A stretch of 54,568 nucleotides of DNA from NCBI GenBank assembly GCA_016182605.1, contig JACPGE010000109.1:1-54568 (forward strand), written 5' to 3'. This document shows, one piece after another, positions 1-54,568 of the stretch; position 1 is the stretch's first letter, and every line of letters begins with the position of its first letter. The stretch is from Candidatus Hydrogenedentota bacterium (GTDB lineage: Bacteria > Hydrogenedentota > Hydrogenedentia > Hydrogenedentales > JAEUWI01). Position numbers and translations under genes: made by a program. Under the pieces are notes generated by a model. The model ran no database searches. It had not been told where the DNA came from and was given only the letters and a program-made list of their open reading frames with translations.

Positions 1-233
1 AAGCGACGCCCTTCCAGGCACACGTCTTCGGATTGCTCGGACTCAAACCGTAGACACACGTACCCAGTAACCACGCATTTGAAATTTGCCTAAGCGATTG
101 CGCCAGAAGTGGTTAGCCTTAAATTCCCGCTGGAACTTCGGCTTACAGCGTTGCCTCCACCATTCCGGGCGAGGGCAACGTCACCTACGAGACCCGGGGC
201 GACGGAATACGGCACAGCCGCACGGCGGACAGC

Positions 234-1070
234 GTGACCACCCAGTACAACTGGGATGCCGGTCTGAACCTCATAAGTGAGCAGACCACCGGAGGCACGC
301 TCAGCAAGACCTTTGTCCACAATCCCCTGCTCAATTGGCATTCGCTGCTGGCCGACGTGTCCGGAACCAACCCCGGCACCGGCACCGCCCAGTACTACAC
401 CCTCGACCTTCATGGCTCCACCCGCGGCCTGTGGGACGCCTCAAAGAACGCGCTGGGGGCCTACGAATACACGCCCTACGGGGAATCCTACGCCAATACC
501 GGGCCCAGCGTGCTCCACGGCTTCACCGGGCAGCTCTTCGACCCCCTCACGGGAATGAACTCCTTCGGCGCACGGGAATACAACCCTGCCTTCGGGCGCT
601 GGGCCTCCCGCGAACCCTCTGGGCTGGATGGGCCGAATCTGTATCACTACGGCTTTGGTAATCCAGTCGGATACGTGGACCATGGCGGGGAGTTTGCCCT
701 GCCGGTACTCGCCGCCGCAGTTGCCGCAGTTGCCGCTGCCGCAGTTGTTGCCGGGGCAGGCGCGTGGTGGAATGCGACGCATCCTTTGCAGACCCCGTCC
801 ATCGAATTGCCGGATTTTGCAAGTCCCTTGGAACTCGCGTACACTTCGACTATAGCGTGGATGATGGCGAAGGATAAGAATCGGAATGCGGGGGGGAAGA
901 AAAACGATCTAAATGACAACATAAGAGATAGAATGAATAGGAATCCCCGCGGTGAGGGTGAATCAATAAAGGACTACGTTAATCGATTATTTGGGGAGAA
1001 GGGTTCAAGGAGAGGTCCAGGCTCTGACCACAATAGAACCAAAAAATACTTAGAGGCATGTGAAAAATAA
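234..1070 (+). CDS. RHS repeat-associated core fragment with unknown C-terminal tip
   Basis: The 278-residue product carries the hallmark RHS core (DLHGSTRGLWDA, YTPYGES, GFTGQLFDPLTGMNSFG, AREYNPAFGRWASREP, NLYHYGFGNPVGYVD), which in this family precedes a variable toxic tip. After the core (about residue 140) come an Ala/Val-rich hydrophobic stretch (about 152-175) and a charged tip ending in a GPGSDHNRTKKYLEACEK tail that I cannot assign to a toxin class. RHS-like reading continues upstream of the GTG at 234 in the same frame back to 123, where a TAA (120-122) interrupts it. There is no ribosome-binding site before 234, so this is probably the 3' end of a gene that has lost its large N-terminal part. 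A candidate immunity gene follows 69 bases downstream. The family call is firm; function is uncertain. Confidence 0.75.
   Translation: MTTQYNWDAGLNLISEQTTGGTLSKTFVHNPLLNWHSLLADVSGTNPGTGTAQYYTLDLHGSTRGLWDASKNALGAYEYTPYGESYANTGPSVLHGFTGQLFDPLTGMNSFGAREYNPAFGRWASREPSGLDGPNLYHYGFGNPVGYVDHGGEFALPVLAAAVAAVAAAAVVAGAGAWWNATHPLQTPSIELPDFASPLELAYTSTIAWMMAKDKNRNAGGKKNDLNDNIRDRMNRNPRGEGESIKDYVNRLFGEKGSRRGPGSDHNRTKKYLEACEK
347..444 (+). repeat. RHS-derived direct repeat, copy A
   Basis: This 98-base stretch encodes LLADVSGTNPG...DLHGS..LWDAS and is nearly identical to 1860-1951. The main difference is a 6-base GGCACC duplication present only here. It lies inside the RHS core fragment. Confidence 0.85.
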
Positions 1071-1123
1071 ATGGTAAAAACCCATCAAGTAATCGTTAAG
1101 ATGGAAATATGACAAATAAGTGC

Positions 1124-1130
1124 AAGGAGG
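1124..1130 (+). promoter_or_regulatory. Strong Shine-Dalgarno deciding the GTG start at 1140
   Basis: AAGGAGG lies 9 bases before the GTG at 1140. It supports translation of a gene that would otherwise be doubtful because it is AT-rich and resembles nothing I know. Confidence 0.8.
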
Positions 1131-1139
1131 CATTTTGCT

Positions 1140-1637
1140 GTGTCCAAAGTGTCAAGTGAAATAGATGGATCATGGATTGTTGGTATGCAATTCTCGAAAA
1201 ACGACACGTTGTATTTTCTGTGGAATTCGGCGAAGATAGACTTCGTTTTTGCAGACGAAAGCGGTTATCTAGTGGCAACACGTGAGCCGAGTACACTTTG
1301 CGAAATGACAGATGAGTTGTCTGAAAGATTCCCCAACCGTCTAGATGACATACGCCGATTTGACATTACGAATTTGATGCAGCAACTGCGTTCAAATCCT
1401 GATCATAGGGACGGGATCTTAATTGACGTGTGCAATCTTTGCTCGGATTTTTTGAGCAGCATTAGTTCGACGGAATTTGAGCAAATTGGAGAATACCTAG
1501 GAGCCATTTCGCGTGTTACCCTGGCGCTGCGGGATGAAGACGTGTTGCGGGAAGAGCAAATTTATAAAAAACTTACGAAAGTTGAAGCACTTTCGATAGC
1601 TATAGGAATAATTGTGACAAATTCTAAAGTAGTATAA
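1140..1637 (+). CDS. Candidate immunity protein for the RHS tip (unknown family)
   Basis: This 165-residue acidic protein has no signal peptide or membrane segment and I recognise no domain. The GTG start is supported by AAGGAGG nine bases upstream. It sits directly behind the RHS tip fragment on the same strand and is markedly more AT-rich than the housekeeping genes around it, as is usual for the immunity half of polymorphic-toxin cassettes. A second RHS core scrap follows, so the gene lies between two RHS tips. The immunity role is inferred only from position, size and composition; it could be an unrelated hypothetical. Confidence 0.55.
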   Translation: MSKVSSEIDGSWIVGMQFSKNDTLYFLWNSAKIDFVFADESGYLVATREPSTLCEMTDELSERFPNRLDDIRRFDITNLMQQLRSNPDHRDGILIDVCNLCSDFLSSISSTEFEQIGEYLGAISRVTLALRDEDVLREEQIYKKLTKVEALSIAIGIIVTNSKVV

Positions 1638-1752
1638 TAAGAAAATAAGTAGTGTTTGGAGCGCATGTTTGCCGGGCACCCATTTTTGGGGTATTTCAGG
1701 ACAGACTGCGAAATAGGCAGATCTTGGCCTCGAATGCGGTAATTCCGGCGAA

Positions 1753-1998
1753 TTGGACCACTCCTGCGCGAATTATTTCGTGCTGAATCTCACGCCCGAT
1801 GGTGCGGAACTCTTTGAAATGACGGATGGCACCCTTGCCGTCCTGGGCACGGCGGCATTGCTGGCCGATGTGTCCGGAACCAATCCCGGCACCGCCCAGT
1901 ACTACACCCTCGACCTTCATGGCTCCAACCGGTGCCTGTGGGACGCCTCAACGGGAAAACAGGAGACTATTGTTGTAACGGCGGTATCGACACGTTGA
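1753..1998 (+). pseudogene. Degenerate second RHS fragment
   Basis: The reading frame contains LLADVSGTNPGTAQYYTLDL, then HGSNRCLWDAS, an almost exact copy of part of the RHS core at 234-1070. It diverges into unrelated sequence on both sides and stops soon after. None of the later core motifs (YTPYGE, FTGQLFDP, GRWASREP) follows. It is best read as a displaced or broken RHS tip rather than a functional gene. Confidence 0.65.
1860..1951 (+). repeat. RHS-derived direct repeat, copy B
   Basis: This 92-base copy matches 347-444 with a few substitutions and lacks one GGCACC unit. Together the two copies bracket the candidate immunity gene and could support homologous recombination that removes it. 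Confidence 0.85.
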
Positions 1999-2341
1999 TT
2001 TGGCGTTTTTCCGGTTACAGACAACGGATCAAGTGACTCAAAATTCGTAAAAATGGTTACCGTCCTGAATGGCGCTAACTTTTCGCGTGGTATCGAGTTC
2101 AGGTGCGGACTTCAAGACTTTCTGCCTGGTTGATGGGGTTCAGGTACTTCGACGCGAAATGCCTGCGCTCGGCGAGCGAAGGCCTACTTTGGAGGCAGGC
2201 CTGATGGTAGCACGCTGCTCACCGAGCGTCGTAATTGGGGTGAAGCGGGAAAAGCTAGTGGTACTCGGGTCAATGGCCATTTATTGTCGGCACTTGGTAT
2301 CGTCCGATTGGCCACGCCAGCCGCACCCCGTGAAGTTAATT
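1999..2341. other. Gene-poor spacer
   Basis: A 100-codon open frame (2069-2371, plus) covers most of this stretch, but it has no ribosome-binding site, no recognisable motif, and overlaps the TPR relic on the other strand. I see no credible gene or RNA here. Confidence 0.5.
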
Positions 2342-2629
2342 TCAAAATGGAGTAACGGGAAAGTACGGTGATTGGGGCAATTGAGGCAGATTGGGCATGC
2401 CCAGTAAGTCCAAGTCCGGAAGGCTCACAGAGGGAACCGGGACATCCGGTTGATGTAGATCTGGAACGTTCAAATCATCTTCAGCAATGGGATTGAGCTT
2501 TGCCACAAGATCCTGCTGATCGGGGTCCAGCGCTAAGGATTTCGAATAGTAGAGCTGTGCCTCTTGATGGCTGATTCTGCCAACTTCGTAATAGTTCCCG
2601 ATGAGGGGACAGCAAGCACTAATTCATCA
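2342..2629 (-). pseudogene. TPR-protein C-terminal relic
   Basis: Read on the minus strand, this stretch gives an open frame with a tetratricopeptide-like segment (IGNYYEVGRISHQEAQLYYS then KSLALDPDQQDLVAKL), followed by a Pro/Leu-rich tail (VPDLHQPDVPVPSVSLPDLD, then LLGMPNLPQLPQ) ending in TGA at 2342-2344. An in-frame TGA precedes it and no start codon fits, so it is the surviving 3' end of a larger gene. It abuts the end of mazF on the same strand. Helix periodicity and the A-LDP signature suggest TPR, but a single repeat is weak evidence. Confidence 0.4.
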
Positions 2630-2962
2630 ATAAATACATGCATCGAGGCGCGCCAAGACTTCGCTTAACAGCGATGATGAGGCCTTGCCTATTCTTCGCG
2701 CGTCCCGTGCCCGATAATCAATTGATTTCACCTGCTCTATCATCACGTAGCCTTCTATCCCGGTCTCACCCTCCAGCGCCAGATGAAACGGATAGTCCCG
2801 TTTTGTCCGGGTAATCGGGCACACGATTGAAAAGCCGGTATGCCTGTTGAAGGTATCATTGCTAATGACAAGCGCCGGCCGGCGTCCCTGTTGTTCATGA
2901 CCTGCTTGAGGATCAAACGATAGCGTTACGTAATCACCGCTTTTGGGGATGTAGCCCGGCAT
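2627..2962 (-). CDS. mazF: MazF/PemK-type mRNA interferase toxin
   Basis: This 111-residue protein has the compact PemK/MazF fold signatures: an early GDYVTLSFDPQAGHEQQGRRP segment (family pattern GD-h-..dP..G-hEQ.g.RPalViS), VISNDTFN, VCPITRTKRDYPFHL and a late IEQVKSID segment. MazF enzymes cleave RNA at short sequences when freed from their antitoxin. The length is normal (110-120). Its ATG at 2962 directly follows the antitoxin stop at 2963-2965, so the pair is translationally coupled. The toxin appears intact, with the conserved Arg in GRRP present. Confidence 0.9.
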   Translation of the reverse strand: MPGYIPKSGDYVTLSFDPQAGHEQQGRRPALVISNDTFNRHTGFSIVCPITRTKRDYPFHLALEGETGIEGYVMIEQVKSIDYRARDARRIGKASSSLLSEVLARLDACIY

Positions 2963-3211
2963 CTACCACACTTCCTTGCCCTTCGGCGCGCCCCAATCGC
3001 ACTCCTCGGGCTGGTACCCAAGCGGTATTTGCGCGACCAGGTCTTCGATCCTGTATTTGCCGCGGATGGGAGACGTTCTGGCAATAACTATCTGACCGTT
3101 CTCCACGCGCACATCCACTTCGTCACCCACATTAATACCCGCATCTGCCAAGACTTGTTTGCCAAGTCGCAGACCCTGGCTGTTGCCCCACGGTTGAACT
3201 TTGGTAATCAT
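2963..3211 (-). CDS. mazE: MazE-type AbrB-fold antitoxin
   Basis: The 82-residue product begins MITKVQPWGNSQGLRLGKQV, the swapped-hairpin AbrB/MazE DNA-binding motif (WGNS-G-R-P/L), followed by an acidic C-terminal arm (YQPEECDWG) of the kind that wraps MazF. A longer frame starts at 3328, but its first 39 codons overlap the promoter and palindromes and look unlike the family, so the ATG at 3211 is preferred. It neutralises MazF by binding and probably represses its own promoter. Confidence 0.88.
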   Translation of the reverse strand: MITKVQPWGNSQGLRLGKQVLADAGINVGDEVDVRVENGQIVIARTSPIRGKYRIEDLVAQIPLGYQPEECDWGAPKGKEVW

Positions 3212-3304
3212 GCTGCAGTGTTCCAGACCATACTCGTTGTATATCGAATCCGCGTGTGTTCTATGCATTCCTACGGGGAACCGTCGGAACGAGTGAATAC
3301 TCCA

Positions 3305-3314
3305 GTGTATACAC
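3305..3314. promoter_or_regulatory. Palindromic operator, probable MazE/MazEF binding site
   Basis: GTGTATACAC is a perfect 10-bp palindrome just downstream of the -10 box of the mazEF promoter. A second dyad, CCCAAC-GG-GTTGGG (3324-3337), fills the spacer between -35 and -10. MazEF systems are autorepressed through palindromes at the promoter; binding here is inferred. Confidence 0.6.
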
Positions 3315-3316
3315 AA

Positions 3317-3345
3317 AGTATAGCCCAACGGGTTGGGTCTGTCAA
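3317..3345 (-). promoter_or_regulatory. mazEF promoter
   Basis: On the minus strand TTGACA (3340-3345) and TATACT (3317-3322) are separated by exactly 17 bases, almost the sigma-70 consensus. The predicted start near 3310 leaves an untranslated leader of about 100 bases before the mazE ATG at 3211. Confidence 0.75.
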
Positions 3346-3387
3346 TGACGGTTGCTCCTCCAATTCACCGCAACGGCACCGTTCCCC

Positions 3388-5628
3388 TCACTCCAGCACG
3401 TCTGGCATTGCCGGGCCGTCGTAGTCTGGGGCGCCCAGTTTCAGGCCGCGCTCCGGTACGGATATCAGTTCGGGGTCGGTGGTCTCCGGCGGCAGGATCA
3501 TCCCCAGGGCGCGGCCCATCCAGTAGGCGTCGAGCCAGCCGGAGGGATCTTCCACTTCCATGCCGCCGCCGCCGCCCTCCAGATCGAGGTAGGAGTTGGT
3601 CCAGCGCTGGCCGCCCACGGTGCGCGGGGAGAAGGCGCGCTTACCGCCCGCATAGGGGATGTAGCCGTTGTCCGGATAGAGGTTGCGGCAGTGGGTCAGG
3701 TTGTAGCTGTATTTGACGAGGTCGAGCGGCCATTCGCGGAGATGCTTTACGGCCTCCTGCTCCTCGCAGGGGTTGCCGGTGCGCGCGCCGTAGATGAAGT
3801 TGAACCAGGGATTGTGTTCGATGCGTTCGACTTCCCAACTGCGTTCCAGGCTGCGGCGGAAAATGGCGCGCAGTGCGGGGTCCTTCTCGTAGAGGAGCAG
3901 TGTGTAGTAGGTGTAGAAGGCGAGGCGGTCGTCGGAGTGGAAGACGAACTGCGGGGGCGAGACCAATTTCTGGTGGACGACCTGGCGCGTGTAGTTGTTC
4001 TCGATGAGGTAGTCCATGGCGGTCTGGAACTTCGCGTCCCCCGTGAGGGCCTGCGCGGTGCGCATGTAGTTCAATGCTTCCATGCCGTTGAGGCCCCACG
4101 CATAGCTGCCCTTTTTGCTGTTGAGGTATTCCAGGTCCCAGCGGCCCCAGACGGTGGGCTTGCCATCGAGATCACGCAGCACCCAGCCATTGTCGACGAT
4201 GTGTCCCGCGATGCGGCGCAGGTGTTCGCGCACCAGTTCCTTTTCGGAATCGTTCGCGGCATGTTCATAGAAGACACTCGCGTAGTAGAAATGCGCGTCG
4301 GTCTCGTCGCTGGAGGTGTCGCCCTTCCAGGCCCATTGGCCGTCAGCGGTGGGGTTCCATTCCGCGGGGTAATTGCCCGAGCCGCCCTCGGTGCGGTTGC
4401 TGGTCTCGCCGATGGCCCAGATAGAGCGCGCGGGGAAGCCCGGAATACCGGAGATTTCCTCGGCCCATTTCATGGCGTTGAAGCCCTGGCGCGCAGCGTC
4501 TCTTGCGGCCTCGTCTTTCGTTGCGGCATACTTGAAGGCCTGCGCCGCCCAGTAGTGCGTGCTCCAGCCCACGTCGTTGTCGCTCACCTCGCGCATCCAC
4601 GAATTCCGGGTGGCGTTCCATTCGAGCTTGTGCACGAAGGCCATGCGTTTCTGGCCCCATTCCTCCAGATGGCGCTCGTAGTAGGCGGCCTTCTTCAGCA
4701 GCGTATACGGCTCATAGTGGATGATGCCGACGCCCTTGTCCGTCGCGAGATAGACCGTGTCTTTCGAGACGGCGATATCGTTTACCTTGTCATCCGGCAG
4801 CCAGCGGGGTCCGATGAAGTAGTGGAAGTCCTTGTCCACCACACGAATGGCGCCCTTCGTGGTGCCCGCCCAGAAGTCGTTCCCGAAGCCCGCTTCCAGC
4901 GCGAGAAACTCGTCGTAGGGAAGGCCGTCTGCGCCCAGGATCATCGTGGCGGCAAGACCGCGCACCACCCCGATTCCTTGATGCGTGGCCACCAGCAGGC
5001 GATCCCCGAAAGCGAGGCAGTCGCGGGTGTCTTTGGAGGGGAGCGCGCCAAACTCCAGCAGATCCGTGTGTTGAAAACGCTTGCCGTCGAAGAGGACCAG
5101 GCGGTCGTAGCCCATGCAATACAGCGACTCGGCCCAGGGCGCCAAGCGGTAAAGCGGCCCCGGCGAGGTCTCTGCGCCGTCGATGGGGTGGAGTTCTCCG
5201 CCGGCATAGGTGTAAATGCGCTGGTCCGCCAATACATAGGTCTGGCCGTGAAGGGTGCAGACATCCTCAAGGTTTTTCCCGGCGATGTGCTGCCAGCCCT
5301 TGCCGTCGAAACGGTCGAGACCGTTATCTGTGAATACCCACAGCGCATTGCCAGCGACCCGCATGTGGTTGACGAATCCAGCCACCTCGGGCAGGGGGAC
5401 AAGCGCCTGGTCTGCCGCCAGGCGTTCCACACCGCCGCCAAAACCAAGGTATAATTCGTCTTGGTAAATCGCCAGGGCCCACACCGGCTTGCTTGTGGGC
5501 AGTTGCGAACCCGACTCCTGCAAATAGACCTCGTCGGCGACCGGCTGCCACGCGGGCGCGGCGGCCAGGGTGGTCTGAAGGAACAGGAGGGCCAGGGCCA
5601 GTGCGCTACGGCGAATGAATTTGTGCAT
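3388..5628 (-). CDS. Secreted beta-propeller plus alpha/alpha-toroid-like protein
   Basis: The 746-residue product starts with a clear signal peptide (MHKFIRRSALALALLFLQTT, cleavage near AAA-AP). Residues about 30-370 show repeated short beta units of the two-component-regulator-propeller type (GVERLAADQ, NGLDRFDGKGWQHI, KGVGIIHY). From about 390 the sequence becomes helical and Trp/Tyr/His-rich (DVGWSTHYWAAQAFKYAA, DAHFYYASVFYEHA, GSYAWGLNGMEALNYMRTA), like alpha/alpha-toroid glycosidases or lyases. A start at 5757 is possible but would place 43 unlikely residues before the signal peptide and span a TATAAT box, so 5628 is chosen. Substrate and activity are unknown; a periplasmic or surface carbohydrate-binding role is inference. 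Confidence 0.75.
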   Translation of the reverse strand: MHKFIRRSALALALLFLQTTLAAAPAWQPVADEVYLQESGSQLPTSKPVWALAIYQDELYLGFGGGVERLAADQALVPLPEVAGFVNHMRVAGNALWVFTDNGLDRFDGKGWQHIAGKNLEDVCTLHGQTYVLADQRIYTYAGGELHPIDGAETSPGPLYRLAPWAESLYCMGYDRLVLFDGKRFQHTDLLEFGALPSKDTRDCLAFGDRLLVATHQGIGVVRGLAATMILGADGLPYDEFLALEAGFGNDFWAGTTKGAIRVVDKDFHYFIGPRWLPDDKVNDIAVSKDTVYLATDKGVGIIHYEPYTLLKKAAYYERHLEEWGQKRMAFVHKLEWNATRNSWMREVSDNDVGWSTHYWAAQAFKYAATKDEAARDAARQGFNAMKWAEEISGIPGFPARSIWAIGETSNRTEGGSGNYPAEWNPTADGQWAWKGDTSSDETDAHFYYASVFYEHAANDSEKELVREHLRRIAGHIVDNGWVLRDLDGKPTVWGRWDLEYLNSKKGSYAWGLNGMEALNYMRTAQALTGDAKFQTAMDYLIENNYTRQVVHQKLVSPPQFVFHSDDRLAFYTYYTLLLYEKDPALRAIFRRSLERSWEVERIEHNPWFNFIYGARTGNPCEEQEAVKHLREWPLDLVKYSYNLTHCRNLYPDNGYIPYAGGKRAFSPRTVGGQRWTNSYLDLEGGGGGMEVEDPSGWLDAYWMGRALGMILPPETTDPELISVPERGLKLGAPDYDGPAMPDVLE

Positions 5629-5658
5629 TGCGATACCTTTTTGGAATGAAGGAATGCC

Positions 5659-5664
5659 ATTATA
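5659..5664 (-). promoter_or_regulatory. Putative -10 box for the secreted propeller/toroid gene
   Basis: TATAAT on the minus strand lies about 30 bases before the ATG at 5628. No convincing -35 hexamer is seen 16-18 bases upstream. It supports the shorter start. Confidence 0.4.
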
Positions 5665-5728
5665 GGCGGGCTGGACGCGGGATCCCAGTGCGCGGCACTT
5701 TGAGTCCGACCGGCGTGGCGGAATGAAC

Positions 5729-5757
5729 TTGTGATCCGTTTCCACTTTGGGTAGCAT
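5729..5757 (+). promoter_or_regulatory. Putative mtnA promoter
   Basis: TTGTGA (5729-5734), a 17-base spacer and TAGCAT (5752-5757) precede the mtnA start by 30 bases. Confidence 0.4.
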
Positions 5758-5787
5758 AGCCCTATTGGCGGGCTGAGAGGAGCATCA

Positions 5788-6843
5788 TTGACCCAGAAAA
5801 CCCTTGAATGGGATCGCGGGACGCTTCGGATTATCGATCAGACCCTGCTGCCGTCGACCGTGCAGTATTGCACCCTGGAGACGCCGGAGCAGGTGTGGGA
5901 GGCGATTCAGAAGCTGCGGGTTCGGGGCGCACCCGCCATCGGAATTTGCGCGGCGTTTGGCGTGGTGGTGGCCGTGCAGGCCGCCGCGCCGCAGAGCGTG
6001 GCCGAGGCGCGGCAGGTGGCGTGGGACAGCGCGGACTACCTGGCCACATCGCGCCCCACGGCGGTCAATCTGTTCTGGGCGCTCGATCGCATGCGCCAGA
6101 CCGCGGCGCGGCACGAGGATGCCCCGAGTGTCCGTGCGTTGATCGCGGCTCTGGAGCAAGAAGCTATCGCCATCCTGGAGGAGGATCGCGCGCTCTGCCA
6201 GTCCATCGGCGGCCACGGCGCCCCGCTGGTGACCAGCGGCATGGGCGTGCCCACCCACTGCAACGCGGGCGGCCTGGCCACAAGCGGCTATGGCACCGCA
6301 CTCGCCGTGTTGTTTCGCGCGCATGAACAGGGCAAGAAATTCCGTGTTTACGCGGATGAGACCCGGCCGCTATTGCAGGGCGCGCGGCTCACGGCGTGGG
6401 AACTGGTGCAGGCGGGCATCGATGTCACGGTGATTTGCGACGGCGCGGCCGCGCATCTGATGCAGTCTGGCGCGGTAGATATGGTCGTGGTTGGCGCGGA
6501 CCGGATTGCGTGTAATGGCGACGCCGCGAACAAGATCGGCACCTATGGCCTGGCGGTGCTGGCAGCGGCCCATGGCATCCCGTTTTACGTTGCTGCGCCC
6601 TACTCCACCTTCGATTTCGACATGGAGAACGGCGCGGCAATTCCCATCGAAGAACGCGCCGCGGAAGAAGTGACCGATATCGGGGGGCAACGGATGGTGG
6701 CCGAGGGCGCGGGTGTGTTTAACCCCGCCTTCGACGTGACGCCAAGCCGGCTGATTCGCGGCATCATTACGGAGCAGGGCATTTTGACGCCGCCTTTTTC
6801 GCGCGCTGCGCATACCCCCTATGCCGATGCCGTTTCGAACTGA
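5788..6843 (+). CDS. mtnA: S-methyl-5-thioribose-1-phosphate isomerase
   Basis: The 351-residue enzyme of the methionine salvage pathway converts methylthioribose-1-phosphate to methylthioribulose-1-phosphate in the cytoplasm. Signatures are RVRGAPAIG (44-52), the catalytic Cys in GMGVPTHCNAGGLAT (Cys158) and the catalytic Asp in VVVGADRIACNGDAANKIGT (Asp238). Length is normal for MtnA (340-370). The start is a TTG at 5788 preceded by GAGAGGAG with a 5-base spacer; no ATG or GTG fits better. The next gene starts 10 bases after the stop, so the two are probably co-transcribed. No other methionine-salvage gene is nearby. Confidence 0.95.
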   Translation: MTQKTLEWDRGTLRIIDQTLLPSTVQYCTLETPEQVWEAIQKLRVRGAPAIGICAAFGVVVAVQAAAPQSVAEARQVAWDSADYLATSRPTAVNLFWALDRMRQTAARHEDAPSVRALIAALEQEAIAILEEDRALCQSIGGHGAPLVTSGMGVPTHCNAGGLATSGYGTALAVLFRAHEQGKKFRVYADETRPLLQGARLTAWELVQAGIDVTVICDGAAAHLMQSGAVDMVVVGADRIACNGDAANKIGTYGLAVLAAAHGIPFYVAAPYSTFDFDMENGAAIPIEERAAEEVTDIGGQRMVAEGAGVFNPAFDVTPSRLIRGIITEQGILTPPFSRAAHTPYADAVSN

Positions 6844-6853
6844 CGGAGAGACC

Positions 6854-8881
6854 ATGTACGATAAGCTGGTGCAGACTGTTATCGACCTGCCTGCCGAAGG
6901 CTTGGCCCGGGTGAATCTGGAGGAGATCTCGCTGTGCGCAACCTGGTACGACTCCTATCGGGACGACGCGGGCGTGCGGGAGTCCTACGCCAAGCTCCGG
7001 CAGGTACTGGACGCGTGGGCGCGCCATGTCGAGCCGCCGCCGCAAGATACCGAGGGGCAACGTCAGCAGCCCCTCCTGCGCGATCTCATCCAGGAACTGA
7101 TTCAGGATCGTCTGGAGTATTTCACACGGGATGAGCTGGATTTTCTTTATTTCATGGTGGGCCTGGCGCGGCGCTGCGGCCAGGAGCATCTCTTCGATCG
7201 GCCCCTCAGTTGTGTCGATCCGTATCTTCCCACGATTACGGAGCGCCGGGAAGAACTGGAACTTGTGCCCGGAGTGCCATCGCTCTGGGCGCGAATGGCG
7301 ATCTATATCCCGGCAGACCTTGCCGCCGCAGAATCAAAAGACGTCAGCATTTTCGCGGGGCTGGACTACCCCATTCGGGGGCCGGTGCTCAGCCATTCCG
7401 GCAATGCAAAGATCTTTGGCACGATCTCGGAAAGTGCCACGGTCGTCGTGGATGGCGGCTACTGCAATGTGCGCGGCGACATGCTGGGCAACCTCGCGGT
7501 GACCGGCGACTGCGAGATCGAGGGCAACCTTTCCGGGCTGGCGGTCTCGCGCCGCGGAAGCATCCGCGCACATGGTCTGATCAACAACTGCACGGTCATC
7601 GCGAAAGAACAGTCCGTGCTGGCCATGAGCGCGGAAGGCCCCAGGCTGATCTTTGCCGCGAAGGACATCTCGCTGCGGGAAACGATGACGGGCGGCCGAT
7701 ACATTGCCAACCGCATTAAGGTGGGGGGTGACGTGACGGGGGGGAGGATTCAGGCCGCGGAGGTGGTGGAGGCCGGGACCTTCCGCCAAACGCCTGAGAT
7801 GCCGCTGTCGATCGTGCTGCGCCGGGGCCTGCATTGCCAAGACTACGGCGAGATTCTTCCGCCAGATGCGCGCATGCTCATGATGAGCGCCATGAAACTG
7901 CGGCAGCGCCTGCTCAACATCGAGGAATTAATGGATATCACCGTGCGTGAGTCGGACGATATCGCAGGCAGCGTGCTCATTTTCATCCTCGGGGAACACG
8001 ATGTTTCGGATGGATTGCGGCAGATTGAAGTCAAACGCCAGGAGATTGCTTTCTACCAGCGCCTGGAGACGGGGATCCGCGCGCTGGCGGGCGCGGCGGA
8101 AGACCGGATCAATCTGATGTCGGGCGCCGAGGAAGAAGATCTTGGCCCCAACTATGGCCGCGAGGAGCGCAACCTGCTTGAGGATTTGCGCAAGGAATTG
8201 ATGGCCTTGAGCAACGAGGGGGCGCTCTCCATTCTTTTGCACAACGAGCGGGAGGATGTGCTTCATCTGGGGCGCAAGCTTCAATCGCGATCCCTGGGGC
8301 AACAAGGTATTCTGCAGGTGCTTCACCGCTTGCAGGAAAAGAGCGCCACGATCGAAGAAACCCGCCTTATATTGCAGCGCTTGGTGGACACGGAAGAAAC
8401 GCAGTTGGAGCGCGCGATGGGCAAGGCGAAGATCCTGGAGCGCGCCAAGGCGGAACGCGCCCGCGCCGAGTTGCTCAACCAATTGTTGCAGGCAGGCCGC
8501 GTGCGCATGGCGAGCCTGGAGTTCAAGCGCCGCGCGAGCGATCGCTATGTCAATCTGATGCGGCGCACCATTGAGAACCGCGCGTCGCGCGTTTCAGGTT
8601 ACCGCACCACGATCCTCGAACTCGAAGACCGGATTCAGCAAGTCCGGGACAAGCTCTGGGAGGGATTCCGGGTTTCGCTCCCGGAGCACGTCATGCGTGG
8701 CTGGGCGATGGATGGCGCACGGGCTGTGGGCGCATTTGAGGACGGGATCTTGATCTGTGCCTGGAAACATCTGGTGGACGAAGGTGTGCATGGAGGGCCG
8801 GGGGCCGCTGTCACTTCAGACACCCTCGGCGATCGTGTAACCTATGCGCGCACTGCCCGGGGAGGCATTGAGGCCCTCTGA
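6854..8881 (+). CDS. DUF342/FapA-like beta-helix protein with coiled coil
   Basis: This 675-residue cytoplasmic protein has an N-terminal helical part (1-150), then a repetitive Gly/Val-rich region at about 165-335 (FAGLDYPIRGPVLSHSG, GGYCNVRGDMLGNLAVTGDC, NLSGLAVSRRGSIRAHGLI, GGRYIANRIKVGGDVTGG) that matches the right-handed beta-helix of FapA/DUF342 proteins. Residues about 395-600 form a long Glu/Arg/Leu coiled coil. FapA relatives act in flagellar or cell-envelope assembly, yet no flagellar gene is in this window. The ATG at 6854 follows GGAGAG and lies 10 bases after mtnA, which favours it over the in-frame 6821 start inside mtnA. Family assignment is by pattern only. Confidence 0.65.
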   Translation: MYDKLVQTVIDLPAEGLARVNLEEISLCATWYDSYRDDAGVRESYAKLRQVLDAWARHVEPPPQDTEGQRQQPLLRDLIQELIQDRLEYFTRDELDFLYFMVGLARRCGQEHLFDRPLSCVDPYLPTITERREELELVPGVPSLWARMAIYIPADLAAAESKDVSIFAGLDYPIRGPVLSHSGNAKIFGTISESATVVVDGGYCNVRGDMLGNLAVTGDCEIEGNLSGLAVSRRGSIRAHGLINNCTVIAKEQSVLAMSAEGPRLIFAAKDISLRETMTGGRYIANRIKVGGDVTGGRIQAAEVVEAGTFRQTPEMPLSIVLRRGLHCQDYGEILPPDARMLMMSAMKLRQRLLNIEELMDITVRESDDIAGSVLIFILGEHDVSDGLRQIEVKRQEIAFYQRLETGIRALAGAAEDRINLMSGAEEEDLGPNYGREERNLLEDLRKELMALSNEGALSILLHNEREDVLHLGRKLQSRSLGQQGILQVLHRLQEKSATIEETRLILQRLVDTEETQLERAMGKAKILERAKAERARAELLNQLLQAGRVRMASLEFKRRASDRYVNLMRRTIENRASRVSGYRTTILELEDRIQQVRDKLWEGFRVSLPEHVMRGWAMDGARAVGAFEDGILICAWKHLVDEGVHGGPGAAVTSDTLGDRVTYARTARGGIEAL

Positions 8882-8897
8882 AGCCCTGTGCTACACT
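8868..8897 (+). promoter_or_regulatory. Putative cmk-recJ promoter
   Basis: TTGAGG (8868-8873), an 18-base spacer and TACACT (8892-8897) lie at the end of the preceding gene, 70 bases before the cmk ATG. Confidence 0.35.
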
Positions 8898-8967
8898 CGC
8901 GGCTTCCATTGGCGCAAGGGCGCGTTCTGCCCCCCATCGTCGTGATTCTTCACTCTGGTAAGCCGCC

Positions 8968-9642
8968 ATGACGCCCGCAACACAGATTATCGTCATAGAT
9001 GGACCCGCCGGGGCCGGCAAAAGCTCCGTGGCCAAGGCCGTGGCGCACGCCCTGGGCTTTGCCTTTCTGGACACCGGCGCCATGTACCGCGCGGCCACCT
9101 GGCGCGCCCTCCATCATGGACTGGACCTGGGCGACACGGCGGCCCTCATCGCCTCGACCCGCGCCATGAACCTCGCGCTGGAGGAGCGTGCGGAGGGCCT
9201 TCGCGTTGTGGTGGATGGCGAAGACATCACCGATGCCATTCGCACGCCCGAGGTGACACGGGCGATTTTCAGGCTCGACCAGATCGCCGGGGTGCGTGAA
9301 CTCTTGGTGGCGATGCAACGCGAGATCGGCGCCAAACGGCCCACCGTGGCCGAAGGCCGGGACATGGGCAGCGTCGTTTTTCCGGAGGCGAAGTGCAAAA
9401 TATTCCTGGACGCCGATCTGAGCGAGCGATCCCGCCGCCGCGCCGCGCAACTGCGCGAGAAGGGCATCCCTGTGGATGAGGCCGCGCTGGCCGCGGAAAT
9501 TCACGAGCGCGATGAGCAGGGGCGCAACCGGGAGCATGCGCCGCTGGTCCAGGCCGCGGATGCGATTCGCATCGACACCACCGGCCGCGAATTCGAGGAG
9601 ATCGTGGATGAGATTGTGGCGCGCGCGCGGGAGGTTCTGTGA
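8968..9642 (+). CDS. cmk: Cytidylate kinase
   Basis: The 224-residue enzyme phosphorylates CMP and dCMP with ATP. It shows the P-loop GPAGAGKS (12-19), the substrate-binding FLDTGAMYRAATWRA segment and AEGRDMGSVVFPEA, all typical of bacterial Cmk, and normal length (about 225). Its TGA overlaps the GTG start of recJ (GTGA at 9639-9642), so the two genes are translationally coupled. Confidence 0.96.
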   Translation: MTPATQIIVIDGPAGAGKSSVAKAVAHALGFAFLDTGAMYRAATWRALHHGLDLGDTAALIASTRAMNLALEERAEGLRVVVDGEDITDAIRTPEVTRAIFRLDQIAGVRELLVAMQREIGAKRPTVAEGRDMGSVVFPEAKCKIFLDADLSERSRRRAAQLREKGIPVDEAALAAEIHERDEQGRNREHAPLVQAADAIRIDTTGREFEEIVDEIVARAREVL

Positions 9643-11345
9643 AGATCGCAACGGCGAAGCACCAGTGGCAAGTGGCCGAATTCGATCGCGGGCGCGTCCA
9701 GATCCTTGCGCGGGCGCTGGGCATCGCGCCCATCCTGGCCCACCTCCTGATACTTCGCGGCATCGAGGAACCCGATCTTGCCCGGAAATACGTCACGCCA
9801 CGGCTTGAAGATTTGTCCAGCCCCTTTGAGCTTACGGACATGGACGTGGCCGTGGCGCGGCTGACCCAGGCGCGGGATCGCGGCGAGCACGTGCTCGTAT
9901 TCGGAGACTACGATGTGGACGGCGTTTCGGCCACCGCCATCCTCCACCACGGTTTGCGCCGTTTCGGCATCGAGCGGGTTTCCCATGGCATGCCCCTGCG
10001 CCTGATCGAGGGCTACGGCCTCAACGCCGAGCGGGTGGAGGCGGCAAAATCCGACGGCGTGCACCTCATTGTTACGGTGGACAATGGCATCGCCGCGCAC
10101 GACGCGGCGGATCGCGCGCGCGAGCTGGGCGTCGATCTCATCGTCACCGATCACCACGCCATCGAAGGGGAATTGCCCCATGCCTTGGCCGTCATCAACC
10201 CGCAGCGGGAACCCGAGAGCTATCCGGGAAGATTTCTGTGCGGCGCCGGCGTGGCCTTCAAGCTGGCGGCAGCCCTGAACGGCACCCCGAACGATTTGGA
10301 TATTGCCGCACTGGGCACCGTGGCGGACATCGTGCCGCTGAAAGGGGAGAACCGCGTGATCGTGGCGCTGGGTCTGCGCCACATGTCCAAGTACGCGCGC
10401 ACCGGCCTCGCCGCCCTTGCCCAGGCCGCGGGCGTGGATATCCGAACCATCAGTTCCGGCAACATCGGGTTCCAGTTGGGGCCGCGCATCAATGCGGCGG
10501 GGCGGCTCGACGATGCCCTTACGGCCCTGCACCTGCTGCTCACCGACTGCCCAGACCGGGCGCGCGCCATGTCAGCCCTGTTGAATGCGGCCAATGAAGA
10601 ACGCCGCTCCATCGAGCGCGAGATCTTTGAGCAGGCGCGCGAAGAATTGGACGCCTTCTTCGCGGCTGAGCAGCGCTCCATCGTGGTTGCGCGCGAAGAC
10701 TGGCACGCCGGGGTTATTGGCATTGTCGCCGCGCGCATCCAGACCCGCTATCAGCGCCCCGTGGTGGTGATCGCGATCGACGAGAACGGCGAAGGCAAGG
10801 GGTCTGCGCGAAGCGGGCCGGGATTCAACATGGTGGAGGCCTTCAGTGCCTGCCAGGATCTGCTCGACAAGTATGGCGGCCACCGCGCCGCCGCGGGATT
10901 GACCATCCGGCGCGATCGGATCGAAAGCTTCCGGCAGCGCTTCGAAGAAGAGGCGCTGCGGCAGTTGGGCGCGGGCGAAATCCTCGTGGACCTGCCCATC
11001 GATGTGCTCGCATCCTTCTCCGATATCGATTTGGCGCTCGTGAAGTCGCTCGTTCTGCTGGAACCCTTTGGACACGGCAATCCCTCACCCGTGTTCTGCA
11101 GCGTCAACGTGGAGGTGGCGCCGCGCTCCCTGCGGGTGCTGAAAGATCACCATCTGAAGATGCAGCTCTGTCAGCAAGACAAGGCCTTTGACGCCATCGG
11201 ATTCAACATGGCCGAGCGCTACTTCAGCGAGGACCTGCAGGGGCCGATCGACATCGTTTACACCCCGCAGTTGAACGAATGGCGCGGGCAGGTCTCCGTG
11301 CAATTGCTGCTGAAAGACATCCGGCCTGCCCAGCCGGGGCGCTGA
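9639..11345 (+). CDS. recJ: Single-stranded-DNA exonuclease RecJ
   Basis: The 568-residue 5'-3' ssDNA exonuclease acts in recombination and mismatch repair. DHH-family metal motifs are intact: FGDYDVDGVSATAIL (about 88-102), VTVDNG (145-150), TDHHAIEGELP (170-180), ALGTVADIVPL and GPRINAAGRL. The DHHA1 domain follows with KYGGHRAAAGLTI, then an OB-type tail (PFGHGNPSPVFC). Length matches the family. The GTG start overlaps the cmk stop by four bases. It converges with the efflux operon, whose last stop lies 14 bases beyond, and no clear terminator is visible between them. Confidence 0.96.
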   Translation: MKIATAKHQWQVAEFDRGRVQILARALGIAPILAHLLILRGIEEPDLARKYVTPRLEDLSSPFELTDMDVAVARLTQARDRGEHVLVFGDYDVDGVSATAILHHGLRRFGIERVSHGMPLRLIEGYGLNAERVEAAKSDGVHLIVTVDNGIAAHDAADRARELGVDLIVTDHHAIEGELPHALAVINPQREPESYPGRFLCGAGVAFKLAAALNGTPNDLDIAALGTVADIVPLKGENRVIVALGLRHMSKYARTGLAALAQAAGVDIRTISSGNIGFQLGPRINAAGRLDDALTALHLLLTDCPDRARAMSALLNAANEERRSIEREIFEQAREELDAFFAAEQRSIVVAREDWHAGVIGIVAARIQTRYQRPVVVIAIDENGEGKGSARSGPGFNMVEAFSACQDLLDKYGGHRAAAGLTIRRDRIESFRQRFEEEALRQLGAGEILVDLPIDVLASFSDIDLALVKSLVLLEPFGHGNPSPVFCSVNVEVAPRSLRVLKDHHLKMQLCQQDKAFDAIGFNMAERYFSEDLQGPIDIVYTPQLNEWRGQVSVQLLLKDIRPAQPGR

Positions 11346-11359
11346 GCCCCCGGAAAGGA

Positions 11360-14300
11360 TTACTCTGCCGCGGGGCGCTTGCGCGTGTTGGGGCGCAGCG
11401 CGCCGATGTACTGGAGCGCCCAGTGCTGGAAGTCGTCTATCAGGCTGTAAAACATGGGGACGACAAACAGCGTGAGCAGGGTGCCGGCGGTCATGCCGCC
11501 GATCAGGGCGCGCCCGAGGCCGGCAAAGGTGGCCGCGCCGCCCGTGGTGGCCATTGCGAGGGGAAGCAGCCCCAGAATAGTGGTCAATGCGGTCATCATC
11601 ACGGGCCGGAACCGGTCGCGGCCCGCCTGTGCGATGGCATCGGTCCGAGCCAGGCCCTCTTTACGCAGTGTATTGATATGGTCGACAATGACAATGCCAT
11701 TGTTCACAATCAGCCCGGCCATGAGGATGCAGCCGATAAACGTCACCGTGTCCAGTTCGGAGCCGGTAAAGTAGAGGAGCCAGACCCCGCCGCCGAGGGC
11801 CAGCGGCACGGAACTGAGAATGGAAAGGGGGTAGAGGTAGGACTCGAAGAGCGAGGCCATGACGATGTAGATGAGCACGATCGCCATCAACATTGTCGTG
11901 AAGAAGTTTGCGAAATTCTCCCCAAGCTCCTCGAGTTCGTCGCCGAAATAGAACTTGTAGCCTGTGGGCATCTGGAACTGGCTCATGATCTTTTCCATGC
12001 TCTGGCGGATGCCGAGCAGATCTTGCGCATCTGCGGTGGCATTGATAGTGAGCACATTCTTCCCATCGACACGCAAGATGGTGTCCGGACTTTGCGCCTT
12101 GCCAAAGTGCACGAGCTGATTGAGTGGAATCAGGGTGCCGAGGACGCTTTGCACCGTGACATTATCCAGGTTGGCCCTGCTTTTGCGATCCTCCTCCCGG
12201 AACTGGGCCCAGACGGGAATCTCGCGGATGCCCTGCTTCATGTACGGCAGACGGGCACCGCGCATGGCGGCGTCCGCAGTTTGTGCGATCGAAATGGCGG
12301 GAATCCCATACCGTTCAGCGAGGGGCTCGTCGATCTGAAGCTGAATTTCCCGCTTCTTCTGCTCTATTTCTATCTCCGCGTCGCGGACACTCGGGAGATT
12401 CTCCAACAAGGCGAGGAATTGTCCCGCGTAATCTTCCAGTTTCTCCGCATCGTCCCCCATCATCCCAATGGAGACCTGCCCGCGGGTTCCGGAACTGCCC
12501 ACGCCCGTCATCGCAAAATGGAGTTCTGCTCCCGGCACAACGCCGGGCAGCAGTTCGGACAGGATACGCATCACTTCTTCCGTCCCGTACGGCGGATTTA
12601 GCCCTTTCTCCCCGTCGCTGTCCGTGTACAGATAGACGTCGAAGTCGCCCCCGGCCGCCGTGTAAAACGTCATGATATTCTTGACGCCCAGCTCCTCCCG
12701 GCGCTTCTCGATCACTTCCTGCAATCTTGCAAAGACATCGTCGGCCATGGCCATGTCAAAGTTTTGATCCAGCTCCACCGTGATTTGCACTTCGCGGGTG
12801 TCCAGCTCCGGCAAATCGCGCACGCCGAGCGATTGGTACGGCCAGTACCAAGTGAGCGCGAGGACAGCGGCGAGCAGCATTACGCCCGCAAGCCGCCAGC
12901 GCTGACTGAAACGCACGAAAATACTGTAGGCCAGAACGATTCGCTCAACGGGATGCCGGGGCGCCCAGCGGGGCAGCATCCGCGCGAGCGCCGCAACCGG
13001 CCGCGAGACCGGGCGCACGGCGTCCCAGGCGCGGCGGGGCCGGATGCGGCTCATCGCCAGCGGCACAACCGTAAGCGCGATGATCAGACTGCCAAAGAGG
13101 GCGACGATGAGCGGCAGTCCGAGTTGCTCCATAAACACCGACATGCGGCCCGCATCGAGGAAATACATCGGAACAAACACGACCCACGTGGTGGCTGTGG
13201 AGGCGAGGATGGCCATGGAGACTTCGCGGGCGCCCTTTTTTGCGCTCTCTTTCGGGGAATAGCCGAGCCCCTGATAGCGTATGATGTTTTCCACGACGAC
13301 GATGGCGTTGTCCACCAGCATGCCGACGGCGATAATGAGGCTGACCATGGTGATCAGATTAAGTTCCATTCCATAGAAAAACATGAAGACCAGGGCTACA
13401 ACCGTGGAAGCGGGAATGGCGAGAGCGACGATAATCGTGGGCCGGATGCGGTGCAAGAAAACAAACAGGATAATAATCGCCATTACGCAGCCATAAATAC
13501 CGGATTGGCGGAGATTGTTCAGCGCATTTGTTATGAGTTCGGCCTGATTGAAGAATACAAGCTTGTTCACCCCCTGAAACTCGTCGAGCTTCATCACCTC
13601 GTCGAGTTCGGCCGCGGCCGCCTGGCACGTGGATACGGTGTTGGCTTCCGACTCCTTCACCAGCAGGATGAGCGCGCCGCTTTGCCGGTCGAGCGACACA
13701 TGGGCCTCTTGCTCTCGCGACTTGTAATTGACCTCGGCGATCTCCTTCAGGCGAAGGCCGTTCGGATTGACGATCAGTTCAGCGATGTCATCGAGACGGC
13801 GGTATTCGCCAATCGCGCGCACCAGAAACTTCCGCTCTCCTCCCTTCAGTTCGCCCACGGAAACACTGATTGAACTCTGCCGGAGCGCGCCAATCACCTC
13901 CCAGAGGCCGAGATTCAAGGCGTGCAAGCGGCTTTGGTCGAATTCGATCAAGACCTCCTTCTCCTGAACGGGGGAGTGGATCTGCACATCGGCAATGCCA
14001 TCGAGCCGGCGAAGCCGCGGCTCCAGTATGGTGCGCAATTGCTGTATGAATGCGTCCAGTTCGTCCGCATCGCCGTCGCGGAAGAGCCCCGTTGCCATAA
14101 TGGGAATGGACTGGGAATTGAAGCGCTGAATCAGCATCTGATCGACTTCGTCGGGCAGGATGAGGCGGAGCCGCTCCACGCGATCGCGGATCTCTGCCGT
14201 CGCCACATTCATGTCCGTCTCAAGCCCAAAATAGCATAGGGCAAAGCATCCGTTGGTGTCGGATATCGTGCGGATGCGCTCAAGACCGGGAATGGTACGG

Positions 14301-14518
14301 AACTCGCCCTCGACTGGAATGGAGATCTCCTGCTCCACCTGCTCGGGCGCGGCGCCCGGATACGGGATGGAGACGCCGACAAAGGGGTCGTCCACGCGCG
14401 GCAGAAAGGTAAGCGGCATGCTGCGCCAGGCGATGAGGCCGAGGCCCAGCATCGAGAGGGTCAGCATCCATACCGTCACGGGCCGGGAAATGGCCCATTC
14501 TGGCATTGAAAGTCTCAC
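11360..14518 (-). CDS. RND efflux transporter, AcrB/MdtC family (second pump subunit)
   Basis: This 1052-residue inner-membrane proton-driven transporter has the AcrB/HAE1 layout: an N-terminal membrane helix (VWMLTLSMLGLGLIAW), two large periplasmic loops, and two sets of six membrane helices with typical segments (GMLVDNAIVVVENIIRY, GLIVNNGIVIVDHINTLRKEG, GRDRFRPVMMTALTTILGLL). Length is standard for the family. Its ATG overlaps the stop of the upstream RND gene by four bases (14515-14518), so the two pumps are co-translated and may form a heteromeric trimer as MdtB/MdtC do. Substrate cannot be told from sequence. Confidence 0.92.
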   Translation of the reverse strand: MRLSMPEWAISRPVTVWMLTLSMLGLGLIAWRSMPLTFLPRVDDPFVGVSIPYPGAAPEQVEQEISIPVEGEFRTIPGLERIRTISDTNGCFALCYFGLETDMNVATAEIRDRVERLRLILPDEVDQMLIQRFNSQSIPIMATGLFRDGDADELDAFIQQLRTILEPRLRRLDGIADVQIHSPVQEKEVLIEFDQSRLHALNLGLWEVIGALRQSSISVSVGELKGGERKFLVRAIGEYRRLDDIAELIVNPNGLRLKEIAEVNYKSREQEAHVSLDRQSGALILLVKESEANTVSTCQAAAAELDEVMKLDEFQGVNKLVFFNQAELITNALNNLRQSGIYGCVMAIIILFVFLHRIRPTIIVALAIPASTVVALVFMFFYGMELNLITMVSLIIAVGMLVDNAIVVVENIIRYQGLGYSPKESAKKGAREVSMAILASTATTWVVFVPMYFLDAGRMSVFMEQLGLPLIVALFGSLIIALTVVPLAMSRIRPRRAWDAVRPVSRPVAALARMLPRWAPRHPVERIVLAYSIFVRFSQRWRLAGVMLLAAVLALTWYWPYQSLGVRDLPELDTREVQITVELDQNFDMAMADDVFARLQEVIEKRREELGVKNIMTFYTAAGGDFDVYLYTDSDGEKGLNPPYGTEEVMRILSELLPGVVPGAELHFAMTGVGSSGTRGQVSIGMMGDDAEKLEDYAGQFLALLENLPSVRDAEIEIEQKKREIQLQIDEPLAERYGIPAISIAQTADAAMRGARLPYMKQGIREIPVWAQFREEDRKSRANLDNVTVQSVLGTLIPLNQLVHFGKAQSPDTILRVDGKNVLTINATADAQDLLGIRQSMEKIMSQFQMPTGYKFYFGDELEELGENFANFFTTMLMAIVLIYIVMASLFESYLYPLSILSSVPLALGGGVWLLYFTGSELDTVTFIGCILMAGLIVNNGIVIVDHINTLRKEGLARTDAIAQAGRDRFRPVMMTALTTILGLLPLAMATTGGAATFAGLGRALIGGMTAGTLLTLFVVPMFYSLIDDFQHWALQYIGALRPNTRKRPAAE

Positions 14519-17500
14519 GCCTTGTCCTCGGTCGTTCCGGGCCGATCCTTGCCGCCAAAGAGATAGTAAACCATGGGGATGATGACGAGCGTAAGGATCG
14601 TGGCGGAACTCAGCCCGGACATGACCGTAAGGGCCATCGGCCGCCGCAGTTCCGAACCTTCGCCGGTGCCCGAAATCATGGGCACAAGACCGAGCACCGT
14701 CGTTATTGTGGTCATGAGGATGGGCCGCAAACGCACCTTGCCCGCCTCCACAACGGCGATGCGCTTGGGAACGCCGCGCGCGCGCAACTGATTGATGTAG
14801 TCCACGAGCACGATCGCGTTGTTGACCACGATACCGGCGAGAATGATGCCCCCGAGGAATACCATGATGCTAAGGTCCGTGCCGCTCCAGGCGAGCGGAT
14901 AGATGACCCCGATGAAGGCCATGGGCACGGTAAACATGACCAGAGCGGGGTGGAATATCGATTCGAATTGGCAGGCCATCACCACATAGACGAGGAAGAT
15001 GGCCAGGATAAGCGCAAAGCGCAGACTGTTCTGCGAGGTCTCCAGCTCGCGCTGCTGTCCGCCTTCCAGGAAATAGTATCCGGCGGGCCGCTCCAGTTTT
15101 TGCACCGCAGCCCAGATATCGTCGGACACGGATTTCAAATCCCGGTCTTCCGTATTCGCCAGAATCAGCACCACCTGACGCTGATCGATGCGCCGGATTT
15201 CGCTCGGCCCTTCTTCGACCCGGATGTGCGCCACATCTTCCAGCGGAATGGGGGGGTTCGTGTCGGTCACCGAGATGCGCTTCAGGTCTTCCACACTGCT
15301 GAGGAGTTCCTTGTCCGTGCGCACCCGGATATCGACCTTCTCGCCGCTGCGGTTGAAGCGCGTCGCAATGTCGCCCTGCACTTCGGTGCGCAAGCGCGTG
15401 GCGACCTGGCCCGGCGGAATGCCACGGCTTGCCAGAAGCACCCGGTCCATCTCCACGATAATCTCCGGATAGCCCGCCTTCACACTCAGTTCCACATCCC
15501 GTACCCCGGGCACCTTCTGCACCACGGCCAGCGCCTGTTCGCCGAGATGCTTAAGCAGTTTCAGGTCGTCTCCCACCACCTGCAATTCGATTGCCGTCTT
15601 GAAGCTGAACAGCGTCGGCAGGGAGAACGTAATTTCCTCGGAAGACACTTTTTGCACGGCAAGCCGCAATTCTTCGATAACCGAGTCCTGAATCAGGGCG
15701 TTATTCTCCGGGTCTTTCAAAGCGATCGTAAAATCGGCCATGTTCTCGCCGCGATCGCTGGACGTGCTCGAATCCTCTTCGCCAATCTCCACCGTCACGG
15801 AAGCGACCAGCGGATGGGAGCGCAGCACCTCTTCCACCCGGCCGGCGCGCGCCTCGGTCTGTTCCAGCCGGGTGCCCGCGGGCGCTTCGAGGCGCAGGCC
15901 GAACTCGCCCTGTTTCATGGGGGGAATCAACTCGCTGCCCAGGGAGAGCGCCGTATATCCGGCGTGAATGGAAAGCGCCACGAGACCCATCAACACCAAT
16001 ACGCTAAAGCGCAGGCTGCGCGTCAAGACGGCCGCGTAAAGGTCGCGGAAACCGGTGAATCCAACGTCGAAAAGTTGAAGGGGCACCCAGAACAGAATGC
16101 GGAGTGCGGCGCGCACTGGGAGGTAAATCGCCAGGAATATTCCGCAGATCAGCAAGATTATGGCGGTCAAGAGCGCCCCGACGAGGGAAAGCAGCAATTG
16201 AAAGAGATACAGGACCAGAATGGCCGGCGAGATGAGTGTGAAGACGAGAGCCCAGATCCGTGCGCCGGGGCGCCGGGTCTCCCGCGCTTCCGCCCAGGCG
16301 CTGGTCAGCGGCAGAAAATTCTCGTGGAATGCCGTGCGTGCCCCTGCGACTGCGTAGCGCATGCCGAGCAGCGGGACCTGGAGGGCCGCAGACACTTTGC
16401 CCGTAGTTCCGGTGGCGCGCGATTCGCGGTAGGCGCGCAATACCCAGATCACTTCCCGGCTGGAATCCAACGTAAGGCCGCGGCGCGACACGATAAGCGG
16501 AATCAAGTAGAGCGCCGCCAGCAGGGAAGCCAACAGCGAGAAGGTGACGGTGAGCGCCAGGTCGCGGAAGAGCTGGCCGGCGATCCCCTCAACGAATGCG
16601 ATAGGCAGGAAGACAGCAACTGTAGTCAGGGTCGATGAAATTACCGCGGAGGAAACCTCGTGGGTGCCGCGCTCGGCAGCGTCCACCGGTCCGTCGCCTT
16701 CTTCCTTGCACCGGAAGATGCTTTCCAGCACCACGATGGCGTTGTCCACCAGCATGCCCACGCCCAGGGCCAGACCGCCCAGCGACATGATGTTGAGGGT
16801 GATGCCGCCCATGAACATGGGCACGAAACTCGCCACCACGGAAATCGGAATGGTAACGCCGATGATCAGGGTGCTTTTCATCTCGCGCAGGAAAACAAAG
16901 AGCACCAACAGCGCCAGGAAGCCGCCCACCACCGTGGCATTCTTCACTTCGTTGATGGAGCCGGTGATGAAACGCGACTGATCCGTAATCACCGACAAGT
17001 TCACGTTCGCGGGAAGGCGATCCAGCAGTGTGCGCTGGCGCGCGGCATTCGCGGTCTCTTCCTCGGTCTTCTCCACGGCGCCGGCAGGCGCCGCGCCCCC
17101 GCTCATCATCGCCTCCGAAAAGATCTTCGCGATGCGCTCGCCCAGCGTGACTTCCCGCTCCAGACCCAAGAGGTCCTTCACCGTATTGGCCACTTCCACC
17201 GTGTTGGCATCGCCCTCTTTGTAGATGTCGAGCGCGACCGCCTCTTGCTGGTTGATGCGAACGATCGTCTCCCGCTCTTTGGTGCCGAGGAAGACCCGCG
17301 CCACGTCATCAAGGCGCATCTGACTGCCCGTGGGCAGCGACATGATGCTGCCGGCAATCTCTTCCACACTGGCGAATTCATTGAGCGTGCGCACAAGATA
17401 CTCCGTGCGCCCTTCCTGAAGCTTGCCTCCGGAAAGATTGATATTCTGCTGCGCCAGCGCGTTCACCACCATATCGAGGGAAAGGCCCAGATTCTTCACG

Positions 17501-18138
17501 CGCTGCGAGTCCACGAGCACCTGAATCTCTTCTTCCTGGCCCCCTTTCACCGCCACCTGCGCCACGCCCGTCTCGGCTTCGAGATCGCTCTTCAACTGGC
17601 GATCCGCCGCCTCGCGGATCGCCGTCAGCGCCGCATACTGCTCTTCCTTCGCGGGCGTGCCGCCGGCGTACTTGGAAAAATCCGGCGCCACGGCAACGCG
17701 CATCACCGGATCGAGCGTGGGATCGTAGCGCAGAATCACCGGCTTCTCCGTGAGTTCGCGCGGCGGGTCGAACAGGTCCAGGCGATCCCGGACATCCTGC
17801 TGCGCCACGTTCATGTCCGTGTCCCACGTGAACTCGAGGACGATCTCGCTGATGCCCGGCGAACTGATGCTGCTGATCTCGACCATGCCGCCCACGATGC
17901 TCAGCATCTCTTCGAGCGGGCGTGTGACGAGCTTCTCCACGTCTTCCGGCGCCGCACCTTCATACTCGGTGCGCACGGTCAGCGTGGGGTAGGAGATGTC
18001 CGGCATCAGATTGACCGCCAACTGCTGATAGGAGCGCCAGCCAAACACAATCAGGGTCACGAACATCATGGCCATGGTCACCGGGCGGCGGATGGCGAGA
18101 CGGTATTGTTTCTCAGTCTGGGGGGTGGAATCGTCCAT
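14515..18138 (-). CDS. RND efflux transporter with extra membrane insertion (first pump subunit)
   Basis: This 1207-residue AcrB-family protein has the usual RND motifs (GMLVDNAIVVLESIFRCKEEG, ISSTLTTVAVFLPIAF, VNNAIVLVDYINQLRARG, VRLRPILMTTITTVLGL). It is about 150 residues longer than usual. The excess lies between the two six-helix halves, about residues 546-700, and includes a strongly hydrophobic run at 628-690 (WALVFTLISPAILVLYLF, ALLTAIILLICGIFLAIYL) that should add two or three membrane helices. A charged insertion (KTEEETANAARQR) also occurs near residue 360. It lies 41 bases after the membrane-fusion gene. Substrate is unknown. Confidence 0.92.
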   Translation of the reverse strand: MDDSTPQTEKQYRLAIRRPVTMAMMFVTLIVFGWRSYQQLAVNLMPDISYPTLTVRTEYEGAAPEDVEKLVTRPLEEMLSIVGGMVEISSISSPGISEIVLEFTWDTDMNVAQQDVRDRLDLFDPPRELTEKPVILRYDPTLDPVMRVAVAPDFSKYAGGTPAKEEQYAALTAIREAADRQLKSDLEAETGVAQVAVKGGQEEEIQVLVDSQRVKNLGLSLDMVVNALAQQNINLSGGKLQEGRTEYLVRTLNEFASVEEIAGSIMSLPTGSQMRLDDVARVFLGTKERETIVRINQQEAVALDIYKEGDANTVEVANTVKDLLGLEREVTLGERIAKIFSEAMMSGGAAPAGAVEKTEEETANAARQRTLLDRLPANVNLSVITDQSRFITGSINEVKNATVVGGFLALLVLFVFLREMKSTLIIGVTIPISVVASFVPMFMGGITLNIMSLGGLALGVGMLVDNAIVVLESIFRCKEEGDGPVDAAERGTHEVSSAVISSTLTTVAVFLPIAFVEGIAGQLFRDLALTVTFSLLASLLAALYLIPLIVSRRGLTLDSSREVIWVLRAYRESRATGTTGKVSAALQVPLLGMRYAVAGARTAFHENFLPLTSAWAEARETRRPGARIWALVFTLISPAILVLYLFQLLLSLVGALLTAIILLICGIFLAIYLPVRAALRILFWVPLQLFDVGFTGFRDLYAAVLTRSLRFSVLVLMGLVALSIHAGYTALSLGSELIPPMKQGEFGLRLEAPAGTRLEQTEARAGRVEEVLRSHPLVASVTVEIGEEDSSTSSDRGENMADFTIALKDPENNALIQDSVIEELRLAVQKVSSEEITFSLPTLFSFKTAIELQVVGDDLKLLKHLGEQALAVVQKVPGVRDVELSVKAGYPEIIVEMDRVLLASRGIPPGQVATRLRTEVQGDIATRFNRSGEKVDIRVRTDKELLSSVEDLKRISVTDTNPPIPLEDVAHIRVEEGPSEIRRIDQRQVVLILANTEDRDLKSVSDDIWAAVQKLERPAGYYFLEGGQQRELETSQNSLRFALILAIFLVYVVMACQFESIFHPALVMFTVPMAFIGVIYPLAWSGTDLSIMVFLGGIILAGIVVNNAIVLVDYINQLRARGVPKRIAVVEAGKVRLRPILMTTITTVLGLVPMISGTGEGSELRRPMALTVMSGLSSATILTLVIIPMVYYLFGGKDRPGTTEDKA

Positions 18139-18179
18139 TAAGCATTCTTCGCAAGGAATGGGGGGGCCCGAATCCCTCG

Positions 18180-19523
18180 TTATTGCCGCATGCGGCGCCC
18201 TTCTCCGCGGCCACGACGGCCTTTGCCCTCCTGGCCGTCATCTTCCTTGGCCGTTGCCTGCTGGAGCGCTTCTTCGGCGCTCAAGTTGGCCCGGGAGAGG
18301 ATCTCCGCTTCGGCATTGGTCACGTTGACCGTGGAACCATCTTTCAGGGTCTGCTGGCCCAGCGTGACCACCAGGCTGTTCTCGTCCAGCCCCTCCAGAA
18401 TCTCGGCAACGTTGCTGTCTTCCAGTCCCACCTTCACTTCGACCCGATCGGCAACATACTTGACCGGGGCCGCCGTGGCGGCAGCATCAGGCGTTTCTGC
18501 CGCTACAGGCACCGCGTTTGCCGCGTCCGGTGCAGGCGTTTCGGCGGCCGGTGCCGCTTCTGCCGCCTCACTCGTTGCGGCGTCTGCTTTCTGCACCACC
18601 ATCAGGTAGGTGCGCGCATTTTCTTCGATGAGGCTGTCCTTGGGGATGACCAATGCGTTTTCATGGCGTTCCATCACCAGCTTCACCCGGGCAAAGGCCG
18701 ATTCCATGAGATACTTGCGCTCTTCCTTCTTGAAATCGAGGATAATCTTGACCGTGCCGTTGGCCGGGTCCACATTGGGGCTGATGCGCCGCACCGTGGC
18801 CTCGAAGCCCCGGTCCGGCTGCGATTCGATCTGAACCTGGGCCACCTGGCCCTCTTTCACCCGCGCCAATTCGCGCTCGGGCAGATTGATGGGAAGCATG
18901 TACGTGGAACTGTCCACGATCGTGAAGGCCGGGGCACCCGAGGTGACGAGCATCCCCTGCTGAATGTTGCGGCGGGTGACCACGCCCGATATCGGGGCCG
19001 TCAGGGTCTGATTTTTCAGGTGCACCTCTTGCACCTCGAGCGATTTCTGTGCCTGCTCATAGGCAAAGCGGGCATTGTCGCGCTCCACCGGCGCGCCAAT
19101 CCCCTCTTGGGTGGACTTCTCCGCCACCTCGTAGGTCGCCTTGTTCTGCGCGACCGTTACCCGCGCCTGCCGGATCTGGGCCTCCAGCTCTTCCTTGTCC
19201 AGTTCCGCAAGCACCTGGCCCTCTTTGACCAGGTCCCCCTCTTCGACAAAGACCTCCAGGCAATGCCCGCTCCCTTTGGAGGTCACCTGCACCTGGTTCT
19301 CCGCGGCAACATTGGTCGTTGTCTCAAAATAGGCAAAAACGTCTTGACGCGCCGGTTTTTCGGCCTGGACGGGGATCAAGACATCGGTTTCAGCAGTTTT
19401 TTCCGCTTCCGTCTTGGATTCGAGGTTCTTGGCGGTGGCATCCGCCGATTGGTCCATACCGCATCCGGTGCCGAGCACGAGTAAGAGACAGATCAGAAGC
19501 ACCGGCCTATAAAGAGCGTCCAT
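18180..19523 (-). CDS. RND periplasmic adaptor (membrane-fusion lipoprotein)
   Basis: The 447-residue first gene of the efflux operon bridges the RND pumps to an outer-membrane channel. It has a lipoprotein signal (LLLVLGTGC, lipid-anchored Cys21), a biotinyl-lipoyl-like half (VTSKGSGHCLEVFVEEGDLV, EGQVLAELDKEELEAQIRQA), an alpha-helical hairpin, the second lipoyl half (LTAPISGVVTRRNIQQGMLV) and a beta-barrel (PNVDPANGTVKIILDF). An Ala/Pro-rich stretch of about 45 residues splits the C-terminal membrane-proximal domain, and the tail is very basic (GRRGRGEGRRMRQ). GGAGG lies four bases before the ATG. No outer-membrane TolC-type gene is in the operon. Confidence 0.92.
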   Translation of the reverse strand: MDALYRPVLLICLLLVLGTGCGMDQSADATAKNLESKTEAEKTAETDVLIPVQAEKPARQDVFAYFETTTNVAAENQVQVTSKGSGHCLEVFVEEGDLVKEGQVLAELDKEELEAQIRQARVTVAQNKATYEVAEKSTQEGIGAPVERDNARFAYEQAQKSLEVQEVHLKNQTLTAPISGVVTRRNIQQGMLVTSGAPAFTIVDSSTYMLPINLPERELARVKEGQVAQVQIESQPDRGFEATVRRISPNVDPANGTVKIILDFKKEERKYLMESAFARVKLVMERHENALVIPKDSLIEENARTYLMVVQKADAATSEAAEAAPAAETPAPDAANAVPVAAETPDAAATAAPVKYVADRVEVKVGLEDSNVAEILEGLDENSLVVTLGQQTLKDGSTVNVTNAEAEILSRANLSAEEALQQATAKEDDGQEGKGRRGRGEGRRMRQ

Positions 19524-19988
19524 TAAACCTCCAGCGTGCCGCTCAGCAAGATCCCGAAGCCCCGGAATTTCCGGGTGGTTTCGCCAGACTCGCCATTGTT
19601 ATACTTGCTATACTCTCCCTGCGGCACGGAAGTTACAGGAGAGAAGGTGGAAGGCTGGCCGTACCTATGAGTACAGATTGGACTCCGGCGTATTACACCG
19701 AGTTTCCAGAACAGAACCGGAGCCAGCGCGGAAAAGACCCGTGGGCAAGGGCTTCGAATGGTAAATGTAGTATCTCCCGGGCCCAGTATGTCAGTATACC
19801 AAGTTCAGACTCGAAACCGGTAGTCAGCGCATGCGTTTCCCCCCCGGGGCCGCGCAGGTATCGGCAGGCCGCGCACTATATTGTTGACAGAAAAGTGTTA
19901 AACTGGCATCATGCCCCAAGACGTGCATGGGCCTGACCTGTGCCTGCGGGCCGGACACGCCCCGAAAAAAGAGACAGGAGTATTCTGG
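19524..19988. other. Divergent intergenic region
   Basis: This region separates the minus-strand efflux operon from the plus-strand PKD gene. It holds a candidate promoter for the PKD gene (19884-19912) and TATAAC/TATAGC boxes on the minus strand near 19590-19612 without a good -35. A plus-strand frame that overlaps the adaptor gene runs through it and is not credible. Nothing else is recognised. Confidence 0.5.
19884..19912 (+). promoter_or_regulatory. Putative promoter of the PKD lipoprotein gene
   Basis: TTGACA (19884-19889), a 17-base spacer and CATCAT (19907-19912). The expected start near 19919 gives a leader of about 70 bases and places an alternative ATG at 19911 outside the transcript. 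Confidence 0.45.
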
Positions 19989-22565
19989 ATGAGCCGCTGC
20001 CTGGGTCGTCTAAGTTTTTTCATTGCAGCCGTTATTCTTGCATCCACCACACTGACGGGCTGCCTGCAAGACAGTACCGGTGTGGGCTTGGTGGTCACGC
20101 CAGACGCCCTGCATTTCGATCTCGATGAAGACACACTGGCATTGCTCGTCACCAAGAACCTCACCAATGATCCCTTCCATCCGGTTGTCGTAGCCTCGAG
20201 CGCCTCTTGGGTGCAAGCGGAGAATTGTCAGGACGAGTCGGACAATTGCATCAGCGACCACCCGCTTTTTCCCCTGCGGATTCCCATCCACATCGATCGC
20301 ACGAAGACCCAATTGGGTACCAACCGCGCGGTCTTGATCCTCAAGTCGCTTGGCGCCACCTTTGCCGAGATTGAAGTGGTGGCCGAAGATCTGCTCCAGG
20401 TGGATTTCGAATCCAGCACGCGCCGCGTCGCTGCGGGCACGCCCCTCTCCTTTACCGACACGACCGAAAAGACCGATGCCGCGGGCGATGTTATTGCGCG
20501 CCTGTGGGATTTCGGCGATGGCTCGACCAGCACGGCCACCGACCCCTTCCACGCCTACGCCAGCCCGGGCATCTACCCCATCTCGCTCACCATCACCACC
20601 GACAGCATCGAAGAGACGATAACGAAAGAAGCTTTTGTAACCGTGTCCGGCGGAGACACCGAAGTCGACTTCGTTGCCTCGCAGACCAATATTTTCGAGG
20701 GCGAAAGCGTCACTTTTGAAGACATCAGCGTTACGCCAGAAGGCCCCATCACGGCGCGCCGCTGGGATTTCGGCGATGACCGCTTCAGCACGGATGCCCG
20801 CCCCACCCATCTCTACGCACAAGCCGGCATATACACCGTATCGTTGACCATCACCACGCCCGCGGGCGATCGCACCGTGACCAAGGAAGACTTGGTCATT
20901 GTGCAGCGCAAAATCCCCCCCGTGGCAGATTTCACCCTGTCTCCCTTCCCGCCTGTCGCCCTCGCGGATACCCGGCTCTTCGATCTGTCCGATCCGGGCA
21001 CGGCCCCGATCGCGCAATGGGTCTGGGAATTCGAAGACGGCTCCTTCACCACCGAGCAGAATCCCGTGCATCGATTCAGCGCCCTCGGCATGACCGACGT
21101 GAAGTTGACCGTGAGTTCCGCGCATGGCACAAGCAGCAAGACCATTTCGCTCAACGTGACCGGTATTCCGCCCACCGCCAATTTTGCCGTGAACGATACA
21201 ACGCCCATTGCCGGCCAGGCGGTCCAATTCACAAACCAGAGCGTTGCAGGTTCGGCCCCGATTCAGCAGACCATTTGGGAGTTTGGAGACGGCGGCAGCA
21301 GCACCCTTGCCAATCCCACGCACGCGTATCAAGACAGCGGCGTCTTTGTAGCCCGGCTGACCGTGATTACCGCGCACGGCAACGATGCTCATACGGTGAC
21401 GATCACCGTGAGCTTCCTGGCCCCCACCGCGGCCTTCTCCGCCAATGAACGCTTCCCGGATGAGGGCGGCACGGTGCAGTTCACGGACCTCTCACTGGGC
21501 GGCACGCTGCCTGTGAGCCAGTGGCTGTGGAATTTCGGGGATCCTGCAAGCGGCACCCGCAATACGGACACCCGCAAGAATCCAACGCACCGCTACGACA
21601 CGGCCGGGCTTTACACCGTAACCCTGACCGTGACCACCCTGACTGCAAGCAATAACACCGGCACCCATACCGAAACAGGCTTCATCAATGTGATTCGGCC
21701 GCCGGTGGCGGGCTTCACCGCTGCCACCCCGAATGCCTCCGATCCGGCCACCGTGCGCTTCACGAACACCACGGTGCGCGGCACCCAGACGCTGATCGCC
21801 TACCAATGGAATTTCGGGGACCCGGGAAGCGGCGCGAACAATGTCAGCACCGCGGTGAGCCCCAATCACGTCTTCTCCGCGCCGGGCACCTTTACCGTCA
21901 CCCTCGTCGCAAGCACCCAATCCCCGGCCCGCGAGTCCACCTTCCAGGCGCAGGTCAACGTGGCCTTTGATCCGCCCGTGCTCGATTTCACGGTCGAGAC
22001 CAACGAGGACACGCCCCGTGTGAACATCGAAGGCACCGGCGCAATTACGGACGAAGAATACTTCTTCCGCAATCTCACCGAGTTCGGCACCGAGACCGGC
22101 TTCTCCGTGGAGTGGGACTTCGGCGATCCCGATAGCGGCGCCGGGAACACCAGCACCGACTTTGATGCCGTGCACACCTTCTCCGGCCCGGGAACCTACA
22201 CTGTGACCCTGCGCGGATTTCCGCAAACCGGCGAAGTGGCCGTAACCCAGGATATCGTGGTGGACGCCGCGCCGATTCCCGATTTCAGCGCGCAGCCACT
22301 CGTCGGCGCCGTTCAGGAAAGTATCCAATTCCAGGATACCTCCATGACAGACGGCCGCAGGCCCATCACCGGGCGCTTGTGGCGCTTCACCAATACCAGC
22401 AACGGACAATCCTCCATCAGCACGAGTGCCATGCCCTCTCCGCGTTTCGCAACGCCAGGGCTTTACACCGTGTCCTTGACGGTCAACTTCACCCATTCCG
22501 CTTTTGATACCCCGCTTTCCGCTACGGAAGTAAAAACGGGTTACCTCCAGATCATCGCCAACTAA
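19989..22565 (+). CDS. Lipoprotein with eight PKD-type repeats
   Basis: This 858-residue exported protein has a lipoprotein signal peptide (FFIAAVILASTTLTGC, lipobox TLTGC, Cys25) and, after a short N-terminal domain, eight consecutive PKD-like beta-sandwich repeats. Each carries a WDFGDG-type core (LWDFGDG, RWDFGDD, VWEFEDG, IWEFGDG, LWNFGDP, QWNFGDP, EWDFGDP, LWRFTN) followed by a Y..PG.Y.VSLT motif. PKD repeats are extracellular adhesion or spacer modules; no enzymatic domain is present. The ATG at 19989 is chosen because ACAGGAG lies eight bases upstream and the signal peptide starts there; an upstream in-frame ATG at 19911 would bury it. A strong terminator follows, so the gene is probably monocistronic. 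Confidence 0.88.
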   Translation: MSRCLGRLSFFIAAVILASTTLTGCLQDSTGVGLVVTPDALHFDLDEDTLALLVTKNLTNDPFHPVVVASSASWVQAENCQDESDNCISDHPLFPLRIPIHIDRTKTQLGTNRAVLILKSLGATFAEIEVVAEDLLQVDFESSTRRVAAGTPLSFTDTTEKTDAAGDVIARLWDFGDGSTSTATDPFHAYASPGIYPISLTITTDSIEETITKEAFVTVSGGDTEVDFVASQTNIFEGESVTFEDISVTPEGPITARRWDFGDDRFSTDARPTHLYAQAGIYTVSLTITTPAGDRTVTKEDLVIVQRKIPPVADFTLSPFPPVALADTRLFDLSDPGTAPIAQWVWEFEDGSFTTEQNPVHRFSALGMTDVKLTVSSAHGTSSKTISLNVTGIPPTANFAVNDTTPIAGQAVQFTNQSVAGSAPIQQTIWEFGDGGSSTLANPTHAYQDSGVFVARLTVITAHGNDAHTVTITVSFLAPTAAFSANERFPDEGGTVQFTDLSLGGTLPVSQWLWNFGDPASGTRNTDTRKNPTHRYDTAGLYTVTLTVTTLTASNNTGTHTETGFINVIRPPVAGFTAATPNASDPATVRFTNTTVRGTQTLIAYQWNFGDPGSGANNVSTAVSPNHVFSAPGTFTVTLVASTQSPARESTFQAQVNVAFDPPVLDFTVETNEDTPRVNIEGTGAITDEEYFFRNLTEFGTETGFSVEWDFGDPDSGAGNTSTDFDAVHTFSGPGTYTVTLRGFPQTGEVAVTQDIVVDAAPIPDFSAQPLVGAVQESIQFQDTSMTDGRRPITGRLWRFTNTSNGQSSISTSAMPSPRFATPGLYTVSLTVNFTHSAFDTPLSATEVKTGYLQIIAN

Positions 22566-22582
22566 CGGTTTCTTGAATCACC

Positions 22583-22621
22583 GGCTGCACGTGCCCCCAA
22601 CGGCTCGTGCAGCCCTTTCTT
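22583..22621 (+). terminator. Rho-independent terminator after the PKD gene
   Basis: GGCTGCACG (22583-22591) pairs perfectly with CGTGCAGCC (22606-22614) across a 14-base loop, followed by CTTTCTT. It lies 18 bases after the stop codon. Confidence 0.8.
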
Positions 22622-22639
22622 CCGGGGGAGCGCCCTTCG

Positions 22640-23656
22640 ATGTATCAGGCGCCAGAGATTCAATCGGGCCGCGGCATTGCCGGGAACCTCTCGCATGTGC
22701 CGGGCCGCGTGCTCGTGGCGACCATGGAGATCCCATGGAAGCTGTTTCAAACACGACAATCATGGACGCCGCACCACGTTCACTTCGTGGACAGCATGGA
22801 CAAGGACGCGGTGGAGGCCCTGCCAGATACCCTGCCCGAATGTGATGCCGTGGTCGGCCTGGGGGGCGGCAGCGCCTGCGACACCGCCAAGTACCTGGCC
22901 TGGAAACGGCAGTGCCGCCTCATCATGGCGCCGTCCATCGTTTCCGTGGATGCCCCCCTGACCAATACCGTGGCCGTGCGCGTGGACAAGCAGGTCCAAT
23001 ACATCGGCAACCTCTATCCCAGGGAAGTGCTGATCGATTATGATCTTATTCAGGCTGCACCCAAGGAATTGAACCGTGCCGGCGCATGCGACATTGCCAG
23101 CATCCATACGGCGCTGCACGATTGGGATCTTGCCCACAAAAATATGGGCGAACCCTACGACGCCGGCATTGCCGCAGAATCCCAGGAATGCCTCGAAGAA
23201 CTTGATCGCAATGCGGCGGAAGTCTACGCCGTTTCGCCCAAAGGCATCGACACCATCATCGATCTCTTCCGCAGGGAAGTGGAGTTTTGTTCGCGCATAA
23301 ACACCAGCCGCCCCGAAGAGGGCTCGGAACACCTCGTCGCCTACAACCTGGAACGCATCACCCGCCGGCACTTCGTCCACGGCGATCTGGTCGGCCTGGG
23401 CATCTTCATGATGGCCCGTCTTCAGGGGAACCGCGTGGACTATGCCGACAGCCTCATTCAGCGCTGTGGCCTGCGCTACCAGGCGCCCAACGCCACCCCC
23501 GATGAAATCCGAATGTGTCTCCAGACTTTGAAGGTATTCAAGGACAAGTCCGGGCTTTTTTACAGCGTGGTGGATACGGAGCCAATCACGGAAACCTTTA
23601 TACGGGAGTCGCTTAAGGCACTCTACGCGCAGGCCGAAGGCGAGCGGCCGTTCTAA
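22640..23656 (+). CDS. Glycerol-1-phosphate dehydrogenase-like enzyme (iron-ADH superfamily)
   Basis: This 338-residue protein belongs to the dehydroquinate-synthase/iron-ADH fold. The NAD(P)-binding GLGGGSACDTAKYLAW segment lies at 73-88, and APSIVSVDAPLTNTVAVR (97-114) matches the substrate loop of the G1PDH/AraM group. All three expected metal ligands are visible: Asp151 (GACDIASIHTA), His231 (GSEHLVAYNLE) and His247 (FVHGDLVGLG). The enzymes of this group reduce dihydroxyacetone phosphate to sn-glycerol-1-phosphate, but related bacterial members have other substrates. The ATG at 22640 follows GGGGGAG by nine bases; an upstream GTG at 22607 lies inside the terminator hairpin and is rejected. 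Confidence 0.8.
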   Translation: MYQAPEIQSGRGIAGNLSHVPGRVLVATMEIPWKLFQTRQSWTPHHVHFVDSMDKDAVEALPDTLPECDAVVGLGGGSACDTAKYLAWKRQCRLIMAPSIVSVDAPLTNTVAVRVDKQVQYIGNLYPREVLIDYDLIQAAPKELNRAGACDIASIHTALHDWDLAHKNMGEPYDAGIAAESQECLEELDRNAAEVYAVSPKGIDTIIDLFRREVEFCSRINTSRPEEGSEHLVAYNLERITRRHFVHGDLVGLGIFMMARLQGNRVDYADSLIQRCGLRYQAPNATPDEIRMCLQTLKVFKDKSGLFYSVVDTEPITETFIRESLKALYAQAEGERPF

Positions 23657-23662
23657 ATGGCA

Positions 23663-23690
23663 GGGTTAAATTGACTTAGCCCGTTTTTCT
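23663..23690 (+). terminator. Short terminator after the G1PDH-like gene
   Basis: GGGTTAA (23663-23669) pairs with TTAGCCC (23676-23682) with one G-U pair across a 6-base loop, followed by GTTTTTCT. It sits seven bases past the stop. Confidence 0.5.
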
Positions 23691-23700
23691 ATGGTATTGT
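23671..23700 (+). promoter_or_regulatory. Putative promoter for the aspartate dehydrogenase gene
   Basis: TTGACT (23671-23676), an 18-base spacer and TATTGT (23695-23700). The -35 box lies within the loop and arm of the upstream terminator. Confidence 0.4.
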
Positions 23701-23810
23701 TTCGCGGTTTGCGTCTAATCCGCGAATCGAAACACCCCCTGAACTGACTCAATCCGTTCCCCGCGTGGGAAGCCCAGGGGAGCCAGATAGGCCAGCATTG
23801 GGAGGGCGCC

Positions 23811-24629
23811 ATGACCAAAATTAAAGTGTGTATGGTCGGGTGCGGCAACATCGGCGCCGATTTGTGTATTGCCCTCCAGAAGGGCAATATTCCCGCCGAG
23901 ATTGTCGCACTGGTCGACCAGGATGTGGAGCGGGCGCGGGTGCTGGTGCGCACTTTTCAGTTGGAGGCCAAGGTTTGCACGCTGGCGGAGGCGGTGGAAG
24001 ATTGCGATTTTATCGTTGAATGTGCTTCGGCGGCGGCGGTGGAGCCCGTCTTGCGGGCAGCCATCGATCATCATCGGGATTGCCTTATCATGAGTGTCGG
24101 CGGCCTGATGGGCCACATGGAGCTTTACGAAGAGGCGAAACAGCGCAACATCCAGGTGCGGATACCGTCGGGCGCCTTGTGCGGGCTGGACGGCATCCGG
24201 GCGGCCATGGAAGCGGGTTTGCACAGCGTCACCTTGACCACGCGCAAGCCGCCAAAAGGGCTGGTGGGCGCGCCCTATTTGACGGACAACAACATTGATT
24301 TGAATGGCTTGACCGAAGCCAAGATTATTTTTGAGGGCAATGCGCTCGAGGCTGTAAAGGCCTTTCCCGCCAACGTGAATGTGGCGGGGGCGCTGAGCCT
24401 CGTGGGTATTGGTCCGAAGGAAACTCGGGTCGTCGTTATTGCCGACCCGAATGCCACGGAAAACAGCCACGAGGTCTATGCGGAAGGCGCCTTCGGCCGG
24501 TTGAAGACGATGACGTCGAACCTGCCGTCGCCCCGCAATGCCAAGTCGAGCTATCTGGCTTCGCTGTCGGCCGCGGCTGAATTGCGGGCGGCGGCAGTGG
24601 CGTATACCAGCCATTACGCAGAAACGTAA
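23811..24629 (+). CDS. nadX: L-aspartate dehydrogenase (NadX-type)
   Basis: This 272-residue enzyme oxidises L-aspartate to iminoaspartate for NAD synthesis, an alternative to NadB. It has a Rossmann GCGNIGADLCIAL motif near the N-terminus and the DUF108 catalytic region with SGALCGLDGIRAAME, FPANVNVAGALSLVGIG and NLPSPRNAKSSYLASLSAAAEL, which are diagnostic. Length is normal. No nadA or nadC is nearby, so the pathway role is inferred from the family. The gap to rplU is short (48 bases), so read-through into the ribosomal cluster is possible. Confidence 0.88.
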   Translation: MTKIKVCMVGCGNIGADLCIALQKGNIPAEIVALVDQDVERARVLVRTFQLEAKVCTLAEAVEDCDFIVECASAAAVEPVLRAAIDHHRDCLIMSVGGLMGHMELYEEAKQRNIQVRIPSGALCGLDGIRAAMEAGLHSVTLTTRKPPKGLVGAPYLTDNNIDLNGLTEAKIIFEGNALEAVKAFPANVNVAGALSLVGIGPKETRVVVIADPNATENSHEVYAEGAFGRLKTMTSNLPSPRNAKSSYLASLSAAAELRAAAVAYTSHYAET

Positions 24630-24677
24630 GCGCACCGGCCGTTGGGCGGCCCGCGCAGACCATGGAGAAGTGTTAGC

Positions 24678-24989
24678 ATGTATGCAGTCGTATTTACTGG
24701 CGGCAAGCAGTACAAGGTTGCTGAAGGCGACCGCCTGCGCGTCGAAAAACTGGACACGCCGGTCGGCGAATCCGTCGAGTTGACGAACGTCCGCATGATC
24801 GCCCGGGAAGACGGCCTCATCGTCGACCCCGGCGCCCTGGCCTCGGCGAAGGTCGTGGCGCTCGTTCTCGACCAAGACAAGCGCAAGAAGGTGCGGATCT
24901 TCAAGAAGAAACGCCGCAAAGGCTACCAGCGCACCAACGGCCACCGTCAGCCGTTCACCGAACTCAAGATCACGCAGATTCAGGCGTAA
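24678..24989 (+). CDS. rplU: 50S ribosomal protein L21
   Basis: The 103-residue product begins MYAVVFTGGKQYKVAEGDRL, the canonical L21 start, and ends with the basic KKRRKGYQRTNGHRQPFTEL tail. L21 binds 23S rRNA next to L20. The ATG at 24678 follows GGAGAAG by seven bases; the in-frame ATG at 24642 adds residues foreign to the family. It begins the conserved rplU-rpmA-obgE cluster. Confidence 0.97.
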   Translation: MYAVVFTGGKQYKVAEGDRLRVEKLDTPVGESVELTNVRMIAREDGLIVDPGALASAKVVALVLDQDKRKKVRIFKKKRRKGYQRTNGHRQPFTELKITQIQA

Positions 24990-25004
24990 AGGAGCACCAC
25001 CACC

Positions 25005-25268
25005 ATGGCACATAAAAAAGCAGGCGGCAGTTCCCGCAATGGCCGCGACTCCCAGAGCCAGCGCCTCGGCGTGAAGCGTTTCGGCGGACAGCAGGTCATC
25101 GCGGGCAACATTCTCGTGCGTCAGCGCGGTACCCAGTTTTATCCCGGCAAGAACTGCGGCATGGGCACCGATTACACCCTCTTCGCCCTCGTCGACGGCA
25201 CCGTTGCGTTCCGTTTCGTCAAGAAGGGGAAGCAGGCGGTAGACGTCGTCCCGGCGTCCGCGGAATAA
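25005..25268 (+). CDS. rpmA: 50S ribosomal protein L27
   Basis: The 87-residue product [20 protein letters not shown] and downstream [20 protein letters not shown] is unmistakable L27, whose N-terminus reaches the peptidyl-transferase centre. It has no N-terminal extension, so it does not need the protease processing seen in Firmicutes. AAAGGAG precedes the ATG, 15 bases after rplU. Confidence 0.97.
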
Positions 25269-25295
25269 CGCCTCACCCTCCCCGAAAGCCTCGCC

Positions 25296-26558
25296 ATGTT
25301 TATCGATTATGTTCGTTTGCACATTACTGGCGGAGCTGGGGGCAACGGGTGTTGCTCGTTCCGGAAAGAAAAATATGTCCCCCTCGGCGGGCCCGACGGC
25401 GGGGACGGCGGCAATGGCGGCGATGTCTTCATCGTCGCCACTTCGCGTTTGACCACCCTCATGGACCTGCGCTACCACAACCACTGGAAGGGCACGCGCG
25501 GCGTCCACGGCAAGGGCAAGAACTTGCACGGGCGTTGCGGCGAAGCCATCGAGATCGCCGTGCCCTGCGGCACCCTCGTGCGTGACTTCGAAAGCGGCGA
25601 TGTCCTCTGCGATCTCACGGACGATGGCCAGCGCTTCCTCGCCGTGCCCGGCGGCAAGGGCGGCAAGGGCAACACCCGCTTCACCACCTCCACGCAGCGC
25701 GCGCCCAAGTTCGCCGAAAAGGGCGAGCCGGGCGAGGCGAAGGAATTTCTCCTCGAGCTGAAACTGATCGCCGAAGTGGGTCTGGTCGGGCTGCCCAACG
25801 CCGGCAAGTCCACCCTGCTCGCGGCCATCAGCTCCGCCCATCCCAAAGTGGGGGACTATCCCTTCACCACCCTCCATCCCAATCTTGGCATGGCCATGCT
25901 GCCCGATCACCGTACCCTCTCCATCGCGGACATCCCGGGAATCATCGAAGGGGCGGCCGAGGGCAAAGGCCTGGGGCTCGATTTCCTCCGCCATATCGAG
26001 CGCACCAAGGTGCTCGTCTACCTGATCGATCTGGGCGATCCCGAACCCGCGGAGACTCTGGCCACCCTGCAATCGGAATTGGAGCAGTACGAAGTGAGCC
26101 TGGCGGATCGGCCGCACCTCATCGTCTTCAACAAAGCCGATATCACGGAGAACCGGGAGCGCTATGCGGAGGAACTCGCCCCCGATTTCCCCAATGCCTT
26201 CCTGATCTCCGGCGCCACCGGGGAGGGCGCCCCCGAGCTGCTCGAGGCCCTCTGGCAGACGGTGGAAAAGGTGCGGAGTCTGGAAGCGGCTGAGGCCGAA
26301 GCCGAGCCCGTGATTGACCGGGAATACACCTACGAATCCCCCTTCGAGATCAAGCGCATCCCAAGCGGATTCCGCATCAGTGGCGAACGGGTGCACCGCG
26401 CCGTCAGCATGACGGACTTCGAGAACGACGAGGCCGTCCGCCATCTTCAGCAGGTCTTCACCAAGATGGGGCTGCTCAAGGCGCTCAAGCGCATGGGCGC
26501 CAAGCAGGGCCAGTCCATCTACATCGGCGATCTCGAGATGGAATACGAACCCGACTGA
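25296..26558 (+). CDS. obgE: Obg-family GTPase
   Basis: The 420-residue essential GTPase acts in 50S assembly and stress signalling. It has the Gly-rich Obg fold (ITGGAGGNGCCSFRKEKYVP, GGPDGGDGGNGGDV; 1-160), then a G domain with GLPNAGKS (165-172), the switch region YPFTTLHPNLG, DIPG (212-215) and NKAD. The C-terminal OCT domain (about 337-420) is also present, which not all Obg proteins have. It follows rpmA by 27 bases as in most bacteria. Confidence 0.96.
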   Translation: MFIDYVRLHITGGAGGNGCCSFRKEKYVPLGGPDGGDGGNGGDVFIVATSRLTTLMDLRYHNHWKGTRGVHGKGKNLHGRCGEAIEIAVPCGTLVRDFESGDVLCDLTDDGQRFLAVPGGKGGKGNTRFTTSTQRAPKFAEKGEPGEAKEFLLELKLIAEVGLVGLPNAGKSTLLAAISSAHPKVGDYPFTTLHPNLGMAMLPDHRTLSIADIPGIIEGAAEGKGLGLDFLRHIERTKVLVYLIDLGDPEPAETLATLQSELEQYEVSLADRPHLIVFNKADITENRERYAEELAPDFPNAFLISGATGEGAPELLEALWQTVEKVRSLEAAEAEAEPVIDREYTYESPFEIKRIPSGFRISGERVHRAVSMTDFENDEAVRHLQQVFTKMGLLKALKRMGAKQGQSIYIGDLEMEYEPD

Positions 26559-26649
26559 GGCCACACCGCCCCCGAAAGACGGGCCCATCCGGAAAATCGC
26601 CGGCCGCTTCACGTGATCGTAGATACGGGCCCTTCAATTCAAATACAAT

Positions 26650-27786
26650 ATGCGCCCCATGCATTTTGAATCCAGCCACATAAAGACCCTCATCATCAAG
26701 ATTGGCACCAGCCTCTTGAGCGGCAAGCGCGCCTTTGAAGGCCACGTCATGGAGGCCATGGTGCGCGAGATCTGCGCCCTTAAGGCGGCGCACACCATGA
26801 ACGTGCTCATCGTCAGTTCCGGCGCCGTCGGCTGCGGCATGAACACCCTCGGTTACACCAAGCGCCCCACGTCGCTCCCGATTAAACAAGCCGTTGCCGC
26901 CGTGGGCCAGGCCACGCTCGTGCATTACTACGAGACCCTCTTCCAGTCCTACAGCGACCACCTGCACACCGCGCAGGTCCTGCTCACCCAGGGCGACCTC
27001 GACAAACGCAACAGCTATCTCAACGTGCGCAACACCCTCTTCACCCTCTTCGAAATGGGCTTCATCATCCCCATCATCAATGAGAACGATTCCACCGCCG
27101 TCGACCAGTTGCGTCTCGGCGACAACGACACGCTCTCCGCGAAGATCGCCGCGAAATGCAACGCGGATCTCCTCATCATCCTCAGCGACATCGACGGGCT
27201 CTACCGCGGCAACCCGCGCGTCAACCCGGACGCGGAATTCATTTCCCATGTCGAAGCGATCACGCCGGAGATCGAAGGCTACGCAGGCGGCATCGGCAGC
27301 CACACCGCGACCGGCGGCATGCAAACCAAACTGCAGGCCGCCAAGATCGCCTTCGCCGCGGGCGTGCCCATGGTCATCGCAAACGGCCACGAGAAAAACA
27401 TCATTCAAAACGTGCTCTCGGGCAAGGCGCGCTGCACCACCTTCATGGCCTCCACCTGCGCCATTTCCCACCGCAAACGCTGGATAGCCTTCGGGCGCAC
27501 CATCCACGGCGTGCTCGTGGTCGACGACGGCGCCCGCGACGCGCTGCGCAATCAGGGCACCAGCCTGCTGCCCGCCGGCATCATCGATGCCCAGGGAGAT
27601 TTCAAGGTGGGGGATGCCGTTGAGATTCGCGATGCCAGCCAGACCCCGCTGGCCCGCGCGCTCGTGAATTACTCCTGCCAGGAGATCCTGCGGATCAAGG
27701 GCAAAAAAACGAGCGCGATTCAAGAGATTCTCGGCCACAAAGACTTCGACGAAGTCGTGCACCGCGACAATCTCGTGCTCCTCTGA
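26650..27786 (+). CDS. proB: Glutamate 5-kinase with PUA domain
   Basis: The 378-residue enzyme phosphorylates L-glutamate in the first step of proline synthesis. It has an amino-acid kinase domain (LIIKIGTSLLSG near the start, IVSSGAVGCGM, NENDSTAVDQLRLGDNDTLSA, LSDIDGLYRGNP, GGMQTKLQAAKIA) and a C-terminal PUA domain (GVLVVDDGARDALRN, about 285-365). Length is as in E. coli ProB. A TACAAT box abuts the ATG at 26650, and an in-frame ATG lies at 26659, so the true start may be the second one. No proA follows, which departs from the frequent proBA pairing; linkage of proB to obgE is common in other bacteria. Confidence 0.94.
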   Translation: MRPMHFESSHIKTLIIKIGTSLLSGKRAFEGHVMEAMVREICALKAAHTMNVLIVSSGAVGCGMNTLGYTKRPTSLPIKQAVAAVGQATLVHYYETLFQSYSDHLHTAQVLLTQGDLDKRNSYLNVRNTLFTLFEMGFIIPIINENDSTAVDQLRLGDNDTLSAKIAAKCNADLLIILSDIDGLYRGNPRVNPDAEFISHVEAITPEIEGYAGGIGSHTATGGMQTKLQAAKIAFAAGVPMVIANGHEKNIIQNVLSGKARCTTFMASTCAISHRKRWIAFGRTIHGVLVVDDGARDALRNQGTSLLPAGIIDAQGDFKVGDAVEIRDASQTPLARALVNYSCQEILRIKGKKTSAIQEILGHKDFDEVVHRDNLVLL

Positions 27787-27924
27787 GCGCGCCCGCGTTC
27801 CGCAGGCCGCTTCGAGCGCGCTCGGGCTCAAAAAACAGCCCATATCTCACGCGAGTTTGCGTTTCGCGGGGAAATATGATACTTATGCAGTAGGGCTGTG
27901 TAAGCCCTGTTCAGCCGGCATCGT

Positions 27925-30900
27925 ATGCATCTGTATGAAAGCGGCACAGGGCGCTTGCCCGGCCGGGAAGGGAATCCGGTGTTTCCTGGCGCTGCCACGA
28001 GAATCCGGCTCTTGCAGCGGGCGGCGCCGATTATCGGGGCCGCCGCCCTCCTTTTTCTGCACCCGGCCGCGGCACAGGGCCAGCAGACGGAACCGCCGCC
28101 CGCCACCACGCTCCCACTCAGCCCGGATGAACGGAATTGGATTGCCGATCATCCCATCGCGCGTGTTGCCGCCACACCCGATTGGCCCCCCTTCGAATTC
28201 ATCGATGGCGACGGCGCCTACCGGGGTATCAGCGCAGATCTCTTGCGCACCATCGCCGATCGTGCCGGCCTCCAAATAGAGCCCGTGCCGGGCAAATGGG
28301 TCGATCTCTACCGCATGCTCCAGAACAAGGAACTGGACCTCTCTCCCGCAATGCAGCGCTCCCCCGAGCGGGAACAGCATTTCCTGTTCACGGGGCCGGT
28401 CCTCAATTTTCCCCACGCCATCTACACACACCGGGACCGCAAGGATCTCGCGCGTCTGGAGGATCTGGCCGGAAAGCAGGTCGCCGTCGAGCAAGATTAC
28501 TACGAACACGAGTTCCTCGGGGAGCATCACCCGGAGATCCGGCTCGTGCCGGTCGAGAACTCCCTGCAGGCCCTGCTCAAGGTTGCCAACGGGGAGGCCG
28601 ACGCCTACGTGGGCAATGTGGCGGTCTCTTCCTATCTCATCGACAAGAATGTGCTCTCGGACATTCGCATGGGGAGCTATGTCGAGATGGGGCCGCTGGA
28701 ACTGTCGATGGGCGTGCGTTCCGACTATCCGGTGCTGGTTTCCATCCTCGAAAAGGGTATTGCCTCGCTCACTCCCGGCGAGAAGCGCGCCATCGTGCAG
28801 CGCTATGCCGTCGTGCCCGAGATGGTCGCGCTCAGCGCGGCGGAACACGCGTGGATACGAGAGCACCCCGTGATCCGCCTGGGCATCGACCCGGAGTTCG
28901 CCCCCTTCGAGTTCGTGGCGGACGATGGCAACTACCAGGGCATCGCCGCGGAGTATATCGATTGGCTTAACGCGGCCCTCGGATTGAACATGCGGGTGGC
29001 GCACAATTCTTCCTGGGAGGAGGCCGTGCGCGAGTTCCAGGCCGGCAACCTGGATGTGCTCCCCTGTGTGGGCCAGAGCGAATCCCGGAAGACCTACCTG
29101 GATTTTTCCGCGCCCTACCTCTCCTACCACCGCGTGGTAATCACCCGCCTGGATACGCCTTTCATGGGCGACCTGGGGGACCTGCGCGAACTCCGCATCG
29201 GGGCGCAGAAGAACACATCGCACGATGAGTTCCTGCGGGAGAATGCCTCCCTCTCGCCGGTCTACTTCAATTCCTTTGAAGAAACCCTGGAAGCCGTGGC
29301 CCAGGGCGAAGTGGATTGCGCCGTCGGGAACTCGGCCACAACCGCCTACTGGATCAAGCGCCTGGGCCTCAGCAACCTGAAGCTGGCCGTGCCGGTCGGG
29401 CAGACCACCGAGGCGCTCCATTTCGGTGTGCGCAAAGATTGGCCGGAGCTGATCCAGATTATCAACAAAGGCTTGGAAAGCGTCGGCGAGGAACAGGCCA
29501 TCGCATTTCGCCGGAAGTGGATCGACATCGAAGTGAGCCCCGGTGTCGACATCCGGCGCGTTTGGGGCGGCATTGCGGCACTGCTGTCCGTATTCATGTT
29601 TCTGCTCCTGCTTGCCGCCCTGCACAACCGCCGGCTGCGCCGCGAGATCGATGCCCGGCTGCTGACCCAGATCGCGTTGAAGGAGAGCGAAGAGGGCTAC
29701 CGCACGCTCGTCGAAAGCGCCAATAGCGTCATTCTGCGAATGACGCCCGAGGGAACCATTGTCTTCCTCAATACCTTCGGAGAACGCTTCCTGGGCTATG
29801 CCGCGAACGAAATCGCCGGCCAGAACCTCGTGGGAACCATTGTCCCCAAGACCGAATCCAGCGGACGGGATCTTGCCCAATTGATGGAAGAGATCTGCAA
29901 AAACCCCGATCGCTACTCTGCCAACGAAAACGAAAACATCACCAAGGACGGCCGGCGGGTATGGATTGCCTGGACCAACAGGGCGCTCTTCGACGATCGC
30001 GGCCGCCTCGCGCAGGTCTTGTGCGTGGGTAACGACGTGACCCCATACCGGGACGCCGCGGACACCCTGCGCCGCTACGACTTCATCGTCAATACGGTTG
30101 ACGAAATGATGAGCGTCATCAACGCGAGCGGCTGCTATGAGGCGGTCAATGAAGAATGGTGCGCCGCCACGGGCATCACCCGCGATCAAGCCCTCGGCCG
30201 CCCCGTGGCCTCGGTCTGGTCGCAGCGCGCCATGCACGACGCCATTGCGCCCCGGCTGGATCGCTGTTTCCAGGGCGAGACCGTGACTTACGAGACCGTG
30301 CTTGACCTGCCGGCGCGCGGTGAGCGCTTTTGCCACGTCACCATGTACCCCTATGCCAATCAGGCCCAGCATACGACCCATGCGGTCGTTGTCGCTCAGG
30401 ACGTGACCGAGCGGAAGCGCTTCGAGGCGGCGCTTCACGAGGCCAAACTCGCCGCGGAGGCCGGCAACCGCGCCAAGAGCACCTTTCTTGCCAACATGTC
30501 GCACGAAATCCGTACTCCGCTTAATGCCGTTATCGGTTACGCACAGCTCTTGCAGCGGATGCAGGGCCTCAACGCGGATCAGGCGCACGCCCTCGACGCC
30601 ATCCGGAAAAGCAGCGATCATCTCTTGACGCTCATCAGCGACATCCTCGAACTCTCCAGAATCGAAGCGGGCCGCATGGATCTCCATCCCTCCACCTTCC
30701 ACGTTCCCCAGCTTCTGGCCGACATCGAGCAGATGTTCCGCGTAAAAACCGATGCACGGGGACTGCGTCTCACCGTGGAAACGGCCCCGGATTTCCCGCA
30801 ATACCTTGTCGCGGATCAGAAACGGGTGAGCCAGGTGCTCATCAATCTGATCGGCAACGCCTTCAAGTTTACGGAGCATGGAGGCATTACCGTGCGCGCG

Positions 30901-31875
30901 CACCGGGATCCCGATCTCGTCCTGGACGCTTCGGCGCACTTGGGCATCGTTTTTGAAGTGGAAGATACCGGGTGTGGCATTGCGCCCGAGCAGCAGGAAA
31001 CGATCTTCGGCAGTTTCGAGCAGGCGGGCCCCGCCGGCTTGCGCCAGGGCGGCACCGGCCTCGGCCTTACCATCTGCCGCAGTATCGCCACCATGATGGG
31101 CGGCGGCATTTCGCTGCACTCCGAAGTGGGGAAGGGCAGCCGCTTCCGTTTCACTCTCCTGGCAGGAGTGGGAGAACGGGAGCAGATTGCCCTGCCTCCC
31201 GCCAGGCGCCACGTTATCCGCCTCGCTCCCGGCCAGCCGGAACAGCGCGTGTTGGTCGTGGACGATCGCGCTTCCAACCGGGATCTCCTGTGCCGCATGC
31301 TCAATCACATGGGCTTCGTTACCCGCGAAGCCGCCGACGGACAAGAGGCGCTCGATCTGTACAGGGCATGGCCGCCCCGGATCGTGCTCATCGATCTGGT
31401 CATGCCTGTCATGGGGGGGCGCGAGGCGATTCGCCGCTTGCGCGCCCTGCCCGGTGGCCAGGACGGCCTGACCATCATCGCGCTGACCGCAAGCACATTG
31501 GACGAGGAGCGCATCGAAGTTCTCGCGGACGGGGCCGACGAGTTCTTGCGAAAACCCTTCCGGGAAGAGGATCTGCTCGAGGCAATTCGCATTCATGCTA
31601 AAGTAGACTTCGAGTGGGACGAGAGCGTGGAAGACCTGGTGCCAGAGCCGGAGTTGACCCATGCGCAGGCCTGTGCCGCGGTGGAGGCCCTGCCCGTTCC
31701 CCTGGCGCTGCAACTTCAATCCGTCGTTACGCGCGGGGCCATCGGCGAGGCAAAGGCACTGGCAGGGCAACTGCTCGTTCACGACGCCGGACTTGCCGGG
31801 TTGCTCCTCCGGCGGGCCACGGAGTATCGTTTAAATGAACTTATGTCGCTCTGGGCGGAAAGTGCTGCATCATGA
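27925..31875 (+). CDS. Hybrid histidine kinase with two periplasmic SBP_bac_3 sensor domains
   Basis: This 1316-residue membrane sensor resembles BvgS/EvgS. In order it has a signal segment (about 28-50), two tandem solute-binding-protein-3 domains (about 60-300 and 305-535; matching starts WIADHPIARVAATPDWPPFE and WIREHPVIRLGIDPEFAPFE), a membrane helix (548-566), two PAS domains (586-832), HisKA with phospho-acceptor His860 in NMSHEIRTPLNAVIGY, HATPase (N-box LINLIGNAFKFTEHG, G-box GGTGLGLTI) and a receiver with Asp1157 in LIDLVMPVMGG. The sensors suggest detection of an amino acid or similar small solute, but the ligand is unknown. The next kinase overlaps its stop by four bases. Confidence 0.92.
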   Translation: MHLYESGTGRLPGREGNPVFPGAATRIRLLQRAAPIIGAAALLFLHPAAAQGQQTEPPPATTLPLSPDERNWIADHPIARVAATPDWPPFEFIDGDGAYRGISADLLRTIADRAGLQIEPVPGKWVDLYRMLQNKELDLSPAMQRSPEREQHFLFTGPVLNFPHAIYTHRDRKDLARLEDLAGKQVAVEQDYYEHEFLGEHHPEIRLVPVENSLQALLKVANGEADAYVGNVAVSSYLIDKNVLSDIRMGSYVEMGPLELSMGVRSDYPVLVSILEKGIASLTPGEKRAIVQRYAVVPEMVALSAAEHAWIREHPVIRLGIDPEFAPFEFVADDGNYQGIAAEYIDWLNAALGLNMRVAHNSSWEEAVREFQAGNLDVLPCVGQSESRKTYLDFSAPYLSYHRVVITRLDTPFMGDLGDLRELRIGAQKNTSHDEFLRENASLSPVYFNSFEETLEAVAQGEVDCAVGNSATTAYWIKRLGLSNLKLAVPVGQTTEALHFGVRKDWPELIQIINKGLESVGEEQAIAFRRKWIDIEVSPGVDIRRVWGGIAALLSVFMFLLLLAALHNRRLRREIDARLLTQIALKESEEGYRTLVESANSVILRMTPEGTIVFLNTFGERFLGYAANEIAGQNLVGTIVPKTESSGRDLAQLMEEICKNPDRYSANENENITKDGRRVWIAWTNRALFDDRGRLAQVLCVGNDVTPYRDAADTLRRYDFIVNTVDEMMSVINASGCYEAVNEEWCAATGITRDQALGRPVASVWSQRAMHDAIAPRLDRCFQGETVTYETVLDLPARGERFCHVTMYPYANQAQHTTHAVVVAQDVTERKRFEAALHEAKLAAEAGNRAKSTFLANMSHEIRTPLNAVIGYAQLLQRMQGLNADQAHALDAIRKSSDHLLTLISDILELSRIEAGRMDLHPSTFHVPQLLADIEQMFRVKTDARGLRLTVETAPDFPQYLVADQKRVSQVLINLIGNAFKFTEHGGITVRAHRDPDLVLDASAHLGIVFEVEDTGCGIAPEQQETIFGSFEQAGPAGLRQGGTGLGLTICRSIATMMGGGISLHSEVGKGSRFRFTLLAGVGEREQIALPPARRHVIRLAPGQPEQRVLVVDDRASNRDLLCRMLNHMGFVTREAADGQEALDLYRAWPPRIVLIDLVMPVMGGREAIRRLRALPGGQDGLTIIALTASTLDEERIEVLADGADEFLRKPFREEDLLEAIRIHAKVDFEWDESVEDLVPEPELTHAQACAAVEALPVPLALQLQSVVTRGAIGEAKALAGQLLVHDAGLAGLLLRRATEYRLNELMSLWAESAAS

Positions 31876-34178
31876 CCGGCGAGCTATTCAGTAATGCGTC
31901 CTGCAACAGGGACATTCTCATCGTCGATGACAACCCGGAAAACCTCAAGGTGCTGGGAGACTTTCTCTCGGAACAGGGATTCGACGTGCGCGTGGCGCGC
32001 GACGGCCGGCAAGCCGTTGAAAGCGCCATCGCGGCGCCCCCCGAGATCATCCTGCTCGATATCCACATGCCCGTTATGGACGGCTATGAGGCCTGCATTC
32101 ACCTGAAAACCCTTCCCGGCTTCCAGGATGTCCCCATCCTCTTTCTCAGCGCGCTCGGTGAAACCTTCAACAAGGTCCGCGCCTTCGAATGCGGCGCCGC
32201 GGACTATATCACCAAGCCCTTTGAACTCGAAGAAGTCCGTGTGCGCATCAACAACCACCTCCAGAACCGCAGGCTGCTCGCCGAGAGCCGCGCAGGGTTC
32301 CGCGCAAGCTTCGAACAGGCATTGACAGGCATGGCCCACATTGGACTGGACAGCGCCTTTCTTGCCGTGAACCGGAAGCTCTGCGCCATGTTTGGCTGCG
32401 CCGAAGCGGAACTCCTCGCACTGCCCCTGACCGGCCTGGTGCACCCGGATTCGGCGCCTGCACTGGCCGAAGCCCTTGAGGCTGCGCGCATCGGGCGTGC
32501 GGATCAAGCCGCCGGCGAAACCCGCTTCCTTCGAAAGGATCGCACCGCGCTGTGGTGCAGAACAACCTTCTCCCTGGTCACGGTCCCCACCACGGGGAAC
32601 CAATACATCGCGGCAATCATCGAGGACATCACCGATCACAAACGCGTGCTGGAAGAACGGCGCCGCTTGGCGGCCGCACTCGAGCAGGCCGCCGAAGCCA
32701 TCGCCATCACCGATGCGGAAGGCGTGAAGCAATATGTGAACCCGGCCTACGAACGGGCATTCGGCGTAAACCCGGGTGTGTTGACGGGCCAAAAGCTGGC
32801 TGTGCTTGCCGATCCCATCGCTACCGGCGCGCCCCCGGAGGAGATCTGGGAAACCATTTCGGCGGGCGCCGTCTGGAACGGCCGCATTACCCGGACCCTG
32901 GAGGACGGCGCCTCGCGCACGGAAGAGTACACCATCTCCCCCTTGCGCGGGGAGTCGGGCGCCATTGCCAATTACGTGGCTATTGCCCGCGATCTCACGC
33001 AGCAGGTGCGGATGGAAGAACAGTTGCGCCAGTCCCAGAAGATGGAGGCCATCGGGACCCTGGCTGCCGGTATCGCCCACGATTTCAACAATCTTCTCGC
33101 TGCCATCGCGGGTTTCACCGAACTGAGCATCGAAGAACTGCCCCCAGACAGCCCGGCCCTTTCCAATCTCCGGGAGATTCAACAAGCGGTCGGTCATGCT
33201 GCCGAACTGGTGCGGCAGATACTCGCCTTCGGCAGAAAAACCGGCCTCGAGATCAAACCGGTACTCCTGCAATCAATCGCGGAAGACGCCCTCAAACTGT
33301 TGCGGCGCTCCATCCCGCCCACGATTCAGATTCACTATCAACCGGACGCCGGGTGTCCGCCCATATGTGCGGATGCCACGGCGCTCCACCAGATCATCAT
33401 GAACTTATGCACCAACGCCTATCATGCCATGGAAAGCAAGGGGGGAGACCTGAGCCTGCGCATCGCAGAGACGGACCTCCGCGAGGAACCGCTGGAGAAT
33501 CATCCTGAGCTTGCTCCAGGCATCTACGCGCGCATGGACATCAGCGACACCGGCCACGGCATGGACAATCAGACGATGCAGCGCATTTTTGAGCCCTACT
33601 TCACGACTAAAGCGCGCGGCTCCGGAACCGGACTCGGCCTGGCCACCGTGCATGGCATCGTCTCGGATCTCAAGGGCGCCGTACATGTCTACAGCGTGCA
33701 GGGAAGCGGCACCACGTTTTCGATTTTCCTGCCGTTGGCGCAGGGCGCCGTGGCCGCAGAGAAGCGTCCTCTTGCCGCGCCGGAACTCGCATCGGGGAAT
33801 GAACGGATCCTCTTCATCGATGACGAGCGGGCCATTTGCCAGTTCGTCACCAAGGCTCTTTCCCGGCTTGGTTACCACCCCACCGCAATGACCAGCCCAA
33901 GAGAGGCGCTCGCCCTGTTCCAGGAACATCCCGGAGCCTTCGACGCGATCGTCACCGATGAGATGATGCCCGGGATGCGCGGCACCGAACTTCTTCCCCA
34001 GCTTCGCGCCATCCGCCCCGATATCCCCGTCATCCTCTACAGCGGTTTTGCCGAAACCATCCGGAACACGCCCAAAGACAAACGGCCCTTCGATGCCTAT
34101 GTCATGAAACCCATGGTCGTGGCCGAGCTGACACGGGCCATCCGCGGCGTTTTGCGCAAGACGCCGAAGGAACCATAG
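31872..34178 (+). CDS. Cytoplasmic hybrid histidine kinase, REC-PAS-PAS-HisKA-HATPase-REC
   Basis: This 768-residue soluble kinase has no membrane segment. An N-terminal receiver (Asp63 in LLDIHMPVMDG) is followed by two PAS domains (about 140-385), HisKA with His403 in GIAHDFNNLLAAI, an HATPase (NLCTNAYHAM, GSGTGLGLATVHGIV) and a C-terminal receiver (Asp696 in VTDEMMPGMRG). The HDFNN H-box places it with NtrB-like/HWE-distant kinases rather than the HEIRT type of its neighbour. Its ATG overlaps the upstream kinase stop (ATGA), so the two are made together and probably relay phosphate from one to the other. No DNA-binding response regulator is present nearby. Confidence 0.92.
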   Translation: MTGELFSNASCNRDILIVDDNPENLKVLGDFLSEQGFDVRVARDGRQAVESAIAAPPEIILLDIHMPVMDGYEACIHLKTLPGFQDVPILFLSALGETFNKVRAFECGAADYITKPFELEEVRVRINNHLQNRRLLAESRAGFRASFEQALTGMAHIGLDSAFLAVNRKLCAMFGCAEAELLALPLTGLVHPDSAPALAEALEAARIGRADQAAGETRFLRKDRTALWCRTTFSLVTVPTTGNQYIAAIIEDITDHKRVLEERRRLAAALEQAAEAIAITDAEGVKQYVNPAYERAFGVNPGVLTGQKLAVLADPIATGAPPEEIWETISAGAVWNGRITRTLEDGASRTEEYTISPLRGESGAIANYVAIARDLTQQVRMEEQLRQSQKMEAIGTLAAGIAHDFNNLLAAIAGFTELSIEELPPDSPALSNLREIQQAVGHAAELVRQILAFGRKTGLEIKPVLLQSIAEDALKLLRRSIPPTIQIHYQPDAGCPPICADATALHQIIMNLCTNAYHAMESKGGDLSLRIAETDLREEPLENHPELAPGIYARMDISDTGHGMDNQTMQRIFEPYFTTKARGSGTGLGLATVHGIVSDLKGAVHVYSVQGSGTTFSIFLPLAQGAVAAEKRPLAAPELASGNERILFIDDERAICQFVTKALSRLGYHPTAMTSPREALALFQEHPGAFDAIVTDEMMPGMRGTELLPQLRAIRPDIPVILYSGFAETIRNTPKDKRPFDAYVMKPMVVAELTRAIRGVLRKTPKEP

Positions 34179-34185
34179 GACGCCA

Positions 34186-34241
34186 GAAGGCCCTGGGTTG
34201 CCAAGATGCTGCAATTGCGCAATTGCCCCAGCGCGGCCTTC
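34186..34241. repeat. Nested inverted repeats after the kinase operon
   Basis: GAAGGCC-CTGGG (34186-34197) can pair with CCCAG-cgc-GGCCTTC (34227-34241), and the loop contains CAATTGCGCAATTG (34212-34225), a perfect 14-bp palindrome. It begins seven bases after the kinase stop. There is no T-run, so it may be a structured termination or processing element, or an insertion-sequence end. Confidence 0.5.
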
Positions 34242-34296
34242 CACCGATCCCCGCGTTCTTGGCGCCTGCTCAGGCCGTGCCGCCGGCAGAAGCTCT

Positions 34297-34452
34297 GCCG
34301 CGCGCTTTATGCCAGCCGGCCGCAATCAGCCGTTGTTGCCTCCACCGGACCTTCGGGATTGGGTTCCTGATGATGAGTGCGTTCATTTTGTGATTCAGGC
34401 GGTGGATATCCTGCCCACGAGCCATTTTCAGGTCAACTTCCGGGGATCCGGC
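34297..34452 (+). pseudogene. IS1182-type transposase N-terminal relic
   Basis: The frame reads FMPAGRNQPLLPPPDLRDWV, then PDDECVHFVIQAVDILPTSH and FQVNFRGSG, the typical first 50 residues of IS1182-family transposases (QP.LLPPDLRDWVPEDHLVHFV.EAV). Homology stops abruptly at about 34452, and the catalytic part is absent. Confidence 0.7.
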
Positions 34453-34536
34453 AGATCGCGGATATCAACCCAAACGGATGTGTCACGGTCTCTTGGAAGA
34501 ATCCTTGAATTGGAGACGCAAGGAGAGGACTTATGA

Positions 34537-34605
34537 GCCAGGAAAAACCACCCTGCGGATCTGACGGACGGGCAATGGAGACGCATTGCCCTTCCCACAT
34601 TTTGA
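34537..34605 (+). pseudogene. IS5/DUF4096-type transposase N-terminal relic
   Basis: The frame gives HPADLTDGQWRRIALPTF and then a TGA at 34603-34605. DLTD-QW--I-PLLP is the standard opening of IS5-like (DUF4096) transposases. Only about 20 residues survive. Confidence 0.5.
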
Positions 34606-34761
34606 AGTCCAAACCCGGCGGGCGGCCTGACGGCGGCGTGCAAGCGCCTCGAATGGAAGGCGGCTGGCTCGGACGGGTGCGTTCGGCGTAGGATGTGGGC
34701 CTCAGGAAATCCAGGGTGTGCCTCCCGCGGGGCATGGCGTCGATCAGGAGGATGCTTTTCA

Positions 34762-35613
34762 GTGTACCGAACGATACTGCTCATTCGATGCCCGGATCAG
34801 CCCGGCATCATTGCCCGTTATGCCACGTTGTTGTACGAACTGGGGGGGAACATACTGGGGGCCGATCAGTATACGACGGACGCGAAGAACGGCCGGTTCT
34901 ACATGCGGATCGAGTTCTCCCATGCGGGCGGCGCGGAACAGCGGGCCGCCATCGCGGAGGCGCTGGGTCCACTGACGGAATCGCTCGGGGGCATCACCCA
35001 GTTGCATGGCATGGAGACGCCCATGCGCATGGGTATCGCGGTGTCGAAGTACGATCACTGCCTGCTGGATTTGCTCTACCGGGTGAAGAAGCGGGAACTG
35101 GCGGTCGACGTGCCGTTTGTGGTGAGCAATCACGGGGATTTGCGCGATGCGGTGGAGGGGCAGGGAATACCCTTCCACTATCTTCCCGTGGAGGCCGGGC
35201 GCAAGCAGGAACAGGAGGCGCAGTTGGTTGCGCTGATCTCGGGGAGCACCGATTTCCTCGTGCTTGCGCGGTACATGCAGGTTTTGTCGGAGGATTTTTT
35301 GCGGGCCTACGGCAGGGACGTGATCAACATTCACCACAGCTTCCTGCCTTCGTTTCAGGGCGCGAACCCCTACCGGCAGGCCTACGAACGCGGCGTGAAG
35401 ATCATCGGCGCCACCGCGCACTATGCCACGGGCGAATTGGACGAAGGCCCCATCATCGAACAATCGGTCGAGCGCGTTTCGATCCGGGACGATGTGGCGT
35501 CGCTTCAGTCGAAGGGGCGGCACCTTGAACAGATGGCGCTTGCGCGCGCCGTAGCGGCCCACATTGAGCACCGCGTCATCCGGCTGGAACGCCGCACCAT
35601 CGTTTTCGAATAG
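34762..35613 (+). CDS. purU: Formyltetrahydrofolate deformylase
   Basis: The 283-residue enzyme hydrolyses 10-formyl-THF to formate and THF, balancing one-carbon pools. An N-terminal ACT domain (YRTILLIRCPDQPGIIARYA, 1-80) precedes a formyltransferase-fold domain with HHSFLPSFQGANPYRQAYER and GATAHYATGELDEGPIIEQ (about 188-240), which hold the catalytic Asn/His/Asp set of PurU. The GTG at 34762 is chosen because AGGAGG lies ten bases upstream and it starts exactly at the ACT domain. A start at 34693 would add 23 residues with no family match. Length is standard. Confidence 0.95.
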   Translation: MYRTILLIRCPDQPGIIARYATLLYELGGNILGADQYTTDAKNGRFYMRIEFSHAGGAEQRAAIAEALGPLTESLGGITQLHGMETPMRMGIAVSKYDHCLLDLLYRVKKRELAVDVPFVVSNHGDLRDAVEGQGIPFHYLPVEAGRKQEQEAQLVALISGSTDFLVLARYMQVLSEDFLRAYGRDVINIHHSFLPSFQGANPYRQAYERGVKIIGATAHYATGELDEGPIIEQSVERVSIRDDVASLQSKGRHLEQMALARAVAAHIEHRVIRLERRTIVFE

Positions 35614-35664
35614 CGCGAGGCCGTGCAAACACACATAGCGCATGCAGAGCCAATAAACGGGGCG

Positions 35665-35694
35665 TTGTCCGCCGCGGAATTGCTGTGGCATAAT
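35665..35694 (+). promoter_or_regulatory. Putative promoter of the deoxysugar locus
   Basis: TTGTCC (35665-35670), an 18-base spacer and CATAAT (35689-35694) end 23 bases before the RhaT-like ATG at 35718. Confidence 0.45.
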
Positions 35695-35717
35695 GCGGCG
35701 GGGGCAAGCGGGGTGTT

Positions 35718-36764
35718 ATGGACGCAAATCCGGCCTTGGGGGTCTTGTTGCACGCGATTGGCGGGCTTGCTGCGGCGAGTTTTTACATACCCTATAAGCG
35801 TGTCCGGCATTGGCAGTGGGAATCCTATTGGCTTGTGGGCGGGATATTCAGTTGGCTGATTGCGCCGCTGCTGGGGGTTGCGCTGATCACTCCCGCGGGC
35901 TTTGGCGCGCTTCAGGATGCCCCGGTGCGCGCACTGATCGGCACCTACGTGTTCGGGGTGCTGTGGGGCATTGGGGGTCTGACTTTTGGTTTGTCCGTGC
36001 GCTATCTCGGACTTTCACTCGGCTATGCGGTGGCGCTGGGTTTTTGCGCGGCCTTCGGCACCATCATTCCGCCCCTGTTCCTGGGCGCCTTTGCTGCGTT
36101 GATCGAGACGGGGTCCGGACTCACCACGTTGCTGGGGGTCGCGGTATGCCTCGGCGGCATTGGTGTATGCGGCTGGGCGGGCATCCGGCGGGATCGCGAG
36201 GCTGGCGCACAGACGTCCTCGGATGGCGCGGTTACATTCAATCTTTTGCGGGGACTCTGGGTTGCCGTTTTCGCGGGTGTCATGAGCGCGTGCATGGCTT
36301 TTGCATTCGCGGCGGGCAAGCCCATTACCGAAGCCGCGCTTGCGGCGGGGGTGGGCCCGACGTTTGTGAATCTTCCCGTGCTGGTGGTTGCGCTGGGGGG
36401 TGGCCTGACAACGAACCTGATCTGGTGCCTCTATCTGAACTGGCGCAACAAGAGCTTCCGCGACTACACGCACGCGGGCGATGCGCCCCTGCTCTGGAAC
36501 TATCTCTTCTCCGCGCTTGCGGGCGGCACGTGGTACTTGCAGTTTTTCTTCTACGGCATGGCCACGACCCGCATGGGGGCGTATGATTTCTCGAGCTGGA
36601 CGATTCACATGGCGTTTATCATTGCGTTCAGCAATGTCTGGGGTCTGCTGTTTGGGGAATGGCAGGGGACGCGCCGCCAGACGATCGTGATCGTGAGCGC
36701 CGGTATTGTGATCCTGGTACTGTCGACAGTGGTGGTGGGCGTGGGGAACTATCTCGCGGTTTAG
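35718..36764 (+). CDS. rhaT: RhaT-type L-rhamnose/proton symporter
   Basis: This 348-residue protein is almost wholly hydrophobic with about ten membrane helices. Its opening (NPALGVLLHAIGGLAAASFY, IPYKRVRHWQWESYWLVGGI) and the YGMATTRMGAYDFSSWTIHM and FSNVWGLLFGEW segments match the RhaT family, which imports L-rhamnose and related 6-deoxyhexoses with protons. It is followed after 21 bases by a sugar-isomerase-family gene. In other bacteria RhaT relatives also serve L-fucose or other deoxy sugars, so substrate is inferred from context. Confidence 0.88.
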   Translation: MDANPALGVLLHAIGGLAAASFYIPYKRVRHWQWESYWLVGGIFSWLIAPLLGVALITPAGFGALQDAPVRALIGTYVFGVLWGIGGLTFGLSVRYLGLSLGYAVALGFCAAFGTIIPPLFLGAFAALIETGSGLTTLLGVAVCLGGIGVCGWAGIRRDREAGAQTSSDGAVTFNLLRGLWVAVFAGVMSACMAFAFAAGKPITEAALAAGVGPTFVNLPVLVVALGGGLTTNLIWCLYLNWRNKSFRDYTHAGDAPLLWNYLFSALAGGTWYLQFFFYGMATTRMGAYDFSSWTIHMAFIIAFSNVWGLLFGEWQGTRRQTIVIVSAGIVILVLSTVVVGVGNYLAV

Positions 36765-36785
36765 GAACGGATGGGGAGCGCAACC

Positions 36786-38204
36786 ATGAAAATCGGGCTC
36801 TACGGGATTGGACTGGACACGTATTGGGGGCAGTTCGACGGGCTATTGGAACGCTTGCAGGGGTATCAGGCGCGGATTGCGGCGCGGTTGCAGGCGGGCG
36901 AGGACGCGTTGGAGGTGGTGAACACAGGCATTGTCGATTCTCCCGCACGTGCGCGTGAGGCGGGGAGCCTCCTGGCCCACGAAGGGGTGGACCTGATTCT
37001 GTTATATGTTTCGACCTATGCCCTCAGTTCGACGGTGCTGCCGGTGGTGCAACGGGCGAAGGCGCCGGTGCTCGTACTCAATCTGCAGCCCGTGGGCGCG
37101 ATTGACTACGCGGCGTTCAATGCGCTGGGCGATCGCGGGAAGATGACGGGCGAATGGCTGGCGCATTGCCAGGCCTGCGCGGCGCCGGAGATTGCGGCGG
37201 TGTTCCGGCGCGCGGGCATAGACTACCACCTCATCACGGGGACGCTTGACGACGACGCAGCCTGGCGCGAAATCCACGAATGGGTTGCCGCGGCGCGGGT
37301 GGCGCATGCTTTGCGCAATGCGCGGGTGGGGGTGCTGGGGCATTACTATTGCGGCATGCTTGACGTCTATTCGGACATGACGCAGCTCTCCGTCGATTTT
37401 GGCGTTCATTTCGAACTGCTGGAGATGTGCGCGTTGCACCGCCACCGGGAAGACGCGGAACCGGAGGCGGTTCTGGCAAAGCTGGAACAGTTTCAGCGGG
37501 AGTTCGAGGTGCACGAGGCGTGTTCCGCGCATGAGCTTGAACGCGCCGCGCGGACCTCGGCCGCCCTGGACGCGCTCGCGGCGGGGAATGCGCTGGATGC
37601 GCTGGCGTATTACTATGAGGGGCAGCCCGGGAGTCCCTATGAAGACATCGCCACTTCGGTGATTGCCGGGAACACGCTGCTCACGATGCATGGCGTGCCG
37701 GTCGCGGGCGAGTGCGAGATCAAGAATGTGCTGGCGATGAAGATCATGGATCTGTTTGGATATGGCGGCAGTTTTTCCGAATTCTACTTGATGGATTTCG
37801 ATGAAGACGTTGTGCTGCTGGGGCACGATGGTCCGGCGCATCCGGCCATTGCGGAGGGGCGCGTGGCTCTGGTGCCGTTGCCGGTCTATCATGGGAAGCC
37901 GGGCACGGGGCTCTCCATTCAGATGAGCGTGAAGCACGGCCCGGTAACCTTGTTGTCGGTGGTGCAGGGGCGGGAGGGCGCGGCGCGGTTGCTGATCGCC
38001 GAAGGGGAAAGTGTTCCCGGGCCGGTCCTGCAGATTGGGAACACGAACAGCCGCTACCGGTTTCCGCTGGGCGCGAAGGGCTTTGTGAATGCCTGGGCCG
38101 GAGAGGGCCCCGCGCATCACATGGCCATTGGCACAGGGCACTTCGCATCGAAGCTGCAGAAGCTGGCTAGCCTGCTGGGCATTGCCCATTGCCGGGTTTG
38201 CTGA
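36786..38204 (+). CDS. L-arabinose/L-fucose isomerase-family protein
   Basis: This 472-residue protein has the three-domain layout of AraA/FucI-type aldose-ketose isomerases: an N-terminal Rossmann-like half (MKIGLYGIGLDTYWGQFDGL, LLYVSTYALSSTVLPVVQRA), a central domain (YYEGQPGSPYEDIATSVIAG, VPVAGECEIKNVLAMKIMDL) and a C-terminal beta-barrel (GKPGTGLSIQMSVKHGPVTL). Acidic and His residues typical of the Mn site are plausible at GECEIK and in LGHDGPAH. The exact sugar is not clear. It lies 21 bases after rhaT, so uptake followed by isomerisation is the natural reading. Confidence 0.8.
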   Translation: MKIGLYGIGLDTYWGQFDGLLERLQGYQARIAARLQAGEDALEVVNTGIVDSPARAREAGSLLAHEGVDLILLYVSTYALSSTVLPVVQRAKAPVLVLNLQPVGAIDYAAFNALGDRGKMTGEWLAHCQACAAPEIAAVFRRAGIDYHLITGTLDDDAAWREIHEWVAAARVAHALRNARVGVLGHYYCGMLDVYSDMTQLSVDFGVHFELLEMCALHRHREDAEPEAVLAKLEQFQREFEVHEACSAHELERAARTSAALDALAAGNALDALAYYYEGQPGSPYEDIATSVIAGNTLLTMHGVPVAGECEIKNVLAMKIMDLFGYGGSFSEFYLMDFDEDVVLLGHDGPAHPAIAEGRVALVPLPVYHGKPGTGLSIQMSVKHGPVTLLSVVQGREGAARLLIAEGESVPGPVLQIGNTNSRYRFPLGAKGFVNAWAGEGPAHHMAIGTGHFASKLQKLASLLGIAHCRVC

Positions 38205-38353
38205 GTCTATTCCGGGCCGGGGCCGGCAACAGGTTCATCGCAGAAGGTGCAGTCCTCGATTAGGACATTTGCGGCATTGCCCGGAAACGCGCACGCTCCG
38301 TTACACGGGTCCCTTCCCGATCACTATGCCGGAAGGCATCCCCGCATTCAAAG

Positions 38354-38383
38354 TTGACGGTTGATCGGCGATTCTGCTCCAAT
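38354..38383 (+). promoter_or_regulatory. Putative sulfatase promoter
   Basis: TTGACG (38354-38359), an 18-base spacer and TCCAAT (38378-38383) lie 70 bases before the sulfatase ATG. The -10 box is weak. Confidence 0.35.
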
Positions 38384-38452
38384 GCCCACTGGCTATCGCG
38401 GCCAGGCATTTCCGGGCGAACAGACGAGATGGCATCCAGGGAGGACGCATTC

Positions 38453-39895
38453 ATGCAGGGGAAACCAGTGACGCGGCGTGCTTTTTTAGGGCGATCCCTG
38501 GGGGCTGCGGGCGCGGCGGCGCTGGCGCAGGCGTGGCATTCGGGCGCGGCGGCACAGGGTGACACACGGAAACCCAATTTTATCGTGATCTTCACCGACG
38601 ATCAGGGGTATAACGATCTGGGTTGCTTTGGGTCGCCGCACATCAAGACGCCCAACATCGACCGGATGGCGGCAGAGGGCATGAAATTTACGGACTTCTA
38701 TGCGTCCGCGCCGGTGTGCACGCCGTCTCGGGCATCGCTCATGACGGGGTGCTATGCACAACGGGTGGGACTCGCCGCGATGCCCAACAAGAACGGCACG
38801 CTGGAGCCGCCAGCCCATGTGCTTTTCCCCTATTCCACGTGCGGGATCAACGCGGATGAGATCACCGTGGCGGAGGGGTTGAAGGGACTCGGTTACGCGA
38901 CGGCGTGTGTCGGCAAATGGCATCTTGGCCACCTGCCGCCCTTCCTTCCGACGCGGCATGGGTTCGACCACTACTACGGCATTCCCTACAGCAACGACAT
39001 GGCGCCTTCACCGCTGATGCGCGATGAAACGGTTCTGGAAGAGCCTGCGGTACAGGCGGCACTTACGGAGCGGTACACGGAGGAAGCCATTCAATTTATT
39101 TCCGCCAACAAGGATCGGCCCTTCTTTCTGTATCTTCCGCACAACATGCCCCATACACCGCTCCACGTGTCGCCGCAGTTTTCGGGCAAGTCCGCGGGCG
39201 GTCTGTATGGCGACGTTATTGAATGTATTGACTGGAGCGTGGGGCGCATACTCGACACGGTGAAGGGACTAGGACTGGATGAGCACACGGTCGTTATCTT
39301 CACGTCGGACAACGGCCCGTGGCTCGTGAAGGGGGAAGACGGCGGCTTTGCCGCGCCTTTGCGCGCGGGCAAGGGCACAACGTATGAAGGCGGAATGCGC
39401 GTGCCGTGCATCATGCGCTGGCCGGGCCGCATTCCCGCGGGATCAGTCTGTGCGGAGGTGGCGAGCACGATCGATCTGCTGCCCACGCTGACCAAGCTTG
39501 CCGGCGGCGGCCCGCCCGAGGATCGCATTATCGACGGCAAGGACCTCTGGCCGCTCATGTCGGGCGAGGCTGGCGCGGTCAGTCCGCATGAAGCGTTCTA
39601 CTACTACTTTGGGCAGGAGCTTCACGCCGTGCGCAGCGGCCCCTGGAAACTGAAATTTGAGACCAGTTTGCGCGGGGAGGACATCTACCGCGCTGCGTAT
39701 CAACGGGACGATGTGAAGATACCGCCCGCGCTGTACAACCTGCGGACGGATCCCGGTGAACAGAAGAACCTGTATAACGCGCACCCGGATGTCGTGGAGC
39801 GGCTGAGCGCGCTGGCCGATCGGGCGCGGGAAGATCTGGGCGATTCCCGCACCGGCGCAGTGGGGAAGGGCCTTCGTGCGATGGGCACGGCCTGA
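38453..39895 (+). CDS. Tat-exported type I sulfatase
   Basis: This 480-residue sulfatase hydrolyses sulfate esters. It has a twin-arginine leader (TRRAFLGRSLGAAGAAALAQ), the metal-binding IFTDDQGYNDLG segment (Asp49, Asp50), and the CTPSR motif in which Cys89 must be converted to formylglycine. Later motifs include GKWHLGHLPPFLPTRHGFD, YLPHNMPHTPLHV and FTSDNGPWLVKGE. It is arylsulfatase A-like in length. The ATG at 38453 follows AGGGAGG by eight bases; the longer frame from 38354 overlaps the promoter and is rejected. Its neighbours suggest a sulfated deoxysugar polysaccharide as substrate. No formylglycine-generating enzyme is in the window. Confidence 0.93.
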   Translation: MQGKPVTRRAFLGRSLGAAGAAALAQAWHSGAAAQGDTRKPNFIVIFTDDQGYNDLGCFGSPHIKTPNIDRMAAEGMKFTDFYASAPVCTPSRASLMTGCYAQRVGLAAMPNKNGTLEPPAHVLFPYSTCGINADEITVAEGLKGLGYATACVGKWHLGHLPPFLPTRHGFDHYYGIPYSNDMAPSPLMRDETVLEEPAVQAALTERYTEEAIQFISANKDRPFFLYLPHNMPHTPLHVSPQFSGKSAGGLYGDVIECIDWSVGRILDTVKGLGLDEHTVVIFTSDNGPWLVKGEDGGFAAPLRAGKGTTYEGGMRVPCIMRWPGRIPAGSVCAEVASTIDLLPTLTKLAGGGPPEDRIIDGKDLWPLMSGEAGAVSPHEAFYYYFGQELHAVRSGPWKLKFETSLRGEDIYRAAYQRDDVKIPPALYNLRTDPGEQKNLYNAHPDVVERLSALADRAREDLGDSRTGAVGKGLRAMGTA

Positions 39896-39945
39896 GGGCA
39901 CTGCACGTTTGCTGCGCGGGCATTACCTGCGAGCCCGCGCCCGCA

Positions 39946-39975
39946 TTGACGCCCGGGGCCGGGTGTGCGTACCAT
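39946..39975 (+). promoter_or_regulatory. Putative promoter of the GH95-like gene
   Basis: TTGACG (39946-39951), an 18-base spacer and TACCAT (39970-39975) lie 67 bases before the ATG at 40043. Confidence 0.4.
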
Positions 39976-40042
39976 GATAACGGCTGTTGATTGTCAGTGA
40001 AGGCATTCGGGGGCGGCCATACAATCCGGGGGGGATTTGTCC

Positions 40043-42541
40043 ATGGTATCAGGTCATGCAAAGGCGCGTTCAGGCACCGGCTTCATGCAGATCACGATTC
40101 TCTTATCTGTTGTCGCGTTTGCGGCGGGGGAGGAGAAGCGCGTCGATCCTTTGGCCATGGCCGCGCGGCATCCCATCGTGCGGGAGCGGCCCGGGCCGGA
40201 TTTTTTTGAGGGGGCCCTGCTTGGCAACGGTGGTCTGGGCGCTGTCGTGACGACCCGTCCTGATGCCGTGGTGGTGCATTTCGGGCACAACAATGTGTGG
40301 GACATTCGCGTATCCGAGGAGAACCGGGAGAAGCTCGGCACGTTCCAGGAGGTCTTCAAGAAAGTGAAGGCGATTCCGGAGGATGCGCGGGATCTGGAAT
40401 CCGACCCGTGGTACCGCGAATACATTCAGATGACCCAAGAGAACTACGGCAAGCCGTACCCGAGGCCCTTTCCGTGCGGTTCCCTTCTGCTGGGCTTCGA
40501 CCGGTGGAAGGTGGAACTGCTGGGTTACCGGCTCGACATTGCGACGGGGCTGTGTCGTGTGCAACTGCTGATTGATGGGGATGCCGCGCAGCTTCAGTTG
40601 TTCACGGATATGGAATCGGACCAACTCTGGATACGGCTGACGGATGCGGAGAACCGGCTTGTGCCCAATTGCTTCGAGCGCGTGCGCCTCATTCCCGATC
40701 CGGACACGCCGAAGAATCTGCCGGACTATGAAGCCAGTGGCGATCTGGAAAGGGGCATGCTGTCATTCAGGCAGGTTCTGCCCAGTCTTGCGCCAGGGAA
40801 AAACGCATCGGCGGCGCGTGTTCCGGATCGTGCATTTCGATTGTCGGTGCGGGTAAACGGGAAGCTGGCGGTGGGCGAGCGGCTGAACTGGGAGGGGCGT
40901 CCCGAACGCATGGGTGCCCTGGAACGCGCGATCGAATCGCAGGCGCCCTTTGTGGCGTGCGTGCAATTGGACGAAGGGCTGGCGGCCGATCTCGACGCGC
41001 GGGTGGAGGCGCTGGCCATGCCAGATGAGGCGGGGTTCAACTTTGCGTCTGCGCGATCGCAAATGCAGTGGAGGGAATACTGGGCGCGATCCGGCGTGGC
41101 GCTCGATGATCCGTTCCTGGAGCAGGTGTGGTACTGGAACCATTATTTCTTCCACTGCGCGGCAAAGGCGGGCGTGAATTGTCCGGGGCTATTTGCGAAC
41201 TGGAGTTACCGCGGTATCGGCACGGCCTGGCACGGTGACTACCACATGAACTACAACACGCAGCAGCCCTTCTGGCTGCCCTTTTCGAGCAACCGCGTCG
41301 AATTGAACCTGCCCTACGTGGAACTGATCGAACGGCTGCTCCCCATGAGCAAGCAGTGGGCGCGGGAGTACTACGGGCTGCGCGGCGCGTACTTTCCGCA
41401 CTCTGCCTATCCTGTAGAAATGACGATGTCCCCCTATCCCGTTCCCACCTGGGGCTGGGAGATCTGCGAGACGCCGTGGAGCGTGCAGGGGCTGTGGTGG
41501 CACTACCTCTACACGATGGACAAGGAGTTTCTGCGCACGCGGGCATTCACGCCGATGCGCGAGGCGGTGCTCTTTCTGGTGGATTACATGAAGCGTCCAG
41601 AGGCGCGCGGTCCGCAATGGGGCGATGACAAGTACCACGTGTTCCCGACGGTGCCGCCGGAGCTCTATGGGCTTCGTCCCGGCTTCAAATACAACTATGA
41701 TTGTCTCGTGGACCTGACGCTGATCAAGTTTGTCATGAAGGCCTACCTGGAGGCCACGCGCGTATTGGAGGTGGAAGACGGCGAAGCGGAGACGATCCGC
41801 GACGTGCGCGACATACTCGCGCATTTTCCCGAGTATCCCACGGCGGAATCGGCAGAGGGAACGGTGTTTGTATCGGTGCCCGGCGAACGTGCCGGCGTGG
41901 TCTACAACGTGCCGAACAGTTTGATGACTGTGTTTCCCGGCGAGGACCACGGGCTGCACTCGACGCAGGGCGTCTTCGAAGTGCTTGCCAATACGTACCG
42001 CAACAACCAGAACGAAGGCGGCAACGATTTGGTCTTTCTGAATCTGCAGGCGGCGCGGCTGGGGCTGCTCGATCTGGAGCGGTTCAAGCGCCAAGTGAAC
42101 TATTGCCTGGTCGAGAACGGAACCTGCACGGACATGGTGCTTCAGGTGCATGGCCGCTACAGCGACACCACGGCCTTTGACTTCATGCGGCCCATGGGCG
42201 TCTGGTTTGAGAATTTTGGGTTGCCCGTGGTGATCAACGAGTGCCTGTTGCAGAGTTACAACGGCACGATACGGCTCTTCCCCAACTGGCCGTTGGAGCG
42301 GCCGGCAGCCTTCAGCACCCTACGCGCGGTGGGCGCTTTCCTCGTGAATGCGTCGTGCTCCGGGGGCGCGGTGGAGCGCGTGGTGATTCTCAGTGAGGTG
42401 GGGGGCACCCTTCGCGTCGTGAATCCGTGGAAGACGGGGGCCCGCGTGTTCACGCCTGCGGGCGAAGTGACCAATCGTGAGCCGCTGATCGCGATCGACA
42501 CCCTCCCGGGCGAGACTGTCACCCTGCTTCCCTCGCCATGA
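40043..42541 (+). CDS. Secreted GH95-like glycoside hydrolase
   Basis: This 832-residue protein has a signal segment (FMQITILLSVVAFAAG), an N-terminal beta-sandwich (FFEGALLGNGGLGAVVTTRP), a central alpha/alpha toroid (HGDYHMNYNTQQPFWLPFSS, GWEICETPWSVQGLWWHYLY) and a C-terminal beta domain (YNGTIRLFPNWPLERPAAFS, TLRAVGAFLVNASC). This layout and the NYN-TQQ motif near residue 401 match GH95, a family of alpha-1,2-L-fucosidases and alpha-galactosidases. A GGGGGGGA tract sits seven bases before the ATG at 40043; a TTG at 40037 and an ATG at 40085 are alternatives. Fucose or a related deoxysugar is the expected product. Confidence 0.8.
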   Translation: MVSGHAKARSGTGFMQITILLSVVAFAAGEEKRVDPLAMAARHPIVRERPGPDFFEGALLGNGGLGAVVTTRPDAVVVHFGHNNVWDIRVSEENREKLGTFQEVFKKVKAIPEDARDLESDPWYREYIQMTQENYGKPYPRPFPCGSLLLGFDRWKVELLGYRLDIATGLCRVQLLIDGDAAQLQLFTDMESDQLWIRLTDAENRLVPNCFERVRLIPDPDTPKNLPDYEASGDLERGMLSFRQVLPSLAPGKNASAARVPDRAFRLSVRVNGKLAVGERLNWEGRPERMGALERAIESQAPFVACVQLDEGLAADLDARVEALAMPDEAGFNFASARSQMQWREYWARSGVALDDPFLEQVWYWNHYFFHCAAKAGVNCPGLFANWSYRGIGTAWHGDYHMNYNTQQPFWLPFSSNRVELNLPYVELIERLLPMSKQWAREYYGLRGAYFPHSAYPVEMTMSPYPVPTWGWEICETPWSVQGLWWHYLYTMDKEFLRTRAFTPMREAVLFLVDYMKRPEARGPQWGDDKYHVFPTVPPELYGLRPGFKYNYDCLVDLTLIKFVMKAYLEATRVLEVEDGEAETIRDVRDILAHFPEYPTAESAEGTVFVSVPGERAGVVYNVPNSLMTVFPGEDHGLHSTQGVFEVLANTYRNNQNEGGNDLVFLNLQAARLGLLDLERFKRQVNYCLVENGTCTDMVLQVHGRYSDTTAFDFMRPMGVWFENFGLPVVINECLLQSYNGTIRLFPNWPLERPAAFSTLRAVGAFLVNASCSGGAVERVVILSEVGGTLRVVNPWKTGARVFTPAGEVTNREPLIAIDTLPGETVTLLPSP

Positions 42542-42560
42542 CGCAACGCCCGTGGCAGGT

Positions 42561-42590
42561 TTGACAATCCACGCGGCTGCGGGCAAGATT
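42561..42590 (+). promoter_or_regulatory. Putative promoter of the enolase-superfamily gene
   Basis: TTGACA (42561-42566), an 18-base spacer and AAGATT (42585-42590) lie 59 bases before the ATG at 42650. Confidence 0.35.
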
Positions 42591-42649
42591 AGCAGTTGCC
42601 GCTGCACGTGGTGACGCGGCGTGCAGAACGGCTGGATCAACGAGGGACT

Positions 42650-44125
42650 ATGGCTACAGACTCTGTGCCGCGCTTGCGCGTGGTGGACGGCGCGCTCTTC
42701 ATGCGCAACATTGCCATGCGCCTGCCCTTCCGCTACGGGAAGGCGGTGCTCGTGGCCGCTCCGCTGCTCCATCTCAAGCTGACGCTGGAGACGCCCGCCG
42801 GCAAGAGCGTGACGGGTGTTGCCGCGGACATGTTGCCGCCCAAGTGGTTCGACAAGTCACCCGCAAAGACCTTTCAAGACAACATCGCGGATCTGCTGGC
42901 GGCAGTGAAGATTGCGGGTCAGGCCTATCACGACGCGGCGCGCACTCCCGTGCAGCCTTTCGAACTCTGGACGGCGGCACACTCGTTGACCCTTGATCGG
43001 GGCCGGGCTGCCGGGCTCAATGGATTGACGGCACAGTTTGGTTCCTCGCTCTACGAGCGGGCCGCGTTGGATGCTTTTGGGAAGAGCGCAGGCGAGGGAT
43101 TTCACAGCCTTCTCCGTTCGGGCCGCCTGGGCATACACGCCCATCCGTTCTTGACTGAAATTGGAGCCGATGCCTCGACGACCTGGGTGCCCGCGGAAGC
43201 GCCGCGGAGCGTTTTTGTGCGGCATACGATCGGCCTGGGGGATCCCCTGTGCGACGAGGAGCTTGATGCGAATGCGCGTCGCGTTGAGGGACTGCCGGTC
43301 ACGGTGGAGTCCTGGATTCGCGAGGCGGGCATTCGCTACTTCAAGATCAAGGTCAGTGGGAACACGGCCACGGATGAGGCACGTTTGGAGTCCATTCAGC
43401 GGCTTCTTCAGGATTGTGCCCCGCCTGACTGCGCCGTTACGGTTGATGGCAACGAGCAGTTTCATTCGATGGAGGAGCTTCAAGGCTGGTGGCAAACGCT
43501 TTCGCAATGCGGCGCACTCGCGGAGTTCTGGCCGCGCGTTCTCTATTTTGAACAACCGGTGGATCGCGCACGCGCCTTTGACGTGCGCGCGGAAGACATC
43601 GCCGCTCTGGGCCCTGATTTTCCGCCGCTCCTCATCGACGAGTCCGACGATGCCGTGGACAGTTTTCATCGGGCAGCCGGCTGTGGCTATCGCGGTGTGA
43701 GCGCGAAGAATTGCAAGGGCGTCTTCAAGTCCATCCTGAATGCCATGTACATCGGTCATCTCAATGCGCGTCAGCCGGGCGCGTACTTCCTCTCCGCGGA
43801 AGACCTCTGCAATCAGCCCATCGTGCCGTTGCAGCAGGATCTTTGCGTGGCGAGCGCCCTTGGCATCACCCATGCCGAACGCAACGGGCACCACTACGCG
43901 GGTCTCATGAACCACGTCTCCGAAGAGGAGATTCGAACGGCGTTGTCGGTGAATGGCACGCTATACGAAGCCGCTGGCGCGAGCGCACGGCTTCGGATTC
44001 GCGAGGGCCGCCTCGACGTAAGCAGTCTGCACACCCCGGGGCTCGGTGCGGCCGGCCCCGTGGATTTCGAGCATATGACGCCGCTCGATGAGTGGCGCTT
44101 CAGTTCCTTGGGCATCGAAGAATAG
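42650..44125 (+). CDS. Enolase-superfamily (mandelate-racemase-like) dehydratase
   Basis: This 491-residue protein has the enolase-superfamily barrel: KIK (Lys232, Lys234) on one strand, then metal ligands Asp266 (VTVDGNEQF), Glu301 (YFEQPVDR) and Asp330/Glu331 (LLIDESDDAV), and Lys353 (GVSAKNCKG) on the far side. Such enzymes dehydrate sugar acids, for example L-fuconate or L-rhamnonate, or epimerise substrates. The protein is longer than usual (about 400), with extra residues between the capping domain and the barrel. Its position after a transporter, isomerase, sulfatase and glycosidase suggests a sugar-acid step. The next gene starts 25 bases later. The start at 42650 is uncertain: AGGG is only three bases upstream. 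Confidence 0.82.
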   Translation: MATDSVPRLRVVDGALFMRNIAMRLPFRYGKAVLVAAPLLHLKLTLETPAGKSVTGVAADMLPPKWFDKSPAKTFQDNIADLLAAVKIAGQAYHDAARTPVQPFELWTAAHSLTLDRGRAAGLNGLTAQFGSSLYERAALDAFGKSAGEGFHSLLRSGRLGIHAHPFLTEIGADASTTWVPAEAPRSVFVRHTIGLGDPLCDEELDANARRVEGLPVTVESWIREAGIRYFKIKVSGNTATDEARLESIQRLLQDCAPPDCAVTVDGNEQFHSMEELQGWWQTLSQCGALAEFWPRVLYFEQPVDRARAFDVRAEDIAALGPDFPPLLIDESDDAVDSFHRAAGCGYRGVSAKNCKGVFKSILNAMYIGHLNARQPGAYFLSAEDLCNQPIVPLQQDLCVASALGITHAERNGHHYAGLMNHVSEEEIRTALSVNGTLYEAAGASARLRIREGRLDVSSLHTPGLGAAGPVDFEHMTPLDEWRFSSLGIEE

Positions 44126-44150
44126 GCACGGACCATACGGGAATCCCATC

Positions 44151-45146
44151 ATGATCAAGACCACCGTCGTCGGCAGTTATCCCACCCCACTCTGGTTGCG
44201 CATACACAGCACGCAGGAATCCCTTCGCGACGCCATCGTCGTCGTGCTCCAGGCGCAGGAACGCGCCGGCATCGATGTGGTGGCGGATGGAGAACTCTAC
44301 CGCTGGGACATCAACCACGCCGAAACGAACGGCATGATCGACTTCTTCGTCCGGCCCCTGGAAAATATCCGGCGCGATCTGAACTACGATGAACTGCGCG
44401 CCTGGCGCGCCAACCAGCAAATGAAATTCCGCGCCGCGCCCCCCGGCATTGTCACCGGGCCGGTTGGCGCGGGCCTGCTCGATCTCTCCGGCAACTATGC
44501 CCTCTTTCGCAATCTGACGGAGAAGCCCAAAAAATTCACGGTCACCAGTCCGTACATGCTTGCGAAGACCCTTGTAAATAAGCACTATCCGGATACGGAG
44601 TCCCTGATGATGGCGCTCGCGGATATCTTGCGCGAACAGCTTGCCGACGTGGATGCGGATGTGGTGCAGGTTGACGAGGCGAATGTCACCGGACATGCCG
44701 AGGACTGTTTGATGGCCGCACGCGGTATCAACCGGGTCCTCGAAGGGGTGCGTGGGGAAAAAGCGGTCCACCTCTGCTACGGCAACTATGGCGGACAGAC
44801 CATTCAAGAGGGCGCGTACGCGCGGCTGCTTCCCCTGCTTAACGCGCTGGAGGCCGACCATGTCGTACTCGAAATGGCCCGCAGGGACGCCGCCGATCTC
44901 AGCGCGCTCAAAGAGGTCCGGCCGGAACTCGGCCTGGGCATTGGTGTCATCGACATCAAGGACAACGAAGTCGAGTCCCCCGATTGTGTCGCCCGCCGCA
45001 TTGACGCCGCCGCGAAGACACTTGGGGTCGAACGAATCCGCTATGTCCACCCCGACTGCGGATTCTGGATGCTCCCGCGCCCGGTTTCCGATGCCAAGAT
45101 GCGCGCCCTGGTTGAGGGCCGGAACCGCTTTGCGGGTACTGCATAA
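44151..45146 (+). CDS. Core MetE-like zinc methyltransferase (lacks the folate domain)
   Basis: This 331-residue protein equals only the C-terminal catalytic half of cobalamin-independent methionine synthase. The zinc ligands are all present: His207 and Cys209 (AVHLCYGNYGG), Glu241 (VVLEMARRD) and Cys303 (HPDCGFWML), along with VDEAN (174-178). Full MetE (about 750 residues) needs an N-terminal half to use folate; stand-alone core-MetE proteins in archaea and some bacteria take methyl groups from corrinoid proteins or other donors. Here it follows an enolase-superfamily gene by 25 bases, so the methyl donor may be linked to sugar metabolism. This last point is speculation. The ATG at 44151 starts directly at the conserved core. 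Confidence 0.82.
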   Translation: MIKTTVVGSYPTPLWLRIHSTQESLRDAIVVVLQAQERAGIDVVADGELYRWDINHAETNGMIDFFVRPLENIRRDLNYDELRAWRANQQMKFRAAPPGIVTGPVGAGLLDLSGNYALFRNLTEKPKKFTVTSPYMLAKTLVNKHYPDTESLMMALADILREQLADVDADVVQVDEANVTGHAEDCLMAARGINRVLEGVRGEKAVHLCYGNYGGQTIQEGAYARLLPLLNALEADHVVLEMARRDAADLSALKEVRPELGLGIGVIDIKDNEVESPDCVARRIDAAAKTLGVERIRYVHPDCGFWMLPRPVSDAKMRALVEGRNRFAGTA

Positions 45147-45450
45147 GTCCTCGCGCAGGGTGCCTGCTGATGTTGTTTGAAATGGCACGTCCCATGCCTG
45201 CGGACATTGGCGCACGCATCGGTGCCGCCGTGACCTGAAAGGCAGGGCCGGGGCTACCCGACACGGCCGGGAAAACGGCGAAGTTGGCCGTCAAAATGAA
45301 GTATGCGCAACTCTTCGCGTTTCAGTTCGCACCTTGATCCGGGCGGCTTGCCGCGCGGAATCGCACGCAACACTCCGAATCAGCCGCCATCTCGCGCACA
45401 TGCACCAACACGGCTTACACCACACCGCGTTTCCGTTCATCACAATTATC
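45147..45450. other. Convergent intergenic region without a gene
   Basis: This 304-base stretch lies between the convergent MetE-like and DinD-like genes. Open frames here lack ribosome-binding sites and known motifs. A weak ACGGCC/GGCCGT hairpin is the only structure seen; no clear terminator is present for either gene. Confidence 0.5.
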
Positions 45451-46326
45451 TCATTCGTCAGTTTCCACGTCGTTTTCACGATGTTCGAGCCGTTCTACTT
45501 CCTTCGGCAACTTTTTGCCTTCGGATTGCAATCTGCGCTCTATTTTCTTCGTGTCTTCGGACCGAGGCAGCTTCTCTGGAATAATCCCGCGCTTTCCGAG
45601 CAGGTCGCGCACATCGGCGTTATTGCGCACGTGTTCGCTGGTTATCTCGGGCTCGGTCTTCAAGTCATCGCGCTTGATGTTGAAGTTGGTGATTTCATTT
45701 GCGAAGTCTTTCGCCTTGATTGTGATGGTAGGAAGGAAGTCGGCCAGCGGCCGGCCCTTCGCAACGCTCAGGCGGTCTTTCATGTCCTGGGTCGAGAGCC
45801 CGCCGAACAACGCCATGTCGCCCTTGCTGCGAATGCGTCCGAAGGACTGCTCATCGCCCACACGCTCGTAGATGATGCCCGAGAGTTCCTTCTCCGAGGC
45901 CGTCAACTTCCGCCGCGCGGTGAGCCGCTCCACTTCCGCGAGCCGCTGCTCGATAATCTCCTGCTTCCGCGTCTGCACCGCGAAATAGGTCTGGGCAAAG
46001 GCGATCACCGGCTTTGCCGGGTCGCCATTCTGCGCAATGAGATAGCAGGCGTAGCGGGTGAGCGCAATATCATCTACAGGGCGCTGCGCCCCAGACCCTA
46101 TGCCGACCATTTTCCTGATATCAAGAAAATGGTCGGATGCGACGTAACCTGCATTCTGACAAGCACTTCGGGCCTTTTCTATAACTTTGAAAAAATTCTC
46201 CCATTTGGCGTATCCAAGCAGGCTTTGCAGGTCCCGGGCGAGCCAGAATTCGACCCCCGACTCCTCTTCATGCTTCACCAATTGCTCAAAGTCACCGTGT
46301 AATTGGACGATGAGTTCCCGCTTCAT
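45451..46326 (-). CDS. dinD: DinD-like DNA-damage-inducible protein
   Basis: The 291-residue product matches DinD: a BRO-N-like opening (FEQLVKHEEESGVEFWLARD, LQSLLGYAKWENFFKVIEKA), the DHFLDIRKMVGIGSGAQRPV segment, then DIALTRYACYLIAQNGDPAK and a helical C-terminus. DinD inhibits RecA filaments in E. coli and is SOS-induced. No LexA-like box was recognised upstream. The ATG at 46326 follows GGAGAGG by six bases; an in-frame ATG at 46356 is disfavoured. A 34-bp near-perfect palindrome lies within the coding sequence at 46103-46136. The gene is an accessory trait often carried by mobile DNA and lies downstream of the DUF1501 gene. Confidence 0.88.
   Translation of the reverse strand: MKRELIVQLHGDFEQLVKHEEESGVEFWLARDLQSLLGYAKWENFFKVIEKARSACQNAGYVASDHFLDIRKMVGIGSGAQRPVDDIALTRYACYLIAQNGDPAKPVIAFAQTYFAVQTRKQEIIEQRLAEVERLTARRKLTASEKELSGIIYERVGDEQSFGRIRSKGDMALFGGLSTQDMKDRLSVAKGRPLADFLPTITIKAKDFANEITNFNIKRDDLKTEPEITSEHVRNNADVRDLLGKRGIIPEKLPRSEDTKKIERRLQSEGKKLPKEVERLEHRENDVETDE
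46103..46136. repeat. 34-bp near-perfect palindrome inside dinD
   Basis: Arms CCGACCATTTTC (46103-46114) and GAAAATGGTCGG (46125-46136) are perfect inverse complements. The 10-base centre contains the palindrome TGATATCA, leaving only one mismatched pair. It encodes the conserved HFLDIRKMVG motif of the protein. Confidence 0.85.
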
Positions 46327-46446
46327 TTCATGCCTCTCCAACCCGTTTGGACACATGTCAGTGCGCAGAGCGCGACCGCCCCGCTTCCCAACCGTCAGGT
46401 GCTCTTTTCAAATCACATTCACCGGCCCCCACCGCCTCCTCCGCGC

Positions 46447-47856
46447 CTACGCGATGATCTCCTTGATGACCTTTCCGTGTACGTCGGTGAGGCGGCGGTC
46501 GATGCCGTCTTTGCGCACGGTGAGGCGTTCGTGGTCGATGCCGAGGAGGTGGAGCACGGTGGCGTGGAGGTCGTAGCAGTAGGTTTCGTTTTCCGCGGTC
46601 TTGTAACCCCAGTCGTCGCTTTGCCCGTAGGAGATGCCGGGATTGACGCCCGCGCCCCAGAGCCAGGTGACAAAACTGCCGCCGTTGTGATCGCGGCCCG
46701 CGCCCGCCTGGGCAAAGGGGGTGCGCCCAAACTCGGTGGTCCAGATCACGAGCGTGTCTTGGTCCATGCCGCGCGCTTTCAGATCGCGCAGGAGGGTCGC
46801 AATGGGGCGGTCCACACTGGCGGCCATGGGGGGGAGTTCCTCCACGATGTTTGCGTGGTTATCCCAGTTTTTGACCGCGCCCTGGGCGCCGCTCCAGACC
46901 TGCACAAAGCGTACGCCCCGCTCGACGAGGCGTCGCGCGAGCAGGCAGCGCCGTCCAAAATCATTCGCTATCTCGGCGTCCATGCCGTAGGCGTTTTGCA
47001 GCCACTGGGGTTCGCGGGAGACGTCGAAGGCTTCGGGCGCGGAGAGTTGCATCTTTGCGGCGAGTTCGTAGCTGTCGATGCGCGCATCCAGCCGCGTGTC
47101 GCCGGAGCGTCCGGCGGCGTAGCGGCGGTTCATTCCGTCGAGCAGCGCCAGGCCCGCCGCGTCTTGCGCCGGGTTCGCAAATGCGTAGGCGGGATCCGCG
47201 AAGAGATCGGGAACGGGCTGGGGCGCGGCCGCGTTGATGACGGTGCCCTGGTGAATCACGGGAAGAAAGCCCGAGGAGAAGCAGCCCTTCTGATTGTAGG
47301 GCAGGCCGCGCGCATCGGGGAGCACGACGAAGGTGGGCAGGTTGTCCACCACGTTGCCGAGGGCGTAGGAGATCCACGAGCCCATGCAGGGGAAGCCGGG
47401 CAAGAGGAAGCCGGAGTTCATCATGTAGGTGCCGGGGCCATGTACATTCGTCTTGGTGGTCATCGCCATGAGGAAGGCCATCTCATCGACGAGCTTTGCC
47501 TGTTCGGGAAACACGCTGCTCACCCAGCGTCCGGATTCGCCGTGCTGTGCGAAGGCGAAGGGACTTTTCATGATGGCGCCGGCCGGGGCGGTGAAGCCGT
47601 CGGGCTTCTCTTTCGGCCCGAGTTCCTGCCCGTGCAGCCGTTCGAGCTCGGGTTTGTAGTCGAAGGTGTCCATGGGGCTCGCACCGCCCGTCATGAAGAG
47701 CTGGATCACGCGGCGTGCGCGCGGGCGAAAGGGCGGGAGCGTTTCCGCGGACGCATCGCGCGCCATCATTTGTGCCAGGGCGAGGGCCGCGAAGCCGCCG
47801 CCTGCTTCCGCCAGAAAGTTCCGGCGCGTCATTCGTTGCTGGTGCAAAGTGTCCAT
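46447..47856 (-). CDS. Tat-exported DUF1501 family protein
   Basis: This 469-residue protein has a twin-arginine leader (MTRRNFLAEAGGGFAALALA) and DUF1501 motifs (VIQLFMTGGASPMDTFDYKP, WVSSVFPEQAKLVDEMAFLM, TEFGRTPFAQAGAGRDHNGG, TVLHLLGIDHERLTV). DUF1501 proteins belong to the alkaline phosphatase/sulfatase-like fold and are abundant in Planctomycetes and relatives; their substrate is not established. The ATG at 47856 lies four bases after the stop of the DUF1549/DUF1553 gene, the standard pairing. A longer frame from 47985 overlaps that gene and is rejected. Confidence 0.92.
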   Translation of the reverse strand: MDTLHQQRMTRRNFLAEAGGGFAALALAQMMARDASAETLPPFRPRARRVIQLFMTGGASPMDTFDYKPELERLHGQELGPKEKPDGFTAPAGAIMKSPFAFAQHGESGRWVSSVFPEQAKLVDEMAFLMAMTTKTNVHGPGTYMMNSGFLLPGFPCMGSWISYALGNVVDNLPTFVVLPDARGLPYNQKGCFSSGFLPVIHQGTVINAAAPQPVPDLFADPAYAFANPAQDAAGLALLDGMNRRYAAGRSGDTRLDARIDSYELAAKMQLSAPEAFDVSREPQWLQNAYGMDAEIANDFGRRCLLARRLVERGVRFVQVWSGAQGAVKNWDNHANIVEELPPMAASVDRPIATLLRDLKARGMDQDTLVIWTTEFGRTPFAQAGAGRDHNGGSFVTWLWGAGVNPGISYGQSDDWGYKTAENETYCYDLHATVLHLLGIDHERLTVRKDGIDRRLTDVHGKVIKEIIA

Positions 47857-47860
47857 GTGC

Positions 47861-50848
47861 TCAATCCAGAAATAGAAATTCGTTGCTGTTGAAAAGAACC
47901 CGGCAGAAGGCGGGCATGCCGTGTTCCCGGGCGAATGCGGTGTAGGCCGCAGCTTCTTCCACAGTGGGCGTGCGCAGCCAGGCAAGTTGCACGGCGCGCG
48001 TGACCTGCGCGTCGATGGATGCGGTTTCCGCGGCTACACGCTGCGCGAGCGCTTCGCCATGGGCCAGTACAAATTCGTTGTTGTAAAGCGCGAGGGCCTG
48101 AAGCGAGGATACGGAAGCGGTGCGCTTTGGCGACAGCAGGCCCAGATCGGGGAAGTCCAGCGCTTCGAGGAAGGGATCGGCGATACCCCGCCACACAAAG
48201 CGGTAGATGCTGCGGCGGGTCTGACGCGCGTTCCGCCAGTCGTAGGCCCCGTAGTCGAGGGCAGGCGTAATCTGCGGCCCCTTGGCCTCCGTGAAATGAC
48301 GATCGCCCGGCCCGCCCATCGTGAGATCGAGCCGGCCCGACACAGCGAGCACGCTGTCGCGGTAGGCGTCGGCATCGAGGCGGGCAGCATGCTGGCGCCA
48401 GAGCAGCCGGTTGTCCGAATCGGCGCTTGCGGCATCCGCGCGATCTCCCGACGATTGCCTGTAGGCATCGCTGGTGACGATGAGCCGATGCAGCGCGCGC
48501 AACGAGCCCTTGGCCTCATCGCGAAACCAGACCGCGAGCCAGTCGAGCAGTTCCGGATGGGACGGCACGCCGCCCATGCGGCCCAGGTCGCTCGGCGTGT
48601 TACAGATCCCCTCGCCGAAGTGATAGTGCCACACGCGGTTTACAATGCAACGCCAGGTCAGCACATTGTCCGGATGCGCAATCCAGTCCGCCAGCGCGGC
48701 ACGGCGCGCCGCCTCGGGCCCGGCTGCGGCTTGGTCGAAGCGCGCAGGGAGATGGGTGAGGGCGGTGAGGGCGCCGGGATTCACCAATGCGCCGGGCTTC
48801 TCCAGGTCGCCGCGCACCATGAGATGCACCGGCTTGGGTGCGTCCAGGGATCTGCGCATCACCGCAACTTCGCCATCGGGAATCTCCACCGCGGGCGCCG
48901 CCGCATAGACAACCGCCTGTGCCGGGAGCTGGTCGAGCGCGTGGCGCGCGGTGTGGCCGAGTATGGCGGAGGCAATGGCGGTGTGCTGCGCCTGTGTGCG
49001 ATCCGGTTCTGGCACGTCCAGCGCGTCCAGCACGGCGGCGGAAAAGGGGATCGCGGATTCGGCGTCGTCTGCCGTGGCGGACAGACGGATGGCGCCGATC
49101 AGGTGGCCGCCCCCGTGCGACTGTTTGAGTGTGACGGCGATGCGCGATTCTGGCGTGAGCTGCACCGGTTCGGCCAACTCGAATACCGCGACGTGGTCCG
49201 TGCCTTCCGCGGGGTGAATGCCCCATGCTGTGGCCGCGTCCCCGTCTATCGCGCGGTCTATAGCCCAGTCGATTTGATTGAAGTCTGCGGAGGCCCTGCG
49301 AATGGGCAAGGGCATGGCTTGCGCGGTGCCGGGCGTAAAAAGGCGCACTTCGAATTCGGAGAGGTGGAGATTGCCATTGTCCGCGCGGCCCGGCCCGCCC
49401 ATGGGCAGGCCTTCCTGCGCGAGCACTTCCAGTCGAATCGCTGTGATCGTATTCAGGGCAGTCGAGGCCGTTACCGTGTAGACCTCCTTCTCAGGACGCG
49501 CACCGCTTGCCACGATCACTCCGTCCGCGCCCAGGCTCAGTTCGGATCCTTCCGCGGCCAGGAAGGTCTCCACGTCGAGCGTGTTCCACTGCGCGCCCCG
49601 GCCATAGCGGCCCTGCCAGGCGCGCACGCGATCGTTGTTCTCGGGTGTGAGGAGTGCGGACGCATCGCCGCTTTCCACGGCAGACAACAACGCGGTCCAT
49701 TCGCGCCGTGCGCGGGCCACGGCAGGATCGGCGTCATAGGCCACGTCCCCCTTCAGCACCCCGGCGAAGACCGCCTGCAATGCGTAGTAATCCTCCTGCG
49801 GGATGGGATCGAACTTGTGATCGTGACAACGCGCGCAGTTGGCCGTGCTTCCGAGAAAGGCGGCCGTGCATTGCGTGACCAGGTCGTCCCGATCCAGGTA
49901 ATCGAAGGTCACGGTGGAGGTGGCGTAGGTGCTCAGGTCGAAATTCCCCGCGCCGAGGAAGCCGAGGGCGGCGGTGAGGCCGGTCTCCTCGGGGAAGAAG
50001 TAATCGGCGGCGAGTTGTTCGCGGATGAAGCGCGGCCAGGGCGTGTCGTTGTTCAACGATGCGATGACGTAATCCCGGTAGCGCCACGCGTGGTCCCGCG
50101 CCAGATCGTGCTCATAACCATGAGAGTCGGCAAAATGAACCGTGTCGAGCCAGTGCCGCGCCCAGCGTTCGCCGTGGCGCGGTGAAGTGAGCAGGCTGTC
50201 CACGAGTTTGTCGTAGGCCAGGGGATCGGGGTCGGCCACGAAGGCGTCCAGGGCCTCGGGCGTGGGCGGCAGGCCCGTGAGATCGAGAGAGACGCGCCGC
50301 ATGAGGGTGCGCCGGTCCGCGGGTGGTGAGGGTGCGATGCCGGCTGCGTCGAGCTTCTCCAGAATGAACGCGTCGATGGGATGGGCGGCGCGCGCGGGTA
50401 CCGCGGGCTGGACGAGTGGCAGGCTGGACCAATGGGGCGCCTTGTCCTCGGGTGTGCCCGCGAAGGCATCCGGCCATATGGGGCCGCCGTCGATCCAGGC
50501 CTTCAGCAGGGCGATTTCAATATCCGAGAGGGGCGGCGTATCGCTGTCGGGCGGGGGCATCGGCTCGAGGCCGCTGGCATGCGTCACCCGCTGGATGAGC
50601 GCGCTGGCCAGGCTGTCGTGCGGCGCCATGGCAACCTGGCCACTGTCGCCGCCGCGAAGCGCGGTGTCGCGCACGTCCAGGCGGTACCCGCTCTTTTGCT
50701 TCTCCGGCCCGTGGCATGCGTAGCAGCTCCGCTGCAAAATGGGAAGAATGTCCGATTCGAAATCGGGTACTGCGACACCGGCCGAAGCGGCGATGGGTGC
50801 GATCAAGAGCGCACCGGCAATACATCGCATCTTAGGCCAATGAAGCAT
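47861..50848 (-). CDS. Planctomycete-type cytochrome c / DUF1549-DUF1553 protein
   Basis: This 995-residue exported protein has a signal peptide (IAGALLIAPIAASA), an N-terminal PSCyt1 heme-c domain (CYACH at 42-46, GYRLDVRDTALRGG), DUF1549 (HPIDAFILEKLDAAGI, RVSLDLTGLPPTPEALDAFV, RHGERWARHWLDTVHFADSH), a galactose-binding-like insert at about 430-580 and a C-terminal DUF1553 domain (NVLTWRCIVNRVWHYHFGEG, SHPELLDWLAVWFRDEAKGS). Such proteins pair with DUF1501 proteins and are thought to act in the periplasm or outer envelope; the reaction is unknown. GAAGGG lies about seven bases before the ATG at 50848. It is co-transcribed with the DUF1501 gene. Confidence 0.93.
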   Translation of the reverse strand: MLHWPKMRCIAGALLIAPIAASAGVAVPDFESDILPILQRSCYACHGPEKQKSGYRLDVRDTALRGGDSGQVAMAPHDSLASALIQRVTHASGLEPMPPPDSDTPPLSDIEIALLKAWIDGGPIWPDAFAGTPEDKAPHWSSLPLVQPAVPARAAHPIDAFILEKLDAAGIAPSPPADRRTLMRRVSLDLTGLPPTPEALDAFVADPDPLAYDKLVDSLLTSPRHGERWARHWLDTVHFADSHGYEHDLARDHAWRYRDYVIASLNNDTPWPRFIREQLAADYFFPEETGLTAALGFLGAGNFDLSTYATSTVTFDYLDRDDLVTQCTAAFLGSTANCARCHDHKFDPIPQEDYYALQAVFAGVLKGDVAYDADPAVARARREWTALLSAVESGDASALLTPENNDRVRAWQGRYGRGAQWNTLDVETFLAAEGSELSLGADGVIVASGARPEKEVYTVTASTALNTITAIRLEVLAQEGLPMGGPGRADNGNLHLSEFEVRLFTPGTAQAMPLPIRRASADFNQIDWAIDRAIDGDAATAWGIHPAEGTDHVAVFELAEPVQLTPESRIAVTLKQSHGGGHLIGAIRLSATADDAESAIPFSAAVLDALDVPEPDRTQAQHTAIASAILGHTARHALDQLPAQAVVYAAAPAVEIPDGEVAVMRRSLDAPKPVHLMVRGDLEKPGALVNPGALTALTHLPARFDQAAAGPEAARRAALADWIAHPDNVLTWRCIVNRVWHYHFGEGICNTPSDLGRMGGVPSHPELLDWLAVWFRDEAKGSLRALHRLIVTSDAYRQSSGDRADAASADSDNRLLWRQHAARLDADAYRDSVLAVSGRLDLTMGGPGDRHFTEAKGPQITPALDYGAYDWRNARQTRRSIYRFVWRGIADPFLEALDFPDLGLLSPKRTASVSSLQALALYNNEFVLAHGEALAQRVAAETASIDAQVTRAVQLAWLRTPTVEEAAAYTAFAREHGMPAFCRVLFNSNEFLFLD

Positions 50849-50911
50849 GAACTACCCTTCCGGCGGCCAGCAGAAACGGGCGGGAACCGCACACGCTGCC
50901 ACACCCCTCCC

Positions 50912-50940
50912 ATAGTGCCCATGTTTGCCCTGGGTTTCAA
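50912..50940 (-). promoter_or_regulatory. Weak candidate promoter for the DUF1549/DUF1501 pair
   Basis: On the minus strand TTGAAA (50935-50940), a 17-base spacer and CACTAT (50912-50917) lie about 65 bases before the ATG. The -10 match is poor. Confidence 0.25.
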
Positions 50941-50982
50941 ATCGCGCCGGTACCACTTTTCCGCTTGTCCGCCCCAAATTAC

Positions 50983-51468
50983 TCAACCGCGACGTGCCGC
51001 CTCGATCGCAGCGATGTCAATCTTTTTCATCTGCATCATCGCATCGAAGGCTCGTTTGGCGGCAGCGGGATCGGGGTCGGCGATCGCGTTCATCAGGGCG
51101 GTCGGTGTAATCTGCCAGGACACTCCCCATTTGTCTTTGCACCAGCCGCACTCGCTCTCCTGGCCGCCGTTGCCGATGATCGCGTTCCAGTAGCGATCCG
51201 TTTCGGCCTGGTCCTCGGTTGCGATCTGAAAAGAGAAGGCTTCGGTGTGCTTGAACACGGGTCCGCCATTGAGTCCGACGCACGCAACGCCCATCACGGT
51301 AAACTCGACGGTCAACACGTCCCCTTTCTCTCCCGACGGATAGTCCCCCGGTGCGCGGAGCACGGCGCCGACCGACGAATCGGGAAAGGTCTTGGCGTAA
51401 AACTGCGCAGCACCCTCGGCGTCGTTATCGTACCAAACGCAAATCGTGTTTTTGGCCTGGTTCGCCAT
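50983..51468 (-). CDS. PhnB-like VOC-family protein (DUF5009/3-demethylubiquinone-methyltransferase type)
   Basis: This 161-residue protein has the PhnB/VOC fold signature: ICVWYDNDAEGAAQFYAKTF, VGLNGGPVFKHTEAFSFQIA, ETDRYWNAIIGNGGQESECG and WCKDKWGVSWQITPTALMNA. VOC-fold proteins form dimers and often bind a metal, but this subgroup has no settled function despite its historical methyltransferase label. GGGAGA lies seven bases before the ATG. It is on the same strand as, and 134 bases from, the DUF1549 gene. Confidence 0.9.
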   Translation of the reverse strand: MANQAKNTICVWYDNDAEGAAQFYAKTFPDSSVGAVLRAPGDYPSGEKGDVLTVEFTVMGVACVGLNGGPVFKHTEAFSFQIATEDQAETDRYWNAIIGNGGQESECGWCKDKWGVSWQITPTALMNAIADPDPAAAKRAFDAMMQMKKIDIAAIEAARRG

Positions 51469-51693
51469 TTTATTTCTCCCTTATGGTGAAGGGCCCTATA
51501 CCCGCGGCATTGGCCCAGCCGACATTCCGCGTCCCCGCCATAAGTCTGCATTGGTGCCGTTTCTGCCAAGGCCCAGCGGCAGACCAGGATTGCGGAGAAC
51601 GCATTCATTTGCACATTTCACTGGGATTGTACACCTTGGTACATTGCCCGGCAAGCCGCCGCCTAGTGTGCGGCGCTTGCTTCGCCGGAGCCT

Positions 51694-51889
51694 CGTTTGC
51701 GTTTGTTGGTGTAATTGGCTTTCGAGCTTCGTGGTTGGCCCATCCCGCTGGCCGTCGATGGCGTCTTGAGACTCAAAGAGTCCCTTGCGCTTGCGGTTTT
51801 GCCCGCCCTCTACGCGGGCGTCGAGTCTCTCTTGGAGGGACGACGAGCTTCCGGGCCCTTCGGATGGCCTTGTCGAGTTCGTTGATTAC
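51694..51889 (-). pseudogene. Frameshifted relic of a SNF2/DEAD-type helicase
   Basis: On the minus strand one frame reads VINELDKAIRRARKLV, then after a shift another reads SLQERLDARVEGGQNRKRKG, LFESQDAIDGQRD and TKLESQLHQQTQT. Together they match the coiled-coil region found after the helicase core in large SNF2-like proteins of defence-type loci (ELDK-IR--R..., -L---LF--QD-ID--RD-LI--LE--L-Q). No helicase motifs remain. The match is by memory of family pattern only. Confidence 0.4.
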
Positions 51890-51971
51890 ACGCTACCGGC
51901 CCTTGGAAAAACGGCGAGTGGTGCTTTTGAGGCATAATAAAGATGAGCGTAACCGTGTCCTCTATGTGCCG

Positions 51972-52001
51972 TTGACAATGCCCAATGCCTTGTGCTAGAT
52001 T
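51972..52001 (+). promoter_or_regulatory. Strong-looking promoter
   Basis: TTGACA (51972-51977), an 18-base spacer and TAGATT (51996-52001). The nearest convincing downstream gene is 700 bases away at 52702. Confidence 0.5.
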
Positions 52002-52015
52002 GCCATTTTCCTTAG

Positions 52016-52025
52016 TACCATGGTA
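52016..52025. promoter_or_regulatory. Operator-like dyad
   Basis: TACCATGGTA, a perfect 10-bp palindrome, spans the expected start site 15 bases past the -10 box of the promoter at 51972-52001. A regulator is not identified. Confidence 0.35.
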
Positions 52026-52701
52026 TACGTCTCCGAAGCGCGAGTAAGCACACGGACCACTTCGGGAACTCGTGGCTTCGGCAATTGAGTTCGGGAGGCA
52101 TCACGTATTGGATTGTCTGAGACTTTCCGATCTTGCGTTGAGGTCTGGGTTGCAAAAATCAAGACGTCAGCAGACCATTCTTTTGAGTTTCATTCCCGCG
52201 CGGCATTCCCGCTCGTGCCAGGCAATAGCTGGCATTATTTCTGTCTTTAGTGGTCGAATTAGCGCTGCCACTTGGTGGAGGCCGGCGTTTTTCGTGTCCG
52301 TTTACTTCGCGAAACCCATTGGACCGCATGTTTGCGAAAAAGCAACTATGCCGCACTCAGTTGGCGCTTCGATTCTGGCGCCAATTATGCTCGCCGGATT
52401 TGCTCCGTGCGCAGCAACCCGTGGCGCAATTCGTACTCCGGGGGCTATTGAATGTTAGGAAGTACTGCGTCATACATGAAGTGCGATGAAGTGAAGTTGT
52501 GGATCTGCGGAGAACAAGAGAGCTGTCCAAAGTATTTCGCCACTGAAAGTGGCCCGGGGTGGCCCTCTATGCCGCCGCATTGCCACAACGCGAATTGCCC
52601 GATAGCAATTTCACGACGGAGTGCATCCACACGCACGCAGAACACCGTCACAACGAAAAATTGATCGATTACGCAGATAAGTAACGACAGGGGATTGCAT
52701 T

Positions 52702-54396
52702 ATGAAGCAGCTAAGCGGTATTTGGCGTATCCGCATTTTTGCCGGCCTAACCATGTCCATTGCATTTATTGCGCTTCTGGTCACCGGTGAATCCCCTCCC
52801 ATCGCTCTGGCCAATGGTGGCGTTGGCACGACTAGCTGCACACTTGCGACGTGCGTCGCCCAAGGCGGCGCCATAGCCACCAATCCGCCGGCGGGCACAT
52901 TCGCACGCGATACAGAAATCACCATTAATGCTATTGCTGACCCGGGTTACGAATTTAGTCATTGGGCCAGCCCCAGCAATGAAACTGCAAACCCATTCAC
53001 ATTGCGAATAGGCGTCGACTTGACCGTCTGCGCCGTTTTCGAGAAGTCGCCTCCGCAAAGCACGCTTTCGATAGATCTATCCTCTGGGAATAGGAGCGAT
53101 TCGCTAACAATACAGGCACTCGATTCGACGGGCAATCCCGCGGGCATGCCTATCGAATTCAACCCGGATTGTCAGACCTATCCTGTATTCACAGATACTT
53201 TCCCCCGCGGCGCCGCGCTCAAGATTGTCCCCGCTGTAGAAAAGGGGAGGAATATTGCGGCGTGGTCGGGTCCTGGTGCTGAAAGCATCAATTACGATCC
53301 GATCAATCGCTACTTTGCGATGATCTTGGATCGTGACGCGTCAGTGATTGCCAATTTTTCTGCAAGCAGTGAATTGACCGAGGCGGAGAGGGGGACGGCG
53401 GTCAAATCGGTGATGAAATCGCTGACACCTTCAGTCGAATTCGCGCTGGACTCGGGCACAGCCGATGAAGACGCGGGGGAATACGCGATTGATGTTGAAC
53501 TTTCGGAGCCCGCCACGACCGAGGTGCGCGTCGATTACATATTGAGTGGAGGGACAGCGACGGACCAATTGGATTTCCGAAATGGCGGTACCCACGGAGA
53601 ACCGTCCTGGGAAGAAGATTTCTCGCAAACTGGGTCTTTAGATGGTTGGGGTGGTAGCACAACCGGATGGTCCGTATCTGGCGGCTACTTAGAAAACACA
53701 GGTGGGACTCAAGAATCGGTCGTGCACGAGTTGGATCTTCCGGACTTTGAGTTGACGTTTCTTGTACGGGCCGAAGATCCTGACACGGCAGCCATTGGCT
53801 TCCGGCTGGATGGTACCGGCGGGATTTTTCTGAACATCGACGCTCACACTGGAGAGTGGTCGCTTACACAGGTCTTGGACAGTGTTTCATCCGAATTGGC
53901 GTCCGCAAGCGCCGCGAATTTTGAGGATTGGACACAAGTCTACATTCGTGCGAGTGACTCTCTCATCGAAGTCTGGCGTAAAGAAGCAGGATCAAGTGCA
54001 CCCATGGAAAAGGTGCTTCGCACGAATTCCGCCGGGGTTCTGGATGACGAAGATCTGTTACTGGGCACACCCAATGGGGCGGCATTTGATGACATAGCGT
54101 TGCACCCGGCGTATCTCACGGCAACGGATACTCCTCAGTCGGATGACTCATTTGATTCCGGCGGCTTCAGCGGATGGATTGTTGGCAATCCAGACTGGAC
54201 AGCAGAGAACTACTATCTGGAAACTACACCGATCGCGCCTGGAGACTATTGGGGCAGTATTGGCCGTAGCGTTGGTGGGGGCAACATGGATCTGCTTCTA
54301 TCTTATGAGCGCACGCTATCGCAGGATGGCGTCTCTCAACTTCAAACACGAAGCGCTGCGTCCAATTGGCTTGAACTGAAACTCTCCTCTACTTGA
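52702..54396 (+). CDS. Secreted protein with bacterial-repeat and Calx-beta-like domains, probably truncated
   Basis: The 564-residue product has a signal peptide (FAGLTMSIAFIALLVTGESP), an InlB-type repeat (TNPPAGTFARDTEITINAIA, DPGYEFSHWAS), a second related unit (FPRGAALKIVPAVEKGRNIAAW), a partial Calx-beta domain (VEFALDSGTADEDAGEYAID, SGGTATDQLDF) and one LamG/jelly-roll-like region (EEDFSQTGSLDGWGGSTTGW onward), with a second DDSFDSGGFSGW unit just starting. The stop falls within that unit (SNWLELKLSST), and a transposon-associated gene tail lies 18 bases beyond, so a larger adhesin was probably cut by an insertion. AGGGG lies eight bases before the ATG. Confidence 0.7.
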   Translation: MKQLSGIWRIRIFAGLTMSIAFIALLVTGESPPIALANGGVGTTSCTLATCVAQGGAIATNPPAGTFARDTEITINAIADPGYEFSHWASPSNETANPFTLRIGVDLTVCAVFEKSPPQSTLSIDLSSGNRSDSLTIQALDSTGNPAGMPIEFNPDCQTYPVFTDTFPRGAALKIVPAVEKGRNIAAWSGPGAESINYDPINRYFAMILDRDASVIANFSASSELTEAERGTAVKSVMKSLTPSVEFALDSGTADEDAGEYAIDVELSEPATTEVRVDYILSGGTATDQLDFRNGGTHGEPSWEEDFSQTGSLDGWGGSTTGWSVSGGYLENTGGTQESVVHELDLPDFELTFLVRAEDPDTAAIGFRLDGTGGIFLNIDAHTGEWSLTQVLDSVSSELASASAANFEDWTQVYIRASDSLIEVWRKEAGSSAPMEKVLRTNSAGVLDDEDLLLGTPNGAAFDDIALHPAYLTATDTPQSDDSFDSGGFSGWIVGNPDWTAENYYLETTPIAPGDYWGSIGRSVGGGNMDLLLSYERTLSQDGVSQLQTRSAASNWLELKLSST

Positions 54397-54414
54397 GAGT
54401 ACCGTCTTCTCGGT

Positions 54415-54568
54415 TCATTGCTTAGGCTCATCTCGTAGTTTGAGTTTACATAATTCGATGGCGAGGCTCACCCACTCTTGGGTGAGCCTTTTGAATTTGG
54501 TGTAGTTGGCCAGTTGGTTTTGGACGGTCTTGCGCTTGTCTTGGGGCACGTATTCGGTGCGGCCCTTG
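54415..54568 (-). CDS. C-terminal end of a DUF6788-like protein (runs off the window)
   Basis: The minus strand encodes 50 residues entering from the edge (KGRTEYVPQDKRKTVQNQLA, NYTKFKRLTQEWVSLAIELC, KLKLRDEPKQ) and ending in TGA at 54415-54417. The R-EYVP-DK---V--QLANY--F--L--EW--LAIEL pattern matches the small DUF6788-type proteins that accompany certain transposases. Only the 3' end is visible, so the call rests on pattern. Confidence 0.6.
   Translation of the reverse strand, partial: KGRTEYVPQDKRKTVQNQLANYTKFKRLTQEWVSLAIELCKLKLRDEPKQ
54464..54492 (+). terminator. Hairpin that may terminate the plus-strand repeat-protein gene
   Basis: AGGCTCACCC (54464-54473) and GGGTGAGCCT (54480-54489) form a perfect 10-bp stem with a 6-base loop, followed on the plus strand by TTT. 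It lies 68 bases after the plus-strand stop yet is also inside the minus-strand coding tail (RLTQEWVSL). Confidence 0.5.

Follow-up and report, generated by a model that had tools for sequence, protein, structure and literature searches.

A stand-alone MetE catalytic core recurrently paired with an enolase-superfamily enzyme: a possible methyl-transfer module

The locus

The window analysed here is a stretch of 54,568 nucleotides (contig JACPGE010000109.1, assembly GCA_016182605.1) from a Candidatus Hydrogenedentota bacterium with a genome of 6.76 Mb. Two adjacent genes on its forward strand are the subject of this report. The upstream gene (42650..44125, +) encodes a 491 amino acid enzyme of the enolase superfamily with an active site resembling that of the muconate-lactonizing enzymes (MLE), and the downstream gene (44151..45146, +), separated from it by 25 bp, encodes a 331 amino acid protein that corresponds to the catalytic core of the methionine synthase MetE and is homocysteine methyltransferase-like. 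The enolase frame can be extended to 42596..44125 (+), giving 509 amino acids from a TTG at 42596; residues 1–21 of this longer product are disordered in the structural model and the ATG at 42650 is the likely start. The MetE-like frame is open over 44088..45146 (+), with the ATG at 44151 as its likely start.

The pair closes a run of six genes on the same strand. Upstream lie, in order, genes for a RhaT-type L-rhamnose/proton symporter (35718..36764, +; PF06379, 254 bits; NF010024, 458 bits against a cut-off of 468), an arabinose/fucose-isomerase-like protein (36771..38204, +; PF11762, 32.7 bits, cut-off 25), a sulfatase (38354..39895, +; PF00884, 204 bits) and a GH95-type glycosidase of the alpha-L-fucosidase/galactosidase family (40037..42541, +; PF22124, 116 bits), which has alpha-L-fucosidase structures among its matches and ends 108 bp before the enolase ATG. 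At the locus of the nearest relative (L044), where the core protein is 81% identical, the pair is present, the sugar genes, including the GH95-type gene, are absent and a sulfatase lies on the opposite strand. Since the pair occurs there without it, the sugar operon is context for the window genome only and was rejected as the general setting of the pair.

The MetE-like core protein

The downstream protein matches Meth_synt_2 (PF01717) with 77.7 bits against a curated cut-off of 21, the match spanning positions 3–320 of the 324 in the profile, so that the polypeptide consists of the catalytic core alone. The zinc site is complete, as the initial annotation had described with the same numbering from the ATG at 44151: His207 and Cys209 lie in an HLC motif (44769..44777, +), Glu241 is encoded at 44871..44873 (+) and Cys303 at 45057..45059 (+). 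Together, the profile score and the intact H-C-E-C site place the protein in the Meth_synt_2 family. Ser9, Glu48 and Asp175, which correspond to the homocysteine-binding residues, are retained as well, and all seven catalytic residues, the HLC pair among them, are kept in 55/55 members of the family. An AlphaFold2 model (pLDDT 91) finds its best structural match in 3RPD, which is MesD (Z 37.5 over 312 residues); the C-terminal domains of MetE proteins match at Z 26–32.

One feature sets this family apart. An insert of eight residues (positions 52–59, consensus FDINHPDT; 44304..44327, +) comes shortly after the homocysteine-binding Glu48. It is found in 18/18 family rows of a 20-row alignment and in the four family rows of a second, and is missing from the aligned sequences of MetE, MesD, split MetE, the ordinary core at locus L098, the H1 sequence and the PF01717 paralogue of the window genome; one further protein (G040b) has a stretch that is partly similar. 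Judged by its position in the sequence, the insert occupies a place that could accommodate another methyl donor.

The core was also said to stand without a folate-binding half, and this is borne out: PF08267, which describes that half, has no match anywhere in the 6.76 Mb window genome. Among 20 genomes carrying the core, a true folate half is found in one only, as part of a full MetE (G072), all other PF08267 matches being weak cross-matches of the core proteins themselves. With the folate half missing from the window genome and from 19/20 carriers, a split or full folate-dependent MetE was rejected.

The phylogeny agrees with this. In a tree of 68 sequences (a quick tree, with long reference branches), a branch with SH-aLRT support of 100 separates the 55 family members from the 13 others, among them E. 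coli MetE, split MetE from Natrinema, MesD from Acinetobacter and the second PF01717 protein of the window genome. Placement in a folate-dependent MetE clade, named at the outset as a result that would refute the idea, was thus not found, nor was placement with split MetE. MesA–MesC were compared by NCBIfam score rather than in the tree: the NF002119 model, which covers MesA, gives 90.9, below its cut-off of 258. MesX (PF08908) is found in 0/56 carrier genomes; 14 control genomes likewise gave no match, and the model itself recognises a plasmid-borne MesX at 532 bits. The absence of MesX from the 56 carriers and the position of the core in another clade led us to reject identity with the MesD/MesX system.

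The genomic neighbourhoods were searched for further partners. The search covered 13,721 open reading frames in 147 loci surrounding one gene or the other and recovered its control sequences. None of the frames is homologous to the corrinoid, pterin or homocysteine domains of MetH, to the N-terminal half of MetE or to MesX. A corrinoid protein as methyl donor, one of the options raised initially, thus finds no MetH-like corrinoid domain in the 147 loci to support it. MetH is nevertheless encoded elsewhere in the window genome, and a survey of 384 Verrucomicrobiae-type genomes (the class of the Verrucomicrobiales genome G073, locus L126) shows it to be common: MetH is present in 32/39 genomes carrying the core, with no MetH match in 7/39, and class-wide in 331/384, with 53/384 lacking it, so that its absence is no commoner among carriers. 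The rate in carriers is close to that of the class. A host of the core thus usually has another methionine synthase, and a role as sole housekeeping methionine synthase, weakly placed given MetH in 32/39 carriers and in the window genome, was set aside.

The enolase-superfamily partner

The upstream protein falls below the thresholds of the available sequence models. It scores 22.2 bits against MR_MLE_C, where the cut-off is 29.4, is left unnamed by the PF13378 and NCBIfam profiles (scores sub-threshold), and has no relative in the PDB by phmmer, a profile search of the PDB returning weak matches only. Its fold is clearer. The AlphaFold2 model (pLDDT 90) matches muconate-lactonizing enzymes, dipeptide epimerases and NSAR/OSBS enzymes at Z 27–29; the Pelagibaca enolases 4H2H and 2PMQ, which have a betaine role, are among the structural matches, and many enzymes of the MLE group match the model equally well.

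Comparison of 44 homologues identifies K250, K252, D284, E319, D348, K371, E402, D403 and E428 (numbering of the 509 amino acid frame) as invariant. D284, E319 and D348, the metal ligands, lie at the ends of strands 3–5 of the modelled barrel and, taken with the fold, place the protein in the enolase superfamily. K250 and K252 lie on strand 2 (residues 248–252) and K371 directly follows strand 6 (367–370). In the MLE subgroup, a KxK motif on strand 2 and a lysine after strand 6 form the acid/base pair, whilst mandelate-racemase-type sugar-acid dehydratases, such as those acting on fuconate and galactonate, have a histidine on strand 7 and an aspartate on strand 6. In the protein described here, strand 7 (398–404) carries the invariant E402 and D403 and lacks a conserved histidine in the 44 homologues. 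By its residues and their modelled strand positions, the enzyme therefore looks like a member of the MLE subgroup and not like a mandelate-racemase-type sugar-acid dehydratase. The protein had been labelled a sugar-acid enzyme; the active site, which is MLE-like and not of the mandelate-racemase or fuconate-dehydratase type, gives no ground for that label.

Pairing of the two genes

The pairing is real. That a MetE core lies next to an enolase-superfamily enzyme was the starting observation on this DNA, and it extends well beyond the window, homologues of both genes being conserved and paired in several phyla. In 68 genomes of the Hydrogenedentota phylum the core is found in 11 (E at most 4.7e-111), the enolase in 14 (E at most 1e-40) and both in 10, where 2.3 would be expected. 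Amongst the 384 Verrucomicrobiae-type genomes, 39 encode the core, 42 the enolase and 30 both, against an expected 4.3 (Fisher p 4e-27, kinship ignored); nine genomes have the core alone and 12 the enolase alone.

The survey of conserved neighbourhoods proposed initially bears this out in relatives, so that the lack of a conserved pairing, which would have refuted the idea, was not observed. The two genes lie less than 2 kb apart in 19 loci from Hydrogenedentota, Planctomycetota and Verrucomicrobiota, a count that is biased, as six of the 19 were found through the enolase scan alone; the unbiased figures for a core within 2 kb of the enolase are 5/11 in Hydrogenedentota and 8/39 in the Verrucomicrobiae-type genomes. 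Gene order is variable, with the enolase first in nine of the 19 loci, the MetE core first in eight (overlapping by four bases in one of these, L210) and the genes divergent in two, and in the enolase tree at least eight changes of adjacency fall on branches with good support. Distances between core proteins correlate with distances between enolases across 46 genomes (Mantel r 0.56, a value as high being reached in 0/5000 permutations).

Neighbouring genes

Enzymes of sugar metabolism recur around the pair or around either half of it, as in the window, and their identity varies between loci. At one locus (L196) the core belongs to a run with the L-fucose isomerase FucI (994 bits, cut-off 775), a rhamnulokinase-like kinase, an alcohol-dehydrogenase-type protein and two SDRs. 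A survey covered 106 enolase loci, duplicates excluded. In 11 of them an aldo/keto reductase whose closest match is L-galactose dehydrogenase lies less than 3 kb from the enolase, and it never lies farther away; a second enolase of the mandelate-racemase type is found nearby in 10, and a uronate-isomerase-like gene (BH0493, E 1e-132) is present in eight. This recurrence makes a link to methylated sugars conceivable.

Other neighbourhoods differ, and many neighbours are unrelated housekeeping genes. In L192, L204 and L221 the gene immediately before the core encodes a Rieske/VanA_C oxygenase (called with Pfam on the L192 copy and by clustering for the other two), the core follows an aspartokinase gene in L209, and in L047 sequence inspection reveals an aminotransferase-like gene 70 bp downstream of the core. 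The oxygenase at three loci and the aspartokinase at one point to other roles. Na+/solute symporters accompany the pair in L082, L109, L126, L130 and L205, together with a small partner protein in the last four.

In Chloroflexi, proteins of the URO-D fold are encoded near the enolase in three of the 106 loci, all of them from this phylum. One such protein was compared with solved structures, among which 4AY7, a methylcobalamin:coenzyme M methyltransferase, is closest (3e-59). The same transporter cluster recurs at L098, a fourth locus from Chloroflexi, where the MetE core that accompanies the enolase is an ordinary one. The enolase thus occurs with two different zinc methyltransferase folds, which speaks for a role in methyl transfer. 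An expansion of the enolase superfamily in SAR202 Chloroflexi is described in an earlier report (PMC6946804).

A possible methyl-transfer module

What might the two proteins do together? Our preferred reading, held tentatively and with a chance we would put a little short of even, is that the genes form a methyl-transfer module in which homocysteine accepts a methyl group from a small-molecule donor tied to the enolase. The core would bind zinc and homocysteine as MetE does, to judge from its invariant residues, and the zinc-bound thiolate would attack the methyl group, giving methionine; the methyl source would be a small molecule, neither methyl-folate nor a corrinoid protein. From the pairing, the donor may be a small carboxylate that the enolase makes or consumes. 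The enolase could make it by abstracting a proton next to the carboxylate, followed by elimination or epimerisation, or alternatively might process the demethylated product. As both genes recur among enzymes that oxidise, isomerise and dehydrate L-sugars and uronates, O-methylated sugar-derived acids would be the most plausible donors. The pairing thus suggests an undescribed route that takes methyl groups from a small acid, which might be a sugar acid carrying a methyl group; searches of the open-access literature turned up no publication in which a MetE core is connected to an enolase.

One specific scheme can be sketched. A methylated aldose would be oxidised to a methylated aldonate, and the enolase would then remove water from a 2-O-methyl sugar acid (derived, for example, from 2-O-methyl-L-fucose) to give a 2-methoxy-enoate. 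Dehydration has a precedent in the subgroup, OSBS being a dehydratase among MLE-type enzymes. As a methyl enol ether, the 2-methoxy-enoate would give up its methyl group far more readily than an inert alkyl ether. Transfer of that group to homocysteine on the zinc of the core could then yield methionine together with a 2-keto-3-deoxy sugar acid. In such a scheme, the enolase would be the partner that makes the methyl donor, as MesX is for MesD. The scheme is a natural one because enzymes of the enolase family abstract a proton next to a carboxylate; non-oxidative demethylation of methylated sugars by this particular enol-ether route is, however, a conjecture that we consider a long shot.

Several other explanations deserve weight. 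The family may simply be a fifth family of core methionine synthases, ordinary or back-up, linked to the enolase by lifestyle and not by chemistry. The intact zinc and homocysteine residues fit this, as do MesD as the closest solved relative, the aspartokinase and aminotransferase-like genes flanking the core in L209 and L047 and the seven of 39 Verrucomicrobiae-type carriers with no MetH match; we nonetheless regard it as rather unlikely, since MetH accompanies the core in the other 32, carriers lack it no more often than the whole class does (53/384), and repeated juxtaposition with one enolase in both orders would be difficult to account for if the two had no function in common. It is less likely again that the substrate is a betaine-like or other onium carboxylate, which the enolase would epimerise, in the manner of hydroxyproline-betaine 2-epimerase, and from which the zinc-homocysteine core would take an N- or S-methyl group as BHMT does. 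Here the MLE-type active site, the presence of the Pelagibaca structures amongst the matches, the Na+/solute symporter and small partner at four loci and the Rieske/VanA_C oxygenase upstream of the core at three are all in keeping, but other MLE-group structures match the enolase equally well and the genes that recur around it are sugar oxidoreductases and isomerases, not betaine genes.

The two remaining explanations we consider very improbable. Zinc-thiol chemistry might serve a thiol addition or lyase reaction instead of methyl transfer, as in epoxyalkane:CoM transferase, which performs thiol chemistry on the MetE-core fold; the family-specific insert at the active site would fit such a change, whilst the invariance of the three homocysteine-binding residues in 55/55 members speaks against it and makes this the faintest of the prospects. 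Scarcely more probable is that a methyl-corrinoid protein whose gene lies elsewhere in the genome donates the methyl group to the core, a route proposed for MesA–MesC. Price et al. (2021) report methylcobalamin as a methyl donor in vitro for characterised core synthases (PMC7857596), but the 147 loci around the two genes hold no MetH-type corrinoid or pterin domain.

The proposed methyl-transfer module is of interest because few of the widespread core methionine synthases have a known methyl donor, and a recurrent enzyme partner makes the question of the donor testable. Should the donor be derived from sugars, the pair would offer bacteria that consume complex glycans a methyl-conserving alternative to P450 demethylation.

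Comparison with known systems

The nearest known arrangement is MesD/MesX, in which a stand-alone MetE core of ~340 amino acids with the same zinc and homocysteine residues, and the closest solved structure (3RPD), needs a partner protein. The recurrent partner in the family described here is instead an enolase-family enzyme, and its cores share ~27% identity with Acinetobacter MesD, form a separate clade and carry the insert after Glu48. MesA, MesB and MesC are MetE cores that also lack the folate half and share the catalytic residues; according to Price et al. (2021), who define MesA–MesD and their residues, the known or proposed partners of MesA–MesC are corrinoid proteins of methanogenesis or of Wood-Ljungdahl anaerobes (PMC7857596). 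For core-MetE homologues in aerobic marine bacteria, function was called questionable in a 2025 paper (PMC12478193), and deletion of a Mes-like gene in Phaeobacter is reported in another (PMC12366255). Full-length and split MetE share the fold of the catalytic domain with the core.

The enolase has the fold, the metal ligands, the KxK motif on strand 2 and the lysine after strand 6 in common with the MLE/NSAR/dipeptide-epimerase branch, but differs from it in size (480–510 amino acids), in scoring below the Pfam and NCBIfam thresholds and in possessing conserved motifs of its own (RHTxGLxDP, KNCKG and ERNGHHY). Sugar O-demethylation itself has a precedent in marine bacteria, which, according to one study, use a cytochrome P450 to demethylate 6-O-methyl-D-galactose from porphyran (PMC10033563). 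The P450 reaction is oxidative and releases formaldehyde, whereas the reaction proposed for the pair would be non-oxidative and would conserve the methyl group.

Genes neighbouring the enolase–core-MetE pair and its homologues

In one planctomycete and one Verrucomicrobiae-type genome, a gene encoding a CrtO-like FAD oxidoreductase lies immediately next to the enolase–MetE pair (loci L138, 8250–9851, and L194, 2234–3841); the module may include it as a third gene. In the window itself, the pair is followed by a convergent gene on the minus strand (45451–46356) encoding a DinD-like protein (NF008573, 357 bits against a cut-off of 242) and, also on the minus strand, by a DUF1501 gene and a PSCyt1/PSCyt2/PSD1 (DUF1549/DUF1553) pair (46447–50848); the family names of this latter pair point to planctomycete cytochromes.

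The window genome encodes a second PF01717 protein (contig C1, 18011–19036, locus L060; 26–31% identity), which falls in its own separate clade with copies in genomes G001, G004, G010 and G014. Elsewhere, a gene encoding a Rieske [2Fe–2S] oxygenase with a VanA_C domain, a type that includes O-demethylases, is located immediately 5' of core-MetE on the same strand, both at L192 (10667–11839, minus strand; assigned by Pfam) and at L204 and L221 (assigned by clustering). The L221 core-MetE (G199, contig C26, 34159–34776) is broken by a stop codon and shortened, and to judge from its sequence is a copy in decay; the adjoining Rieske gene is apparently intact.

The enolase also has other neighbours. 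In a gemmatimonadete (L067, 7070–12798), two tandem enolases of the window family are flanked by genes for an argininosuccinate-lyase-like protein and an M20 peptidase, the latter also adjoining the enolase in L080, L115 and L134; these neighbours suggest an N-acyl amino acid role for the enolase in some lineages. A CYTH-domain gene adjoins it in L045 (G010) and L046 (G033), with spacing of 0 to −4 bp. A DUF72 gene is directly adjacent to the enolase in L049 and separated from it by 103 bp in L051.

In three Chloroflexi loci (L087, L101 and L139), the enolase is clustered with URO-D-family proteins, MocA oxidoreductases, an additional enolase and an ABC transporter of the NMT1 type. This cluster may represent a further methyl-transfer pathway based on the same enolase family. 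The one URO-D-family protein compared from these loci, that of L139, has as its nearest match the methylcobalamin:CoM methyltransferase MtaA (4AY7).
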